A stretch of 64,000 bases of DNA from Solibacillus palustris (GTDB lineage: Bacteria > Bacillota > Bacilli > Bacillales_A > Planococcaceae). The notes beneath the pieces are model-generated. The model saw only the letters and a list, made by a program, of their open reading frames with translations, searched no databases and had not been told where the DNA came from. The position numbers and the translations under genes are program-made. Where the stretch lies: positions 868,001 to 932,000 of the forward strand of contig NZ_JAKZFC010000001.1 in the NCBI RefSeq assembly GCF_022549215.1, written 5' to 3'. This document shows, one piece after another, positions 1 through 64,000 of this stretch. The stretch's first letter is position 1. Each line of letters opens with the position of its first letter.

Positions 1-1
1 A

Positions 2-1471
<1,470 letters not shown>

Positions 1472-1493
1472 TCAACGTACACATATTTAATTG

Positions 1494-1525
1494 AAAGCCA
1501 AAGACCGCTCGCGGCTTTGGCTTTT
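1494..1525 (+). terminator. Rho-independent terminator after dnaK
   Basis: A ten-base stem (AAAGCCAAAG with CTTTGGCTTT) extended by CCGC/GCGG inside, followed by a short T run, 23 bases after the dnaK stop codon. It probably lowers readthrough from dnaK into dnaJ. Confidence 0.8.
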
Positions 1526-1530
1526 AATAA

Positions 1531-1574
1531 TTAACTTACTTCTGCAGAAGCAAGTTAGCCGAGGCGTAATTGAT
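1531..1574 (+). repeat. Truncated copy (A) of the intergenic three-hairpin repeat family
   Basis: The first hairpin of the family (TTAACTTACTTCTGCAGAAG, then CAAGTTAG) is joined directly to the family's last segment CCGAGGCGTAATTGAT. The middle, with the GGCGGATGTCACAG core and second hairpin, is missing. This looks like an internal deletion of the longer copies near 33.7, 52.1 and 55.0 kb. Confidence 0.65.
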
Positions 1575-1656
1575 AAAATATGATGTATCAAATGGTATAC
1601 ATCATTTTTTTAACATGTTAAAATAGACGTTATGTAAATAGAGCGGAGAGTGGACT

Positions 1657-2778
1657 ATGAGTAAGCGCGATTACTATGAAGTGCTAGGCATTAGCAAAGG
1701 TGCCAGCAAAGACGAAATTAAAAAAGCGTATCGTAAATTATCAAAACAATATCACCCTGACGTTAACAAAGAAGAGGGTGCAGACGAAAAATTCAAAGAA
1801 GTAGCAGAAGCATACGAAGTGCTTTCAGACGACCAAAAACGTGCACGCTACGACCAATTTGGCCATGAAGATCCAAATGCTGGCTTTGGTGGTGGTGGTT
1901 TCGGAGGCGGCGGTGGTTTCGGTGGTTTCGAGGACATTTTCAGTTCATTCTTCGGTGGTGGACGACGCCAAGATCCAAACGCACCTCGCAAAGGCGATGA
2001 CCTACAATTCCGTATGAACATCACGTTTGAGGAAGCGGTATTCGGTAAAGAAACAGAAATTGAAATTCCGAAAGAAGAAGCGTGTGATACGTGTCACGGT
2101 TCAGGTGCAAAACCTGGAACACAACCACAAGCATGTTCACAATGTAATGGAGCAGGTCAAATTAACCAAGCGGTGGATACGCCATTTGGTCGCATGATGA
2201 ATAAACGCACATGTCCAAGTTGTCGTGGTGCAGGTAAAATCATCGTTGAAAAATGTACATCTTGTCGTGGTGCGGGTAGTGTAACGAAAAAGAAAAAAAT
2301 TAAAATCACAATTCCTGCAGGTGTGGATGACGGTCAACAATTACGTGTAGCGGGTCAAGGTGAAGCCGGCTTTAACAATGGCCCAGCTGGTGATTTATAC
2401 ATTATTTTCTCTGTTCGTAAGCATGAATACTTTGAACGTGACGGTGACGATATTTTATATGAGTTAAATTTAACATTCTCACAAGCTGCATTAGGAGATG
2501 AAATTGAAGTCCCAACAATTCACGGGAAAGTGAAGCTGAAAATTCCAGCAGGTACACAATCAGGAGCACAATTCCGTTTGAAAGATAAAGGGGTTAAAAA
2601 CGTACATGGCTACGGTCTAGGTAACCAGTATGTAGTGGTGAAAGTAGTCATTCCGAAAAAGCTAACAGAAAAACAAAAACAATTATTACGTGAATTCGCA
2701 GAAATTAGTGGCGACATTCCTGAAGAACATGGAAGCTCACTTTTCGATAAAATTAAGAAAAAAATAAAAGGTGACTAA
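1657..2778 (+). CDS. dnaJ: Chaperone protein DnaJ (Hsp40)
   Basis: Co-chaperone that delivers substrates to DnaK and stimulates its ATPase. The 373-residue product has the full type I layout: J domain at residues 1-70 with the HPD tripeptide in YHPDV, a Gly/Phe-rich linker (about 75-105), and four CxxCxGxG zinc repeats ([32 protein letters not shown]) at about 145-215. The C-terminal substrate domains follow. The start has a good ribosome site (GCGGAGAG). It lies between dnaK and prmA as in other Bacillaceae heat-shock operons, with prmA starting 15 bases after its stop. Length and motifs are normal, so the call is secure. Confidence 0.98.
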
Positions 2779-2793
2779 AAGGGGAGATTGCAA

Positions 2794-3732
2794 GTGAAAT
2801 GGACAGAACTTTCGATTTTAACAACGCATGAAGCTGTTGATGCTGTGACGAACATTTTACATGAAGCCGGAGCAAGCGGTGTAGTTATTGAAGATTCAAA
2901 AGAATTAGATAAAGAAAGAATCGATAAATTTGGTGAGATTTATGCACTAAATCCAGAGGACTTCCCAAAAACAGGTGTAGTTGTTAAAGCGTATTTATCA
3001 GCCTCTAGCTTCCTATCGGAGACAATCGAAGAAATTAAGCTTGCAATTGCCAACCTTGTGAACTTTGATATTAATATCGGTGAAAACATTCTGACAATGT
3101 GTGAAGTAGATGATGAAGATTGGTCTACAGCGTGGAAGCAATATTACCATCCTGTAAAAATTTCTGAGCGATTTACAATTGTGCCGACATGGGAAGACTA
3201 TGAGCCTGTTTCAACAGATGAACTGATTATCGAACTTGACCCAGGTATGGCATTCGGTACAGGTACGCACCCAACGACGGTGATGTGTTTACAAGGACTT
3301 GAAAAGGTCGTAAATGAGGGGAACACAGTAATAGACGTTGGTACGGGTTCTGGTGTACTGTCAATTGGTGCAGCGATGCTTGGTGCAAAAAGCGTACATG
3401 CATTAGATTTAGATGAAGTGGCCGTTACAGCAGCACGTGAAAATGTTGAGCTAAACAAAATGGAATCAATCGTAGAAGTATTCCACGGTAACTTATTGGA
3501 TACGGTAAAAGAACCAGCAGATGTTGTCGTAGCGAATATATTAGCAGAAATCATTATGTCATTTACGGACGATGCGTTTTCAATCGTAAAACCAGGTGGC
3601 GTTTATGTGACATCTGGTATTATTGGCGCGAAAAAAGACGATGTAAAAGCAGCATTAAAAGCTTCAGGCTTTGTTATTGAAGAAATATTAATGATGGAAG
3701 ACTGGGTAGCGATTATTTCTCGCCGACCATAA
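2794..3732 (+). CDS. prmA: Ribosomal protein L11 methyltransferase PrmA
   Basis: S-adenosylmethionine-dependent enzyme that methylates ribosomal protein L11. About 312 residues from the GTG at 2794. That start is preferred over the TTG two codons upstream because AAGGGGAG ends seven bases before it and the protein then begins MKWTELSI, as is usual for the family. The AdoMet motif [14 protein letters not shown] and the catalytic-region motif [10 protein letters not shown] are visible, preceded by the substrate-recognition segment [14 protein letters not shown]. It follows dnaJ closely and probably shares its transcript. Confidence 0.96.
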
Positions 3733-3801
3733 AGTGAAACTTTGCTTGGTGGGGGGATTCTCATCCACCACTTAACTGTCTCTTAATGCGGGATAAACTC
3801 T

Positions 3802-3834
3802 AGCAACAGCTGTTTTATACAGCTGTTGCTTTTG
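3802..3834 (+). terminator. Hairpin with T run between prmA and rsmE
   Basis: Perfect 11-base stem AGCAACAGCTG / CAGCTGTTGCT with a seven-base loop, followed by TTTTG. The T run is short, so it may only attenuate transcription ahead of rsmE. Confidence 0.6.
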
Positions 3835-3856
3835 TATAAAGGAGAATGACAAACTA

Positions 3857-4600
3857 ATGCAACGATATTTTGTAGAGCAGCAAAACAATGAGCAAAATGA
3901 ATTTATTATTGCGGGTGAAAATGCAAGGCATATTAGCAAAGTGATGCGTATGTCCGTTGGCGATGGAATCATTATCGTTCATGACAATACAGCAAACATA
4001 TGCGAAATAACAGTAATCGACCAAGAAGTTACAGCAAAAAAAACAGGGCGAACAATTCCCTCTCCTGAAATGCCAGTAAAGGTCGATATTGCTTGCGGGT
4101 TACCAAAGGGCGATAAACTTGAACTGATAGCACAAAAAGCAACAGAATTAGGCATGCATGCATTAGTTCCTTTTGCGGCAGAGCGTTCAATCGTAAAATG
4201 GGATGACAAAAAAGCAAAAAAAAACCAAGAACGCTTACAGAAAATTGCGCAAGAGGCAGCAGAGCAATCTCATCGTACACATATACCTGAAATCCTTCAG
4301 TCCGTAAGCTTTAAGCAGCTGGTACAAACTTTCGGAAACTATGACGCAGTATTTATCGCCGATGAAGAAGATGCAAAATTAGCTGAACGTACAAGCTTTA
4401 AGCAAAAGTTACAGGTATTAGATACTTCTCTAGAGCTGAGAATCTTATGTATTTTTGGTCCAGAAGGTGGAATTTCACGTCAAGAATCAACTGCAATGCT
4501 TGAGGCAGGAGCACAAACAATGTCACTAGGACCACGTATTTTACGTGCAGAAACCGCTCCTTTTTATGCATTAGCCGCTATTTCCTATGAATTTGAATAA
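3857..4600 (+). CDS. rsmE: 16S rRNA (uracil-1498-N3)-methyltransferase RsmE
   Basis: Methylates U1498 in the decoding region of 16S rRNA using S-adenosylmethionine. The 247-residue protein has an N-terminal PUA-like RNA-binding part (about 1-70). The SPOUT methyltransferase domain has the family signatures KGDKLELIAQKATELG, IFGPEGGIS and SLGPRILRAETAP, which form the trefoil-knot cofactor site. The ATG is preceded by AAAGGAG. It ends the plus-strand heat-shock block; in Bacillus the next gene is mtaB, but here a 12 kb minus-strand polysaccharide operon intervenes. Confidence 0.95.
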   Translation: MQRYFVEQQNNEQNEFIIAGENARHISKVMRMSVGDGIIIVHDNTANICEITVIDQEVTAKKTGRTIPSPEMPVKVDIACGLPKGDKLELIAQKATELGMHALVPFAAERSIVKWDDKKAKKNQERLQKIAQEAAEQSHRTHIPEILQSVSFKQLVQTFGNYDAVFIADEEDAKLAERTSFKQKLQVLDTSLELRILCIFGPEGGISRQESTAMLEAGAQTMSLGPRILRAETAPFYALAAISYEFE

Positions 4601-4620
4601 TGAGTTTTTGAAAAAATAAA

Positions 4621-4671
4621 AGAGCCGTGTGATAAATCAGATTCGAATCTGACTTTCACACAGCTCTTTTT
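4621..4671. terminator. Bidirectional terminator between rsmE and the pel-type operon
   Basis: Long imperfect stem: GAGCCGTGTGA pairs with TCACACAGCTC around an inner TCAGATTCGAATCTGA palindrome. It is flanked by A-rich sequence on the left and TTTTT on the right, so it can stop both convergent transcripts. Confidence 0.85.
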
Positions 4672-4672
4672 A

Positions 4673-5353
4673 TTATTGTGCATAATCGCCTGTATAGTTG
4701 ACTAGTGAACAAGAATGCACGCCATCGATTTTATCAATGAGGGTTAAGAAATACGTATTATCATCTACTAAACGAATTTCGACAGTCATTTCAATTAATC
4801 CTCTACGTACCGTTTTTGATTTTAGTTTCGTATTTAATTTGGCTAATACTTTCTTCACATCGCCATGTGCCGTGTCAGAGTATTGAACGACTAATAAATA
4901 TGTTTCTCCACGGATTTTTTTCTTTGAAAGCCATGCTAATGTCGCACCAAATGCTATAGAGCCAATTAATGCTAGTGGGTACATTCCAGCACCAATTGCA
5001 ATACCAGCAGCAATTGCCCAAAACATATAAACAATATCGAGCGGATCTTTTACAGCAGTTCGGAAGCGTACAATACTTAGTGCACCGACCATACCTAAAG
5101 AAAGCACAATATTTGTACTAATAGTCATAATGATGACGGCTGTAATCATTGTCATTAAAACAAAGGAAACATTGTAATTATAACTATAAACAACGCCTCG
5201 AAAACAGATTTTATAGACGTAAAAAATGAACATGCCGACTGCAAAAGAGCAAAGTAAACCTAGGAAAATATCAATATAAGATACACTTGTAAATGACTCT
5301 AAAGAAAGAACACTTTTCTTTATTATATCTTGGAAATTTAAAGACTCATTCAT
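4673..5353 (-). CDS. DUF4956-family membrane protein, last gene of the pel-type operon
   Basis: About 226 residues with roughly four membrane segments in the first 140 (IDIFLGLLCSFAVGMFIFYV, VLMTMITAVIIMT, a LSLGMVGALSIVRFR segment, and MFWAIAAGIAIGAGM). A soluble C-terminal region of about 80 residues follows. The conserved IVRFRTAVKDPLD segment is the hallmark by which I recognise DUF4956. From general knowledge, such proteins often neighbour CotH-kinase and VTC-like genes, which is exactly the arrangement here. Its biochemical role is unknown; a channel or anchor for the VTC-like partner is only a guess. It starts 12 bases after the VTC-like gene and ends at a bidirectional terminator. Confidence 0.8.
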   Translation of the reverse strand: MNESLNFQDIIKKSVLSLESFTSVSYIDIFLGLLCSFAVGMFIFYVYKICFRGVVYSYNYNVSFVLMTMITAVIIMTISTNIVLSLGMVGALSIVRFRTAVKDPLDIVYMFWAIAAGIAIGAGMYPLALIGSIAFGATLAWLSKKKIRGETYLLVVQYSDTAHGDVKKVLAKLNTKLKSKTVRRGLIEMTVEIRLVDDNTYFLTLIDKIDGVHSCSLVNYTGDYAQ

Positions 5354-5365
5354 TATAAAATCTCC

Positions 5366-6073
5366 TTACTTAAAATATTGTATAGTACGTTCTCGGCAAA
5401 GTACGTATTTTGAAATGGAGGAGCGCACAAGACGCTCTGGTTGAACGAGTTGTCGAATCACATCGGGCAAAAATTTATCGAACTTTACTTCTAATACAAG
5501 CTGCTCTGGATACAAAATATTTTCATATATATTACGGTCATCAAATAAATCGATACCGTTGACGCCGGCTTTTAGTTCCTTATCAAACGTAACGCGGACA
5601 TTGCCTGGTTCGAACGTATAAGCAGCGCGAATATAATCGACAATAACGCGTGGTTTAAAATTTCGATATTGTAATGCATGGTAGAAATCTCGAATTAATG
5701 GTTCAGTTCGATTACCAATTTGCTCATATTGACCATTCAATATAGCATCATATTCATCTCGAGAGATTGGTACAGATTCCTTTGAAATAAAATCTCCGTA
5801 TTTACTTTTGCGTTCTAGGTTAATAATGCTGTCAGAACCATTATAAATACGAATTCGATATTTTTCTCGACCGAAAATGCCTTCGTTTTTATCGTAAATC
5901 GCATGATCGTGAACGCCATCAAAATAAAGACTTCGAATATTGTAGCCTTCTTTACTTAAAGAATGCTTATCCATCTTCATAATTGTGGATATACGTGAAA
6001 CGAGCGGAGGCATTTCTAAATAATTAATATAAAATTTGAGCTCATGCCGAAATTTTTTCTCTATAAAATTCAT
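5366..6073 (-). CDS. VTC-domain (polyphosphate-polymerase fold) protein
   Basis: About 235 residues of the VTC/tunnel-metalloenzyme type. Yeast members make polyphosphate from ATP; bacterial members are mostly uncharacterised. Features seen are the N-terminal RHELKFYI, the central REKYRIRIYN followed by INLERKSK, VIVDYIRAAY, and LVLEVKFDKF near the end. These alternating basic and acidic strand motifs are those expected to line the tunnel that holds triphosphate and metal. No membrane segment is present. The start codon overlaps the stop of the pelG-cotH fusion by one base (TAATG), and GGAGGT precedes it. Partnership with CotH and DUF4956 suggests phosphate transfer chemistry; that is inference. 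Confidence 0.8.
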   Translation of the reverse strand: MNFIEKKFRHELKFYINYLEMPPLVSRISTIMKMDKHSLSKEGYNIRSLYFDGVHDHAIYDKNEGIFGREKYRIRIYNGSDSIINLERKSKYGDFISKESVPISRDEYDAILNGQYEQIGNRTEPLIRDFYHALQYRNFKPRVIVDYIRAAYTFEPGNVRVTFDKELKAGVNGIDLFDDRNIYENILYPEQLVLEVKFDKFLPDVIRQLVQPERLVRSSISKYVLCRERTIQYFK

Positions 6074-9000
6074 TATTTTACCTCCACTTGGATTGTCCCG
6101 AAGAAGTTATTACCCTCGTCGTCGGTATACATATCAAATGCAGAATTTGTATGGCCTGATTTGTCTTCAACCCTAACGGATAAATAGTAAATTCCAGGTG
6201 GCAATTCAGTTACTTTTATTTCTGTTTCTCGTATTTTTTCAGCTTTTGCCACAACGTCGGTTAATGCTGGGTCTTTCGCTATCACTACATTGTAGTAAAG
6301 AGTTTCTCCTTGTAAGTCGAATGAAGGCTCCCAACTAAAGATGTGTTTGTTATTTTCTAATACAACTTCTTGATGCATATAAAATGGTTTTGGCTTTTCA
6401 AGATCAGCATAATAACGGTCAAGTGCTTGCTTTGGTGTTTGAACGATTTCAGTTAATTCTTGGTCTAAATTTGATATTTTACCGCCTAAATACTGAATAT
6501 CGGGCATGCGTGAAAGATATTTTTGAGTAGCTGTATATTTTGCTAATTGTTGTTCTACAGTTTGCTCGTTAATATAAGTAGCATATAGTTCTTCAATTTT
6601 ATTTGTTAGCTTATCAACATTTTTTTGGTCACGGAAATAGCGATTGAGCAATATATTTCCCCAATAGTTACTAATGCCCGATTGGTGAGGTTTAATGTTT
6701 AATGTTTTGCGTCCAAGATTCCATCCATCATCGTAATCCCAAGGTAAAATTAGCCAAGTGTTAATATTTAATGGTGAATAGAGATAGAAGTTATTTGCAT
6801 CTGTATCCATATTGTCCATTAAAATATTGACTCCTACCCAAGTTAATAGATTTTCTTCATCGAAATGGTGGTCTATGACATCGTTTATTGGAATTTCATA
6901 ATTATTAATGTCATTCAATAACTGGATTAGTTTGTCATGTTCTTCGCGCCCTTTAATTTCTAAAATGGATTCGAACTTTTGCTTATCATAGGTTGGATCC
7001 GTTTCAGATTTAATTTGCTCAGGATAGCGTGCAAATTCGAAAAATGTAACTTTATATAAATAACCATTTGGGTCGAATAGATGGTTGCGTAAAAACTTTT
7101 TATTAGGCTGCTCCACATGTGTATATAAACCATAGTCTTCGTAAACAGTGGAGCCGGCTGTAGTATCTTTCACATACAGGTGTACAAATTGAGTACGCAA
7201 ACTTGAAATGTTAGGGATATTTTCCATTAAGTCGAAGCTTAATTTGTTACGCACTTTTGTTAAGTCTTTGAAATGCTTATTTAAATTAAGTGTCGTTTGG
7301 TCATTCCAAGTACCAGCGCTATCAAGCAAATCAATTTTATAAGATTTTTGTGGTTGGTTACGAGCTGTATTACCTCGCAAACTGATTTTTGCATTGGCAT
7401 CAGTTGCATCATAGCCAAACATGCCGTTTTTGGGGCCAGCACCATTTGGTAGCCCTTCTTGTAATATAATTCGTAAATTATCCTCACTGTATCGTTCGAT
7501 AACTCGGTTTAAGCCATACCAATCTAAGTTTGGTTTTTCTGAATCAGGTAGCACGGTCATATAAAATGTTTTAATAGAAGAATCCTCATCTCGTTCATAA
7601 ATCCGTTTATCATCAATCGTTATTGTATTAATGACACTAGGGTTTTGAATTTCTTCTAGATTGGATTCAGAGTCTATGTTTTCATTTGAATCGCTACATC
7701 CTACTAATAATACGACAAATGATAAAACCGCTAAAAATTTCACCTTATTTTGTTTAAATGGTTTGAATTTTTTTGTAAGACCAAGTGTCAAACTTGCTTG
7801 AGGACAATACGTGTAATAGTCAATATTGGTTAAAATATAGTACAGGCGCAATAACGAACCGCATAACACGATAAATGACGCTAAAAAAAAGCCTACCCCA
7901 TGCATGGATAATTGCATTGAGAAATAGGTGAGGGTCGCACATAATACGACGAATGCACCTGATAATAATAAAATCCCTTTTCGATCATCAAAATACATCA
8001 ATAAATGGAAGGCTACGAACATTAAAATAAAGAAAAAGTAACCTAGGCAAAGCATGATAAACACATCAAGCTGCTCCATTGTGAAACCGATTCGAGATAA
8101 ATACAATATCCCAAGAGCAATTGCGAGTGTGGTAAATAATAATTGGATTTCTGCTAAAAAACCAATTCTTTTTAAAAGGACTTTTTGCATTTTTTTCTTC
8201 GCAGTTTGAATATTATCATATGTTCCACCTTCTGTAACATTTTTATAATAAAATAAAAAGCGCTCGTAAAAATCGGTTTCAATAATAACGACAAAAAAGA
8301 TTAAAGAAGGCAATACGGATAAATAAGCATAAAAGACTGGGACATCGTAAAACGGCATTAATAAATAGTGTCCTGCTATTACTTGTGAATTATCGGAGAA
8401 GAACCAGTACACTAAATTATGAATATAAACACCAGAATAAACAAGGACGCCGCTAATAAATATAGATGGATACTTTTTAGCAATGGAGAAAAATGCAAAA
8501 TAATTTTTTTTCGCATTGCTAGGAAATACTTGCTCAAAATGATAGCCAGAAAATATAACAATACTTGCAAAACCTATATCCATGCCAAGTAAAGCGATAA
8601 TTACAGGTGAGAAATCACTGTATTGAAATAATAAAAAACTAACAATGATAGATAATAAAGCAGCAATAGCAAAGCTTCTAAAAATGCGTTTATAATCCTT
8701 TAATGCAGACATAAAAACATTTTGTGTCCATATGACAACAAGTTCTACAAAGAAAAGATACGCCACTAATTTATAGAAACTACTTTCTTCTAGAAAAAAT
8801 AGAAAGATTGCTGCAATGATTGCTGCAATTGGTAAAACTACTAATATACTTCCGTAATACGCATTTATGATATCCTCGTATTTTTTTTCATAAATACGGT
8901 CTGCGATATAGCGCGTAACGAGTAAAGTAATTCCAGATGTAAGAATAATCGAAAATACAAAACAATAGGCAAGTGTGGCAATAAATAATTCATTTTCTAA

Positions 9001-9168
9001 ATAGGTAACGCCATTTTGCTTCATTAATAATTGTTGAATGAACACGAGGATTAAACATAAAATCATCGGGCCAATCGTCGTCATTGTCGAATATGCATAG
9101 GCTTGTAGATTATTTACTAACCCTTGCTTTCTATAGAGTTTTCGAAGTTCAAATCCGATTCCTGCCAT
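6073..9168 (-). CDS. pelG: PelG-type flippase/synthase partner fused to a CotH-kinase domain
   Basis: A 1031-residue fusion. Residues 1 to about 465 are PelG: they begin MAGIGFELRKL and show about 12 membrane segments of the MOP-exporter type that moves Pel polysaccharide across the membrane. A hydrophobic stretch at 478-490 follows, ending in a lipobox-like LVGC with Cys491, then an acidic linker. The CotH domain (about 520-940) carries SLRGNTARNQPQKSYKI, MDNMDTDANNFYLY and PWDYDDGWN; CotH kinases phosphorylate secreted spore-coat proteins. Residues 945-1031 resemble an Ig/fibronectin fold. An internal GTG (7743-7741) precedes the lipoprotein-like segment but lacks a ribosome site, so a single polypeptide is likely. 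It starts three bases after pelF. Confidence 0.88.
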   Translation of the reverse strand: MAGIGFELRKLYRKQGLVNNLQAYAYSTMTTIGPMILCLILVFIQQLLMKQNGVTYLENELFIATLAYCFVFSIILTSGITLLVTRYIADRIYEKKYEDIINAYYGSILVVLPIAAIIAAIFLFFLEESSFYKLVAYLFFVELVVIWTQNVFMSALKDYKRIFRSFAIAALLSIIVSFLLFQYSDFSPVIIALLGMDIGFASIVIFSGYHFEQVFPSNAKKNYFAFFSIAKKYPSIFISGVLVYSGVYIHNLVYWFFSDNSQVIAGHYLLMPFYDVPVFYAYLSVLPSLIFFVVIIETDFYERFLFYYKNVTEGGTYDNIQTAKKKMQKVLLKRIGFLAEIQLLFTTLAIALGILYLSRIGFTMEQLDVFIMLCLGYFFFILMFVAFHLLMYFDDRKGILLLSGAFVVLCATLTYFSMQLSMHGVGFFLASFIVLCGSLLRLYYILTNIDYYTYCPQASLTLGLTKKFKPFKQNKVKFLAVLSFVVLLVGCSDSNENIDSESNLEEIQNPSVINTITIDDKRIYERDEDSSIKTFYMTVLPDSEKPNLDWYGLNRVIERYSEDNLRIILQEGLPNGAGPKNGMFGYDATDANAKISLRGNTARNQPQKSYKIDLLDSAGTWNDQTTLNLNKHFKDLTKVRNKLSFDLMENIPNISSLRTQFVHLYVKDTTAGSTVYEDYGLYTHVEQPNKKFLRNHLFDPNGYLYKVTFFEFARYPEQIKSETDPTYDKQKFESILEIKGREEHDKLIQLLNDINNYEIPINDVIDHHFDEENLLTWVGVNILMDNMDTDANNFYLYSPLNINTWLILPWDYDDGWNLGRKTLNIKPHQSGISNYWGNILLNRYFRDQKNVDKLTNKIEELYATYINEQTVEQQLAKYTATQKYLSRMPDIQYLGGKISNLDQELTEIVQTPKQALDRYYADLEKPKPFYMHQEVVLENNKHIFSWEPSFDLQGETLYYNVVIAKDPALTDVVAKAEKIRETEIKVTELPPGIYYLSVRVEDKSGHTNSAFDMYTDDEGNNFFGTIQVEVK

Positions 9169-9171
9169 TTG

Positions 9172-10584
9172 CTAATCCCCTCCTAATCGAGCATAAATCT
9201 CTTTGTAGCTATTAATAAAATCTGAACGCTTATACAAATTGGCAACTCGTTGGAAAGCATTTGAGCCAAATTTCTGACGTAAAGTTTCATTTTTACATAG
9301 TGTGATGACATAGTTCGCCATTTCTTCATAGTGCATAACCGGCACAATATAGCCTGCTTGTCCGTAAATATCATTTGTTCCTTCGATTAACTCGCGACAT
9401 CCGCCAACATTTGTACAAACAAACGGTTTCGAACAAGCAAAGCCTTCTAAAATAGCTAAAGGCTGACCTTCACTAATACTTGATAAAATTAAGATATCAA
9501 GATTAGCTAAATAGTCTTTTATTTGTACCATACCTGTAAAATGAAGGTTTTTCAAATTTAAAATTGAAACCAATTGCATACATTCTTCGTAATAATCTGA
9601 ATCCTCCTCGGTAGGTCCCATAATATAAAGTTCTACGTTTGGCAACTTTTGCTCAACTAAGGCAAACATTTGAATCATCATTTTAATATCTTTAATTGGT
9701 ACAACACGAACAATGGCGCCAATTCGGATTTTATCATTTGGTAATGTGCGTTGGATATTTTGAAAGTCACTCACTTCAATCCCATTTGGAATAATACTAA
9801 TTTTTTGAGGGTCACAACCAAGCTCAATTTGAATTTCTTGATTGCGTTTAAATAACGTAATTACCTCATCTGCAAGGTTGTATATGGAATTGGATAATGT
9901 GTAAAAATAATTAATCCATAAATCTTTGAAATAGCCCTTTACCCAGTTGGCCTTAATAATTTCTTCCTCGCGTTCACGGGAATAAATACCATGCTCAGTT
10001 AAGATTAAAGGCTTGTTATAAACAGCTTTTGCGAGCGCTCCTACGACACCCGCATAGCCTGTTGAAACAGAATGATATAAATCAGCTTTTGGAATGTCCC
10101 CACGAATAATTAAAAATAAGGGTAAGATCATCGAGCTTACAGTCCAAAATAATTCTGTATAAGGAACTTGTGAATATTTTGTCTGAGCCAAATCTTGAAT
10201 GATGTCATAGAAATCTTTACTGGATAAAAATTCGGCAACATTTCGATATTGGTCACTACGAATAAATTGAAATAAGTTTGGCCAATTTACTTGCTCCTCA
10301 CCACTTACTAAAGCGTATAAATCTTGTTTTTGTTCAGGGGTTAATCCTAATCGTTTTCCCCATTTTGCTTGCTCATTTAAATGAGCATCTAGAAATACTT
10401 CATGTACTTGAATAAGGTTTGGTGGCAATTGATATTTGAATTTACCTTGTTGTTTCTTTTCCGCAGCAATTGCAAAAATAATAAATTCGGTATCGGGCAT
10501 TGCGTTCATTAGAGAATGAATCCAACTGGAAACGCCACCTGCTACATATGGATATGAACCTTCAGCAATTAAACAAATTCTCAT
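9172..10584 (-). CDS. pelF: PelF-type family 4 glycosyltransferase
   Basis: Cytosolic GT-B glycosyltransferase that polymerises the Pel polysaccharide from a UDP-sugar. The 470-residue protein starts MRICLIAEGSYPYVAGGVSSW, characteristic of PelF. It contains a conserved TEHGIYSREREEEI loop and the C-terminal donor-binding region with EGQPLAILEGFA and VGGCRELIEG (the EX7E-type motif of GT4 enzymes). Position between the deacetylase gene and pelG matches pel operons. Family knowledge: PelF prefers UDP-linked N-acetylhexosamine, which fits the epimerase encoded upstream. Spacing to both neighbours is under ten bases, indicating one transcript. Confidence 0.9.
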   Translation of the reverse strand: MRICLIAEGSYPYVAGGVSSWIHSLMNAMPDTEFIIFAIAAEKKQQGKFKYQLPPNLIQVHEVFLDAHLNEQAKWGKRLGLTPEQKQDLYALVSGEEQVNWPNLFQFIRSDQYRNVAEFLSSKDFYDIIQDLAQTKYSQVPYTELFWTVSSMILPLFLIIRGDIPKADLYHSVSTGYAGVVGALAKAVYNKPLILTEHGIYSREREEEIIKANWVKGYFKDLWINYFYTLSNSIYNLADEVITLFKRNQEIQIELGCDPQKISIIPNGIEVSDFQNIQRTLPNDKIRIGAIVRVVPIKDIKMMIQMFALVEQKLPNVELYIMGPTEEDSDYYEECMQLVSILNLKNLHFTGMVQIKDYLANLDILILSSISEGQPLAILEGFACSKPFVCTNVGGCRELIEGTNDIYGQAGYIVPVMHYEEMANYVITLCKNETLRQKFGSNAFQRVANLYKRSDFINSYKEIYARLGGD

Positions 10585-10593
10585 ATTTGTACC

Positions 10594-12405
10594 TCATTTA
10601 AAAATAATTTCAAAATTCTCTGAAGTTGCTTTAATTAAATACGTATTATCGTCTATTTTTTCGTAAGAGATGTTTTTCGTTGTTTTAATGGTTTTCTCTG
10701 TACGAAGGATAAAGTCGAGCTGTGAAAAGAATGGTTTAATATGCCCAATAATTTGCTCTTCAGTTTGTTCGAATGTTACGGATGAATTAAGTGTGCTCGC
10801 TTGTTTTAACGCAGCATTTGTTGCTGTTGTAGCATGTAACCAAGGATAACGTTCATGAATATCACCAAAAAATTGTTCAAATTCTTCAAACATACTCGTC
10901 CAACCACCTTTACTGCGGTCTTCACTAATTACATCATCCGGATGGATAAAATGAGATAATACACCTAAGCTCGTAATGGCGTTTACAATTTCCCATTCAT
11001 TTGTTTCGGTAGGGAAGTAGCCTGAAGAAATTCTAGGCATTTCAACGATGGCATCTTCGCTCACTTCGAACTCTTGAACATAGGATCGATTCGTTATGTC
11101 TTCGGAATAAAGGGATGCGATTGTAATCAAGTTAGGGAGCGCTTCTTTTATAATACTTCGTGCTTCTTTAGATAAAACATTGGAAGGTGGAACATATGAA
11201 GAAACCGTATATGAAGGAAAGGCCTTTTTGGTATACGTCTCGACCTCTCTAAGTGCTTGCTTCATATGATCAATGGATTGCCAATGATTATAACCGAATG
11301 TTTTCGAAACGGCTGAGTCCAACGTTAACGACTGGTGATTATAGCCATGATAGCCAATTTCACCACCACTATTAATAAGTTCGCGCCCAAAGCCTACTAA
11401 ATATGTAAGCTCAATATCTTGCGAGTTATTGAAGGGGGGGGTGACTTTGTCTTCATAGGATTCGATTAATGCGCCTGTATACACTAAATTAAATTTTTGG
11501 GAAGCTTCCAACATATCGGGCCACCAAACATTTCGATAAAAGTTAGGTAAATCTAGTTCAAATTCCTTGTAAATAATTTCATTTCTTCCTTTAGCAATGG
11601 GTGCGGGGAAATCATCGATAAAAAAGGTTTTTGAGTTAAAGATAGGATAGATAAAAGGATCTCCCGGCATGCTTAACATCCCGGCAATTACCCCACGAGA
11701 ATATTTTTCAGCCGCAATATTCAAGTTAAGTATAATAAAATTGCCCTCACCAAATTCTTTTTTCCATAAAAGAGGTACACCAGATAAATTTTTCATAGCA
11801 GGTTCAATCGTACTTTCAATCGTTACGTTTAAGCTACTATCGTTTAGGCTTCCTTCTAAAAATACTCTTCCTTTTGCCCCAATTAGTACATTGGATGTTA
11901 CTTCAATACCTGTTGTTGTTGTAAAATCCGAGTAATCAATGATCCCTAATTGGCGGTTAAGAATTTCGAATAGGGCATCAGGCTCAAGTGTTGTCATTGA
12001 AAATAAATTGCCACCTGTTTCGACAAAGCTTTCAATTTCATCGATTGTTCCAACATCATCTAAATATGGTGTTGCAAGTAAAATATTAGGACACTTATTG
12101 AATTCAACTTTACTCAGCTCTGCATCGTATGTTTTATATGGTTTTTTTAAATATTGAAGTGTTTTTTCAATATTGGATTTAAGCTTTTCATATTCTTCGT
12201 TATACAAAATACAGTATTCTGCATTCGAAATTGCCTGTACGTGTTTTGTAGTAGGTTGTAATACTTTAGAGCTAACGGTTAAATCCAGCTCATTCTTCAC
12301 AGAATTTAATATAAAATCTGAGCGCGAAAGTTGTAAAATAACCCCACATAGAAATATTAGTATTAAAATGTAAAAAATCTTTTTATTATTTAATAATCCG
12401 TTCAT
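10594..12405 (-). CDS. pelA: PelA-type membrane-anchored polysaccharide deacetylase
   Basis: About 603 residues from the ATG at 12405, where the product starts MNGLLNNKKI and runs into one membrane anchor. A longer form from 12453 is possible but would have no ribosome site. An N-terminal alpha/beta region (about 80-280) precedes a deacetylase domain. The presumed metal site is FFIDDFPAP, followed by GGEIGYHGYNHQS, supplying Asp and two His. A VPPSNVLSKEARSII segment follows. Pseudomonas PelA also has a glycoside hydrolase domain; none is seen here, matching the deacetylase-only form known from Gram-positive pel operons. It would partly deacetylate N-acetylgalactosamine at the cell surface. 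It overlaps the end of pelE by 20 bases. Confidence 0.82.
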   Translation of the reverse strand: MNGLLNNKKIFYILILIFLCGVILQLSRSDFILNSVKNELDLTVSSKVLQPTTKHVQAISNAEYCILYNEEYEKLKSNIEKTLQYLKKPYKTYDAELSKVEFNKCPNILLATPYLDDVGTIDEIESFVETGGNLFSMTTLEPDALFEILNRQLGIIDYSDFTTTTGIEVTSNVLIGAKGRVFLEGSLNDSSLNVTIESTIEPAMKNLSGVPLLWKKEFGEGNFIILNLNIAAEKYSRGVIAGMLSMPGDPFIYPIFNSKTFFIDDFPAPIAKGRNEIIYKEFELDLPNFYRNVWWPDMLEASQKFNLVYTGALIESYEDKVTPPFNNSQDIELTYLVGFGRELINSGGEIGYHGYNHQSLTLDSAVSKTFGYNHWQSIDHMKQALREVETYTKKAFPSYTVSSYVPPSNVLSKEARSIIKEALPNLITIASLYSEDITNRSYVQEFEVSEDAIVEMPRISSGYFPTETNEWEIVNAITSLGVLSHFIHPDDVISEDRSKGGWTSMFEEFEQFFGDIHERYPWLHATTATNAALKQASTLNSSVTFEQTEEQIIGHIKPFFSQLDFILRTEKTIKTTKNISYEKIDDNTYLIKATSENFEIIFK

Positions 12406-13297
12406 TTGCGTTAAACACCCCAGACCAATATCGTACATAATTAAGAGCTTCATAAGAAAGCGTAATTGGCGCAGCTTTTAACGCCTCAATTTCGTGCCTT
12501 AGATTTTCAACAGCAAAAGTTTCAAAATAAATTTTCATCGCTAAAATATAGGCTTGTTCATTTAAAGGGTATTGCTGCTTGAATAATTTCACTGTTTGTT
12601 CTGCAGCAATGGTATCTTGAAATGCGAGTTCCATGTGTATTTTGTCAATAAACGTTTTTTCTGTCGCATCTTCATTGTTAATGATTTGCTCCATTATTTG
12701 AATGAACTGTGCTTGGTATTTTTTTGTCGATTGCCCATCTAAAAATCCACTATTTAAATATTCTTTTATAATGTTTGCGTATGTGTGAGCCAAAGTTGAA
12801 TTGTTTCGGTTTTGGCTGTATTCTACCTCTAACTTTTGCATGAGTAAGGTTAACTTTCGTTTTACTTCAATAACTGCGGTTACCGCATAGTGAGATGTTT
12901 CCGTATCTTCATTGACTACTGCTGTTTTTAAGACATCGATATATTGGAGTGCATCTTCCTTTAATATATCGATTAATACTTTTCTTCTAACCGATACATT
13001 ATTTACAAGGAGTGCTTCTTCGATGGAAATAATATTTAATTCGTTTTGCTTTTCAATTTTGCTGATCGAATTTAAATCCTCAAGTTGGAGGTCTTCAACT
13101 TGGGCATCCAAATAATTACCGAAAAAGTGCTCATCTTTTTTTAACCATTTATTTGGCCAAACGGTAGGGATGAACCAACCGATAATTGGCAAAAAAGTGA
13201 CGATCGCCAATTTTAATAGCCATTCCTTTATATTTCCTTTACTTATAAGGAATGTAGCGATGATCGATAATAATAAATAGATTCCAAAATAAATCAT
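12386..13297 (-). CDS. pelE: PelE-like membrane protein with helical-repeat domain
   Basis: 303 residues. Two short hydrophobic helices at the N-terminus (IYFGIYLLLSIIATFLIS and LAIVTFLPIIGWFIP) precede a soluble, mostly helical region resembling TPR-type repeats. The best-looking repeats are near the C-terminus, around NEQAYILAMKIYFETFAVENL. Sequence is weakly conserved in this family, so the call rests on architecture (two membrane helices plus helical repeats, as in PelE) and on position between pelD and pelA. PelE is thought to be part of the inner-membrane Pel synthase complex. The start overlaps the pelD stop by four bases (ATGA), implying translational coupling. Confidence 0.72.
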   Translation of the reverse strand: MIYFGIYLLLSIIATFLISKGNIKEWLLKLAIVTFLPIIGWFIPTVWPNKWLKKDEHFFGNYLDAQVEDLQLEDLNSISKIEKQNELNIISIEEALLVNNVSVRRKVLIDILKEDALQYIDVLKTAVVNEDTETSHYAVTAVIEVKRKLTLLMQKLEVEYSQNRNNSTLAHTYANIIKEYLNSGFLDGQSTKKYQAQFIQIMEQIINNEDATEKTFIDKIHMELAFQDTIAAEQTVKLFKQQYPLNEQAYILAMKIYFETFAVENLRHEIEALKAAPITLSYEALNYVRYWSGVFNANERIIK

Positions 13298-15477
13298 AGA
13301 TTATACACCTTCTCATCTACTGCGTGCTCAAAGCCAGCATTATAGAAGCGTTTTAATATAAAGGGTAAATCGACTTCATTTGTATTCGAAAGTAATACAT
13401 GTAATTTTGAATGATTGTACCCTAAGTAGTCTGTTTCTCGTAGCATGTTCCCTAATGTTTTGGATATATCTATTAAGTTTGCCTCTTCTACAGTGAATGT
13501 TAATAAATGATAGGGGATGCCGTAAAGGTCCTTTGCCTCTTTTTTTGCAGCCAGGATTTCTTTAAATGTATTCATTTGCAATATATTCGTACTTTCAATA
13601 TAGCGATTGTCTTCTGAAAGTTTAATAAACTCAAATGCACGCGATAATGAAGATTGGATTAATTGTTTCACTACGATAAAAAGATTTTCATAGTACTGTG
13701 AAAAGTTCTCAAAAGGTAATTTTCCAATTGAAATAATGGCTCTAATTTCTTGATCGTAAAAAATTGGAGCTACCATTAATGGTACGTTTGGCTCTAATGC
13801 ACGATTAATAAAAGGTTGACCAGTCGCAATAATTTGCTGGATATAAGGTGTTTCATCAACTTTTAAAGAAGTTTGAAGCTGCTCATTTCTAGTGAACTCC
13901 GAATGTGCCGTTAAGCGTAAATAGGTATGATTTTTATTTAAAACATAAATGGAAACATCTTTACTATTCATGACACGTTCAACGACCATTACAGTATTCG
14001 TAAAGATTTTTTCGGGTTCTAAATTATCCAATTCTTTAATTAAAGAATAAATTTTACCGAAGCTGTCTTCGTTGTTTTTCACTCGAAACTGTAATTCCTC
14101 ATTTACTTCACGTACTTCAGTATGCACGTCTTCTAAAAACTGATAGCGTACTTGTAGTTCTTGAAGCTGCTCATATTGTTCGGAAATTTTGTCGTTTTTT
14201 CGTTGTACAGAATAGCCAACTAAGAGACCGATGAATAGAAACGTAACGATTTGGAATAAAAATGTCGAGTCATAGAGCAAGGATATGGCTTCACGACCAC
14301 GATGAAGATAATCGTAAACTAATAATAAAAATGAAAGAACAACACTTGTAAATGATTGTTGATTCCCATAAATAGAACCAATCGCCATAATATAAAAGAC
14401 TCCAAAAATAAAAATAGACATAGAAGGTAAATTTAATTGCAGTAACAAAAAGCTAATAAGAATGAATATTAATGTATTTTCTAAGTACGATTTTGATTGA
14501 ATTAACCAATTAGGAAACTTATATTTTTTTTTTGCCTGCCGAGTTTCCTTTTTCTTTCGTTTTTGCTGTTGTTCTTGTGCCCAAAGATATGTATTGGCTA
14601 ATCCCTCATCAATTGTGTACATTGGAACCCAATCTAAAGTAGTTTTTACTTTAGTATTATTTAATGAAGAATGAAGAATATCTCCTTCTCTTGCATTTGT
14701 ATAAGTTGTTGTAAGAGACATACCTTGAGCTTTCAATATTTCTACTAGCTGAAACACACTTGTTTGAGTATTTGTTGATAAATTATATGTGCCTGTAATA
14801 AAACTTTGTGTGGCGCGGAAAATGGCATATGCGACATCTTTTACATAAATAAAGTCGCGTGTTTGTGAACCATCACCATGTATTTCAAGGGTTTCGTTTT
14901 GATGTGCCTTTGCAATAAATGTTGCAACGACACCTCCTTCACCTTCGCTTGTTTGTCTCGGGCCATAAACATTCGAAAATCGGAAATTAATGACGTCAAT
15001 CTTGTGTTGGGTTTCCCAGTTAGAACAATATTGTTCGCCAACCCATTTGCTCAGTCCATAAGGTGCTATCGGTTGAGGGATTTCCGTTTCGTTTAAAGGT
15101 AAATTCGTATTGTTTCCATAAATAGCTGCGGATGATGCAAAAACAAATTTTTTAACATTGTATTGTTGGGCCAGTTGTAACATATTAATTAAGCCAAGTA
15201 TATTTGCTTCAGCATCATATATCGGGTTTTGAATTGAATTTGCAACACTAACTTGTGCAGCAAGATGAATAACAAAATCGAATTGGTAAGATGCGAAAAT
15301 CTCTTTACATTTAGGGTCTGTAATCGAAGTGATATGTTTTTTATGCTTTATCGATACATTATCTTGTTTTCCAGTGGAAAGATTATCAAGAATATGTACT
15401 TCATAACCTTCTTTATAAAATTGCTCGGCAACATGCGAACCAATAAAGCCATATCCTCCAGTTATGAGCACTTTCAT
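13294..15477 (-). CDS. pelD: UDP-sugar 4-epimerase fused to PelD c-di-GMP receptor
   Basis: A 727-residue fusion from the ATG at 15477, chosen over the TTG at 15483 because AGGAGGG lies eight bases upstream. Residues 1-305 are an extended SDR epimerase: TGGYGFIGSH for NAD, SSAAIYG, and the catalytic YGLSK at 140-144. Residues about 330-425 hold four membrane helices, then a coiled coil (430-475), a GAF domain (about 480-600) and a degenerate GGDEF domain (about 620-727). GGDEF itself is gone, but the inhibitory-site RETD at 680-683 is kept, as in the c-di-GMP receptor PelD. The epimerase would supply UDP-N-acetylgalactosamine, like the separate PelX of some pel loci. No glycosyltransferase or cyclase activity is expected. 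Confidence 0.88.
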   Translation of the reverse strand: MKVLITGGYGFIGSHVAEQFYKEGYEVHILDNLSTGKQDNVSIKHKKHITSITDPKCKEIFASYQFDFVIHLAAQVSVANSIQNPIYDAEANILGLINMLQLAQQYNVKKFVFASSAAIYGNNTNLPLNETEIPQPIAPYGLSKWVGEQYCSNWETQHKIDVINFRFSNVYGPRQTSEGEGGVVATFIAKAHQNETLEIHGDGSQTRDFIYVKDVAYAIFRATQSFITGTYNLSTNTQTSVFQLVEILKAQGMSLTTTYTNAREGDILHSSLNNTKVKTTLDWVPMYTIDEGLANTYLWAQEQQQKRKKKETRQAKKKYKFPNWLIQSKSYLENTLIFILISFLLLQLNLPSMSIFIFGVFYIMAIGSIYGNQQSFTSVVLSFLLLVYDYLHRGREAISLLYDSTFLFQIVTFLFIGLLVGYSVQRKNDKISEQYEQLQELQVRYQFLEDVHTEVREVNEELQFRVKNNEDSFGKIYSLIKELDNLEPEKIFTNTVMVVERVMNSKDVSIYVLNKNHTYLRLTAHSEFTRNEQLQTSLKVDETPYIQQIIATGQPFINRALEPNVPLMVAPIFYDQEIRAIISIGKLPFENFSQYYENLFIVVKQLIQSSLSRAFEFIKLSEDNRYIESTNILQMNTFKEILAAKKEAKDLYGIPYHLLTFTVEEANLIDISKTLGNMLRETDYLGYNHSKLHVLLSNTNEVDLPFILKRFYNAGFEHAVDEKVYNL

Positions 15478-15498
15478 TAGCAAATCCCTCCTATCGCT

Positions 15499-16749
15499 TT
15501 AATACAATTTACAGCTTGCAAAAGAAAAAAGAAATGATTCTTTATTTTGTGTAAATGAAATTTTTGGATTACTAGTATCATTAATGTGGTGACTATAACG
15601 GCACATGCGATACGTGTTTCCTGTTAATGACAAATTTTTAATGTTTTGTTGTAAAGTGATTTCATAGTAGCCTTGTTTTTTTGTATCATTCGCAAAAAAC
15701 TTGTTGTTTTTTACTTCAATATTCGAAGCTCCACCATTGCTACTGCTTTTAGAACCGCCAATTACGAGCCCAGCCTTATCATTGCGTTTTATGGTGTTAT
15801 TTTGAATAATAATGTTCGTTGTAGCACTTGATGTATTTTCACTACCGATAGAAATTCCGTAGTTATTGTTTTCGACATAATTATTAAGAACTTTTATATG
15901 AGCACCACCATCTACATAGATTCCAGCCGCAGAGTCATCCCCCTTATAAGCAGGATTATTTTTAGAAGAGTGTCGAGTCACCTTGTTATTAGAGATTGTT
16001 CCGTAGCGGGCAAAATCTGTACAACCTTTTTCACTACAAGCATTGTAGTAACCAGCAACATCAATCCCAATATTATTATTGTTATATAAAGTGTTTTTGT
16101 CGATTAAAAAATTTGTGACATTCCCACTAAGTGTTAGACTTTCACTGCTCCCTAGGGTTAAGTCGTGCAGTCGGTTGTTTTGAATTACAATATTTTCAAT
16201 AGGGTTTGGACTATTGCCGTATACTAATATTCCATGGGCATTTCCTTTTATATGGTTGTTGGCAATATCGTGAATTATATTGTCTGTTAGGTAGATGTGA
16301 TTACCGAATCCCTGGATTAATATGCCTGCTGGATAAAAATCATCATCATCGGTCGTAATGTTTCGTATTTCAAATCCTGAAATTTTCAAGTAGTTACTAT
16401 TACGAATAGAAAATGCGGCTTGTTTTGACTCGTTTTGATCCCGCTTTGCTCCATCTAGTACTACTTTTTCGTTTTGATAGGGACGAATTGTAATAAACTG
16501 TTTTGAGTCTGTGAATTTGTTTTCTATTGTTAGCAACTCATAATAAACGCCATTACGAACTAAAATTTCATCTCCATGATTACTCTCATTAATCGCATGT
16601 TGAATTGTTTGGTAAGGTGAATCAATTGAACCATTTCCCTTTATATCGCTACCATTTGTTGCAACAAAAATTGATTTAGTTGCAAAAGCAGAACTAGGGA
16701 TTAAAAAAAGCATAAGGATGAAAGCTACGTTAATTACAAAACTACGAAT
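15499..16749 (-). CDS. Secreted right-handed beta-helix protein, first gene of the pel-type operon
   Basis: About 416 residues if translation starts at the ATT at 16749, giving IRSFVINVAFILMLFLIPSS then AFA before the mature TKS, a full signal peptide. AGGAGGAG lies eight bases upstream of that codon. The first conventional start (ATG at 16713) has no ribosome site and cuts the signal peptide. The mature protein opens with a DUF1565-like segment (FVATNGSDIKGNGSIDSPYQ) and then shows repeated strand turns rich in Asn (IQNN, VKNN, ISNN), as in NosD/pectate-lyase beta-helices. Substrate unknown; a role in modifying or cleaving the polysaccharide is inferred from operon position. It lies 21 bases upstream of the epimerase-pelD gene. 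Confidence 0.82.
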   Translation of the reverse strand: MRSFVINVAFILMLFLIPSSAFATKSIFVATNGSDIKGNGSIDSPYQTIQHAINESNHGDEILVRNGVYYELLTIENKFTDSKQFITIRPYQNEKVVLDGAKRDQNESKQAAFSIRNSNYLKISGFEIRNITTDDDDFYPAGILIQGFGNHIYLTDNIIHDIANNHIKGNAHGILVYGNSPNPIENIVIQNNRLHDLTLGSSESLTLSGNVTNFLIDKNTLYNNNNIGIDVAGYYNACSEKGCTDFARYGTISNNKVTRHSSKNNPAYKGDDSAAGIYVDGGAHIKVLNNYVENNNYGISIGSENTSSATTNIIIQNNTIKRNDKAGLVIGGSKSSSNGGASNIEVKNNKFFANDTKKQGYYEITLQQNIKNLSLTGNTYRMCRYSHHINDTSNPKISFTQNKESFLFSFASCKLY

Positions 16750-16903
16750 AATAATCTCCTCCTAAAGATGTTTAATGAAATAGTTATTGTTTTACAAGTC
16801 CTTGGCAATAAACGTTTAACAAACATAAAAAAGAAGTCCCTACCCAAGTCTTGTATAATGATAATGGACTAAAACATCATTAGAGACTGGCGGGTTACTC
16901 CAT

Positions 16904-17450
16904 TTGAACATTATACGACATCTAAGTATATTTAGCATTGAGGAACTATTCGAAAAGGAACCTACCTTAAAATTAAGAGATTTATACCAAACAGAGAATC
17001 ATGCCTTTGTTTGTATTTTATATATGAGAAATTATGAAATAGACTCATTTGTAAATTTAATAGAATTATGTAAGTTAATTCGAATCCAATGAAGAGTTAG
17101 TTGATCAAATCAGGTCTTTTGTAATGTACCTGAACAGTTAACCTTTTATTTTCGGTTAAAACATAAGTCTTATGGATAATGATATATAAAAAATAACGTT
17201 TAGACAATCCTTTTTACCTAGTTCGGCGGAAAAAATTAGAAATATATTTATTGATCTTCAATCGGATTTGGGGAACTAATGGAAAATGTGAACCATATTG
17301 AATTTCGTGTCTCTTTATTCAAATTCAAAAATCATAGTAAGAAAGAAGATGTTTACGACTTCGGCTAAGGGTTAATCGCTAATCTTCCAGAAATAAAAGC
17401 TGAAATTATTGATATTAATTAGAAGTCGCTAATGGAAGATAAGTTAAAAA
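16904..17450 (+). pseudogene. Decayed coding remnants between the pel-type operon and mtaB
   Basis: Two pieces look like broken genes. One open stretch at 16904-17092 encodes about 62 residues with no ribosome site. A second, from about 17282, reads as coding-like sequence (ENVNHIEFRVSLFKFKNHSK) but is interrupted by in-frame TAA and TAG codons at about 17366 and 17420. I cannot assign either to a family. The rest of 16750-17732 contains a repeat copy and no other supported gene. Confidence 0.35.
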
Positions 17451-17555
17451 AATAGGCTTTAACTGGCGATTTATGCTATGATTAAAAACGTTGATATTTA
17501 TTCAGTATGTGTCTAAATGCTAGTAGATAGGATTAATTTTGAACGTCAAGCTAAA

Positions 17556-17645
17556 GCCTCCGGCGGATGTCACAGATTTATTAGAGGGGTTTTTCGAACT
17601 AGCTTGAAAAAAATCTGGACAAAATTATGACATGGCGGAATTGAT
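17556..17645 (+). repeat. Intergenic three-hairpin repeat, copy B (first hairpin lost)
   Basis: Starts at the core GCCTCCGGCGGATGTCACAG, followed by the second hairpin (AGATTTAT ... TTTTTCGAACTAGCTTGAAAA, then AAATCTGGAC) and a mutated end segment ATGGCGGAATTGAT in place of GAGGCGTAATTGAT. It lies about 90 bases upstream of mtaB. Confidence 0.75.
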
Positions 17646-17732
17646 TGAAGTTAAATGCAATCTTGGGCACAATTACTATGAAATGTAATGGATATATAAA
17701 TGAAGTGTAACCTTGAAAGGATGATATAAATT

Positions 17733-19082
17733 ATGAGTTACGAGCAAGTAAAAACCGTATCTCTACATACATTAGGGTGTAAAGTAAACCACTATGAAAC
17801 AGAAGCAATTTGGCAATTGTTCAAAGAGCAAGGGTATGAACGAGTTGATTTTGATCACCAATCGGATGTCTATGTTATTAATACATGTACAGTAACAAAT
17901 ACGGGGGATAAAAAATCTCGCCAAGTGATTCGTCGTGCAATTCGTCAAAATCCAGATTCGGTTATTTGTGTAACAGGCTGTTATGCACAAACATCACCAG
18001 CTGAAATTATGGCAATTCCAGGCGTAGATATCGTTGTTGGTACACAGGACCGTGAAAAAATGCTTGGTTATATTGACCAATACCGCGAAGAACGTAAGCC
18101 GATTAATGCAGTTCGCAACATTATGAAAAATCGTGTATACGAAGAGTTAGACGTACCAGCGTTTACTGACCGCACACGTGCTTCTTTAAAAATACAAGAA
18201 GGCTGTAACAACTTCTGTACGTTCTGTATTATTCCTTGGGCGCGTGGTTTAATGCGTTCTCGTGATCCTGAAGAAGTAATTCGCCAAGCGCAGCAATTAG
18301 TTGATGCAGGTTATTTAGAAATCGTCTTAACAGGTATCCATACAGGTGGCTACGGACAAGATTTCAAAGATTATAACCTAGCACAATTACTGCGTGATAT
18401 GGAAACGCAAGTGAAAGGATTAAAACGTTTACGTATTTCTTCTATTGAAGCATCTCAACTAACGGATGAAGTAATCGAAGTGTTACAAAACTCAGAAATC
18501 GTTGTAAATCACTTACACATTCCGATTCAATCGGGTTCGGATACTGTATTAAAGCGTATGCGTCGTAAATACACGATGGAGTTTTTCGCGGAACGTTTAG
18601 AAAAACTTAAAGTTGCTTTACCCGATTTAGCTGTCACTTCTGATGTAATCGTAGGCTTCCCAGGTGAAACAGAAGAAGAATTCATGGAAACATATAACTT
18701 TATCCGTGATCACAAATTCTCTGAGTTACACGTATTCCCGTATTCGCAACGTACAGGTACTCCAGCAGCTCGCATGGATGACCAAATTGATGAAGAAGTG
18801 AAGAACGAACGTGTTCACCGTTTAATTGCTTTAAATGACCAATTAGCTAAAGAATATGCTTCTCGCTTTGAAAATGAAGTAGTAGAAGTAATCCCAGAAG
18901 AACGCTTTAAAGATGGTGACAATGAAAATTTATATGTAGGTTACACAACCAACTACTTAAAAGTTGTCTTCGAGGGTAATGAAAACATGGTCGGTCAATT
19001 AACAAAAGTAAAAATTACAAAAGCAGGCTATCCATACAATGAAGGACAGTTTGTGCGTGTATTAGAAGAACAGAATCATTAA
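17733..19082 (+). CDS. mtaB: tRNA N6-threonylcarbamoyladenosine(37) methylthiotransferase MtaB
   Basis: Radical-SAM enzyme that converts t6A37 of ANN-decoding tRNAs to ms2t6A. The 449-residue protein has the three expected parts. The N-terminal UPF0004 domain has Cys in TLGCKVN, INTCTV and VTGCYAQ for the auxiliary Fe-S cluster. The radical SAM domain has CNNFCTFC at about 155. The C-terminal TRAM domain starts near VVEVIPEE. The ribosome site GAAAGGATG precedes the ATG. In Bacillus it directly follows rsmE; here they are separated by the pel-type operon. A terminator follows. Confidence 0.96.
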   Translation: MSYEQVKTVSLHTLGCKVNHYETEAIWQLFKEQGYERVDFDHQSDVYVINTCTVTNTGDKKSRQVIRRAIRQNPDSVICVTGCYAQTSPAEIMAIPGVDIVVGTQDREKMLGYIDQYREERKPINAVRNIMKNRVYEELDVPAFTDRTRASLKIQEGCNNFCTFCIIPWARGLMRSRDPEEVIRQAQQLVDAGYLEIVLTGIHTGGYGQDFKDYNLAQLLRDMETQVKGLKRLRISSIEASQLTDEVIEVLQNSEIVVNHLHIPIQSGSDTVLKRMRRKYTMEFFAERLEKLKVALPDLAVTSDVIVGFPGETEEEFMETYNFIRDHKFSELHVFPYSQRTGTPAARMDDQIDEEVKNERVHRLIALNDQLAKEYASRFENEVVEVIPEERFKDGDNENLYVGYTTNYLKVVFEGNENMVGQLTKVKITKAGYPYNEGQFVRVLEEQNH

Positions 19083-19136
19083 TTTAAGGCTCATTAAAAT
19101 TGTAATTTATACAATTAATCCAATCATAAAATTAGC

Positions 19137-19180
19137 GGCATCTCTTTTAGGTACAACCTATAGGAGATGCCTATTTTTTC
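19137..19180 (+). terminator. Terminator after mtaB
   Basis: GGCATCTC pairs with GAGATGCC around a short inner GGT/ACC stem, followed by TATTTTTTC. Confidence 0.85.
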
Positions 19181-19218
19181 TCTAAAAAGAAAGATGTCCT
19201 AAGATAATTACATTCCTC

Positions 19219-19266
19219 TAAAAAAAATCATCTTTTCCGAACGAAATAATTGGAAAAGATGATTTG
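19219..19266 (-). terminator. Terminator for the small minus-strand gene
   Basis: Fourteen-base stem AAATCATCTTTTCC / GGAAAAGATGATTT; the A run to its left (19220-19227) becomes the U tail on the minus strand. It lies 36 bases past the stop of the 36-codon gene, which supports that gene being real. Confidence 0.75.
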
Positions 19267-19301
19267 TGATAAGTATTACTTGTATAAATTCTTAGTATAA
19301 G

Positions 19302-19412
19302 TTAGTTTTTAGTTGGCTGTGGTTTTTTCTTCCACTCAATTCCGCTAGATACGCAACCAAATGTTACGATTAATAATAAAACAAATAATGTGTTGTGTAA
19401 CCAATAAGGCAT
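19302..19412 (-). CDS. Small hydrophobic peptide, 36 residues
   Basis: An unannotated-looking short gene. The ATG at 19412 is preceded by AAAAGGAG with eight-base spacing. The product starts MPYWLHNTLFVLLLIVTFGC, continues with VSSGIEW and ends in a basic tail KKKPQPTKN. It has one membrane segment. The segment ends in TFGC followed by V, which only loosely resembles a lipobox, so a simple membrane peptide is more likely than a lipoprotein. A matching minus-strand terminator lies downstream. Function unknown. Support comes from the ribosome site, the membrane-helix composition and the terminator. Confidence 0.65.
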   Translation of the reverse strand: MPYWLHNTLFVLLLIVTFGCVSSGIEWKKKPQPTKN

Positions 19413-19782
19413 AGGAAATGCTCCTTTTCTATTTAGTTGCTTGCACTTATGGTGCGTAGTCATTATTTTAGCATATTAATATGTATTAATCTATTATTCA
19501 ATCACTCACTCGGTTATCTTAGTTGACGATGGAACATCCCCATAGGTACGTAAATTTGGGGATTCGGTTTCTGATAATAGTAACAGTAGTGAAATAGCAA
19601 ATTGTACTTCCAAACTACTTTTACGAGAGAATAAAATAAGAGGTTCCTCATTATCAACTCCTTACGGTAGAGGCACGTATTGCGTGGTGTATAAATCTAA
19701 TTATTGTTGAATTTTTTCTCTTTTGATTATTTTTATAAAATCAGGGTAATAATCTTTAATGGTGTGTAGGGGGCGAAAAAAA

Positions 19783-20259
19783 GTGAAGCAAAATCTTTCG
19801 AATGAAAAATTCACCAAATTATCTATCGTAGAAGTGCCAGATGGTGTTATTGGGAACATTCATCAATTTAGAAATTTTGATCCTTCTCGAATTGTACATT
19901 ATGAAATAAAAAGTGAGCGTTTGCTACTATTTATGGATGAAGAAATGCGTGTAGAGGCAATGACTGAATTTCGAAGTACAGCCGAGGCCTTTCATTATGA
20001 GGTAGGGCGAGGAGTTCGTCCAGAGGTGGAGGCTTTTTATCGATTTGATTATAAAGATGATTTTTCGGAATTATTATTTACCGTTGATCGAATTAAATAT
20101 GAGCAAGATATTTCAGCGGAAATGATTGAAATGAGTATTGTCGAGGATGCAATAAAATATCAAATTTATAGCAGAAGGCCTATCCATGTGCAGGTAAAAT
20201 ATATTGATTATGCAACAAATCAAATTTTTGTACAGCGAAATTATCCAGTGGAGCGATAA
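19783..20259 (+). CDS. Uncharacterised protein, 158 residues
   Basis: Begins at the GTG at 19783, preceded by TAGGGGGCG; an earlier in-frame start at 19759 sits before that ribosome site and is unlikely. The soluble product (KQNLSNEKFTKLSIVEVPDG near the start, ending YATNQIFVQRNYPVER) is acidic and has no membrane segment or recognisable motif. I do not recognise the family. It sits alone between the small membrane peptide gene and deoC. The 370 bases upstream of it (19413-19782) hold no other supported feature. Confidence 0.75.
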   Translation: MKQNLSNEKFTKLSIVEVPDGVIGNIHQFRNFDPSRIVHYEIKSERLLLFMDEEMRVEAMTEFRSTAEAFHYEVGRGVRPEVEAFYRFDYKDDFSELLFTVDRIKYEQDISAEMIEMSIVEDAIKYQIYSRRPIHVQVKYIDYATNQIFVQRNYPVER

Positions 20260-20381
20260 AAGTTATGTTTTGGTTCCTATGAGCAAGAAAATTGAGTTGT
20301 CTGATAATTTATCTCGTAACAATAACATGCTAAACTATAGAGGTACGGACAACTAAATAAATGTAAAGGGAGTAATTTAAA

Positions 20382-21050
20382 ATGACTCAAAACTATGCAG
20401 CAATGATTGACCACACGTTATTAAAGGCAGAATCTACACAAAAGCAAGTAGAACAAATTTGTGCAGAAGCAAAACAATACGGCTTTGCTTCAGTATGTGT
20501 CAATCCAACTTGGGTGAAATTTTGCTCACAGCAATTAGCTGGTACAGAGGTAAAAGTATGTACAGTAATTGGTTTTCCTTTAGGTGCTAATACTTCAGCT
20601 GTAAAGGCTTTTGAAACAAAGGATGCTATTGCTAACGGTGCTGGCGAAATTGATATGGTTATTAATATTGGTGCTTTAAAAGAGGGTAACTTTGATTTAG
20701 TTCGCGATGATATTAAAGCGGTAGTTGATGCAGCAAATGGTACACTTGTTAAAGTAATTATTGAATCTTGCTTATTAACGAATGAAGAAAAAGTAAAAGC
20801 TTGTGAATTATCAGTTGAAGCTGGCGCTGATTTCGTAAAAACTTCTACTGGTTTCTCAACTGGTGGTGCGACAGCGGAGGATATTGCTTTAATGCGTAAA
20901 ACAGTAGGTCCAGACCTTGGTGTTAAAGCTTCTGGTGGCGTTCGTAGTTTAGAAGATATGCAAACAATGATAGAAAATGGCGCAACTCGTATTGGTGCTT
21001 CATCAGGTGTTGCAATCATGAATGGATTAAAGTCAGATTCGAACTATTAA
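20382..21050 (+). CDS. deoC: Deoxyribose-phosphate aldolase
   Basis: Splits 2-deoxyribose-5-phosphate into glyceraldehyde-3-phosphate and acetaldehyde in deoxynucleoside breakdown. The 222-residue TIM barrel has the family motifs [40 protein letters not shown] and VKVIIESC. The Schiff-base lysine lies in [10 protein letters not shown], and GVKASGGVR binds phosphate. A good ribosome site (AAAGGGAG) precedes the ATG. It stands as a single gene ahead of rpsU. This position is not that of the Bacillus subtilis deoR-deoC operon; no regulator gene is adjacent. Confidence 0.97.
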
Positions 21051-21065
21051 TTGTAATAGTTTCTG

Positions 21066-21094
21066 TTGACTCTTATGGAACTATGCGTTATACT
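21066..21094 (+). promoter_or_regulatory. Sigma-A promoter of rpsU
   Basis: -35 TTGACT (21066-21071), 17-base spacer, -10 TATACT (21089-21094). It is 67 bases upstream of the rpsU start codon, close to consensus for a housekeeping promoter. Confidence 0.8.
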
Positions 21095-21160
21095 ACTTTA
21101 GTACACATTAGCTAGATGTTAATGTTGTATTGACGTGTGTTCGGAGGGAGGGAAAGAGAG

Positions 21161-21334
21161 ATGTCAAAAACTGTCGTTCGCAAAAACGAATCGCTTGAAG
21201 ATGCTCTTCGTCGCTTCAAACGTACTGTATCAAAATCAGGTACAATTCAAGAAGTTAGAAAGCGCGAATTCTACGAAAAACCTAGCGTAAAACGTAAAAA
21301 GAAATCAGAAGCTGCACGTAAACGTAAGTGGTAA
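21161..21334 (+). CDS. rpsU: 30S ribosomal protein S21
   Basis: 57-residue basic ribosomal protein of the small subunit platform. The sequence begins [20 protein letters not shown] and ends in a lysine/arginine-rich tail ([14 protein letters not shown]), standard for S21. The ATG at 21161 is used because GGAGGGAGGG lies just upstream, inside a longer frame that opens at 21137. It has its own promoter and terminator. In Bacillus subtilis yqeY follows rpsU; no yqeY is present here. Confidence 0.97.
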
Positions 21335-21398
21335 TTTCCCTGTAAATCCCTACGTTCATAACACGCAATTTTCAGATTCAATTGAGCAAATCAATGAT

Positions 21399-21434
21399 AT
21401 ACCCCGCAGTTGCCTTTAGGCAACTGCGGGGTAT
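21399..21434 (+). terminator. Strong terminator after rpsU
   Basis: Sixteen-base perfect stem ATACCCCGCAGTTGCC / GGCAACTGCGGGGTAT with a four-base loop, followed by a T-rich run. Confidence 0.9.
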
Positions 21435-21460
21435 TTGTATTTTTCTGAAATAAGGTGTCT

Positions 21461-21511
21461 TTCGAGCAAACTCGAAAAAATCTGTCGCAATTACACCAAG
21501 ACATAATTGAT
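21461..21511 (+). repeat. Partial intergenic repeat, copy C
   Basis: Contains only the right part of the family: TTCGAGCAAACTCGAAAAAA, then TCTGTCGCAATTACACCAAG and ACATAATTGAT, matching the right arm of hairpin two and the decayed third hairpin. It lies between the rpsU terminator and nfeD. Confidence 0.65.
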
Positions 21512-21666
21512 AAAGCTATAGCCAATCACGTATAATGAAGATGTCTAGAAAAAATATCCGAAAAATTGAATAATTTAACTTCATCTTTAATATTTTGAAA
21601 CTTTTTGTTCTTTGCTCCGTATAGTTAATGTACATAAAATTCAATGCTAAAGTGAGGTGATAGAAA

Positions 21667-22983
21667 ATTAAACGAACAAAAGTAGTTAGTTGGCTTTTTC
21701 TAATGGTGATGTCACTTGTCTTAGTTTTTCCATCGATAACAGCCTTTGCCAAAGGAACGGTTTATGAAATATCTGTTAATGATGAAATTGAAATGGGGCT
21801 GCATGAATATTTAAAACGGAGCTTTCAAGAAGCAACAAATGCTGGTGCGGATATGATTATTTTAAATATGCATACACCAGGTGGTTCTATTAATGCAGCC
21901 GTTGAAATTGGGAAGCTTATTGATTCGACGGAAATTCCTGTAATAGCGTTTGTCAATACGAATGCGATCTCAGCTGGAGCATATATTGCACTGCATGCCG
22001 ATCAGATTTATATGATGCCTACAGCGACAATGGGTTCTGCTGCGCCAATCGATACATCAGGTAATACAGCTGGTGCTAAGGTGGAAAGCTATTGGTTAAA
22101 AGAAATGACAGCTGCCGCACAAAGTTCGGACAACAACCGAGATCCAAAATTTGCTCAAGCAATGGTTGTGGATACAATCGATTTGCCAGAACTAAACCAG
22201 CCAGCCGGTAAATTGTTAACATTAACGGCACAAGAGGCTGAAAAAGTTAGGTATTCAGAAGGAACCGTTTCTTCTTTTAACGACCTTCTAAAGAAATTAA
22301 ATTTGGCTGATAGTGAAGTTGTTCAAGTCGAACAAACATTTGCTGAAAAGTTAGCGCGTTTCATTACGAATCCGATTATTGTACCAATCTTACTGTCAAT
22401 TGGGAGTATTGGTTTAGTTGTTGAATTGTATTCACCTGGCTTCGGGTTTCCAGGTACGATGGGGCTAGCTGCACTTGGGATGTTTTTCTTTGGGCATATG
22501 GTTGCCGGATTTGCGGGCTATGAATCATTGATTTTATTTGCGATTGGTCTGATTTTAGTTGTCGCCGAGTTAGTTGTTCCAGGGGGTATTATTGGGATAA
22601 TAGGTGGTGTATTAATCATCGGGAGTTTACTTTTTGCAGGGGAAAGCTTTGTCCATATGGCCTATTCAATATTAATCGCAATGATCATTGCTGGTATAGG
22701 AATGGTGATACTTATGAAATTCTTCGGAAAAAGACTTCATCTGTTCAACCGTCTCATATTAAAAGATGCGACGACAACAGAGGAAGGCTATGTATCCAAT
22801 ACAAACCGAATTGAATTAATTGGCAAGCAAGGGAAGTCTATTACACCATTACGTCCTTCTGGTACAGTTGTACTAGATGGTGAACGTCTGGATGTAGTAA
22901 CAGAAGGTAGCTATGTCGATGGTGGTAAAACAGTAGAAGTTATAAAAGTTGAAGGTTCGCGCATTGTTGTGCGAGAAATTTAA
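21667..22983 (+). CDS. yqeZ: NfeD-family membrane serine protease (YqeZ type)
   Basis: Long-form NfeD protein: signal peptide, ClpP-like serine protease domain (about 35-215), four to five membrane helices (about 230-350) and a C-terminal OB-fold NfeD domain. Such proteins work with flotillins in membrane microdomains, and floA is the next gene. Visible motifs are [13 protein letters not shown], the nucleophile region [11 protein letters not shown], and [13 protein letters not shown]. The preferred start is the ATT at 21667: GAGGTGAT ends five bases upstream, and the resulting KRTKVVSW sequence supplies the charged signal-peptide start before AFA. The first ATG (21703) has no ribosome site and loses that charge. 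If it is used, the signal peptide is unusually short. Confidence 0.9.
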
Positions 22984-23003
22984 GGAAAAGGTGGAGAAGT
23001 AGT

Positions 23004-24005
23004 ATGTGGTCTGACGCAACTTTAATTTCGTTAATTATCGGAATTGTAATCGTCTTTCTAATTTTAGCAGTTTTCTTCACATTTGTTCCGGTTGCACTAT
23101 GGATTAGCGCACTGGCAGCAGGTGTAAGAGTAAGTATTTTCACATTAATCGGGATGCGCTTACGTCGTGTAATTCCTTCACGTATCGTGAATCCGTTAAT
23201 TAAAGCGCATAAAGCAGGTATAGAAATTTCAATAAACCAATTAGAGTCACACTATTTAGCAGGTGGTAATGTTGACCGCGTAGTAAATGCATTAATCGCT
23301 GCGCATCGTGCAAACATTGAACTAACATTTGAGCGTTGTGCAGCAATCGACTTAGCTGGTCGTGATGTATTAGAAGCGGTTCAAATGTCGGTAAATCCAA
23401 AAGTAATCGAAACACCATTTATTTCTGGTGTTGCAATGAACGGGATCGAGGTAAAGGCAAAGGCACGAATTACGGTACGTGCAAACATCGAACGTTTAGT
23501 CGGTGGTGCTGGTGAAGATACAATCGTGGCACGTGTTGGTGAGGGGATTGTATCAACTTTAGGTAGTTCTGAATCGCATTCAAAGGTTTTAGAAAACCCA
23601 GATTTAATTTCTCAAACAGTACTTTCTAAAGGATTAGACTCTGGTACAGCATTCGAAATCTTATCGATCGATATTGCAGATGTTGATATCGGTAAAAACA
23701 TCGGTGCGGAATTACAAATTGAGCAAGCACAAGCAGATAAAAATATCGCACAAGCAAAAGCAGAAGAACGTCGTGCAATGGCCGTTGCCAATGAGCAAGA
23801 GATGATTGCGCGCGTACAAGAAATGAAGGCAAAAGTAGTAGAAGCTGAAGCGGAAGTACCAATGGCGTTAGCGGAAGCTTTACGTTCAGGGAACTTCGGG
23901 ATTATGGATTACATGAACTACAAAAATATTCAAGCGGATACGTCGATGCGTGATTCGATTTCAAAAGCATCGAATACTGATCATCAAGATCCGAAAAACA
24001 AATAA
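23004..24005 (+). CDS. floA: Flotillin-like protein FloA
   Basis: Membrane scaffold of functional microdomains; in Bacillus subtilis it affects sporulation, biofilm and secretion. 333 residues: an N-terminal membrane helix pair ([20 protein letters not shown] and following), an SPFH/PHB domain, and an Ala/Glu-rich coiled coil ([20 protein letters not shown]) near 230-290. A short polar tail ends the protein. It starts 20 bases after nfeD with ribosome site AAGGTGGAG, so the two are co-transcribed, as is usual. Confidence 0.96.
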
Positions 24006-24028
24006 TCGAGGAAGGGAGTGAGCACTAA

Positions 24029-24502
24029 ATGGAAGCGTTAATTATTGCAATTGTCATTGGGATTATTAGCTCGTTATTTAAGGATAAAAACCAAAAACAA
24101 CAGCCTAATAAAAAGCCGACTAAACAAATGCCGCCATTTAGCAGTCAACCTGCTCCTCGAAAACAAAATACACGACCAGATACAAAACGGCAAAATCGCC
24201 CAAAAACATTGGAGGATTTTGCGAATGAAGTATTTGGCCAGTTAAATGAAAAAACAAAGCCGGTTGTGCAGAAGGTGGAGCCGCCTCTTGAAGTAGTATT
24301 ACCTCAAGAAGTATCAGTTCCACAAGTGAAAGAACGTCCAAAAATGGCAGAATCAACGCGTACTTTAAAAGAGCGACCAATCGTTGAAAAGCTAAAGCAA
24401 CAATCTGAAGGTCTACAAGTAGTGCCGAAAAACAATAAAGAGCTCATGCAGGCGTTTGTCATGGCAGAAGTGCTAGGCCCCCCTAAAGCTCGTCGTAAAT
24501 AA
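24029..24502 (+). CDS. Uncharacterised membrane-anchored protein after floA
   Basis: 157 residues. One N-terminal membrane helix (MEALIIAIVIGIISSLF) is followed by a low-complexity, Lys/Gln/Pro-rich region. A conserved-looking C-terminal piece ends the protein (ELMQAFVMAEVLGPPKARRK). The ribosome site GAAGGGAGTG supports the ATG. It begins 23 bases after floA and ends at a clear terminator, so it closes the nfeD-floA operon. Position matches yqfB of Bacillus subtilis but I see no sequence similarity that would justify the name. The ELMQAFVMAEVLGPP tail resembles those found in several Firmicutes hypothetical proteins; function unknown. Confidence 0.8.
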   Translation: MEALIIAIVIGIISSLFKDKNQKQQPNKKPTKQMPPFSSQPAPRKQNTRPDTKRQNRPKTLEDFANEVFGQLNEKTKPVVQKVEPPLEVVLPQEVSVPQVKERPKMAESTRTLKERPIVEKLKQQSEGLQVVPKNNKELMQAFVMAEVLGPPKARRK

Positions 24503-24505
24503 TGG

Positions 24506-24546
24506 AAAAGGGAATGTTGAACTTGGTTTCAGCATTCCCTTTTTTA
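24506..24546 (+). terminator. Terminator of the nfeD-floA operon
   Basis: AAAAGGGAATGTTGA pairs imperfectly with TTCAGCATTCCCTTTTTT; T run at the end. Confidence 0.85.
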
Positions 24547-24628
24547 CGATCTGGAAAATACCTAATACAAATGCATGTTCATGTCCCTTTTAATCACTGC
24601 ATATAGTGCATAAAGGGGGAAATTTTTT

Positions 24629-24862
24629 TTGAAAAAATTATTCGAAGCACAAAATATGTTGTCGATGAAGCAATTTGAACGGCTGAGATTTGATGGAATG
24701 TATGCACTTGAACAAATTACAGAGCATCAATATGCATGTCAGACAGATCGGTTTCACATACTAATTGAAGCTAAGAAAATTAACGTGCAGCATTTATTTG
24801 ATTCGGGATTTTTATTGGACTGCGAATCATTACAAAAACTTGTAATTGAGCGCATTTCATGA
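24629..24862 (+). CDS. yqfC: YqfC-like sporulation protein (divergent)
   Basis: 77 residues from a TTG start at 24629, preceded by AAAGGGGGAA. The middle (YALEQITEHQYACQTDRFHI, then LIEAKKINV) fits the YabP/YqfC beta-strand pattern of a short membrane-distal domain, though similarity is weak. The main argument is position: it overlaps yqfD by four bases (ATGA), as in other endospore formers. YqfC and YqfD work in the mother cell under SigE and are needed for efficient sporulation in Bacillus subtilis. Shorter than the usual 93 residues. Confidence 0.7.
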   Translation: MKKLFEAQNMLSMKQFERLRFDGMYALEQITEHQYACQTDRFHILIEAKKINVQHLFDSGFLLDCESLQKLVIERIS

Positions 24863-25962
24863 TGAATCATCAAATAGTTATCATTTCAGTAAAACAAAGT
24901 GAAAATGTCTCTAAGTTTTTACAACAACTAAAATTACAACATATTCCTATACGTAAGCTGGGATTTTCAAAAGAACATTTGATGTTTGAAATTGATGTGC
25001 AGCATTTGCGAGCATTACGTAAAATTCGAAAACGCTATGCTGTGAAACTAACAATTCGGTACAAAGCGCCACATAAAATTTTGCAAAGAGACGGGACTAC
25101 GCTTATCGGGTTACTATTATTAACGATTGTTCCGATTATTTTAGCACAATTTATTTGGCGAGTAGAGATAGATGCAAATACAGTGGAGTTAGTGGATGAA
25201 ATGGACAACTATTTGCAAAGTGAAATGAAAATAACCATGCCCATTTTTAAACGACAGTTTTATTCGGATCGGGAATTACGTCAACAGCTAATGGAACATT
25301 TTCGACAATTTTCTTGGGTACATATTACAAAGCAAGGAAGTAGAGTGACGCTTACACCACAGTTAGCACCAAAGGAAACGATATCTTTAAAACAAAGCAT
25401 GAATCAGCATTTAATTGCATCGAATAGTGGCGTGATTACGCATTTTGATATTGAGCGCGGTGTACGTAAAGTAGAACCAAATATGACAGTTTATAAAGGG
25501 GATACACTTGTATCAGGTGTATTGATGCGCGATGATGAGGTGTTTGTTGTGGGTGCGCAAGGTGAAGTTTATGCGGATTATTGGCTTGAAACAACCTTTT
25601 CAATTCCAAAAACGATTGAAATGCAAGTACTGGATGAGATTAACTGGGATATAGAAATAAATTGGAATCAATTAGCTAGTAGTTGGAAAGAAAAATCGCT
25701 AACCCCGTTAAAGTCGCTTATTGTGCATACGCCATCTCGTGTATTTCATAACAAAACGGAAACAATAAGCGAAAATGATATAGAAAAAGTAATTTTACCA
25801 TTATTACATGAAAAAATGATCCGTTCTTTGCCGCTAAAATCTACGATAAAATCCGAAAAACTTTTGCACGTCTACGCTGATGATGATACAGTAAAGGGGA
25901 AAGTCCTATATTTGGTAAATGAAAATATTGCAACACCACTACCAATTCACCAAGGAGAATGA
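24859..25962 (+). CDS. yqfD: Stage IV-type sporulation protein YqfD
   Basis: 367 residues with one membrane helix (TLIGLLLLTIVPIILAQFIW at about 80-100) between an N-terminal cytoplasmic domain and a long extracytoplasmic domain. Family traits seen are the basic region before the helix (RKIRKRYAVKL), the RVEIDAN segment just after it, and a middle SNSGVITHFDIERG region with KGDTLVSGVL downstream. It is translationally coupled to yqfC and followed at once by phoH, as in Bacillus. Overall conservation to the best-known members is modest. Confidence 0.85.
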   Translation: MMNHQIVIISVKQSENVSKFLQQLKLQHIPIRKLGFSKEHLMFEIDVQHLRALRKIRKRYAVKLTIRYKAPHKILQRDGTTLIGLLLLTIVPIILAQFIWRVEIDANTVELVDEMDNYLQSEMKITMPIFKRQFYSDRELRQQLMEHFRQFSWVHITKQGSRVTLTPQLAPKETISLKQSMNQHLIASNSGVITHFDIERGVRKVEPNMTVYKGDTLVSGVLMRDDEVFVVGAQGEVYADYWLETTFSIPKTIEMQVLDEINWDIEINWNQLASSWKEKSLTPLKSLIVHTPSRVFHNKTETISENDIEKVILPLLHEKMIRSLPLKSTIKSEKLLHVYADDDTVKGKVLYLVNENIATPLPIHQGE

Positions 25963-25964
25963 GT

Positions 25965-26924
25965 ATGTCACTAAAATTTATTGAGCTTCAAATCGACAAT
26001 CCAAATGAAGCGGTCATGCTGTTAGGAATATCCGATGCAAATATAACATTAATTGAAGAAACGTATGGTGTTCAAATTATTACGCGCGGCGAAGTAATTC
26101 AAATCGCGGGTGAAGATGAAGTGAAGAAAAAACATGCATATGACGTATTAGCAGCGCTATTGAAGGTCATTCGGAAAAATATTAATATTGACCAGCGTGA
26201 CGTTTCTACGGCTATTGAAATGGCGAATAAAGGCACGATTGAGTATTATGCAGAACTTTATGATGAAGAAATTGCACGCAACACAAAAGGCAAGCCAATT
26301 CGTGCAAAAACGATTGGACAACGTGAATATATCCGTGCGATTCGTCATAAAGATTTGATTTTTGGAATTGGGCCAGCTGGTACGGGAAAAACGTATTTAG
26401 CTGTTGTAATGGCAACACAGGCATTAAAAAATGGTCATGTGAAGCGGATTATTTTAACGCGTCCAGCAGTTGAAGCCGGGGAATCTCTAGGCTTTCTACC
26501 AGGGGATTTAAAGGAAAAGGTGGACCCGTATTTACGTCCACTATATGACGCACTGCATGACATTTATGGTCAAGAGCAAACACAGCGTCTTATTGAACGT
26601 GGAACAATTGAAATTGCGCCACTTGCTTATATGCGCGGTCGTACATTAGACGATGCTTTTGTAATTTTAGACGAGGCTCAAAACACAACACACCAGCAAA
26701 TGAAAATGTTTTTAACGCGATTAGGCTTTGGTTCGAAAATGGTTATCACTGGCGATAAAACGCAAATTGATTTACCTAAAAACACGCAATCTGGTTTAAT
26801 TATTGCCGAGCGCACATTAAAATATGTAAAAGACATACACTTCCAAATTTTAGAACAGGGAGATGTTGTCCGACATCCGCTTGTTGCAAAAGTGATTCAA
26901 GCATATTCGGATCAAGAATTATAA
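25965..26924 (+). CDS. phoH: PhoH family ATPase (PhoH-like)
   Basis: P-loop ATPase of the PhoH family, found next to ybeY in many bacteria and linked to RNA metabolism. About 319 residues. Start ATG at 25965 is preferred over 25959 because AAGGAG ends seven bases before it. An N-terminal KH-like segment comes first (residues about 1-90). Walker A is GPAGTGKTYL and Walker B is AFVILDEAQNT; VITGDKTQIDLP is also conserved. It nearly touches yqfD. A terminator follows the stop codon. Confidence 0.95.
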   Translation: MSLKFIELQIDNPNEAVMLLGISDANITLIEETYGVQIITRGEVIQIAGEDEVKKKHAYDVLAALLKVIRKNINIDQRDVSTAIEMANKGTIEYYAELYDEEIARNTKGKPIRAKTIGQREYIRAIRHKDLIFGIGPAGTGKTYLAVVMATQALKNGHVKRIILTRPAVEAGESLGFLPGDLKEKVDPYLRPLYDALHDIYGQEQTQRLIERGTIEIAPLAYMRGRTLDDAFVILDEAQNTTHQQMKMFLTRLGFGSKMVITGDKTQIDLPKNTQSGLIIAERTLKYVKDIHFQILEQGDVVRHPLVAKVIQAYSDQEL

Positions 26925-26927
26925 AAT

Positions 26928-26964
26928 CGACCACCCAATTTCAAAATAAGTTGGGTGGTTTTTC
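26928..26964 (+). terminator. Terminator after phoH
   Basis: ACCACCCAA / TTGGGTGGT stem with a 12-base loop and T run (26928-26964). Confidence 0.85.
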
Positions 26965-27066
26965 TATGAGTAGATACATAAATTTGAAAAACATGTAACC
27001 TTTTCGTCAACAGAGAGTAATAAATTTGATAGAATAAAAACTATAGAGAAAAAATGGAGGTGCCTG

Positions 27067-29172
27067 ATGAAAGAAAAGTTAAACAAGCTCATCCAGCTCG
27101 TTAGTTTTCGGACATTATTGATTGTCGTTTTGTCGATTACTGCTGTCCTGCAATTTTCACTGATGGTTGAAAATGTACGTGGGGTTACATATGATATTAA
27201 GCTGACGGAATTATCGCCAGAAACAATCCGTTCAATGAAAACGGTTGAAGATACAGCGAAAACTGAAATTGATAAGGATCATGCAGAAGAGGCTGTAGAA
27301 CCTGTTTACGTTTTTAAAGAAGACATAGCTGATCATCGTGCCACATTTGTAACAACGATTTTTGATATAGTATTAGAGGCGAAAAAAGATATAGAAGAAG
27401 ATGGCGAGTACACGCAAGAAGAGCAAGAGGAATTATTGCGTGCAGATTTAAAAAATATTTTAGAAAATCAGCAATCACTAACGATTTCAGATGCACAGCT
27501 GAAAAATTTGTTAGCTGCAACAACCGAACAAATAGAAGCTACACGTGATACACTAGCGTCTTTAGTAGAAGTAAACTTAGACCGCCCATTACGTAAAGAA
27601 AATTTAATCACATATCGTAATGATTTAGAAAGTAAAATTCGTCAACAGCCTGCTATTTTAGACAGCTTAATGAGTGTTGCAGTTATTGTTGGACGAGCAG
27701 CAGTTGTTGAAACAGAAATTTTAGATGAAGAGAAAACGGCAATTGCTAAGCAACAAGCTCGTGAAGCGATAGAACCGACGCGAATTTTACAAGGACAAAT
27801 TATTGTGCAAGAAGGGGAAGTCGTTACACGAGAAATTTATCGCCAACTTGAGTTACTTGGAATGCTTGATAATAAAGTATCTATCAAGCCGATTATTGGT
27901 CTTTTGTTTTTAATTTTATTGCAAATGGCATTTTTATTTGTACTATTCGATCAATCAAAAAAAGAGGTATCAAAGAAACGCAAAGATTTGTTTGTGACAG
28001 TAATTGTTTATGCTGTTGCACTTGTGACGATGAAGATTATTGGGTTAATCGCTTCCAATTTCGATGTAATGTTGGCGTTTATCTATCCGTCAGCTATGGC
28101 GACAATGCTTGTTCGTATTTTAGCAAATGAAAAGGCGGCTAGTATTGTAACGGTAATAACAGCAGCATCAGCGGGAATCATCTTCCATGAAGGTTATGCG
28201 GCAGTATTACAAATGGATGCAGCCCTTTATATTTTGTTTGGTGGCTTTGCTGCGTTGATATTTATGCGTAGCTTTGAAAAGCGTTCTGACATTTTACAGG
28301 CAGTAGCGATTATTACACTAGTAAATTTGATTTTTATTGCGTTTTATTTATTGATGTCTCAAACCGGTTTTGAATTTAAGGAGATTTCCTTTTATATTGG
28401 AGCAGCTATCATTTCAGGATTACTATCTGGTGCACTGACGATGGGGCTGTTGCCGTACTTTGAATCGGCCTTTGGTATATTATCGACGATGCGCTTAATT
28501 GAACTATCGAATCCGAATCATCCATTATTGAAAAAAGTACTAACGGAAACGCCTGGTACGTATCATCATAGTATTATGGTAGCGAATTTGGCTGAGGCAG
28601 CTTGTGAGGCCATTGGTGCGGATGGCTTGCTTGCGCGTGTTGGTTGCTATTATCATGATGTAGGGAAAACGCGCAGACCGCTATTTTTCATCGAAAATCA
28701 AATGGGCACTAATCCGCATGATTCATTACCTCCTGAAAGTAGCGCAGAAATCATTATTGCGCACACAACAGATGGTGCAGAACTCCTGCGTAAATACAAA
28801 ATGCCACAAGAAATTATTGATATTTGTTTGCAACATCATGGGACAAGCTTACTAAAATACTTCCTGTTTAAAGCAAAAGAAGAAGGGAAACAATTGGATG
28901 AACAAACATTCCGTTATCCCGGACCGAAGCCACAAACAAAGGAAGCCGCAATTATTAGTGTAGCAGATAGTGTGGAGGCAGCTGTGCGTTCGATAAAGGA
29001 ACCAAACGCACAAAAAATTCAAAAGCTTGTGCAGTCGATTATTCAAGACCGTGTACAAGATGATCAGTTTGACGAATGTGATATTTCATTAAAAGAATTA
29101 AAAATGATTGAAGATGTATTATGTGAAACATTGAATGGGACGTTCCACTCGCGTATTGAATATCCAAAATGA
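27067..29172 (+). CDS. pgpH: Cyclic-di-AMP phosphodiesterase PgpH (7TM-HD, YqfF)
   Basis: Membrane enzyme that hydrolyses the second messenger c-di-AMP. 701 residues: an N-terminal membrane helix (TLLIVVLSITAVLQFSLMV), a large extracytoplasmic 7TMR-HDED domain (about 45-275), seven membrane helices (about 275-470), and a cytoplasmic HD domain. The HD motifs are TYHHSIMVANLAE, YYHDVGKTRRP and ICLQHHGTSL. ybeY follows after 18 bases, which is the usual order. The ribosome site ATGGAGGTG is strong. Confidence 0.95.
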   Translation: MKEKLNKLIQLVSFRTLLIVVLSITAVLQFSLMVENVRGVTYDIKLTELSPETIRSMKTVEDTAKTEIDKDHAEEAVEPVYVFKEDIADHRATFVTTIFDIVLEAKKDIEEDGEYTQEEQEELLRADLKNILENQQSLTISDAQLKNLLAATTEQIEATRDTLASLVEVNLDRPLRKENLITYRNDLESKIRQQPAILDSLMSVAVIVGRAAVVETEILDEEKTAIAKQQAREAIEPTRILQGQIIVQEGEVVTREIYRQLELLGMLDNKVSIKPIIGLLFLILLQMAFLFVLFDQSKKEVSKKRKDLFVTVIVYAVALVTMKIIGLIASNFDVMLAFIYPSAMATMLVRILANEKAASIVTVITAASAGIIFHEGYAAVLQMDAALYILFGGFAALIFMRSFEKRSDILQAVAIITLVNLIFIAFYLLMSQTGFEFKEISFYIGAAIISGLLSGALTMGLLPYFESAFGILSTMRLIELSNPNHPLLKKVLTETPGTYHHSIMVANLAEAACEAIGADGLLARVGCYYHDVGKTRRPLFFIENQMGTNPHDSLPPESSAEIIIAHTTDGAELLRKYKMPQEIIDICLQHHGTSLLKYFLFKAKEEGKQLDEQTFRYPGPKPQTKEAAIISVADSVEAAVRSIKEPNAQKIQKLVQSIIQDRVQDDQFDECDISLKELKMIEDVLCETLNGTFHSRIEYPK

Positions 29173-29190
29173 TTGTAGGAGGGAACAATA

Positions 29191-29662
29191 ATGTTATTAA
29201 TCGATTTTTTAGATGAGACCAATAAAGTGCAAGATACACATATTGAATTAGTAGAAAAATTATTACAGCACGCGGCACAAATGGAAGGTATTGAAGACGG
29301 TTCGGAAGTGTCGATTACATTCGTAACGAACGAAGCCATTCATGATATTAATCGTGAATATCGTGATAAAGACCAACCAACAGATGTTATTTCCTTTGCT
29401 TTAGAAGAAATGGGTGAAGGGGAAGTACAAATTATCGGAGAAGGCATTCCACGAATTTTAGGTGATATTATTATTTCGACAGATCGTACACGTGAACAAG
29501 CCGAGGACTTCGGTCATTCATTTGAACGTGAATTAGGCTTTTTAGCGGTGCATGGTTTCTTACATTTATTGGGCTATGACCATATGGAGCCAGAAGATGA
29601 GAAGGTTATGTTCAGGAAGCAAAACGAAATTTTAGAATCATACGGCTTAGGTCGTGATACGA

Positions 29663-29676
<14 letters not shown>
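29191..29676 (+). CDS. ybeY: Endoribonuclease YbeY
   Basis: Zinc-dependent single-strand RNase involved in 16S rRNA 3'-end maturation and ribosome quality control. 161 residues with the three-histidine metal motif in [13 protein letters not shown] at about 130, and [11 protein letters not shown] upstream. Good ribosome site TAGGAGGG before the ATG. It overlaps the start of dgkA. Confidence 0.97.
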
Positions 29677-31359
<1,683 letters not shown>

Positions 31360-31365
31360 TAGTTT

Positions 31366-31405
31366 AAACAGATGTGACGTATAATTGTCATATCTGTTTT
31401 TATTT
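31366..31405 (+). terminator. Terminator after era
   Basis: AACAGATGTGAC pairs with GTCATATCTGTTT, followed by TTTATTTT. Confidence 0.8.
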
Positions 31406-31475
31406 TCCTTTGCATAAATAGTTATGTTTGATACTATTTATTAGGTAATAATTTACATAAAAGGTAGGTGAGAGA

Positions 31476-32693
31476 TTGAGTAAGTTAAATCAATTTTTAT
31501 TAGGTTTATGGATAGTTTCCCTATCCGTTTTAATATTCGTTATATTGACGATGGATAATGGACATGAAATACAAGTAGTAGAGGGGCATATGAATAATGA
31601 ATCTGAGCAGGTAGCAGACGGGAAAGAAGACTCAGATGAAATTGCATCACAACCATCAATGGTTGAACAAGAGCCAGAACAAGAGCATGAACCAGAAACA
31701 GTACCAGAGCCAGAACCAGAACCGGTTCCTGTTGTTACAAAAGAGACTGTTCGATTAGCGATGATGGGGGATGTGCTGCTGCATTATCGTTTGGCGCAGT
31801 ATAAGGATTTTACATCATCCTTTGCAGCTGTTGGGTCACTGATGCAAAGCTATGATTATTTAGTAGCGAATCAGGAATCGCTCCCTGTTGGTAATAAATA
31901 TGCGCTAAGTGGCTATCCACAATTTTCAAGTCCGCCTCATATTTTACGAGATCTTCAACAGGCTGGTGTTGATATGGTGACGGTTGCGAATAATCACACA
32001 GTTGATAAGGGTGAGGGTGGTATTCGAACATTATTTGAAAATTTGGATGCACAACAGATGCCCTACGTTGGCGCATATAAGAATCAAGAAGATAAAAATA
32101 CAAAGCGCATCATTGAATTAGGCTCGATAAAGATTGGTATGCTTGCGTATACATACGGCACAAACGGTTTGTATTTACCAAAAGGCTCACCATTTATCGT
32201 AAATTATATCGATGAAACAACAATGAAATCAGATATAGAAGCTATTCGTAGTGAGGTAGATGTGCTTGTAGTTTCGATGCACTGGGGTTCTGAATATGCA
32301 TATGAAGAAAATGATTATCAGCGCACTTATGCCAAAATGTTAAATGAGGCTGGTGTGGATATTGTATTTGGTACACACCCACATGTATTGCAGCCTTATA
32401 AAAAGTGGATAAGTGAATCTCAGCATGAAACACATGTCTTTTATTCGCTAGGTAACTACTTCTCAACAATTTTAACGGTTCCAAATACAATGATTGGCGG
32501 CATTGCGAGTATGGAAATTACAAAGGAAGGCAATGTAATAACGATTAATAATCCTACAATGGATGCTACATCAGTCTTATTGGATGCTGATGGCGTGTAT
32601 CGTGTTTACCCGCTAAAGGATGTAGAGGCGCGTTCTGTGAAAAATTTAGAATGGGTGAAGCAAGTTGTTGGCTCTGAAGTAAGCGTCTATTAG
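31476..32693 (+). CDS. CapA-family (poly-gamma-glutamate capsule type) surface protein
   Basis: 405 residues from a TTG at 31476 with AGGTAGGTG upstream. An N-terminal membrane anchor (FLLGLWIVSLSVLIFVILTM) is followed by a Glu/Pro-rich spacer of EP repeats, then a PGA_cap metallophosphatase-like domain. Its motifs are MMGDVLLHYR, VANNHTVDKG, VSMHWGSEYAYEEN, GTHPHVLQPYKKW and FYSLGNYFS. CapA proteins take part in capsule polyglutamate production, but no capB/capC-like synthase is in this window. A general surface hydrolase role is therefore equally possible. It sits alone between era and recO. Confidence 0.88.
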   Translation: MSKLNQFLLGLWIVSLSVLIFVILTMDNGHEIQVVEGHMNNESEQVADGKEDSDEIASQPSMVEQEPEQEHEPETVPEPEPEPVPVVTKETVRLAMMGDVLLHYRLAQYKDFTSSFAAVGSLMQSYDYLVANQESLPVGNKYALSGYPQFSSPPHILRDLQQAGVDMVTVANNHTVDKGEGGIRTLFENLDAQQMPYVGAYKNQEDKNTKRIIELGSIKIGMLAYTYGTNGLYLPKGSPFIVNYIDETTMKSDIEAIRSEVDVLVVSMHWGSEYAYEENDYQRTYAKMLNEAGVDIVFGTHPHVLQPYKKWISESQHETHVFYSLGNYFSTILTVPNTMIGGIASMEITKEGNVITINNPTMDATSVLLDADGVYRVYPLKDVEARSVKNLEWVKQVVGSEVSVY

Positions 32694-32702
32694 CCCCTTT
32701 TA

Positions 32703-32842
32703 TCTTGCTTCAGCGAGGGTTCACCCCCCGGTGGATGTCACAGATTTTTTTTCGATCTAGCTGAGTAGTAATTTATCGAATGCAATAGATCTTGCTTTAC
32801 GAGAGTATATTGCCAAGTTTAGTAGTAATTACACCGATGCGC
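32703..32842 (+). repeat. Degenerate intergenic repeat, copy D
   Basis: Begins with half of hairpin one (CTTGCTTCAGCGAGGGTTCA), then a mutated core GGTGGATGTCACAGATTTTT. After unrelated sequence it ends in GTAATTACACCGATGCG. It lies between the capA-like gene and recO. Confidence 0.55.
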
Positions 32843-32926
32843 TATTGCTATCATTTGAAAGCAAGCTTTTAGAGTCCGAATACATTATAATGAAAACTAT
32901 GATAGTTAGTAAAGGATGTGCAAACG

Positions 32927-33700
32927 ATGCTACATAAATGGGAAGGCATCATTTTAAAAGCGCGTGCTTACGGTGAATCAAATAAAATTGTTACTCTAAT
33001 GACACGTGAAGCTGGCAAGGTAGCTTGTATGGCGCGTGGTGCAAAAAAACCAACAAGTCGATTAGCGGGGGTCACACAGCCCTTTATGCATGGTTCATTT
33101 TTGGTACAGCGAACATCTGGAATGGGGACACTACAGCAAGGTGAGCACTTTAATACGATGCGCCATATTCAAACGGATATTATGGCAACAGCCTATGCGA
33201 GCTATATTGTCGAACTTGTTGATCGCTTAGTTGAAGAGAGCGGACCAGTACCACATGCATTTGAAGTATTGCTACAAGCATTAAATGCAATTGAAGAAGG
33301 TCATGATCCTGAGGCAATTACACTATTTGTCGATTGGAAGATGCTCCCGTATGCTGGGGTACAACCAATTCTACATGCGTGTGCAGGGTGTGGTGCGGTT
33401 GATGGGGAATTTGCATTTTCATTTCCACAGGGTGGTTTTTTATGTCATCGCTGCTTCCATTTAGACCCTTATATTATCCGTTTATCACCTACTCAATTGA
33501 AGTTGATTAGAATGTTTTATACGGTGCCAATTGAACAAGTCGGAAAGCTAGAGTTAAAGCTGCAAACAAAGCAATTTATAAAAAAAATTGTTACAACAAT
33601 TTATGAAGAACAAACAGGCATTCGTCTGAAATCGCGAAATTTCATCGAGCAATTAGAGCGAACACCGCTACTACAGCCTAAACCGAAAAAAGAAGAATAA
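32927..33700 (+). CDS. recO: DNA repair protein RecO
   Basis: Recombination mediator that loads RecA with RecR/RecF. 257 residues from the ATG at 32927, placed ten bases after AAAGGA; a GTG at 32918 is too close to that site. N-terminal OB fold (GIILKARAYGESNKIVTLMT), helical domain, and four zinc-type cysteines in HACAGCGAV and FLCHRCF. Next to era as in Bacillus apart from the inserted CapA-like gene. Confidence 0.96.
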   Translation: MLHKWEGIILKARAYGESNKIVTLMTREAGKVACMARGAKKPTSRLAGVTQPFMHGSFLVQRTSGMGTLQQGEHFNTMRHIQTDIMATAYASYIVELVDRLVEESGPVPHAFEVLLQALNAIEEGHDPEAITLFVDWKMLPYAGVQPILHACAGCGAVDGEFAFSFPQGGFLCHRCFHLDPYIIRLSPTQLKLIRMFYTVPIEQVGKLELKLQTKQFIKKIVTTIYEEQTGIRLKSRNFIEQLERTPLLQPKPKKEE

Positions 33701-33707
33701 GAGATTG

Positions 33708-33735
33708 AGCCAGTCCGTTTGTACGGCTGGCTTTT
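33708..33735 (+). terminator. Terminator after recO
   Basis: AGCCAGTCCGT / ACGGCTGGCT stem with a TTTT end that runs straight into the first hairpin of repeat copy E. Confidence 0.7.
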
Positions 33736-33844
33736 AACTTGCTACAGCAAGTTAAAAGCCTCTGGCGGATGTCACAGATATTTAAAGGGTTTTTTCGAGT
33801 GTTCTCGAATAAGATCTGGACGCATTTACGCCGAGGCTTAAATG
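33732..33844 (+). repeat. Intergenic three-hairpin repeat, copy E
   Basis: First hairpin TTTTAACTTGCT / AGCAAGTTAAAA, core GCCTCTGGCGGATGTCACAG, second hairpin (AGATATTTAAAGGG, TTTTTTCGAGTGTTCTCGAA, AGATCTGGACG), third segment TTTACGCCGAGGCTTAAATG. It lies between recO and the MBL-fold gene and carries that gene's upstream open frame. Confidence 0.85.
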
Positions 33845-33861
33845 ATATGGAGGGAAGCTCA

Positions 33862-34641
33862 ATGATTCAATATCAAAACGAGCAATTGACGGTATTTCAA
33901 AGTGCGCTTTATCAAACGACATGCGCTGTAATACAAACGGAAAAAGCAATAATTATAACTGACCCAAACTGGTTGCCTCATGAAGTTGAGGTGATTAAAG
34001 CTTATGTAGAGAGCAGAATTGGAAATCGTCAACTATATGTGATTTTTACGCATAGTGATTTCGATCATATTATCGCTGCAGGGGCATTTCCGCAGGCGAT
34101 AAAAATTGCGAGTGAAGCATTTGTTAATCTTGCAGATAAGGAAAAGGTGCTCAACGATATTGTTGATTTTGATGCACAATATTATATAACTCGTGATTAT
34201 CCGATTACTTATCCAACCATTGATATTGTGATTCGACAAGATGGGCAACAGGAAGTGCTTGGTGATGCGATGTGTAGCTTTTATCTTGCACCAGGGCATA
34301 CCGAGGATGGGGTTTTTACAATTGTCGAACCCCTAGGCATAATGCTAGTAGGAGACTATTTGTCGAATGTAGAATTTCCGTTAGTTAGTAATATAGCGGA
34401 ATATGAATCGACCTTACAAAAGGCAAAGTACTTGTTAGAACAGTTTGAAGTGCATGCTTTAGTACCAGGGCATGGACAGATGACAACCGACCAATTAGAA
34501 ATGGAAAATCGTATTGAGGATTCTCAGGGTTATTTAACGAATCTACAGCAAGGTGTAAATCAAGAACACGCACTAGAAGCAAGGTATTCTTATTATCGCT
34601 CGTTAAAGGAGTTGCATGATGCGAATAAAAAAGTGCTGTAA
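33862..34641 (+). CDS. MBL-fold metallo-hydrolase
   Basis: 259 residues from the ATG at 33862, seven bases after GGAGGG. The longer open frame from 33739 runs through repeat copy E and is not real coding. Metallo-beta-lactamase fold: metal motif THSDFDH at about 67, later APGHTEDG and MLVGDYLS, and a last metal ligand in VPGHGQMT. Substrate unknown. Such proteins hydrolyse thioesters, phosphodiesters or lactones, and nothing here decides which. Its stop codon lies in the terminator hairpin shared with the EcsC-type gene. Confidence 0.88.
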   Translation: MIQYQNEQLTVFQSALYQTTCAVIQTEKAIIITDPNWLPHEVEVIKAYVESRIGNRQLYVIFTHSDFDHIIAAGAFPQAIKIASEAFVNLADKEKVLNDIVDFDAQYYITRDYPITYPTIDIVIRQDGQQEVLGDAMCSFYLAPGHTEDGVFTIVEPLGIMLVGDYLSNVEFPLVSNIAEYESTLQKAKYLLEQFEVHALVPGHGQMTTDQLEMENRIEDSQGYLTNLQQGVNQEHALEARYSYYRSLKELHDANKKVL

Positions 34642-34662
34642 GACGTTTTACAGCACTTTTTT
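34627..34662. terminator. Bidirectional terminator between MBL-fold and EcsC-type genes
   Basis: AAAAAAGTGCTGTAA / TTACAGCACTTTTTT stem, with the MBL gene stop codon inside it. Confidence 0.9.
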
Positions 34663-34665
34663 ATG

Positions 34666-35469
34666 TTAATCGATAGCCTCATTTAAACGTTCTAGTACAC
34701 GGCGTTTTCGATAAAGCATCATGCCTGCTTCGGCAATATCTTCAATCATGGATTTATTGATAAATGCTCCGAAAATCATACCGGCAATCGGAATCATTTG
34801 GAACAGCTTTTTCATTCCGAAATTGTCGCGATATGTGTAAAACACCTCTTGCCAGCCTTTTAATTGAGACATCATATTTTCACCAGAACGAGCATTTTCA
34901 AAGGTATTCGTTAGCTCTATTAAAATTTTCTCTTTTCCAACGATATCTGATGAGGCGAATTGAATACACTTGACGATAAAAACTCGTTCTTGTTTTTCAT
35001 TCGGATCGTAACCATGAATAATAGCAATTTCCTGTAAAGTTTTTAACGCAATTCCTAAAATAACAGGAATATCAATTGCTAGTGTGAAAATGCCGCCAAA
35101 GCCAGTGGAAGCACCTTGGACAGTTGCGATATTTGCGCGGCTTTTTTGCAGTTTTGCACTGAGCTCTACCATATCGCTAAGCGGCATTTGCTTGATGTCT
35201 TCAAGTGAAGTGACGTTGTGCAATGTATGCTTTTGAATATGGCGTATCGTTGATTGCTGGCTTACTAAATATTTGCCACCATTTTGAACGTAACTTACAA
35301 GTTCGTCGATTAATAAGGCGATTTTCTCATGTACAAATTTTGGTGTTAGTTTATCTAATAGTTTAAAAGGGATACGACCGAGTTTTTCCCAAAACCATAG
35401 GCCGCTTTGATCTTTCTCCCATTTTTGAATATCAGTTAAATATTGTTGTAGCTGTTGTTTAGTTTCCAC
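34666..35469 (-). CDS. EcsC family protein
   Basis: 267 residues, mostly helical. The conserved EcsC-type centre is GFGGIFTLAIDIPVILGIAL followed by KTLQEIAIIHGYDP. A C-terminal segment (IPIAGMIFGAFINKSMIEDI) follows. EcsC proteins are often linked to the EcsAB ABC transporter or membrane stress, but no ecsAB is here. The start ATG at 35469 is preceded by AGGAGGGC. Function unclear; a peripheral membrane protein is likely given its hydrophobic helices. Confidence 0.82.
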   Translation of the reverse strand: METKQQLQQYLTDIQKWEKDQSGLWFWEKLGRIPFKLLDKLTPKFVHEKIALLIDELVSYVQNGGKYLVSQQSTIRHIQKHTLHNVTSLEDIKQMPLSDMVELSAKLQKSRANIATVQGASTGFGGIFTLAIDIPVILGIALKTLQEIAIIHGYDPNEKQERVFIVKCIQFASSDIVGKEKILIELTNTFENARSGENMMSQLKGWQEVFYTYRDNFGMKKLFQMIPIAGMIFGAFINKSMIEDIAEAGMMLYRKRRVLERLNEAID

Positions 35470-35532
35470 AGTAGCCCTCCTATTGGATGCGTTTTTTACT
35501 ATACGTTTCCAAGTGAGAAAGGTTTCAAAAAG

Positions 35533-35997
35533 TTATTCGAATTGTGTTAATAGTGGTGCTACATCATTTTTTAAGTGCTCATAAAATGATGTTTCAAGCT
35601 GTAGCTGCTTATGAATGTCCTTATTTGAAAATAATGCATGAAATGTATCGATTTTTTCTTTTGAAAAACGAAAATGATGATTAAAATGCTCGCGCTGCGT
35701 ATCATCGCTTAAGTACATATAACCACGAATAATCGTATACAGCTGATTGTATTTTTGATTTGCGAGTTGATAAGCTTCGCGACTGAATTGACCGAGTGTG
35801 GTACTAGGATCATCAAATGGACGGTAGAAATCACGTGCCTCACGATAGCTTTCAAGTTTTGAATTGGCACTATATAAAATATGATGATTTGCGCGATGGT
35901 CAGGGCATTCAAAATAGAGAATAGCACATACAAGCTCGGAAATTTTATCGTATGTATCAAGTGTTTTTTTGGGAGCTTCCTTCAATTGAAAAAACAT
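35533..35997 (-). CDS. Uncharacterised helical protein, 154 residues
   Basis: Start ATG at 35997 follows GGAGGG with six-base spacing and gives MFFQLKEAPKK. A much longer frame reaching 36336 runs antisense through the HAD gene and is rejected. The product is polar and mainly alpha-helical, without signal peptide or membrane helix (for example YDKISELVCAILYFECPDHR and QLANQKYNQLYTIIRGYMYL). I do not recognise the family. It is divergent from the neighbouring HAD gene and in line with the EcsC-type gene, 63 bases away. Confidence 0.75.
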   Translation of the reverse strand: MFFQLKEAPKKTLDTYDKISELVCAILYFECPDHRANHHILYSANSKLESYREARDFYRPFDDPSTTLGQFSREAYQLANQKYNQLYTIIRGYMYLSDDTQREHFNHHFRFSKEKIDTFHALFSNKDIHKQLQLETSFYEHLKNDVAPLLTQFE

Positions 35998-36130
35998 GTA
36001 TATCCCTCCAAACGTGGTTGTCAGAAAATTATAACTTATTTTCGGGTTATATTGTTCATTTTGTTCACAAAAAATGGATAAAAAGTGTAGTAGCATAGTA
36101 ATCGGACTAAATGGAAGGGATGGTGGCATT

Positions 36131-36781
36131 GTGGAATATGAAGTTGTGTTATTTGACTTGGATGGAACGATAATCGACCCGAAAGAGGGTATTACAAAAA
36201 GTGTGCAATATGCATTAGGAAAAATGGGAGTGGCGGTGGAAAACTGTAAGGCGTTAGAAAGTTTTATCGGTCCACCTTTGCAGCAATCATTTAAAGAGCA
36301 ATTCGGTTTTAGTGACCACCAAGCAAATGAGGCCATTAGTTATTACCGAGAGCGTTATAAACCAACAGGTATTTATGAAAATACAGTTTATATAGGTATG
36401 AACGAATTATTAGCTGAACTAAAATCTGCTGGCTGTCGGTTGGCAATTGCGACATCAAAGCCAACAGTGTTTGCACAAAATATTGCAGAACACTATGATT
36501 TTGCACGTTATTTTGATGTGATCATAGGAAGTGAGTTGGATGGTTCACGTACATTAAAGGCAGAAGTAATTGAAGAGACATTGAATCAATTAGGGAACCC
36601 TGAAATCTCAAAATGTGTCATGATTGGTGACCGTAAATATGACATTATTGGTGCAAAGACAAATGATATGGAAAGTGTGGGGGTGGAGTTCGGCTATGGC
36701 TCGAAGCAAGAATTAGCCGAAGCGAATGCAACCTATATTGTGCAAACAGTAGCGCAATTACGTGACGTACTAATGAAATAA
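36131..36781 (+). CDS. HAD-family phosphatase (phosphoglycolate-phosphatase-like)
   Basis: 216 residues from the GTG at 36131, with AAGGGATGGTGG upstream; a frame from 36074 lacks a ribosome site. HAD motifs: I FDLDGTIIDP, II IATSKP, III Lys in LKAEVIEE, IV IGDRKYDIIGAK. The cap insert (FIGPPLQQSF) is of the type in phosphoglycolate phosphatase and PpaX. Likely substrates are small phosphates or pyrophosphate; the sequence alone does not decide. It converges on glyS. Confidence 0.88.
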   Translation: MEYEVVLFDLDGTIIDPKEGITKSVQYALGKMGVAVENCKALESFIGPPLQQSFKEQFGFSDHQANEAISYYRERYKPTGIYENTVYIGMNELLAELKSAGCRLAIATSKPTVFAQNIAEHYDFARYFDVIIGSELDGSRTLKAEVIEETLNQLGNPEISKCVMIGDRKYDIIGAKTNDMESVGVEFGYGSKQELAEANATYIVQTVAQLRDVLMK

Positions 36782-36790
36782 ACGTAAAAA

Positions 36791-36823
36791 GAAGCTGTTC
36801 TCCGCAAATGGGGAACAGCTTCT
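36791..36823. terminator. Bidirectional terminator between HAD gene and glyS
   Basis: GAAGCTGTTCTCC / GGGGAACAGCTTC stem between the two convergent genes. Confidence 0.85.
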
Positions 36824-36834
36824 TGTGGTTTAGT

Positions 36835-38223
36835 TTAGAATTGTAAATGCTTCTCGATATAAGCTTTTACATCAGCGATCGGCATGCGTGTTTGTTCCAT
36901 TGAATCGCGGTGGCGTACTGTTACTTGTCCATCTTCTTTTGAGTCGAAGTCGTAAGTGATACAGAATGGTGTACCTATTTCGTCTTGACGACGGTAGCGT
37001 TTACCGATTGATTGAGATTCATCAAAATCAACTGGGAATGCTTTACGTAATTCAGCCCATACGTCGCCAGCTTCTTCTGATAATTTTTTTGATAATGGTA
37101 ATACCGCTGCTTTGAATGGTGCTAGAGCAGGGTGGAAGCGTAATACTGTACGTGTATCGTCGCCTTCTAATTGCTCTTCTTCGTAAGCGTCGCATAAGAA
37201 TGCTAACGTTACACGGTCAGCGCCTAAAGATGGCTCGATGCAGTATGGTACATAACGTTCGTTTGTTATTGGATCAATGTAAGTGAAATCTTCGCCTGAG
37301 TGCTCCATATGTTGTTTTAAGTCGAAATCTGTACGGTCTGCGATACCCCATAATTCGCCCCAACCGAATGGGAAGCGGAATTCGATATCAGTTGTTGCGT
37401 TCGAGTAGTGAGATAACTCATCATCTTCGTGGTCACGTAAACGCATAGAATCTTCTTTCATGCCTAAGTTTAGTAACCAATCTTTACAGAAGTTTTTCCA
37501 GTAAGTGTGCCATTCTAAGTCTTCACCTGGCTTACAGAAGAATTCTAATTCCATTTGTTCGAATTCACGTGTACGGAATGTGAAGTTACCTGGTGTAATT
37601 TCGTTACGGAATGATTTACCAACTTGTGCGATACCAAATGGCGTACGTTTACGCATTGAACGTTGAACATTTTTAAAGTTAACGAAAATCCCTTGTGCTG
37701 TTTCAGGACGTAGGTAAATTTCATTTGATGAAGATTCTGTTACACCTTGGTGTGTTTTGAACATTAAGTTGAATTGACGGATGTCAGTGAAATCGATTTT
37801 ACCGCAGTCTGGACAAGCTACTTCTAGCTCTTCCATTTTGGCTTTCATTTGGTCGAATGTCATACCATCAACGATAATTTCTTTACCTGTTTTTGTTAAT
37901 GAAGCATCTTCAATTAATTTGTCGGCACGGTGACGCGCTTTACATGCTTTACAGTCAATCATTGGGTCATTAAAGTTACCAACGTGACCAGAAGCAACCC
38001 AAGCTTTAGGATTCATTAAAATTGCTGAGTCAAGACCTACATTGTGTTCAGATTCTTGAACGAATTTTTGCCACCATGCTTTTTTAACGTTGTTTTTTAA
38101 TTCCACACCTAGTGGACCGTAATCCCAAGTGTTTGCTAAACCGCCGTAAATTTCAGAACCTGGGAATACGAAGCCACGGTGTTTTGCTAAAGATACGATT
38201 GTTTCCATTGATTTTTCTGCCAT
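36835..38223 (-). CDS. glyS: Glycyl-tRNA synthetase, single-chain class II (alpha2 type)
   Basis: Charges tRNA-Gly with glycine. The 462-residue homodimer-type enzyme is distinct from the alpha2beta2 GlyQ/GlyS of Bacillus subtilis. Class II motif 2 is in [21 protein letters not shown] (FRNE). [18 protein letters not shown] lies further on, motif 3 in EPSLGADR, and a C-terminal anticodon-binding domain follows (from about 365). A four-Cys insert (DCKACKAR and ACPDCGK) could bind zinc. Translation starts at the ATG after AGGAGGAA; the leader is a glycine T-box. Confidence 0.96.
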
Positions 38224-38575
38224 GAAAAATTCCTCCTAAATAAATAATCTATTGTGCCTCTGCATCATTGCTTCCAGAGGCTTATCTATATTCATCAAAT
38301 GGCTAAGCAATTGGATGGATATAGATAAAAAGCACCCGTCTCCGGGCACAGAAGCTATGCCCGGGGACGAGTGCGTCAAATGTGATTTACCCGCGGTTCC
38401 ACCCCGCTTGTTTTTATGTAAAATAAAAACCTCTTTAAAAAAATAGCTCGGGGGTGCCGTTTCTCAAATCCAATTGTAGGCTTACACTATCCCTACTCGC
38501 TTGTGTTAGAATTGATACTTATTATTCCCGTCATCGCTTACATATAAAATTAAATGTTAGAACAACTTTTTCGTT
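38224..38575 (-). promoter_or_regulatory. Glycine T-box riboswitch of glyS
   Basis: Leader on the minus strand. The T-box core GGTGGAACCGCGG is at 38391-38403, followed by a GC-rich terminator (38331-38374, stem around a CTTCTG loop) and T run. Stem I carries GCGATGACGGGAA and AGTAGGGATAGTGTAAGCC elements. A GGC codon at 38456-38458 lies in the probable specifier loop, matching glycine. Uncharged tRNA-Gly would stabilise the antiterminator and switch on glyS. Confidence 0.9.
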
Positions 38576-38582
38576 CGCTCAT

Positions 38583-38611
38583 ATTGTAACAAAAGATTCT
38601 TTTCTTCGCAA
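38583..38611 (-). promoter_or_regulatory. Probable sigma-A promoter of the T-box-glyS transcript
   Basis: Minus-strand -35 TTGCGA (38611-38606), 17-base spacer, -10 TACAAT (38588-38583), placed just upstream of the T-box. Confidence 0.65.
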
Positions 38612-38660
38612 TATAGAACAATATAGTATATAATAATTAAGGAATAAGTATAACATTATT

Positions 38661-39308
38661 TTGAAGCGGGTGAGTCTAATAGAACTCAATAAACGTCAAG
38701 ATGCGATCTTGCAAATTGTAAAAGAAAACGGCCCTATTACGGGTGAGCATATAGCTGAGCGCCTCGGTTTAACACGTGCAACTTTGCGACCGGATTTAGC
38801 AATATTGACAATGGCGGGATTTTTAGATGCGCGACCAAGAGTCGGCTATTTTTATGCGGGGAAAAAAAATGCAGTTGTATTAACGGAGTCAATGCTTAAC
38901 TTAAAAGTAAAAGATTTTCAAGCATCTCCTGTAGTCGTATTTGACCAAATGACGGTTTACGATGCGATTATTCATATGTTTTCAGAAGATGTCGGAACAC
39001 TATTTGTCATTGATCGTGATGAAATCTTGCAAGGTGTATTATCGCGTAAAGACTTGTTACGCTCAAGTATCGGTTCTCAAGATTTAAATAAAATCCCTGT
39101 GCATATGATTATGACACGTATGCCAAACATTGCCTATTGCAAGAATTCAGATACCTTAGTTGATGCAGCTAAAAAACTAATTGAACGTGCAATTGACTCG
39201 ATGCCAGTTGTTAAAGAAACAGAAGCAGGAGTTCAAGTTATTGGTCGAGTGACAAAGACAAATATTACTCGTGCCTTTATTTCTTTGGCAGAAACTCATG
39301 ATTTATAG
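38661..39308 (+). CDS. ccpN: Catabolite repressor CcpN
   Basis: CcpA-independent transcription repressor of gluconeogenesis (in Bacillus subtilis it controls gapB and pckA). 215 residues: helix-turn-helix with NKRQDAILQIVKENGPITGE and LGLTRATLRPDLAILTMAGF, then two CBS domains that bind nucleotides. The start is uncertain: TTG at 38661, or GTG at 38670, which matches the Bacillus N-terminus better; neither has a strong ribosome site. The partner gene pdrP follows after seven bases, the usual order. Confidence 0.93.
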   Translation: MKRVSLIELNKRQDAILQIVKENGPITGEHIAERLGLTRATLRPDLAILTMAGFLDARPRVGYFYAGKKNAVVLTESMLNLKVKDFQASPVVVFDQMTVYDAIIHMFSEDVGTLFVIDRDEILQGVLSRKDLLRSSIGSQDLNKIPVHMIMTRMPNIAYCKNSDTLVDAAKKLIERAIDSMPVVKETEAGVQVIGRVTKTNITRAFISLAETHDL

Positions 39309-39315
39309 GTGAACT

Positions 39316-40131
39316 ATGAAAAAGATTACGATATTCGTTGTTTCGGACTCAGTCGGTGAAACAGGGGAAGCGGCAGCAAAGGCAGCGGTTAGCCAATTTC
39401 GTCCAAATTTTGAGAATGTAAGAATTCGCAAGTTTCCTCACATTAATAATCAAGAGTTGTTAGAAAAGATTGTTCATATTGCGGTATTAAATGAAGCGAC
39501 TATTGTTTTTACATTGGTTTCTAGGGAGATGCGTAGGGAAATGCGGGAGCTCGCACAACTGCATCAAATTTCAGCTATCGATTTATTAGGCTCGATGATG
39601 GATTTAATCGAATCATCAACAGGGGAAGAGCCACTACAAAGACCTGGTCTTGTACATAAACTTGATGATGATTATTTCAAAAAAATTGAAGCGATTGAAT
39701 TTGCAGTGAAATATGATGATGGGCAGGACCCACGTGGGATTCCATTAGCTGATATTGTATTGATTGGAGTTTCGCGTACATCTAAAACGCCGCTCTCTCA
39801 ATATTTAGCTCATAAGAGTTATAAAGTTGCGAATGTACCACTTGTGCCTGAAGTAACACCACCAGAAGAATTGATGCAAATCGATCCGAAAAAATGCTTC
39901 GGTTTAGTCATCACGCCAGAAAAATTAAACAATATTCGAAAAGAACGTCTCATTACACTTGGTCTTACAGAAGATGCCTTTTATGCGCAACAGGCACGAA
40001 TTGAGCAAGAAATTAGCTATTTTTATAGTATTGTTGATAAAATAGGGTGTCAGGCAATCGATGTTACAAATCGTGCGGTTGAAGAAACGGCTCATAAAAT
40101 TATTGATTTATATGAACGAGAATATAAATAA
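39316..40131 (+). CDS. pdrP: Pyruvate, phosphate dikinase regulatory protein (PDRP/YqfL)
   Basis: Bifunctional kinase/phosphorylase of the DUF299 family. In plants it turns PPDK off and on; in bacteria it acts on PPDK or PEP synthase, and in Bacillus YqfL modulates CcpN. 271 residues with VVSDSVGETGEA near the start, P-loop GVSRTSKTPLS and a conserved QDPRGIPLADIVLIG segment just before it. Overlapped operon with ccpN. Confidence 0.95.
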   Translation: MKKITIFVVSDSVGETGEAAAKAAVSQFRPNFENVRIRKFPHINNQELLEKIVHIAVLNEATIVFTLVSREMRREMRELAQLHQISAIDLLGSMMDLIESSTGEEPLQRPGLVHKLDDDYFKKIEAIEFAVKYDDGQDPRGIPLADIVLIGVSRTSKTPLSQYLAHKSYKVANVPLVPEVTPPEELMQIDPKKCFGLVITPEKLNNIRKERLITLGLTEDAFYAQQARIEQEISYFYSIVDKIGCQAIDVTNRAVEETAHKIIDLYEREYK

Positions 40132-40136
40132 CTTCG

Positions 40137-40174
40137 AAAACCACCTCGAAAAATATTTTGTGAGGAGGTTTTTT
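40137..40174 (+). terminator. Terminator after pdrP
   Basis: AACCACCTC / GAGGAGGTT stem, then TTTT. The remaining bases to 40408 are AT-rich leader of dnaG with no other supported feature. Confidence 0.8.
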
Positions 40175-40408
40175 AAGGTTTTAAGCGAAACAATAAAAGA
40201 CACTATATATGTAGAAATTTTATAATTCTATATCTGGTTGTTATCGTTTTCTCAAAAAAATATAGCAGTATAAGCCTTTTTGTTTTATAATAATAAAATT
40301 GTGGTAAAAATATTAATTATAGGGAAGTTACAATAATTATTCTTAAAAAATTTGTCGAAATTTAGAGGATTTTTGTAATAAGTCTCGAAATATTTAGATG
40401 GTGATAAA

Positions 40409-42241
40409 GTGGCTGGGAAAATACCTGAACATGTAATTGAGCAGATTCGTTCACAGTCTGATATAGTCGACGTCATTAGTGACTATATGCAGCTAACGAA
40501 AAGAGGGCGCAACTATTTTGGATTATGTCCATTCCATGGGGAGCAAACACCCTCTTTTTCCGTGTCTCAAGAAAAGCAAATTTTCCACTGTTTTGGCTGT
40601 GGTGCAGGTGGAAACGCCATTACATTTGTTATGGATATTGAACACATTCCATTTCCCGATGCACTTGTAAAGTTAAGCCAGCGTGCAGGAATTCCACTCG
40701 AAGTGGAACTTGTAGGGGAACAACAGACGGAAAACAATCCTTTTTCGAAAAAAGAACAACAAATGCGAGAAGCACATGCATTTGCGGTAGAGTTTTATCA
40801 TCATATATTAATGAATACAGAAGATGGAGAGCAAGCGTTAAATTACTTGCTTGAAAGAGGATTTACACGCGACCAAATCGAAACACATCAAATAGGATGG
40901 GCAATGCCAAATTGGGACACACTGTCTATACTATTGGATCGTAAAGGATTTGATTTAGAAGATATGGCAGAGAGCGGACTTATCATCCATAAAGAGAATG
41001 ATAATAGCTATTTTGATCGCTTTAGAGGGCGCATTATGTTCCCGATTCGTGATGAAAATGGTAAAACAATCGCTTTTTCAGGTCGGATTTTAAATACGAA
41101 TGGCGACGATGCCAAATATTTAAATAGTCCAGAAACGCCAATTTTCCATAAAAGTCAGGTGCTTTACAATTTAGATAAAGCACGTGCTTCGATTCGTAAG
41201 ACAAGACAAGTAATTTTAATGGAAGGCTTTATTGATGTTTTAGCAGCAAATCGAGCAGGTGTATATAATGCAGTTGCGACGATGGGTACGTCTCTTACAT
41301 CCCAGCATATTACAAAGCTAAAGCGCTTAGTACAGCAAGTTACAGTTTGCTATGATGGTGATAATGCTGGTTTTGAGGCGGCCAAACGTGCAGCGCAAAT
41401 GCTTCACGAAGAGCAATTGAAAGTGGAAGTTTCGGTATTACCAGATAAACTTGATCCAGATGAATTTATTCGAGCAAATGGTGCTGAAGTTTTTAAAAAT
41501 CAAATTATTGATAAGCCGCATGCCTATATTGCATTTATGATGATGCATGCAAAGCGAGGGAAAAACTTTCAATTTGAAAATGATACATTGCAATATATTC
41601 AGGAAGTATTGGAAACGTTAAAAGGTGATACTTCTCCAACAGAACGAGATTTATATATTCGTCAAATCGCAGCAGATACTAACATTTCACCTGAGGCTAT
41701 TAATGCACAGCTTCGAAAATTAACAGCTGATACTGTGAAAGAACAAAAGCGAAGTCAAGTTGTATTACAAACGCCACAAAGTGAACTCGCGATGCAAGAG
41801 CGTAAAAAAGATGCAACAGATCGCGCGGAAAGTTTGTTATTAGCGCATATGCTACATGATGTAAATATAGTCAATAGGGTGCTCAAAAGTGGAAACAATG
41901 AGCCCTTTATTCACGAAGAATATTTAGCAGTTTTTGTTCGTTTAATTGGTTTTTACGAAGAATATGAATTGGCAGATTTTCACCGTTTTGTCGAGGTGTT
42001 AAACGACGCTGAGTTGCGCAAAATTGTAATGGAAGCAGCTTATATTGATCGTAATCCTGAACACGGTGAAGCTGAAATCACGGATTGCCTAAAGCAAATC
42101 GAAAAGCGTCGCCTAGAATTACAAATTGAACAATTAAAACACAATCAAAAAGAAGCGGAAAAGATGCACGAACATAGACGGGCTCTTGAAATCGCCCAAC
42201 AAATTATTGACCTTAGCAGAAAAATAAAAATGGGCATTTAA
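40409..42241 (+). CDS. dnaG: DNA primase DnaG
   Basis: Synthesises RNA primers for replication. 610 residues from a GTG after GATGGTGAT. N-terminal zinc finger CPFHGEQTPSF and FHCFGCGAGGNAI at about 40-70. The TOPRIM catalytic domain has MEGFIDVLAANRAG, and VCYDGDNAGFEAA with the metal-binding acids. The C-terminal DnaB-binding helical domain begins near 450. It forms the macromolecular-synthesis pair with sigA. yqxD, found upstream in Bacillus subtilis, is absent. Confidence 0.97.
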   Translation: MAGKIPEHVIEQIRSQSDIVDVISDYMQLTKRGRNYFGLCPFHGEQTPSFSVSQEKQIFHCFGCGAGGNAITFVMDIEHIPFPDALVKLSQRAGIPLEVELVGEQQTENNPFSKKEQQMREAHAFAVEFYHHILMNTEDGEQALNYLLERGFTRDQIETHQIGWAMPNWDTLSILLDRKGFDLEDMAESGLIIHKENDNSYFDRFRGRIMFPIRDENGKTIAFSGRILNTNGDDAKYLNSPETPIFHKSQVLYNLDKARASIRKTRQVILMEGFIDVLAANRAGVYNAVATMGTSLTSQHITKLKRLVQQVTVCYDGDNAGFEAAKRAAQMLHEEQLKVEVSVLPDKLDPDEFIRANGAEVFKNQIIDKPHAYIAFMMMHAKRGKNFQFENDTLQYIQEVLETLKGDTSPTERDLYIRQIAADTNISPEAINAQLRKLTADTVKEQKRSQVVLQTPQSELAMQERKKDATDRAESLLLAHMLHDVNIVNRVLKSGNNEPFIHEEYLAVFVRLIGFYEEYELADFHRFVEVLNDAELRKIVMEAAYIDRNPEHGEAEITDCLKQIEKRRLELQIEQLKHNQKEAEKMHEHRRALEIAQQIIDLSRKIKMGI

Positions 42242-42271
42242 CGCGATTTGTTTTTAGAAGGAGGAAGGTTT

Positions 42272-43399
42272 ATGGCGGACAAGTCAAAACATTCAAAAGA
42301 TACGATGGTAAACGGTGTTTCATTAGAACAAATTAAAAAACAACTATTAGCAAAAGCAAAATCAGTTGGCGAAATTTCGATGAAAGAAATTTCAGATACT
42401 TTAGCATTTTTTGAATTAGAAAACGAAGAAATTTTCAACTTTGCAGATGAAATCGAAAAAAGTGATGTAACAGTTGAAGGTAAAGAAGAATTTGAAGAAG
42501 AAGCACTTTCAAAGCAAGAATCAAGCGAGGAAGTTTTTGATTTAAATGATTTAAGCGTTCCTCCTGGCGTTAAAATTAATGACCCAGTTCGTATGTATTT
42601 AAAAGAAATTGGTCGAGTAGATTTACTTTCTGCTGAAGAAGAAATTCGTTTAGCAGAACGTATTGAACAAGGTGACGAAGAAGCGCGTAAACGATTAGCT
42701 GAAGCGAATTTACGTCTTGTAGTTTCGATTGCAAAGCGTTATGTAGGACGCGGAATGTTATTTTTAGACCTAATTCAAGAAGGAAATATGGGGCTTATTA
42801 AAGCAGTTGAAAAATTTGACCACCGTAAAGGGTTCAAATTCTCAACTTATGCAACATGGTGGATTCGACAAGCGATTACTCGTGCGATTGCTGACCAAGC
42901 GCGTACAATTCGTATTCCAGTACACATGGTAGAAACAATTAACAAGTTAATTCGTGTACAACGTCAACTTCTTCAAGACTTAGGTCGCGAACCATCTCCA
43001 GAGGAAATCGGAGAAGAAATGGATTTAACTCCTGAAAAAGTACGTGAAATTTTAAAAATTGCACAAGAACCAGTTTCGCTTGAAACACCAATCGGCGAAG
43101 AAGATGATTCACATTTAGGTGATTTTATCGAAGATTCAGAAGCCCAATCTCCAGCAGATCACGCGGCTTACGAATTATTAAAAGAGCAATTAGAAGACGT
43201 GCTAGACACATTAACAGATCGTGAAGAAAACGTATTACGATTACGTTTCGGTTTAGATGATGGCCGTACACGTACATTAGAAGAGGTAGGGAAAGTATTT
43301 GGTGTTACACGTGAGCGTATCCGTCAAATCGAGGCTAAAGCATTACGCAAGCTACGCCACCCATCTCGTTCAAAACGCTTAAAAGATTTCTTAGAATAA
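42272..43399 (+). CDS. sigA: RNA polymerase housekeeping sigma factor SigA (RpoD)
   Basis: Primary sigma factor. 375 residues from the ATG at 42272 with GAAGGAGGAAGG upstream; a frame from 42248 opens before that site. Region 1.1 is at the N-terminus. Region 1.2 includes [10 protein letters not shown]; region 2 has [18 protein letters not shown] and the [16 protein letters not shown] -10 recognition helix. Region 4 has [20 protein letters not shown] and ends [10 protein letters not shown]. Region 1.1 is divergent from that of Bacillus; the rest is nearly identical in pattern. Confidence 0.98.
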
Positions 43400-43406
43400 A
43401 ATTGGT

Positions 43407-43614
43407 TTAACTTTTTTGGCGGAATCTCCCTATTTCTATAAGTGGGGATGAATGGTGAGAATGTACTTAATTCAGTAGAGCTTCAAACTCCCGGCTGAAA
43501 AGGTAAACTTAAGCTAAAGGAACAAAGTCTAAGAGCGTAAAGACCTGTGACAGCGCCTTTGTGACTACCATCGTGTTGGCACAAAGCCACGGTAGACGCC
43601 TTGGTATAATTGAT
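43407..43614 (+). repeat. Composite intergenic repeat, copy H, with pseudoknot-capable end
   Basis: Lies after sigA. Parts: a hairpin GGAATCTCCC ... GTGGGGATGAATG (43421-43454), which copy G also carries at 54955-54989; TTCAGTAGAGCTTCAAACTC with CCGGCTGAA; GTCTAAGAGCGTAAAGAC; core-like CTGTGACAGCGCC; and an end GACGCCTTGGTATAATTGAT. Two interleaved stems, CTTTGTG/CACAAAG (43557-43563, 43580-43586) and CTACC..GTG/CACGGTAG (43565-43575, 43588-43595), can form a pseudoknot. Confidence 0.65.
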
Positions 43615-43794
43615 AAGAGATTGTTTGGAAAGGAATTTCTGAACAATCTTTTTTTGAGGATAATTTGAATTTGTTAGTATAAAGGTAATGGTTTTTGGAT
43701 CTATGATGCTACTTTTTACTGATGATTCGTTGACATTAATTACTTACAATAAAAGGGATAATAAAATACATATTACTAGATTTGGAGCGAAATT

Positions 43795-44346
43795 ATGTCA
43801 AATCAAAAAAAGCAAATTATTATGAATGAAATTACATTTTGGAAACAAAATAAGCTATTACCCGGGCATTATTGCGATTTTTTAATGACGCTCTATTCAG
43901 AAGGCAATCATAGTGAAGAAATTGAAGGCAAAGCTAAAAATGCGGTAATAAGCATTGAGAAACGTAAAAAGCTTAGCATGGCAACATTTTTTCCAATAGT
44001 TGCGGCTGTAATCGTTTTGTTGCTTTTCACAATCCAATATGAGTGGGTAGTAATTGGCGTTGCCGGTGTTTTTGCCGCCTGCTGCCTAGTTGGAGCGATG
44101 TATTTCGCCAAGAAAAATAAGATATTAGCGACGATGCTACAACTAGCGACTGCACTTGCCGCACTAGGTGTTACATTAAAAGCTTGTACTTCTTATTTTG
44201 ATGGCAATAATGAAATGCTCTATATATTACTGCTTGTGAACTGTGTATTTTGGTTATTAAGCGGAATTATTATGCGTATTATTTATTTTTCCATTTCAGG
44301 CGTGCTTGGCTTAATTATTATTATTGGCACGTGGATGTATTTTTAA
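43795..44346 (+). CDS. Uncharacterised multi-pass membrane protein, 183 residues
   Basis: Cytosolic N-terminus of about 60 polar residues (ITFWKQNKLLPGHYCDFLMT) followed by five membrane helices filling the rest of the protein. The last one is GVLGLIIIIGTWMYF. The ribosome site GGAG is modest and the ATG at 43795 is the best start. No family recognised; the N-terminal pattern vaguely recalls DUF2157-type membrane proteins. It stands alone between sigA and the acyl-CoA dehydrogenase gene, with its own terminator. Confidence 0.75.
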   Translation: MSNQKKQIIMNEITFWKQNKLLPGHYCDFLMTLYSEGNHSEEIEGKAKNAVISIEKRKKLSMATFFPIVAAVIVLLLFTIQYEWVVIGVAGVFAACCLVGAMYFAKKNKILATMLQLATALAALGVTLKACTSYFDGNNEMLYILLLVNCVFWLLSGIIMRIIYFSISGVLGLIIIIGTWMYF

Positions 44347-44358
44347 TAATGAATCAAG

Positions 44359-44400
44359 GCTCGTTTCATTTCCAAATAAGGAATGAAACGAGCTTTTTTT
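44359..44400 (+). terminator. Terminator after the 183-residue membrane protein
   Basis: GCTCGTTTCATT / AATGAAACGAGC stem plus TTTTTTT. Confidence 0.88.
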
Positions 44401-44502
44401 CTAGAAATATTTTAGGTAACCTGCAAAGATTTGTGTCACGCCATTAGAAAAGAAGAGGATCGAATGATAAGTAGCTCCACTTCGTATGGCAACGCATTCG
44501 TA

Positions 44503-44552
44503 ACTAACATCGTGTTGGATTCCCCTAGCACAACAAAGCGTGCCTTATAAAA
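44503..44552 (+). repeat. Fragment of the composite repeat (copy I)
   Basis: ACTAACATCGTGTTGG (44503-44518) matches 15 of 16 bases of copy H at 43564-43579, followed by a related CACAACAAAGCGTGCC. It lies upstream of the acyl-CoA dehydrogenase gene. The rest of 44401-44708 shows no gene. Confidence 0.4.
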
Positions 44553-44708
44553 ATAACCTTAGTAAACAAAAAATATTCAAAATAATAATGTCTTTAAAAT
44601 TATGAATATGACGAATATTTCTCTTAAATGTATGTATTTTTCTGTAAAAATAACAATTTTTAGATTACAATAAACTTGTAAACTACGTTGGTTGAGAGGA
44701 TGAATACA

Positions 44709-45845
44709 ATGCATTTTGATTTATCGACAGAGCAAGCAATGTTACAAAAAATGATTCGGGAATTTTCAGATGAAGTGGTAGCACCAGGAGCGGTAGAACG
44801 TGATCGAACAAAAGAATTTCCACTTGAAATTTTTAATGAGCTTTCGCAAATGGGCATTATGGGCTTACCGTTTTCTGAAGAATATGGTGGGAGTGGTGCA
44901 GATACGATTAGCTTTGCGATTGTAACGGAAGAATTGAGCCGTGTATGTGCATCAACTGGTATTACGTATTCGGCGCATATTTCTTTAGGTGGTGCGCCTT
45001 TGAATTTATTTGGCACAGAAGCTCAAAAGCAAAAATACTTAGTACCGATTTGTACAGGGGAATCATTTGGCGCATTTGGATTAACAGAACCAAATGCGGG
45101 ATCAGATGCAGGGGGAACAGAAACAACGGCCACGCTTACTAATAGGGAATACGTAATTAATGGTACGAAGGTGTTCATTACAAATGCGAGCTATGCCAAG
45201 CATCTAGCATTGACAGCTATTACAGATCGAGTTGGCGACCAAAAAGAAATTAGTTCGATCATTGTACCGACCGATGCGCCTGGTTTTACAATTAAATCAA
45301 ATTATGAAAAAATGGGCCTACATGCCTCGAATACGACTGAATTGATTTTGCAGGATGTGCATGTACCAGAGGAAAACTTGCTCGGTGTTCGTGGCAATGG
45401 ATTTAAGCAATTTTTAACAACGCTTGATGGTGGACGAATTGGTATAGCCGCAATGGCAGTTGGGATTGCGCAAGGTGCATTAAATAAAGCGCTACAATAT
45501 TCGAAAGAGCGCAAGCAATTTGGCAAAGCATTAGCAGACTTTCAGGTAACGCAGTTTAAACTTGCCGATATGGAGGTAAAAATCCAACTAGCAAGAACGT
45601 TTGTTTATAAAGCGGCATGGCTTAAAGATCAAGGGCGTCCTTTTAGTAAAGAAGCAGCGATTGCCAAATACTATGCTTCAGAAATGGCCATGGAAGTGTG
45701 TGATGAAGCAATTCAAATCCATGGTGGCTATGGTTATATGAAAGAATATGAAGTGGAACGCTTTATGCGCGATGCAAAACTGCTTGAAATTGGTGAAGGG
45801 ACTTCCGAAGTTCAAAAAATGGTTATTGCAAGACATATCTTATAA
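44709..45845 (+). CDS. Acyl-CoA dehydrogenase
   Basis: FAD-dependent enzyme that introduces the alpha-beta double bond into acyl-CoA in fatty-acid or branched-chain degradation. 378 residues from the ATG at 44709, nine bases after AGAGG. Motifs: FGLTEPNAGSDAGG, the signature GYGYMKEYEVERFMRDAK, and the catalytic Glu in GEGTSEVQ. Length and pattern are those of short-chain/butyryl type enzymes. No beta-oxidation partner lies beside it, so the exact chain length is unknown. Confidence 0.93.
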   Translation: MHFDLSTEQAMLQKMIREFSDEVVAPGAVERDRTKEFPLEIFNELSQMGIMGLPFSEEYGGSGADTISFAIVTEELSRVCASTGITYSAHISLGGAPLNLFGTEAQKQKYLVPICTGESFGAFGLTEPNAGSDAGGTETTATLTNREYVINGTKVFITNASYAKHLALTAITDRVGDQKEISSIIVPTDAPGFTIKSNYEKMGLHASNTTELILQDVHVPEENLLGVRGNGFKQFLTTLDGGRIGIAAMAVGIAQGALNKALQYSKERKQFGKALADFQVTQFKLADMEVKIQLARTFVYKAAWLKDQGRPFSKEAAIAKYYASEMAMEVCDEAIQIHGGYGYMKEYEVERFMRDAKLLEIGEGTSEVQKMVIARHIL

Positions 45846-46081
45846 TGTTATATAAAAATGGAAGAAATGTTACAAAGCTAGTAAAACTTGTTGGTTAGGT
45901 CTTTTCGTTTTTTAGAGAATCAAGTACAATTAGAATTGTTTACTAGACTTTTGTTTAGTTAGAAAAACATATTTCGTGTCAAAATGGCTCGAAATATCGT
46001 CTTTTCTGATGTGGATTTACTAGAAAAGTTTATACTTTTTTATCCACAAAAAAAGAATAATTAATGAGGGAGGGGAACTCA

Positions 46082-46417
46082 ATGAAAAACAATCCACTTA
46101 TTCCTTACGTTCTTATCATGGTATTCGGTATCGGTCTAATTTTCTTCATGTCATTTGAGGGTGCTGCTGATAAAAACAGTGCGGATGGGGAAGGTTCAGG
46201 TGCAACAGCTGAAATCAGCGGTGAAGAAGTTGCTCAAAAGAACTGTATCTCTTGTCACGGTGGTGACTTACAAGGTCAAGGTCCTGCGCCTGCAATTGCT
46301 GGTTTAGATGCTGCTCATATTCAAGAAGTAGCGTTAAACGGTCAAGGTGCGATGCCTGTTATCTTAAAAACGGAAGCAGAGGCTCAAGCAGTAGCTGAAT
46401 ATATTTCAGGACTATAA
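46082..46417 (+). CDS. cccA: Membrane-anchored cytochrome c-550
   Basis: Small electron-transfer protein on the outer face of the membrane. 111 residues from the ATG at 46082, after GGGAGGGG. An earlier ATG at 46064 lies before that site. One N-terminal membrane anchor (LIPYVLIMVFGIGLIFFMS), a Ser/Gly/Ala linker, then the heme c motif CISCH at 55-59 and a distal methionine in GAMP near 90. It lies downstream of sigA with an inserted dehydrogenase; in Bacillus subtilis cccA directly follows sigA. Confidence 0.95.
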   Translation: MKNNPLIPYVLIMVFGIGLIFFMSFEGAADKNSADGEGSGATAEISGEEVAQKNCISCHGGDLQGQGPAPAIAGLDAAHIQEVALNGQGAMPVILKTEAEAQAVAEYISGL

Positions 46418-46423
46418 TTGTAG

Positions 46424-46462
46424 AAAGTGTAGAAGTAGAACAATCTATTTCTGCACTTTTTT
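46424..46462 (+). terminator. Terminator after cccA
   Basis: AAAGTGTAGAAGTAG pairs imperfectly with CTATTTCTGCACTTTTTT. Confidence 0.8.
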
Positions 46463-46549
46463 GTTTTGTAAAAGACTTAAGCGAGACGTGTCATAGAAAT
46501 TTTTATATAATGAAAGTAATTTGTTATATAGAAAAGAGGAACTATTTTT

Positions 46550-47245
46550 ATGAACGCTCAAAAATTATCAAAACGATTGGAAACAGTGGCGTCATTTGTA
46601 CCAACAGGAGCAGTCGTAGCAGATATCGGCAGTGACCACGCTTATTTACCATGTTACTTAGTACATAAAGGAATTGCAGCACGCGCAGTTGCGGGTGAAG
46701 TCGTAAAAGGTCCTTACGATTCTGCCGTACGTCAGGTGCGCACAGAAGGGCTAACAGAAAAAATTACGGTACGTTTAGCAGATGGCCTTGCAGCAGTAGA
46801 AGAAGCAGATGGTATCACAGCTATTACAATTGCTGGTATGGGTGGTCCATTAATCGTATCCATTTTAGAAAAACACCCACAAGCCTTAAAAAATGTGACG
46901 CGTCTCATTTTACAGCCGAATATACATGCAAAGGCGATCCGCGAATGGGCACTCGAACATGGATGGGCGTTGCAGGATGAAGTGATTTTACAAGAAGACG
47001 GCAAAGTGTATGAAGTACTTGTATTGCAACGCGGCTCGATGGATTTAAATGAAGCACAAACATTACTTGGACCAAAGTTAATGAACACAAAAAGTGCGGT
47101 ATTTGTGGAAAAATGGTCACGAGAAGTAGCAAACTGGCAGCGTGTACAACAAGCGATTAGTAATGCCGAACAAACAGAGGAAAATAAAGCAAAGTTTGAT
47201 GAATTAACACATTTAATTGCGTTGGTACAGGGGGCGATTGCGTGA
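46550..47245 (+). CDS. trmK: tRNA (adenine(22)-N1)-methyltransferase TrmK
   Basis: S-adenosylmethionine enzyme making m1A22 in tRNA. 231 residues. Rossmann motif ADIGSDHAYLPCYLV near residue 24, followed by AGEVVKGPYDSA, and the conserved TIAGMGGPLIVSIL and LQPNIHAKAIREW. The C-terminal helical domain is coiled-coil-like. Its TGA stop overlaps the GTG start of the next gene (GTGA), giving the usual trmK-yqfO pair. Confidence 0.96.
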   Translation: MNAQKLSKRLETVASFVPTGAVVADIGSDHAYLPCYLVHKGIAARAVAGEVVKGPYDSAVRQVRTEGLTEKITVRLADGLAAVEEADGITAITIAGMGGPLIVSILEKHPQALKNVTRLILQPNIHAKAIREWALEHGWALQDEVILQEDGKVYEVLVLQRGSMDLNEAQTLLGPKLMNTKSAVFVEKWSREVANWQRVQQAISNAEQTEENKAKFDELTHLIALVQGAIA

Positions 47246-48363
47246 AAACCGTAAACGGTAACGAAATCATTCAACTTTTTGAATCATGGTCACCAAAAAA
47301 GTATGCCTGTATGCCGAATGACCCGATTGGCTTAGCGATTGGAACATTAAATAAACCGGTATCAAAGGTGTTAGTGACATTAGACGTTACGCATGAAGTC
47401 GTAGAAGAGGCAATTGCACAGGGCTGTGAGTTAATCATTGCCCATCACCCACCGATTTTTATGAAACTATCCAATTTACGTACAGATAATCCACAAGGTG
47501 CGCTGTACGAAAAGTGTTTAAAAAATGATATCGCAGTTTACGCAGCGCATACAAATTTAGATGTCGCTCCAGGCGGTGTTAATGATTTATTAGCGGATGC
47601 CTTACAACTAGAAAATCGACAAATTTTAGATTATTCTTATGAAGAAAAAATGATGAAGCTCGCAGTATTTGTACCAGTTGCAGAAAGTAATAGGATGCGT
47701 GAAGCGTTAGCAAAAGCTGGAGCAGGACAAATCGGAAATTATGAGGCATGTAGCTACACAGTTGTAGGTGAGGGACGTTTCCGCGCATTAGAAGGTGCGA
47801 ACCCAACAGTTGGAGAAGTGGGCGAATTGCATGTGGAGAGCGAAGAAAAAATTGAAGTAGTATTCCCACAATCAATAAAAAATAAAGTATTGAAAGCGAT
47901 GTTAAATGCACATAGCTATGAAGAGCCGGCCTATGATTTATTTGTGATGGACCTATCTACAAATGAGCAGGGGTTAGGGCGAATTGGTAAGTTGAAAGAG
48001 CCGATGACATTGCAGGACTTTGCAGAGTTTGTGAAGATTCAGTTAAATGTACCTGCCTTACGTGTAGTTGGACCATTGGATCGCACCGTTCAAAAGATTG
48101 CGGTTGTTGGTGGAGACGGCAACAAATACATTAAAACGGCAAAATTTGCGGGCGCGGATGTTTTTGTCACTGGGGATATTGGCTTCCATATGGCGCAAGA
48201 TGCAGAGGTGAATGGCCTAAGCATCGTCGACCCAGGACATCATGTGGAAAAGGTAATGATTAAAGGGGTAGCAGAAAAAATGACCGCTTTATGTGCGGAT
48301 AAAAAAATACCAGTAACATTCATTCAATCAACAATCCATACAGAGCCGTTTAAATTTATATAA
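47242..48363 (+). CDS. yqfO: Nif3-like dinuclear metal protein YqfO
   Basis: Nif3/DUF34 family, hexameric metal-binding protein of unclear role, possibly GTP cyclohydrolase I type 2-like. 373 residues, with a PII/CutA-like insert between the two Nif3 halves. Metal ligands are in IIAHHPPIF, AAHTNLD and DPGHHVEK. TrmK is coupled upstream. A bidirectional terminator follows. Confidence 0.93.
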   Translation: MKTVNGNEIIQLFESWSPKKYACMPNDPIGLAIGTLNKPVSKVLVTLDVTHEVVEEAIAQGCELIIAHHPPIFMKLSNLRTDNPQGALYEKCLKNDIAVYAAHTNLDVAPGGVNDLLADALQLENRQILDYSYEEKMMKLAVFVPVAESNRMREALAKAGAGQIGNYEACSYTVVGEGRFRALEGANPTVGEVGELHVESEEKIEVVFPQSIKNKVLKAMLNAHSYEEPAYDLFVMDLSTNEQGLGRIGKLKEPMTLQDFAEFVKIQLNVPALRVVGPLDRTVQKIAVVGGDGNKYIKTAKFAGADVFVTGDIGFHMAQDAEVNGLSIVDPGHHVEKVMIKGVAEKMTALCADKKIPVTFIQSTIHTEPFKFI

Positions 48364-48417
48364 AAGTTAAGCGCTTTAGCCTATACACTTTGAAAAAATT
48401 ATACTTTCATATATTTT

Positions 48418-48460
48418 AAAAAAGTTGTTTACTCGATTTGTTTGAGTAAACAACTTTTTT
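48418..48460. terminator. Bidirectional terminator after yqfO
   Basis: AAAAAAGTTGTTTACTC / GAGTAAACAACTTTTTT stem shared with the convergent 602-residue gene. Confidence 0.92.
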
Positions 48461-48463
48461 CTA

Positions 48464-50272
48464 TTAAACTTTTTGTCTTGTTAAATGTGAATAGGATAAT
48501 ACTAAGCCGACAACATAAAGCACACATAAAAAATAGAGTGGTACTAGATGTATGAAGCTTGTGTATCCAATTGCAAAATGTGTTCCAATCCCCGCTAAAA
48601 ACGCAGGAAGTGCACCAAAAGCAAAGGTAAACCATAGCCAGCGTTCGCCTGCGCGGAATCCCCAAAGTGATAGGCAAAGTACAAGTATACCAACACTGAC
48701 AAGCGCACTACCAAAACCAGCTCGGTCATGGGCAATTACAGGAATTAAACGGTTGCTAATAGCTTGTAGCGTAGCTGAATCCATGCATAAAAAGCTAATA
48801 TCTGTTGTAACGAAAACGGTTGTAATACCAATAATCGAAATGACCAAGCCACCGATTAATAATGAAAATCCTAGTATGACAAATAAAAGTTGTCCATAAA
48901 CAGCACGTTTCCATGCAAGGTCATTTGTGTCATGCCAACTTTGCGGACTGGCTTTGAGATTCTTTCTCTCACGCCAGCTCATAATGTATATAGGGAGTAG
49001 TGCCAACCAAAATAATCCATGTAGCCAATCAAAATAACCGTATCCGATGAATAGTGAAATACCTAAAAAGCCAATGATTGCGGCACTATGAAAGGTTACA
49101 TTCGCCCAATGAAGCTGCCGACGTAATCCAAAATAGGCTAGTGTCATATACAAAATGCCTGCAGAAATCATCGTCCCCGCGAGCGACATCCGATCATGTG
49201 CCATAAATGCGATTATTTTGGGATTAATTAAAATTAATTGACTACTCGTTAGTCCAATAAATTTTTCATCGTACTGTAAAATGACAGTTGTTAGTGCAAA
49301 ATAGAGTGCAATGAAGCCACCAATAAAAATCGCAAGGCCAAATATAAAGGACCAATGCCATTGCGATGTAGAATGGGAGGGCATTTTATCTACTAAAAGC
49401 CGTTCGTGAATTCGCTTTGGCAAACCCGGACCTGTATTTACAAAGCCTTCTGTTAGCATCATTAAATCTGCTCCCGCTTTATTTAAAATAAGTGCATCTG
49501 AAGGAGCGTTTATTGCTCCATTCGTAATGATTGGGAGATTTGAAAATTGCTTTTTCATGAGCTGGACGGCTTCCTGAAGTAAATATAACCCATCTCCTTG
49601 TTCGATTAGGCGGTCTCCACTATTTAAAAAAGGGGCGTCAATTACAACGCCAGATATGGATTTTGCAAGCTGAATCGAGGAATGTACCTGATTTGCCGAG
49701 AGAATTTGATAGATCGGTACGCCAACTTCATAACGAAGCAACTCAAGCTGTTTTGAATATAAAAAGAAACCATCAACAAACGGTGAAAGATGTTCCATAC
49801 AGCGCTGTAAATCTACTGCACATAAGCCTTCATCTAAGCGAGCAAATAGCGGAACATGAAATTTATTTGCAACAACGACCTGTAATGCTCGGTTTAATGT
49901 TACCTTTTCACTCGAAGTTGAAAAGGCAATCTGATTTTGCTGCCATTGTGGGGCGATTTGGGTAGTAGGTGCTCGGAAAACAATCGGGCCAATTTCAATA
50001 TAGCCAAAGCCCAGCTCTTGAAAGGCCTTGGTTCCGGTTAATTCAGGATCAAGCATGCCACTCAAACCAATGGGCGACTTAAAATTTGTGTTGTTTAACT
50101 GTTTATGCAAAAGTGAGCTTGTTGCATTATGCCCTAAAAATTCAATAACATGTTTCCCACCTGGCAGAGAAGCTATGGTACTCATGGAATAATGAATAAA
50201 TTGCCGGCCTTTTTTAGCTTCAATTTTAGAAAATAAGATTTTTTTTAAAGGATGATATGACCAATCAGGCAT
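48464..50272 (-). CDS. Dihydroorotate-dehydrogenase-like head fused to a duplicated membrane domain
   Basis: 602 residues starting MPDWSYHPLKK after GAGGTGAAA. Residues about 30-295 look like a class 2 dihydroorotate dehydrogenase barrel: KSPIGLSGMLDPELTG, FGYIEIGPI, and a C-terminal phosphate-binding NLPIITNGAINAP. Catalytic features are eroded; GLSGMLD replaces the usual AAGFDKN with its lysine, so pyrimidine synthesis is unlikely. Residues about 305-595 hold about eight membrane helices in two repeats. Each repeat has an AHDR motif (358-361 and 514-517) followed by a matching helix pair, SAGILY...FGLRR and SVGILV...WGFRA. Function unknown; a membrane redox role is only a guess. Confidence 0.82.
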   Translation of the reverse strand: MPDWSYHPLKKILFSKIEAKKGRQFIHYSMSTIASLPGGKHVIEFLGHNATSSLLHKQLNNTNFKSPIGLSGMLDPELTGTKAFQELGFGYIEIGPIVFRAPTTQIAPQWQQNQIAFSTSSEKVTLNRALQVVVANKFHVPLFARLDEGLCAVDLQRCMEHLSPFVDGFFLYSKQLELLRYEVGVPIYQILSANQVHSSIQLAKSISGVVIDAPFLNSGDRLIEQGDGLYLLQEAVQLMKKQFSNLPIITNGAINAPSDALILNKAGADLMMLTEGFVNTGPGLPKRIHERLLVDKMPSHSTSQWHWSFIFGLAIFIGGFIALYFALTTVILQYDEKFIGLTSSQLILINPKIIAFMAHDRMSLAGTMISAGILYMTLAYFGLRRQLHWANVTFHSAAIIGFLGISLFIGYGYFDWLHGLFWLALLPIYIMSWRERKNLKASPQSWHDTNDLAWKRAVYGQLLFVILGFSLLIGGLVISIIGITTVFVTTDISFLCMDSATLQAISNRLIPVIAHDRAGFGSALVSVGILVLCLSLWGFRAGERWLWFTFAFGALPAFLAGIGTHFAIGYTSFIHLVPLYFLCVLYVVGLVLSYSHLTRQKV

Positions 50273-50356
50273 AAAATTTCACCTCAATTTTTTCCAATTA
50301 TCTAATAGTTTAACATAGCTACTGTTAGAAAAGAAAAACAGGGAAAATTAGAATGC

Positions 50357-50390
50357 AAAAAAGCCCCTCATTGATGCCTGAGGAGCTTTT
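50357..50390 (-). terminator. Terminator after dctP
   Basis: On the minus strand, AAGCTCCTCA / TGAGGGGCTT with a T run, just beyond the dctP stop. Confidence 0.85.
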
Positions 50391-50394
50391 GTAG

Positions 50395-51648
50395 TTATGC
50401 TTTCACAGGAATTGCTTTTGCAGCCATTTCCTCGTCAAAGTCATTTTCTGATTTAGATATAACGACACATGCTACCCCATTACCAATTAAGTTGGTTACA
50501 GCACGCGCTTCTGACATGAAGCGGTCAACCCCGATTAATAATGCAATCCCTTCAACTGGAACCATTGGGAATGCGGCAAGTGTTGCAGCTAATGTGATGA
50601 AGCCTGAACCTGTTACACCAGCAGCCCCTTTAGATGTAATCATTAATACCCCTAAAAGTGTTGCAATTTCTAACCAAGATAAATCTACACCGTAAGCTTG
50701 TGCAATGAATAATGCCGACATTGATAAGTAAATAGAAGTCCCGTCTAAGTTAAATGAATAGCCTGTAGGGACAACTAAACCAACAACTTGCTTTCCACAG
50801 CCATAGTTTTCTAACTTGCGCATCATTGCTGGCAATGCCGATTCAGAAGAAGATGTACCAATTACGATAAAGATTTCTTCTTTAATGTATGCGATGAAGC
50901 GGAAGATGTTGAAGCCGAAGTATTTCGCGATTAAACCTAATACAATAACAATGAATAAGAACATTGTAATATAAACGGCTGCCATTAATAAACCAAGTGA
51001 TTTTAACGAATCCAAACCAAAGTTACCAATTGTGTATGCCATTGCACCGAATGCACCGATTGGCGAGAATTTCATTACAATCCCTACGATTTTGAAGAAG
51101 ATTTCGGATACTTGCTCAAAGAACGTAATAACTGGACGAGTTTTTTCACCTAAAGATGCAGCAGCGATACCGAATAGTACAGCAGCAAATAATGTTGGAA
51201 GTAATGCACCTGATGCAATCGCACCTACGAAGTTTTCTGGAATAATGTCATAAATGAACCCACCTAAACCAGCTTCACTATTCGCATCCGCAGCTTCTGT
51301 ATATTTAGAAATATCCGCATCCGCAGCTTTTGATGTGTCAATTCCAGCACCTGCGTTTACGCTAACAGCAACTACAATACCGATTGCAAGTGCGATAGTT
51401 GACACGATTTCGAAGTAAAGTAATGCTTTCCCTCCGATTTTCCCAACCTTTTTCATATCGCCCATGCCACCAATACCGATAACAACTGTTAGGAAGATAA
51501 TTGGTGCAATTAACATTTTAATTAACTTTATGAATAAATCAGCTAAGATTTTTAAGCTTGCCCCAAATTCAGGCCAAATTGCCCCTACGATTACCCCTAA
51601 AATAATCGCGATTATCACTTGGACAGTTAGATTTTTTAATAGTTTCAC
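50395..51648 (-). CDS. dctP: C4-dicarboxylate:cation symporter DctP
   Basis: DAACS/GltP family Na+ or H+ symporter for succinate, fumarate and malate. 417 residues from a GTG after GGAGGAAGC. About eight membrane helices plus two hairpins. Family motifs are the Ser-rich GTSSSESALPAMM, VPTGYSFNLDGTSIYLS, ITSKGAAGVTGSGFI and the last helix with RAVTNLIGNGVA. A cre site is 116 bases upstream. Grouping with dctB/dctS/dctR as in Bacillus subtilis supports a C4-dicarboxylate rather than glutamate substrate. Confidence 0.9.
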   Translation of the reverse strand: MKLLKNLTVQVIIAIILGVIVGAIWPEFGASLKILADLFIKLIKMLIAPIIFLTVVIGIGGMGDMKKVGKIGGKALLYFEIVSTIALAIGIVVAVSVNAGAGIDTSKAADADISKYTEAADANSEAGLGGFIYDIIPENFVGAIASGALLPTLFAAVLFGIAAASLGEKTRPVITFFEQVSEIFFKIVGIVMKFSPIGAFGAMAYTIGNFGLDSLKSLGLLMAAVYITMFLFIVIVLGLIAKYFGFNIFRFIAYIKEEIFIVIGTSSSESALPAMMRKLENYGCGKQVVGLVVPTGYSFNLDGTSIYLSMSALFIAQAYGVDLSWLEIATLLGVLMITSKGAAGVTGSGFITLAATLAAFPMVPVEGIALLIGVDRFMSEARAVTNLIGNGVACVVISKSENDFDEEMAAKAIPVKA

Positions 51649-51763
51649 GATTGCTTCCTCCTAGAAAAAATTTGGTAGATAAGTAAGTATAAATTTCTCA
51701 AAGAAATCTACATAAGAAAAGCGGCATTTTTCGTTAAGCAAAGCGAAATGTAATTTTCTTATA

Positions 51764-51777
51764 TGATAACGTTTACA
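51764..51777 (-). promoter_or_regulatory. cre site for CcpA upstream of dctP
   Basis: TGATAACGTTTACA, whose reverse complement TGTAAACGTTATCA fits the cre consensus TGWAANCGNTNWCA at every fixed position. It lies in the dctP leader region, so glucose repression through CcpA is likely. Confidence 0.75.
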
Positions 51778-51990
51778 TTTGCAATGATAGCGTATGATTA
51801 TTCAAAATATTTATTTTGATAATAAAAAACTTATCGTTCTTTTTGTTCAAAATTGCTCGAAAAATACGGGAGCTATTGATACATAAGGGGTTTTGTTGTT
51901 ATATTACTGATGTTTCTAAAATTGAATTTGTACTATAACAAAATAAAAAAGCTACTTATTTTGATAAGTAGCGAAGTTTTGTTCATTATG

Positions 51991-52190
51991 ATCAATTACG
52001 CCTTGGCGTAATTGAGTCCAGATTTTTTCGAGTTTAGGGCCACAGGACGTGGGTCAGTCAGCCGTTTTCACAGGATGTGATGCTCTTAGGCTGATCTCCT
52101 CTTTAAAACTCCGCTAAAAATCTGTGACATGCGCCAGAGGCCTTAACTTGCTTCAGCCGAGGTTACAAACCTCCGCTGAAGCAAGTTAAG
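51991..52190 (-). repeat. Intergenic three-hairpin repeat, copy F, inverted, with a central insert
   Basis: Between dctB and dctP. On the minus strand: an intact 49-base first hairpin (52142-52190), core GGCGCATGTCACAGATTTTT, an insert of about 70 bases in the second loop, AAAAAATCTGGACT, and the palindrome AATTACGCCAAGGCGTAATT. The insert carries two copies of CACRTCCTGTG (CACATCCTGTG and CACGTCCTGTG). The first hairpin abuts the dctB stop and may act as its terminator. Confidence 0.85.
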
Positions 52191-53243
52191 TTATTTTACT
52201 TCTGAAAGTTCCTCTCGAAGCTGTTTTAAATAGTTTTTTGAAATTTGACGCTCATAGTATTGATAAATTGGTTGCAATACTTCTTTCCATTCGTTACGTT
52301 GTGCTTCTGTTAATGTATAGAGTTGTGCTTGACCAGAGCGTTGAAGCTGTTGTAAATTTTCGGCATTGAGTTTGACTGCCTCGTCATGCTGCCAGCGTTG
52401 AAGCTCATTGATGGATTCCGTTATTATTTGTTGTTGTTGCTTTGTTAGGCTGTTCCAAAAATCTTCGTTCATCAAAACGCTATATGCCAAAATCCCATGA
52501 TTAGATTGTGTAATATGTGGGTGCATCCTGTAATAGCCTTTTGAGTAGATGTTAGAGATTGTGTTTTCCTGACTGGCAATAGTGTCATTTTGAATCGAAG
52601 CATACAAATCATTAAATGACGTTACAATAGGCTCTGCATGTAGTAATTGGGTTTGTTTAATCAGTACTTTACTTGGCATTGAGCGCATCGTTAGACCTAT
52701 GAAATCAGAAGTTTCTAGCAACGGACCATTTTTTGCTGCCATTTGTTTAAAGCCATTGTGCCAAAATGTAAGTCCATGGATATGTATAGATTCGAGTTCT
52801 TTTAGAAGCTGCTCACTTAAGGGACCATGTAGCACTTCATATACTTGTTCATTATTTTCAAATAAGAAAGGTAGGTCAAGTACTTGCCATGATGGGAGCT
52901 CTTCTGTCAGTTTTGAAAAGGTTGGTGCAATCATTTGGATGTCACCATCTTTCAATGCAGCAAGTTCGTTTTTATCATTGTATAAAATTCCGTTTGGATA
53001 AATATGAACAATCATATTGCCGTTAGATTTTTCATTAATTAGTTCGGCAAATTTACTCGCAGCAAGTCCCTTTGGGGTATTTTCAGCAACAACATGACTA
53101 AAGTTGATAACAATTTGATCCTTAAGTCCGATTTGTTCATCATCATAGGGAAGATCGCGCTGATTCCAAAAATCAAAGCGAAATGAAATGGAAATAATTA
53201 GTGCAGCAATTGTTATAAAAGCTGTAATGATATAAAAACGCAT
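52191..53243 (-). CDS. dctB: C4-dicarboxylate-binding protein DctB (TRAP-type solute receptor)
   Basis: 350 residues: N-terminal membrane anchor (YIITAFITIAALIISISF) then a DctP-type solute-binding domain. Marks are FSHVVAENTPKGLAASKFAE near the start, LDLPFLFENNEQVYEVLHG, MRSMPSKVLIKQTQLLHAEP and the family's WNSLTKQQQQIITESI. No TRAP membrane subunits are present. In Bacillus subtilis the matching DctB works with the DctS sensor rather than with a TRAP transporter, and the same is likely here. Confidence 0.92.
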   Translation of the reverse strand: MRFYIITAFITIAALIISISFRFDFWNQRDLPYDDEQIGLKDQIVINFSHVVAENTPKGLAASKFAELINEKSNGNMIVHIYPNGILYNDKNELAALKDGDIQMIAPTFSKLTEELPSWQVLDLPFLFENNEQVYEVLHGPLSEQLLKELESIHIHGLTFWHNGFKQMAAKNGPLLETSDFIGLTMRSMPSKVLIKQTQLLHAEPIVTSFNDLYASIQNDTIASQENTISNIYSKGYYRMHPHITQSNHGILAYSVLMNEDFWNSLTKQQQQIITESINELQRWQHDEAVKLNAENLQQLQRSGQAQLYTLTEAQRNEWKEVLQPIYQYYERQISKNYLKQLREELSEVK

Positions 53244-53343
53244 AATAATCGCCTCTTTTTTCTGGAATTTTAAAAATAGTTTGCAAAATTGACTCCAAAT
53301 AGAAATTGTTTGTTATATTATATAGCAAAAAAGGAGGCGGAAA

Positions 53344-54942
53344 ATGAAAACAAAACAATTAACGATGAATGGAAAAATTGTGTTACTGACTTTTTTCATT
53401 ATCGCCTTTTCCTTTTTAGTTGCGGGAACATTATTATTAAGTAATTTAGCGCAAAATAATGAAGAAACATTAGGGCAGCGCGCTATGCTTGTTGCACGTA
53501 CGATATCTGATTTGCCGGATATCCATAAACAATTAGAGCAAGATAATTTACAGCTCGCTCAAACCAATATTAATAAAATGATATACGATATTAAAATAAT
53601 AAATAAAGCAGAGTACATAGTTGTCATGAATATGGACCGCATCAAATTATCGCATCCATCTCCAAATCAGCTTGGACAAAAAAGCAACTCGACGGATATT
53701 GACGCAGCATTTAGTGAAAATTATTATATTTCAAAAGCAATAGGGGAACAAGGGGAAATGGTGCGAGCATTTGTACCCATCTTAAATGATGCAAGAAAGC
53801 AAATTGGTGTCGTAGTTGTAGGCTTTGCGCTCCCTACGTTTTTAGATATATTAAAACAAAATGTAAATGAAATTTTTGTAACAGTCGTGCTGTCCATTTT
53901 ATTTAGTATTTGGGGTGCACATACATTAGGGCGTCATATTAAGCATCAGATGTTTGGCTTAGAGCCTCAAGAAATTGCGAAGGTATACGTAGAACTTAAT
54001 GAAACCTTTAACGCGATGCATGAAGGAATTATCGCTGTCGATAAAGATATGATTATTACGATTTTCAATAAAAAGGCGAGCAATATTTTAGGAGTTAGGG
54101 GTAATCCGAAAAAATATATAGGAAAGTATATTTTTGACGTGTTACCTGATACACGTTTGCCTGAAATTGTGGAAAGTGGTCGCACTGTGTATAACCAAGA
54201 AATTTATGTAAATAGTCATAGTATTTTAAGTAACCGTATACCCATTTTTGTAAACGGTAAAACGGTAGGTGCGGTCGCGGTATTCAAAGATTTAACTGAA
54301 TTTAAGCAGCTTGCAGAAGAATTGACTGGCGTAAAGGCGTTTGTACAAGCGCTTCGTATCCAAACACACGAATATAAAAATAAACTACATACTATCGCCG
54401 GATTACTGCAGTTAGGGCATCATCAGCAAGCGCTTGATTATTTATCTCAAGTGAAAATTCAGCATGATGAAGTAACAAAATTTTTAAACGAGCGTATTTA
54501 TAATGAAAATATTTCGGGACTGTTACTGAGTAAAATTAGCCGTGGTAAAGAACTAGGAATTGACGTAAAAATTGACGAGGAAAGTCAATTAACCCATTTT
54601 CCAGCGCTTTTAGACCACCATGATTTTGTACTGTTGTTCGGGAATTTGATTGAAAATGCATTTGACGCACTAGTAGGTGTCGAACGTGAGTATAAGGAAA
54701 TACTCATTTCGATTGATGATAACGATGGGATGCTAGCCATTATGGTATCGGATAATGGAGTAGGCATACCGCAAGAACATCAGGAACACATTTTGGAAAG
54801 CGGTTTTTCAACAAAGCAAAATGCTAATCGGGGAATAGGTTTGTTTTTAATTAATGAAATTGTTAAAAAAGTTAATGGGACAATTGAAATATCAAGTGAA
54901 GTAAACAAGGGGACAACATTTATTTTGACATTCGAGTTTTAA
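53344..54942 (+). CDS. dctS: C4-dicarboxylate sensor histidine kinase DctS
   Basis: CitA/DcuS-type sensor. 532 residues: membrane helix (IVLLTFFIIAFSFLVAGTLLL), extracellular PAS-like sensing domain (about 45-170), second membrane helix (FVTVVLSILFSIWGA), cytoplasmic PAS domain (about 215-320), dimerisation with the phosphoacceptor His in IQTHEYKNKLHTIAGLL, and ATPase motifs NLIENAFDAL, VSDNGVGIP and GIGLFLINEIV. It is divergent from dctB, with which it shares a 100-base upstream region. Its regulator follows after repeat copy G. Confidence 0.95.
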   Translation: MKTKQLTMNGKIVLLTFFIIAFSFLVAGTLLLSNLAQNNEETLGQRAMLVARTISDLPDIHKQLEQDNLQLAQTNINKMIYDIKIINKAEYIVVMNMDRIKLSHPSPNQLGQKSNSTDIDAAFSENYYISKAIGEQGEMVRAFVPILNDARKQIGVVVVGFALPTFLDILKQNVNEIFVTVVLSILFSIWGAHTLGRHIKHQMFGLEPQEIAKVYVELNETFNAMHEGIIAVDKDMIITIFNKKASNILGVRGNPKKYIGKYIFDVLPDTRLPEIVESGRTVYNQEIYVNSHSILSNRIPIFVNGKTVGAVAVFKDLTEFKQLAEELTGVKAFVQALRIQTHEYKNKLHTIAGLLQLGHHQQALDYLSQVKIQHDEVTKFLNERIYNENISGLLLSKISRGKELGIDVKIDEESQLTHFPALLDHHDFVLLFGNLIENAFDALVGVEREYKEILISIDDNDGMLAIMVSDNGVGIPQEHQEHILESGFSTKQNANRGIGLFLINEIVKKVNGTIEISSEVNKGTTFILTFEF

Positions 54943-55129
54943 CTTGATTAAGCTGAAGTCCCGTTACTTCTATATGTGTGGGATGAATGCTAAATATGGA
55001 ATTTTATTCAGCGGGGGGTTCAAACCATGCTGAATCAAGTTAAGCCCCGGCGGATGTCACAGATTTTTTAAGGGAGTTTTTCAAGCTCGCTTGAAAAAAA
55101 TCTGGACGAAATTACGCCGAGGCGTAATT
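54938..55129 (+). repeat. Intergenic three-hairpin repeat, copy G, composite, between dctS and dctR
   Basis: Outer arms TTAACTTGATTAAGC / GCTGAATCAAGTTAA enclose a module GAAGTCCCGTTACTTCTATA...GGGATGAATG (54955-54989) also found in copy H. Then come the core GGCGGATGTCACAGATTTTT, second hairpin CAAGCTCGCTTG with AAAAAATCTGGACG, and perfect palindrome AATTACGCCGAGGCGTAATT (55110-55129). The whole element splits a two-component operon. Confidence 0.85.
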
Positions 55130-55148
55130 TATAAAGGGGGCTTTTCAC

Positions 55149-55856
55149 TTGAAAACGATTCAAGTATTGTTAGTAGAAGATGATCCTATGGTACGCGAAG
55201 TGAATCGCCAGTTTATCGAGCGTGTTGAAGGGTTTAAAGTTATGGATATGGCATCAGATGGTAAAAAAGGAATCGATAAAATTAAAGCGTTGAAGCCGGA
55301 TTTAGTTGTGATGGATATTTTTATGCCAGAGCAAGACGGTATCGAGACACTGCATCAAATTCGTTCTGAAAATTTAAACGTGGATTGTTTAACGGTGACT
55401 GCAGCGAATGATGTACAGACGATTCAGCAAATTTTACATCTAGGTGTGTTTGATTATATTATGAAGCCGTTTACGTTTGAACGTATGGAGCAAGCACTAA
55501 TTCAATATCGCAAATTCAAAGAAAAGATGTCTTCAACAAGTGATGTATCGCAAGCCGAGCTGGATGAAATGATTGGACAAGCGTGGCAGCCAATAAATGA
55601 AGAACCAGAGCAATTGGTAAAAGTATCGCAGCATTTACCGAAAGGCTTTAACCGCGCGACGATGGACAAGGTGCTTATATATTTAATGAAATGTGAAACA
55701 GGGGCATCTGCTGATGATGTGGCATCAGGAATTGGAGTAGCGCGTGTTACAGCGCGTCGTTATTTGGACTATATGGAAAAAAGCAAAATGATTCGTGTAG
55801 ACATCCAATACGGCAGTGTAGGGCGTCCTGTAAATCAATATTTTTTTGGTGAATAA
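55149..55856 (+). CDS. dctR: Response regulator DctR
   Basis: CitB/DcuR-type regulator paired with DctS. 235 residues from a TTG start with AAAGGGGGC upstream. Receiver domain: VEDDPMVREVN, phosphoacceptor Asp in VVMDIFMPEQDG, Thr in CLTVTAAND, Lys in FDYIMKPFTF. The C-terminal DNA-binding domain ends GIGVARVTARRYLDYMEKS. It activates dctP expression in relatives. Terminator follows. Confidence 0.95.
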   Translation: MKTIQVLLVEDDPMVREVNRQFIERVEGFKVMDMASDGKKGIDKIKALKPDLVVMDIFMPEQDGIETLHQIRSENLNVDCLTVTAANDVQTIQQILHLGVFDYIMKPFTFERMEQALIQYRKFKEKMSSTSDVSQAELDEMIGQAWQPINEEPEQLVKVSQHLPKGFNRATMDKVLIYLMKCETGASADDVASGIGVARVTARRYLDYMEKSKMIRVDIQYGSVGRPVNQYFFGE

Positions 55857-55867
55857 GTAAAGAGATT

Positions 55868-55906
55868 AAAAAAGTGTCCGAGAAATAGTTCTCGGACACT
55901 TTTTTA
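55868..55906. terminator. Bidirectional terminator between dctR and ispH
   Basis: AAAAAAGTGTCCGAGAA / TTCTCGGACACTTTTTT perfect stem with a four-base loop. Confidence 0.93.
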
Positions 55907-55909
55907 ATA

Positions 55910-56878
55910 TTAATGGGGCATTATTTTTTCAACAGGCTTTGGTTCTTTAATTTTCGGTAGAATTTTGTCGAGTGTTACTGAACGAACGATAGTATGTGTG
56001 GAAGGATCATTTTTGTCGTATTTTTCGATGAAAGCAATCACTTCTTTTACGATAGGTGTTGGTGTTGATGCACCTGCCGTAATCGCAACCGTTTCAACAT
56101 TATCAAACCATTCTAGCTTTAACTCTGAAATATCAGAAATACGGTACGATGGTGTACCGGCGATTTCTACAGATACTTGTGTTAAACGATTGGAGTTGTT
56201 TGATTTTGGGTCGCCTACTACGATTAATAAATCAGCGGCACCCGCTTGTTCTGCAACCGCTTCCTGACGAACTTGTGTTGCTAAGCAAATTTCTTTGTGT
56301 ACTTCGATATGCGGGAACTTTTCTTTTAAACTATCCATTAAAAAAGCAACGTCCCATTGACTCATTGTCGTTTGGTTCGTAACTAAAATTTTATCGCTGA
56401 CAAATGTCAAATTGTCGATATCACGTGTTGATTGAACAAGGTGAACGTGTTCAGGAGCAACCCCGATTGCGCCTTCTGGTTCTGGGTGTCCCTTTTTACC
56501 GATGTAAACAATTTCATAACCTTCCGCTGTTTTTTCACGAATTAAATCATGTGTTACCGTAACATCAGGGCAAGTTGCATCAATTGCAACAAGTCCTTTA
56601 CGTTTTGCAATTTCACGGATTTCAGGTGATACACCGTGAGCAGTGAAAATAACAGTCCCTTGTTCAACTTGCTCAATAATTTCTTTACGGTTTTCACCGT
56701 CTAATGTAATAATTCCATCTTGTTCGAATGCATCTGTTACATGTTTATTGTGCACAATCATACCTAAAATGTAGATTGGTCTTGGTAATGTTTTATCAAG
56801 TGCTGCATTTCGTGCAATAACCATTGCATCTACAACACCATAGCAATAACCACGTGGGGTAATTTTTAAGACTTTCAT
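55910..56878 (-). CDS. ispH: 4-hydroxy-3-methylbut-2-enyl diphosphate reductase IspH
   Basis: Last step of the MEP isoprenoid pathway; [4Fe-4S] enzyme making IPP and DMAPP. 322 residues. Cluster Cys12 in RGYCYGV, Cys in DATCPDVT and Cys in [16 protein letters not shown] and [15 protein letters not shown] complete the active site. Normal length and complete motifs. Single minus-strand gene. Confidence 0.97.
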
Positions 56879-57105
56879 TGTACGAAACTCCCTTCAAAGC
56901 TCTGTAATATTTATTATATAGGACGTTATAGGATTATTCAAAGTTCGGTTACTAATAATAGTGGTATTTGCGTAATTGATTAGTAGCAAGCTTCGTAAGA
57001 AAATTCATTGATTGTTCAAAACTTTGTAATTTTTTGCTTTATTAAAAGAAAATTGTACTGGATGTTTTGTATAATGATAGCAATAGTGTTTTGGAGGGAT
57101 GAAAT

Positions 57106-57378
57106 ATGGCATTTTCATTTTTTAAAAGAAAGAAGGACTTAAAAAATCAAGTGGAGTTTTGTATGACGAATATTTCACTTGGTTCGGCCGATGTTTATGA
57201 TATTTTACTGGAACGTAATGATGTAGAAATCACAGAATCAGGCTGTACATCAAACTGTGAAATATGCGAGTGTCAGCTATTTGCAATTGTTAATGGTGAA
57301 TTGATAGAAGAGGAAACAGCAGAGCAGTTATTAAAAGCGATTGAAAAAGAATTAGAGGAAAGTTCAGTTATCGCATAA
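57106..57378 (+). CDS. YuzB/DUF1450 family small cysteine protein
   Basis: 90 residues: a short charged start, VEFCMTNISLGSADVYDIL, GCTSNCEICECQLFAIVNGE. The Cys pattern (one early, then a cluster) is that of DUF1450 proteins with a thioredoxin-like fold, function unknown. Ribosome site TTGGAGGG supports the ATG. Stands alone with its terminator. Confidence 0.85.
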   Translation: MAFSFFKRKKDLKNQVEFCMTNISLGSADVYDILLERNDVEITESGCTSNCEICECQLFAIVNGELIEEETAEQLLKAIEKELEESSVIA

Positions 57379-57382
57379 GGCG

Positions 57383-57417
57383 AAAGCTCTAATGCGTGTA
57401 CATTAGAGCTTTTTTTA
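57383..57417 (+). terminator. Terminator after the DUF1450 gene
   Basis: AAAGCTCTAATG / CATTAGAGCTTT stem plus T run. Confidence 0.88.
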
Positions 57418-57577
57418 TTTGACTCAATACTTAATATAAAAATTTATTTTTAATATTATGGAGGTGCTAAAGACGCCAGGCCGATTTTTCTTGAATTTTG
57501 TTGCAAAAAGTAAAAATAATCGAGGGGATTTTCCAATTCACAAAATTTTATGTATCATTACTGTGTGAGGTGAAAAT

Positions 57578-58312
57578 ATGATTTTTGTATTTGATTTAGA
57601 TGGTACTATTTGTTTTCAGGGGGCACCGTTAGATAAGCAAATTGTGAACGCATTACATACGATTCAGGCGCAGGGGCATGAAATCATTTTTGCATCGGCA
57701 CGTCCGATTCGTGATATGTTGCCGGTGCTTCCAGAATCTCTACATCGTTGTCGCATGATTGGCAGTAATGGTGCATTTACATATGTTGATGGGCATATAG
57801 AAGTGGAATTTTTACAGTCGAATATTCAAAAGCAAATTATTGAGCTTGTTGAAAAGTATCAGTTAGCGTATTTAGCAGATAGTGATTGGGATTATGCGTA
57901 TACAGGAAGTGTCGATCACCCAATGTATAAAGGCATTGATAGTGCAAATAAGGCAACTAAACGCTCGATTTATGAGCTAGAAGGCTTTTCCAAGGTGTTA
58001 TTATTTGATCCGCCAACAAACGTTATGCAGCATGTAAAGACATGGCCAGTGACAACATTTGAATATACAGAAGAAGGAATTCTGGATATTTTTTCACTGC
58101 ATTTAAACAAAATTAAAGGGCTTGAACGTTTAGGTGTGTCACAATATATTGCATTTGGTAATGATATTAATGACCGTCTAATGTTTGAACAGGCACTTCA
58201 CAGTGTTTGTGTTGGCATGCATAGTGTTGGAGAAGTGGCGACCGAGCGAATAGCGGAAGCAGATGTGCATTTGAAAATTGTAGAGCTAGGTCAAATTTGG
58301 GGCAACCAATAG
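57578..58312 (+). CDS. Cof-type HAD phosphatase
   Basis: 244 residues of the Cof/IIB HAD subfamily that dephosphorylates sugar phosphates or flavin intermediates. Motifs FDLDGTICFQ at the start, ASARPIRDM, Lys in LNKIKGLERL and FGNDINDRLMFE near the end; a cap domain sits in between. Ribosome site GTGAGGTG is good. An acetyltransferase gene starts 10 bases later, so they share a transcript. Substrate unknown. Confidence 0.9.
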   Translation: MIFVFDLDGTICFQGAPLDKQIVNALHTIQAQGHEIIFASARPIRDMLPVLPESLHRCRMIGSNGAFTYVDGHIEVEFLQSNIQKQIIELVEKYQLAYLADSDWDYAYTGSVDHPMYKGIDSANKATKRSIYELEGFSKVLLFDPPTNVMQHVKTWPVTTFEYTEEGILDIFSLHLNKIKGLERLGVSQYIAFGNDINDRLMFEQALHSVCVGMHSVGEVATERIAEADVHLKIVELGQIWGNQ

Positions 58313-58322
58313 GGGTGGAACA

Positions 58323-58772
58323 ATGATTCGCCAAGTGTTTGAGAATAAGGAAGTATATATGGATTTACTGTTATTAGCAGATGAACAGGAAAGTATGATT
58401 GCTCGTTATTTAAAGCGCGGGGAGTTATTTGTTTTAGAGGATATACAAGTTGATGTAAAAGCGGTGTGTGTTGTAACTCATGAAGGAAATGGATTGTTTG
58501 AATTAAAAAATTTAGCGACGAAGCCTAACGAGCAGCGTAAAGGCTACGGCAAGCAAATGGTGGATTTTGTTTGTGAACATTTCAAAAAGCGTGGTCATAC
58601 AATGCAGGTTGGAACTGGAGATAGTCCGCTAACGATTCCCTTTTACGAGGCATGTGGGTTTATCAAGTCACACCAAATTGATAACTTTTTTATCGATCAC
58701 TACGATCATCCCATTTTTGAAGCAGGTCAGCAGCTTGTACATATGATTGTATTAACGAAAAAATTAAACTAA
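58323..58772 (+). CDS. GNAT-family N-acetyltransferase
   Basis: 149 residues with the acetyl-CoA-binding loop NEQRKGYGKQMVDFV and motif B FYEACGF. Acceptor unknown. It follows the Cof-type phosphatase by 10 bases. Ends at a terminator (TAGCTAC/GTAGCTA). Confidence 0.9.
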   Translation: MIRQVFENKEVYMDLLLLADEQESMIARYLKRGELFVLEDIQVDVKAVCVVTHEGNGLFELKNLATKPNEQRKGYGKQMVDFVCEHFKKRGHTMQVGTGDSPLTIPFYEACGFIKSHQIDNFFIDHYDHPIFEAGQQLVHMIVLTKKLN

Positions 58773-58774
58773 AA

Positions 58775-58815
58775 ATGTAGCTACCCCAAAAAAATATTGG
58801 TGTAGCTATTTTTTT
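58775..58815 (+). terminator. Terminator after the GNAT gene
   Basis: GTAGCTACC...TTGGTGTAGCTA stem with T run. Confidence 0.78.
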
Positions 58816-58897
58816 ATGGATAAATATATAAATTTTTCAGGTGCGAATTGTGTTTTTCTAACGGTTAAGCTAAACCGGTACTAAAACACTTTTAGAT

Positions 58898-59407
58898 TCA
58901 TTCAAACGGAGGTTGGAAAATTTTAGGTAAGGATGGTTTTGGTGTTCTTGGTTCACTTGGCTGTTGTGGTTGACGTGATCCCCGTTGCTGTCTAGGTGGT
59001 GGTTCTACAGGAGCGACAATCGTTGAAGATTCTAGTATATCTGGGGAACTTTTGAAACCTCGGTACATTCTCCATAGTGCTGGAAGATTTTTAAGCATTG
59101 GCGTTGCTTGTTGGATATAAGGTGTAAATTTTTGCGCATTTTCAAATAGGCTATTGGCACCTGATAAAAAACCTTCCAAGCGAGGTGCTCCAGCAGCAGT
59201 GTTTGCTACCGGCATCTGTGGCGGCGTCGGAGGCATAGAGTTCATGGGCATAGAGTTCATGGGCATAGAGTTCATGGGCATAGTATTCATAGGCATGCGC
59301 GTATTCATAGGCATGTTCGTCATATACGGTGCATACATCGGAAAGCGTGGGGTAACGGGCATTTGCGGCATCATTCCCCCGGGAGGCATGTAAAATGGTC
59401 GTCGCAT
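58898..59407 (-). CDS. yqfQ: YqfQ/VrrA-like proline-methionine-rich protein
   Basis: 169 residues from the ATG at 59407 after GAAGGAGC; longer frames toward 59446 lack a ribosome site. The N-terminal third is low complexity (RRPFYMPPGGMMPQMP) and includes MPMNS/MPMNT repeats. Next comes a conserved hydrophobic helix region (FLSGANSLFENAQKFTPYIQ, ending NLPALWRMYRG), then a Pro/Gln/Arg-rich tail. Position next to cshB and the repeats match YqfQ and VrrA of Bacillus. Function unknown, probably a spore or surface-associated protein. Confidence 0.83.
   Translation of the reverse strand: MRRPFYMPPGGMMPQMPVTPRFPMYAPYMTNMPMNTRMPMNTMPMNSMPMNSMPMNSMPPTPPQMPVANTAAGAPRLEGFLSGANSLFENAQKFTPYIQQATPMLKNLPALWRMYRGFKSSPDILESSTIVAPVEPPPRQQRGSRQPQQPSEPRTPKPSLPKIFQPPFE
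59232..59309 (-). repeat. Tandem repeat (VNTR) inside yqfQ
   Basis: Three identical 15-base units (GGCATAGAGTTCATG on the plus strand, 59232-59276), one variant unit (59277-59291) and an 18-base unit (59292-59309). They encode MPMNS and MPMNT pentapeptides on the minus strand. Whole units keep the frame, so copy number can change freely. Confidence 0.93.
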
Positions 59408-59566
59408 AATGAGCTCCTTCCTCAATTTCGTCATGAAATGTTGCATTTCTTTTGAAATTTTGTCTTAACTGTTTGACGGCAGTTCTATTTATCGTTATGA
59501 TATGCAGATGGTCACTAAAATGTACGAAACATGGTACAATAGGACAGATGTAAGGAGGTACGAAAA

Positions 59567-60874
59567 ATGTCAAAATATACTGATTATCAATTCAAGCCAT
59601 TTTTGCAGGACGCCATTGCAAAACTTGGATTTACAGAGCCGACACCTATCCAAAAAGAGATGATTCCACTCGTATTAAAAGGTAAGAGTGCAATTGGACA
59701 AGCGCATACAGGTACAGGGAAGACACATAGTTTTTTATTACCCATCGTACAGCGTATTGTAGAAAACAAACAAGAAGTACAAGCGGTGATTACTTCACCA
59801 ACTCGCGAATTAGCGCAACAAATTTTTGATGCGTTAAACCAATTAGTAGAAGGTACAGATATTTCTACTAAGCTATTTATTGGTGGTACGGATAAGCAAC
59901 GTACAATCGATCGTTTAAAGACACAACCTCAAATTGTTGTAGGTACGCCAGGTCGTATTAAAGACTTAGTAAAAGAAAACGCGCTTTTAGTACACACAGC
60001 GCCGATCTTAGTAGTCGATGAGGCAGATTTAGCATTCGATATGGGCTTCATTGAAGAAATTGATGGCTTTGCTTCTCACATGCCTGAAAAATTAGAGATG
60101 TTCGTGTTCTCAGCAACAATTCCAGAAAAATTAAAGCCGTTCTTAAAGAAATACATGGATTCACCAGTTCATATTCATATGAACGACAAACGCCCTGTTG
60201 CAGAAGGTATTGATTTTGTATTAGTACCTGTGCGTTCAAAATCACGGAATTCTCGTTTAATGGAAGTTATTAAAGGGATTAACCCATTCTTAGCGGTTAT
60301 TTTCTGTAACACACGTAAAACAGCGGAACATGTTGCTGGCTATTTAGCAGAGCAAGGGATTCGCGCGGGTCAAATTCACGGGGATCTTTCTCCACGTGAT
60401 CGTAAAAAAATGATGAAGCAAATTCGTGATTTAGAATTCCAATACATCGTAGCGACAGACTTAGCTGCACGTGGTATTGATATTCAAGGAATTTCACACG
60501 TGATTAACTATGAAATTCCAGAAGATTTAGAGTTTTTCATTCACCGTGTAGGTCGTACTGCACGTGCTGGTTCGAAAGGTACTGCGATTACGTTATTCCA
60601 ACCAGAAGATGAAGATGCATTAGTACGCGTAGAAAAAATGGGTATTCCTTTTGTTCAAAAAGACGTAAAAAATGGTGAATGGACAGAATTAAAAGACCGT
60701 CACCAACGTGCTAGCCGTAAAGGTGAGCGCCAAGAAGACGAAATTGATACAAAAGCTAAATCAATGGTTCGTAAGCCAAAGAAAGTAAAACCAGGCTACA
60801 AACGTAATATGCGTTGGGAAATGGACAAAATCAAGAAACGCGAACGTCGTATTAAACGTCGTACAAATAAATAA
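59567..60874 (+). CDS. cshB: DEAD-box RNA helicase CshB
   Basis: ATP-dependent RNA helicase for cold adaptation and RNA turnover. 435 residues: Q motif GFTEPTPIQKEMIP, Walker A AHTGTGKT, PTRELAQQ, DEAD-box as DEAD in VVDEADLAFDMG, SAT in FVFSATIP, VATDLAARGIDIQG and HRVGRTARAG, then a basic tail (KKVKPGYKRNMRWEMDKIKK). Starts after AAGGAGG. Convergent from yqfQ and followed by nfo, as in Bacillus. Confidence 0.96.
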   Translation: MSKYTDYQFKPFLQDAIAKLGFTEPTPIQKEMIPLVLKGKSAIGQAHTGTGKTHSFLLPIVQRIVENKQEVQAVITSPTRELAQQIFDALNQLVEGTDISTKLFIGGTDKQRTIDRLKTQPQIVVGTPGRIKDLVKENALLVHTAPILVVDEADLAFDMGFIEEIDGFASHMPEKLEMFVFSATIPEKLKPFLKKYMDSPVHIHMNDKRPVAEGIDFVLVPVRSKSRNSRLMEVIKGINPFLAVIFCNTRKTAEHVAGYLAEQGIRAGQIHGDLSPRDRKKMMKQIRDLEFQYIVATDLAARGIDIQGISHVINYEIPEDLEFFIHRVGRTARAGSKGTAITLFQPEDEDALVRVEKMGIPFVQKDVKNGEWTELKDRHQRASRKGERQEDEIDTKAKSMVRKPKKVKPGYKRNMRWEMDKIKKRERRIKRRTNK

Positions 60875-60884
60875 AATTGCGAAT

Positions 60885-60915
60885 ACGGCTGCTTAGAAAA
60901 CTCTATGCAGCCGAT
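60885..60915 (+). terminator. Hairpin between cshB and nfo
   Basis: CGGCTGC / GCAGCCG stem without a good T run; may only partly end transcription. Placed after the cshB stop. Confidence 0.4.
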
Positions 60916-60939
60916 TTATTCGTTTAGGAGGAAAAAAGG

Positions 60940-61827
60940 ATGTTATTAGGATCACACGTTTCGATGAGCGGTAAAAAAATGCTGCTTGGCTCAAGTGAAG
61001 AGGCACTAAGTTACGGTGCCAATACATTTATGATTTACACAGGCGCACCTCAAAATACGCGTCGTAAACCAATCGAAGAATTAAACATTATGAAGGGCCT
61101 ACTGCATATGCAAGAAAACGGTATGTCAAATATCGTTGTACATGCACCTTATATTATCAATTTAGGAAACACAACAAAGCCTGAAACATTTGAGCTTGGT
61201 GTTAACTTCCTACAAGAAGAAATCAAACGTACGGCGGCACTTGAAGCTACGCAAATCGTTTTACATCCAGGTGCTCATGTGGGTGCAGGTGTTGATGCAG
61301 GGATAGCTAAAATTGTCGAAGGTTTAAATGAAGTATTATCGCAAGATTACCCAGTTCAAATTGCACTAGAAACTATGGCAGGGAAAGGTACTGAAATTGG
61401 TCGTAACTTTGAAGAACTAGCACGAATTATTGATGGCGTGACTAATAATGAACGACTTTCGATTTGTATGGATACTTGCCACATTCATGATGGTGGATAT
61501 GATATCGTCAACGATTTTGATGGCGTGTTAAATGAATTCGATAAAACAATCGGCTTAGATCGTTTGAAAGTATTACACATTAACGACTCGAAAAATGTGC
61601 GTGGTGCGGCGAAGGACCGTCACGAAAACATTGGCTTTGGTGAAATTGGCTTTGACACATTAAAATATATCGTACATCACCCACAGTTAATGCACTTACC
61701 GAAAATTTTAGAAACGCCATTTGTAGGTAGTGATGCGAAAAACAAATTAGCGCCGTACAAACATGAAATCGCCATGCTACGTGATGGAGAATTTCGTCCA
61801 GAGCTAATCGATCAAATGCGCGGATAA
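60940..61827 (+). CDS. nfo: Endonuclease IV (AP endonuclease Nfo)
   Basis: Zinc-dependent apurinic/apyrimidinic endonuclease of base excision repair. 295 residues in a TIM barrel. Metal ligands in [50 protein letters not shown] and [11 protein letters not shown]. Ribosome site AGGAGGAA precedes the ATG. It follows cshB with a spacer of 65 bases. Confidence 0.97.
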
Positions 61828-61831
61828 TTTG

Positions 61832-61876
61832 AAAAAACACCTTTTGCACTAATTTAACGCAAAAGGTGTTTTTTTA
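61832..61876 (+). terminator. Terminator after nfo
   Basis: AAAAAACACCTTTTGC / GCAAAAGGTGTTTTTTT stem. Confidence 0.92.
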
Positions 61877-61941
61877 CTTTTCATAACTAAGTTTTTGATA
61901 TAATTAATTGTATATGAAAAATATTAGAGTGGGGGCAATTT

Positions 61942-63360
61942 ATGAAGAAAGTAATTCAGCTGATGGTACTTAGTATTTTGTTTTTAGCATTACCATTGCA
62001 AAGCTTTGCATCAATTAATAGTGCAGTGATTTCAAATTTAGGTTCAGGAGATGCTGCGGTGACAATTCGTGATATTGATACAGGGAAGATTGTTTATTCA
62101 CATAACGGAAATAAATTAATGCGCCCTGCTTCGAATATGAAGCTCGTATCTGGTGCGGCTGCATTAGGTATTTTGGGTGAGGATTATCGCTTTACAACTG
62201 ACCTTTATATTGATGGTAAAATTCAAAATAACGTACTCAACGGCAATGTATACATAAAAGGCAGTGGCGATCCTACATTAACGAAGGCAGATTTTATTGA
62301 GTTTGTATATATATTAAAACAAAAAGGCATTCGTAAAATAAACGGTAATTTAGTAGGGGATGATAAGGCTTTTTCGGGTAGTACATTACCAGTTGGAGTT
62401 GAGAAGGTTGATGAATCGTATTATTTCGGTGCAAGAACTTCAGCAATTACCATGTCGCAAAATGAAGATTTTGATGCAAGTACAGTCATTATTAATGCAA
62501 CTCCAGGCAATATTGGGGCAAAGCCAAGCTATACAATTCAACCGAATTTAAGTGGTTTGGTCATTTCAAATCAAGCGAGAACCGTGAAGAATGGTCAGAA
62601 AAACACCTTAAAGATTGAACGAGTTTACAATTCAAACAAAGTCATCATTTCGGGTGATTTACCAAAAGGTAGTAGTAAGAAGGAATGGGTTACATTACAA
62701 GATCCATCTGTGAACACAATGCAAGCAATAAAATTAGTTATGCAAGGATCAGGGATTACATTTAGTTCAAATTCAAAAATTGTATTAGCACCAGTAAAAG
62801 ATGATGCGAGATTATTGTACACAAACAAATCAAAGCCATTAGCAACGATATTCCCTGCTTTTATGAAGCTAAGCAATAATAGCATTGCCGATATTTTAGT
62901 GAAAACAATGGGAAGACAAGAATTGGAAGAAGGAAGTACAACAGCAGGTACAAAAGTGTTAAAATCATATAGTCAATCCATTGGTTTGGCAGTAGATAAC
63001 TGGCGCTTTGTAGATGGATCTGGTTTGGCTAATTCAAATCGAGTAACGTCAGACGGTTTATCGCAGTTATTATTTGCCGTGCAGCAAGAGCCGTATTTTA
63101 ACACGTACTTTAACTCGCTTCCAGTAGCGGGGAATAGTGAGCGTATGGTGGGTGGTACATTGCGAAAACGGTTAACGGCAACAAATTTACAAAATCGTAT
63201 TTTTGCAAAGACGGGCTATATTCCTAATGTCTACACATTATCAGGTTATATTAAGGGGAATAGTGGTAAGCAATATATTTTCTCTATTCTTTTAGAAAAT
63301 AAAGCGAATGGAATAACGTACATTGATCGTACAGTGACGGAGCTTGTAAAAAATTTATAA
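61942..63360 (+). CDS. D-alanyl-D-alanine carboxypeptidase/endopeptidase, PBP4 (S13) family
   Basis: Penicillin-binding protein that trims D-Ala from peptidoglycan stem peptides; relative of DacB of Escherichia coli and DacC of Bacillus. 472 residues: signal peptide (VIQLMVLSILFLALPLQSFA), catalytic SxxK in PASNMKLVSG, SNN in LSNNSIADIL, and KTG in FAKTGYIP, with an inserted domain between the first two. Ribosome site GTGGGGG. Ahead of pcp with 15 bases between. Confidence 0.92.
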   Translation: MKKVIQLMVLSILFLALPLQSFASINSAVISNLGSGDAAVTIRDIDTGKIVYSHNGNKLMRPASNMKLVSGAAALGILGEDYRFTTDLYIDGKIQNNVLNGNVYIKGSGDPTLTKADFIEFVYILKQKGIRKINGNLVGDDKAFSGSTLPVGVEKVDESYYFGARTSAITMSQNEDFDASTVIINATPGNIGAKPSYTIQPNLSGLVISNQARTVKNGQKNTLKIERVYNSNKVIISGDLPKGSSKKEWVTLQDPSVNTMQAIKLVMQGSGITFSSNSKIVLAPVKDDARLLYTNKSKPLATIFPAFMKLSNNSIADILVKTMGRQELEEGSTTAGTKVLKSYSQSIGLAVDNWRFVDGSGLANSNRVTSDGLSQLLFAVQQEPYFNTYFNSLPVAGNSERMVGGTLRKRLTATNLQNRIFAKTGYIPNVYTLSGYIKGNSGKQYIFSILLENKANGITYIDRTVTELVKNL

Positions 63361-63375
63361 GGTAGGTAATAAGTT

Positions 63376-63987
63376 ATGCAGAAGCTTTTATTAACTGGAT
63401 TTGAACCATTTCTGTCGAATCCAATTAATCCAACAAAGGATATTGTAGAGGGACTAAATGGCAAAGTTTTTGGGGAATATGAAGTGATTGGCAGCGTGCT
63501 ATCGGTTGACTTTAAACAAGCACCACAACAGTTTTTAGCTTTGATAAAGGAAGTAAAGCCGACCATCATTGTTTCATTAGGCTTAGCAGCAGGCAACACA
63601 CGCATAATGCCTGAGCGTGTCGCAATTAATGTCAAGGATGGCGAGAAGGATAATAGTGGTGTTGCATTTGTAGATGCACCAATTCATGAAGATGGAGACG
63701 CTGCTTATTTTTCAACATTGCCAATCCGTAATATCGTCAATCGTTTAAATGAAGCAGGCTACCCAGCAGCTATTTCTAACTCTGCTGGTACGTACTTATG
63801 TAATAATATCATGTATGAAGGATTAAATTATGCAAAATCTCATTGTGATGTGCAGGCAACGGGCTTTATTCATATTCCTGCTTCGTTTGAATTAGCCATA
63901 CAAAATGGACGAATTGCAGGTTGGTCACAGGTGGATTTACAAGCTGCAATCGAACTAGCAATAACAGAATGCATCGCAAAAGATTAA
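63376..63987 (+). CDS. pcp: Pyroglutamyl-peptidase I
   Basis: Cysteine peptidase that removes N-terminal pyroglutamate from peptides. 203 residues with FEPFLSNPINP near the start, Glu region GLAAGNTRIMPERVAIN, catalytic Cys in AGTYLCNNIMYEGL and His in GFIHIPA. Normal length for the family. Weak ribosome site (AAGGTAGG). Likely co-transcribed with the PBP4-type gene. Confidence 0.97.
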   Translation: MQKLLLTGFEPFLSNPINPTKDIVEGLNGKVFGEYEVIGSVLSVDFKQAPQQFLALIKEVKPTIIVSLGLAAGNTRIMPERVAINVKDGEKDNSGVAFVDAPIHEDGDAAYFSTLPIRNIVNRLNEAGYPAAISNSAGTYLCNNIMYEGLNYAKSHCDVQATGFIHIPASFELAIQNGRIAGWSQVDLQAAIELAITECIAKD

Positions 63988-64000
63988 AAATTGTCATAAT

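Follow-up and report, generated by a model that had tools for sequence, protein, structure and literature searches.

The window, a stretch of 64,000 nucleotides from the genome of Solibacillus palustris, contains a pel operon on its minus strand in which the exporter gene pelG and a cotH gene form one open reading frame. This pelG-cotH gene (6073..9168, minus strand) encodes 1031 aa from an ATG at 9168 to a stop at 6075-6073, and the stop overlaps the start of the next gene by one base (TAATG). The earlier note had described a frame at this place running in phase from PelG into CotH; the frame and the order of its parts were borne out, but the strand had to be corrected, as the gene reads on the minus strand from 9168 to 6073 and the plus strand carries many stops across the interval. 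The neighbouring genes are all on the minus strand. Downstream lie genes for a VTC-domain protein (5366..6073; PF09359, E 3.5e-37) and a DUF4956 protein (4673..5353; PF16316, E 2.6e-12), whilst directly upstream is the PelF glycosyltransferase (9172..10584; NF038011, E 9.5e-116), preceded by a DUF2194 protein at the PelA-deacetylase position (10594..12453; PF09960, E 2e-142), a protein at the PelE position (12386..13297) without a Pfam match but with a homologue in the same place in five same-genus loci (L138-L142), and an extended PelD-like protein (13294..15483) with an epimerase (SDR) domain (PF01370, E 2.6e-61) and a weak GAF_3 match (E 1.2e-4) that falls below the profile's cut-off. DNA-repeat and promoter scans gave nothing useful, with 46 promoter-like sites against a shuffled mean of 59.6.

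The PelG part (residues 1-454; 7807..9168, minus strand) aligns to positions 1-452 of the 452-position PelG profile (PF16933, Pfam, E 2.7e-123), a full-length match, and sits in the pel operon beside pelF. Twelve transmembrane helices were predicted from a structure model and hydropathy, helix 7 being weak on hydropathy alone, and Foldseek matched this part to MATE (E 3.1e-6), MurJ (E 7.5e-5) and WzxE (E 1e-4); as modelled, it has the 12-helix fold of the MATE/MOP type. The CotH kinase domain (residues 595-910; 6439..7386, minus strand) was assigned by both profile (PF08757, E 4.2e-59) and fold (Foldseek against 5jd9, the solved Bacillus cereus CotH, E 2.8e-12). Its active-site motifs are kept, the PWDYDD and RGNTARNQPQKSYKI motifs that had been reported as intact both being present in the translation. 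The motif residues D788, N793, D811 and D813, which were aligned with 5jd9, occur in 49 of 49 fused sequences, and residue 608 is K (33 sequences) or R (16); by this alignment the active-site Asp and Asn residues of the fused CotH match the 5jd9 positions. The B. cereus protein (5jd9/5jda), a spore-coat kinase, shares its fold and aligned active-site motifs with the fused CotH but was solved as a stand-alone protein of 359 residues. The C-terminal region (residues 911-1031; 6076..6438, minus strand) is beta-rich from residue 936, with strands at 936-1030 in the model.

Between the two parts lies an apparent type II (lipoprotein) signal peptide, again on the minus strand. It consists of a positively charged n-region, predicted to be cytoplasmic (residues 455-477; 7738..7806), a hydrophobic h-region (residues 478-490; 7699..7737), modelled at low confidence as a helix over residues 474-488, and the lipobox L488-V-G-C491 (7696..7707), a predicted Lgt/LspA site in which the codon of Cys491 is the TGT at 7698-7696. 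A variable, flexible tether follows (residues 492-519; 7612..7695; block pLDDT 29 to 40). All elements of a type II signal, namely basic n-region, hydrophobic h-region and lipobox with an invariant Cys, are therefore present; the signal spans residues 455-491 of the chain instead of the N-terminus of the translated protein, and no conserved internal start was found at the junction in 50 sequences. A run of seven A near 7770 was considered as a slippage site; relatives have different bases there.

At the junction a Cys occupies position 491 in 53 of 53 fused sequences (a few of which are repeats), the lipobox rule is satisfied by all 68 distinct fused junctions, and among 50 fused sequences position -3 is Leu in 44 and position -1 is Ala or Gly in 49. 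On a tree of 13.0 substitutions per site Cys491 underwent zero changes, whereas the 40 other columns of 475-515 average 25.1; column 491 is the sole unchanged column within 458-519, positions -3 and -1 changed slowly too (5 and 8 times), and 23 of the 28 columns of the tether (492-519) changed at least 20 times. The earlier note had read the junction as a former lipoprotein signal peptide joined in frame to the exporter. The joining agrees with the split relatives L074 and L078, in which this homologous stretch opens a separate protein as a normal N-terminal signal, with an ATG of its own and a ribosome-binding site recognisable by eye; the word former does not fit, as a lipobox kept in every distinct fused junction, with its Cys unchanged, is no relic. 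The window protein has no cysteine beyond residue 455 other than Cys491, which makes an internal CotH disulfide an unlikely role for it and no explanation for its conservation.

The same fusion, sought in relatives as had been proposed, was found uninterrupted in dozens of genomes; the window's family contributes 18 (out of 261 genomes) and a second family 37 (out of 394). It is without internal stop in nine of 61 genomes (the window's own and eight relatives) and in 44 of the 47 loci of a named collection. The fused PelGs form one clade of 53 sequences (support 100/98), so that several independent fusions need not be invoked; on this tree the fusion arose once, so its sequences are not independent, though the tree is deep. 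Separately encoded CotH proteins begin with a lipobox in 39 of 47 cases, two of which (L079 and L216) are gene pieces, one from an interrupted and one from a contig-cut gene, and with a Cys-less hydrophobic anchor in the other eight.

K/R-rich stretches alternate through the PelG helices in a positive-inside pattern, and together with the 12 helices this predicts that the CotH domain lies outside, as the earlier note had it; the structure model (pTM 0.52, junction pLDDT mostly <50) does not fix the position of CotH relative to the membrane. We propose that ribosomes make one chain that joins PelG, the exporter of Pel, to a kinase-like lipoprotein of the CotH family. PelG would insert through its 12 predicted helices with both ends inside, and the 13th hydrophobic segment, a predicted internal type II signal peptide, would thread CotH through the membrane, whereupon Lgt would lipidate Cys491 and LspA would cut before it, as the lipobox and its conservation suggest. 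Genes for both Lgt and LspA are present in the genome. After the cut PelG would retain a short C-terminal tail, and CotH would be a lipoprotein in a 1:1 ratio with PelG, located where Pel emerges. Here it would probably phosphorylate or otherwise modify the polymer or a surface protein, which is the weakest step, perhaps acting together with the operon's VTC and DUF4956 proteins.

Judged from the sequence, it is likely that the gene encodes a polyprotein of a PelG exporter and a CotH lipoprotein, with an internal signal cut at Cys491. More guardedly, we lean towards the fuller claim that a 12-helix exporter serves as leader for a lipoprotein, that the internal signal, conserved since one old fusion in all the fused junctions covered, is lipidated and cut by LspA, and that a kinase-fold enzyme would thereby stand in equal number at the exit of the polymer it modifies. 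Points against a polyprotein include the ATP supply that an extracellular kinase would need and the signal itself, since a type II signal placed inside a chain, downstream of 12 helices, is no standard substrate.

The CotH domain could instead be permanently tethered, as the earlier note had suggested, the 13th helix staying uncut, CotH being an extracellular domain of PelG, and Cys491 either carrying lipid on an uncut chain or being conserved for some other purpose. The fused clade contains no split sequences in a tree of 80, so the covalent linkage may itself be useful, the eight separate CotHs with a Cys-less anchor indicate that a plain anchor works, and the uncharged run before the Cys in fused junctions (median 17, range 11-22) would be long enough to span the membrane as a lasting anchor. 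Yet the 12 helices already hold CotH, and a mere tether needs neither the Cys nor the Ala or Gly at -1, both of which are kept. Because the lipobox persists in all distinct junctions and Cys491 has not changed, processing at Cys491, and hence release of a CotH lipoprotein, is more likely; a permanent tether is not supported in the form proposed, and we consider it unlikely.

It is very improbable that the gene yields two products, the full-length protein and a CotH lipoprotein begun at a start inside the gene, for which the GTG at 7743 had been put forward. This codon exists and stands just before the hydrophobic stretch, but its ribosome-binding site score is 0, and of the other 52 sequences L080 alone places a start codon (ATG) equally far from the Cys. 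Five of 53 sequences combine an internal start codon with a Shine-Dalgarno match of 5 bases or more, and at the strictest threshold, 6 bases or more, junctions lie slightly above chance (1 of 50, compared with 0.7% in random windows). At lower thresholds such sites are rarer than random: a match of 5 bases or longer is seen at 3 of 50 junctions but in 8.4% of random windows, and one of 4 bases or longer at 6 of 50 junctions, compared with 31.5% of random windows and 46 of 50 true pelG starts. In 13 of 53 sequences the 35 codons searched contain no start codon.

A cytoplasmic CotH, with the hydrophobic stretch forming a re-entrant or peripheral helix, would accord with the low model confidence at the junction; we give it very little credence, as the K/R pattern places residues 442-478 (mean of 6.1 K/R in 50 sequences) inside, and a hydrophobic segment comes next, then a lipobox, a motif used on the outer face of the membrane. 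An artefact of sequencing or assembly, through a lost stop codon or a frameshift, is already refuted and has almost no probability left: one of the 47 named loci, L079, is interrupted inside its PelG part, and in 8 of the 21 distinct split pairs a single stop is all that separates two genes in the same frame, but the uninterrupted fusion across the relatives and loci excludes a frameshift between PelG and CotH, and between Cys-36 and Cys+30 the two alternative frames contain stops in 47 and 40 of 50 sequences, the fused frame in none.

A polyprotein cut at Cys491 would resemble FbcH of Bradyrhizobium japonicum, a cytochrome b/c1 polyprotein in which an exported protein follows a polytopic one in frame, the two separated by an internal signal that is cleaved. 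In PelG-CotH the frame and the internal signal are seen, and cleavage is predicted; FbcH involves signal peptidase I and a cytochrome, whereas in PelG-CotH the signal is of type II (lipoprotein) and the enzyme has a kinase fold. The matches listed included no paper on how FbcH is processed. ABC importers such as OpuABC, in which a binding domain is fused to a permease, likewise join an extracellular domain to a polytopic protein via a signal-like helix; there the tether is a lasting one, whilst PelG-CotH strictly keeps a lipobox.

Gram-positive pelDEADAFG clusters have been described with accessory cotH, polyphosphate-polymerase and DUF4956 genes, an SDR-extended PelD and cotH contiguous with pel (PMC7112168), neighbours of the same kinds as in the window's operon. 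As described there, cotH is one accessory gene in streptococci, clostridia and bifidobacteria, whereas in the window it forms one gene with pelG; that paper's main text lacks the word 'fusion', and its single 'fused' concerns a His tag. SIR_1594 of Streptococcus intermedius, a secreted CotH-domain protein, also belongs to a pel operon but is described as a separate gene (PMC12345266). Its deletion gave less Pel and lowered aggregation in artificial sputum medium by more than half (PMC12345266); against our proposal, SIR_1594 was not required for Pel, and in buffer the strain without it showed no significant drop of aggregation (PMC12345266, section 20). Among the matches listed, taken as titles and abstract openings, and in passages of the main texts of PMC7112168, PMC12345266 and PMC7112194, there was no PelG-CotH fusion and no processed internal lipobox in a polytopic protein.

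If our proposal is true, CotH is physically tied to Pel export, its role in pel operons becomes directly testable, and bacteria gain a further means of setting the stoichiometry and place of a surface enzyme. One point change, at Cys491, would separate tethering from release, and one active-site change would separate the presence of CotH from its activity. Should LspA accept an internal signal that follows a 12-helix protein, searches confined to the N-terminus would overlook lipoproteins of this kind. A rule for an internal lipobox then a soluble stretch, written after the fusion was seen, was run over 1.10 Mb comprising the window and L034-L080, all of them pel neighbourhoods, with 130 open frames of at least four hydrophobic cores; no other polytopic frame matched, and all 45 matches carried the acidic-K motif that marks the PelG-CotH fusion. 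A frame of 818 aa in G318, considered as a further fusion, proved to be a PelG frame that extends backwards across pelF, with cotH following as a gene of its own.

The fused pelG-cotH gene is a single minus-strand open frame of 1031 aa (9168 to 6073), and the plus strand at 6073..9168 has many stops and no open frame. Both of its parts belong to known families, PelG at residues 1-454 (whole-profile match, E 2.7e-123) and CotH at residues 595-910 (profile match, E 4.2e-59), joined in order by a basic stretch, a hydrophobic stretch, the lipobox L-V-G-C491 and a variable tether. The gene lies in a Gram-positive type pel cluster, all on one strand (SDR/PelD-like, PelE-position protein, DUF2194 protein, PelF, fusion, VTC, DUF4956), where the VTC start shares one base with the stop codon of the fusion; the operon is of a kind described in PMC7112168. 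The SDR/PelD-like gene (13294-15483), with an epimerase domain and a hydrophobic PelD-like part with a weak GAF match, fits the SDR-extended PelD reported there from pel clusters (PMC7112168). A Beta_helix repeat protein (15499-16713), whose gene shares this strand and lies upstream of the cluster, could act on the polysaccharide.

The earlier note had read the gene as a PelG-CotH fusion, and relatives bore this out across overlapping genome samples. The uninterrupted frame was present in 9 of 61 genomes (our own and 60 relatives) and in 18 of 261 genomes of the window's family, where 24 gave a strong match (five with separate genes, one with PelG but no CotH match). In the family of genome G202 there were 55 strong matches in 394 genomes and 37 full frames, leaving out G1146, whose match starts only at residue 152. 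PelG exceeded the cut-off in 52 of 398 genomes of a class sample, seven of them fused, and in 13 of 398 of a phylum sample, where only the window's own genome had a frame >600 aa. Among 47 named loci, 44 carried the uninterrupted fusion and two (L074, L078) separate genes, although this search is biased to fusions because its two short patterns both derived from fused proteins. In the remaining locus, L079 (Paenibacillus cisolokensis), a stop or frameshift breaks the fused gene within the PelG part, either an error or a pseudogene. The PelG tree, with 80 rows among which two pairs are identical, joined all 53 fused rows, including Psychrobacillus, Rummeliibacillus, Ureibacillus, Sporosarcina, Brevibacillus, Paenibacillus, Cohnella and Saccharibacillus species, in a single group (support 100/98), so one origin suffices. 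Judged from these sequences, the fusion is real and old. Loss of one stop codon could have made it: in eight of 21 distinct split pairs (L087, L112, L113, L114, L118, L120, L121, L137) pelG and cotH share a frame with a single stop between them, where about a third would share frame by chance.

The junction is conserved chiefly at its cysteine, which occupies position 491 in 53/53 fused rows (three of these, L011-L013, repeat named loci by the length of their contigs and were dropped from later counts). The lipobox rule held in all 68 distinct junctions from 114 fused frames, with Leu at -3 in 44/50 rows and Ala or Gly at -1 in 49/50. On a 49-row tree built without the junction (13.0 substitutions per site) Cys491 changed zero times, versus a mean of 25.1 changes in 40 other columns of 475-515, five at -3 and eight at -1; it is the sole unchanged column in 458-519. 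Across 1.10 Mb of pel neighbourhood DNA rather than whole genomes (window and named loci), containing 130 open frames with at least four hydrophobic cores, the internal-lipobox rule gave 45 matches, every one marked as a PelG-CotH fusion. The junction thus looks like a live lipoprotein signal.

Separately encoded CotHs differ in this respect. Excluding frames without a domain start, repeats and N-termini <30 residues, and taking in tandem second copies, 39 of 47 distinct N-termini meet the lipobox rule (including fragments of two genes, one interrupted, L079, and one cut by a contig end, L216), whereas eight (L014, L113, L114, L116, L117, L118, L158, L159) have a hydrophobic anchor without a lipobox. 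With 8/47 lacking it versus 0/68 fused, a separate CotH can exist without the cysteine, but no fused junction among those examined lacks it. Six of the no-lipobox genomes are present in the PelG tree (as L113, L114, L116-L119) and cluster together.

A second product from the GTG at 7743, raised earlier as something to check, found no support: its Shine-Dalgarno score is zero, and a start codon at equal distance from the cysteine occurs in one of 52 other rows (L080). Across the 26 codons where a lipoprotein start would lie, no conserved internal start was found in the 50 fused rows. Starts with a Shine-Dalgarno match of at least four, five and six bases occurred in 6, 3 and 1 of 50 rows, versus 31.5%, 8.4% and 0.7% of random windows from the same genes, and the pelG start itself has at least four bases in 46/50. 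These patterns indicate that the ribosome makes one product from the fused gene.

PelG has 12 helices by the predicted model and alignment-averaged hydropathy (helix 7 is weak on hydropathy alone). Mean K/R counts of 3.3, 3.6, 4.6, 6.2, 1.9 and 6.1 in stretches 2-3, 4-5, 6-7, 8-9, 10-11 and the tail after helix 12 alternate with ≤1.5 in the intervening stretches, which places both PelG ends inside and directs the next hydrophobic segment outward. CotH is therefore predicted outside the cell, as the earlier reading had supposed. The model (mean pLDDT 82.4, pTM 0.52, relative placement of the halves not fixed) matches the Bacillus cereus CotH structure 5jd9 and MATE/WzxE/MurJ exporters, and the active-site motifs, aligned to 5jd9, are intact as first noted (D788, N793, D811 and D813 in 49/49 rows).

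The conserved frame would yield one chain whose internal segment is predicted to lead CotH outside, and we infer that Lgt and LspA would act at the internal lipobox, dividing the chain into PelG and a CotH lipoprotein. Genes for both enzymes are present in the genome, although the Lgt search missed its Bacillus subtilis control and so is not fully sensitive. Against cleavage, the uncharged run before Cys491 (median 17 residues, 11-22) is enough for a lasting membrane anchor. After division, CotH might perhaps act at the polymer exit, modifying either Pel itself or a surface protein; an ATP source outside the cell is a problem for any extracellular CotH. In Streptococcus intermedius, where the CotH gene SIR_1594 is separate rather than fused to PelG, its loss is reported to lower Pel without abolishing it and to bring aggregation in artificial sputum medium down to less than half, with a small, non-significant drop in buffer (PMC12345266).

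The portions of the literature covered by our search held no mention of the fusion, its single old origin or its strictly kept internal type II signal. The nearest precedent known to us is FbcH, a cytochrome b/c1 polyprotein processed by signal peptidase I, whereas PelG-CotH carries an internal type II signal.

In two loci from other genomes (L138, 9594-11358; L139, 8480-10202; genomes G002 and G013) the fusion is immediately followed downstream by a further, free-standing CotH gene. This gene, which looks like a tandem duplicate of the CotH half, encodes a lipobox of its own, and its active-site motifs are intact. The window's genome has three more short CotH genes (365-368 aa frames; C12:406297-407223, C12:494715-495641 and C1:1395285-1396211), which we guess are of the spore-coat type.
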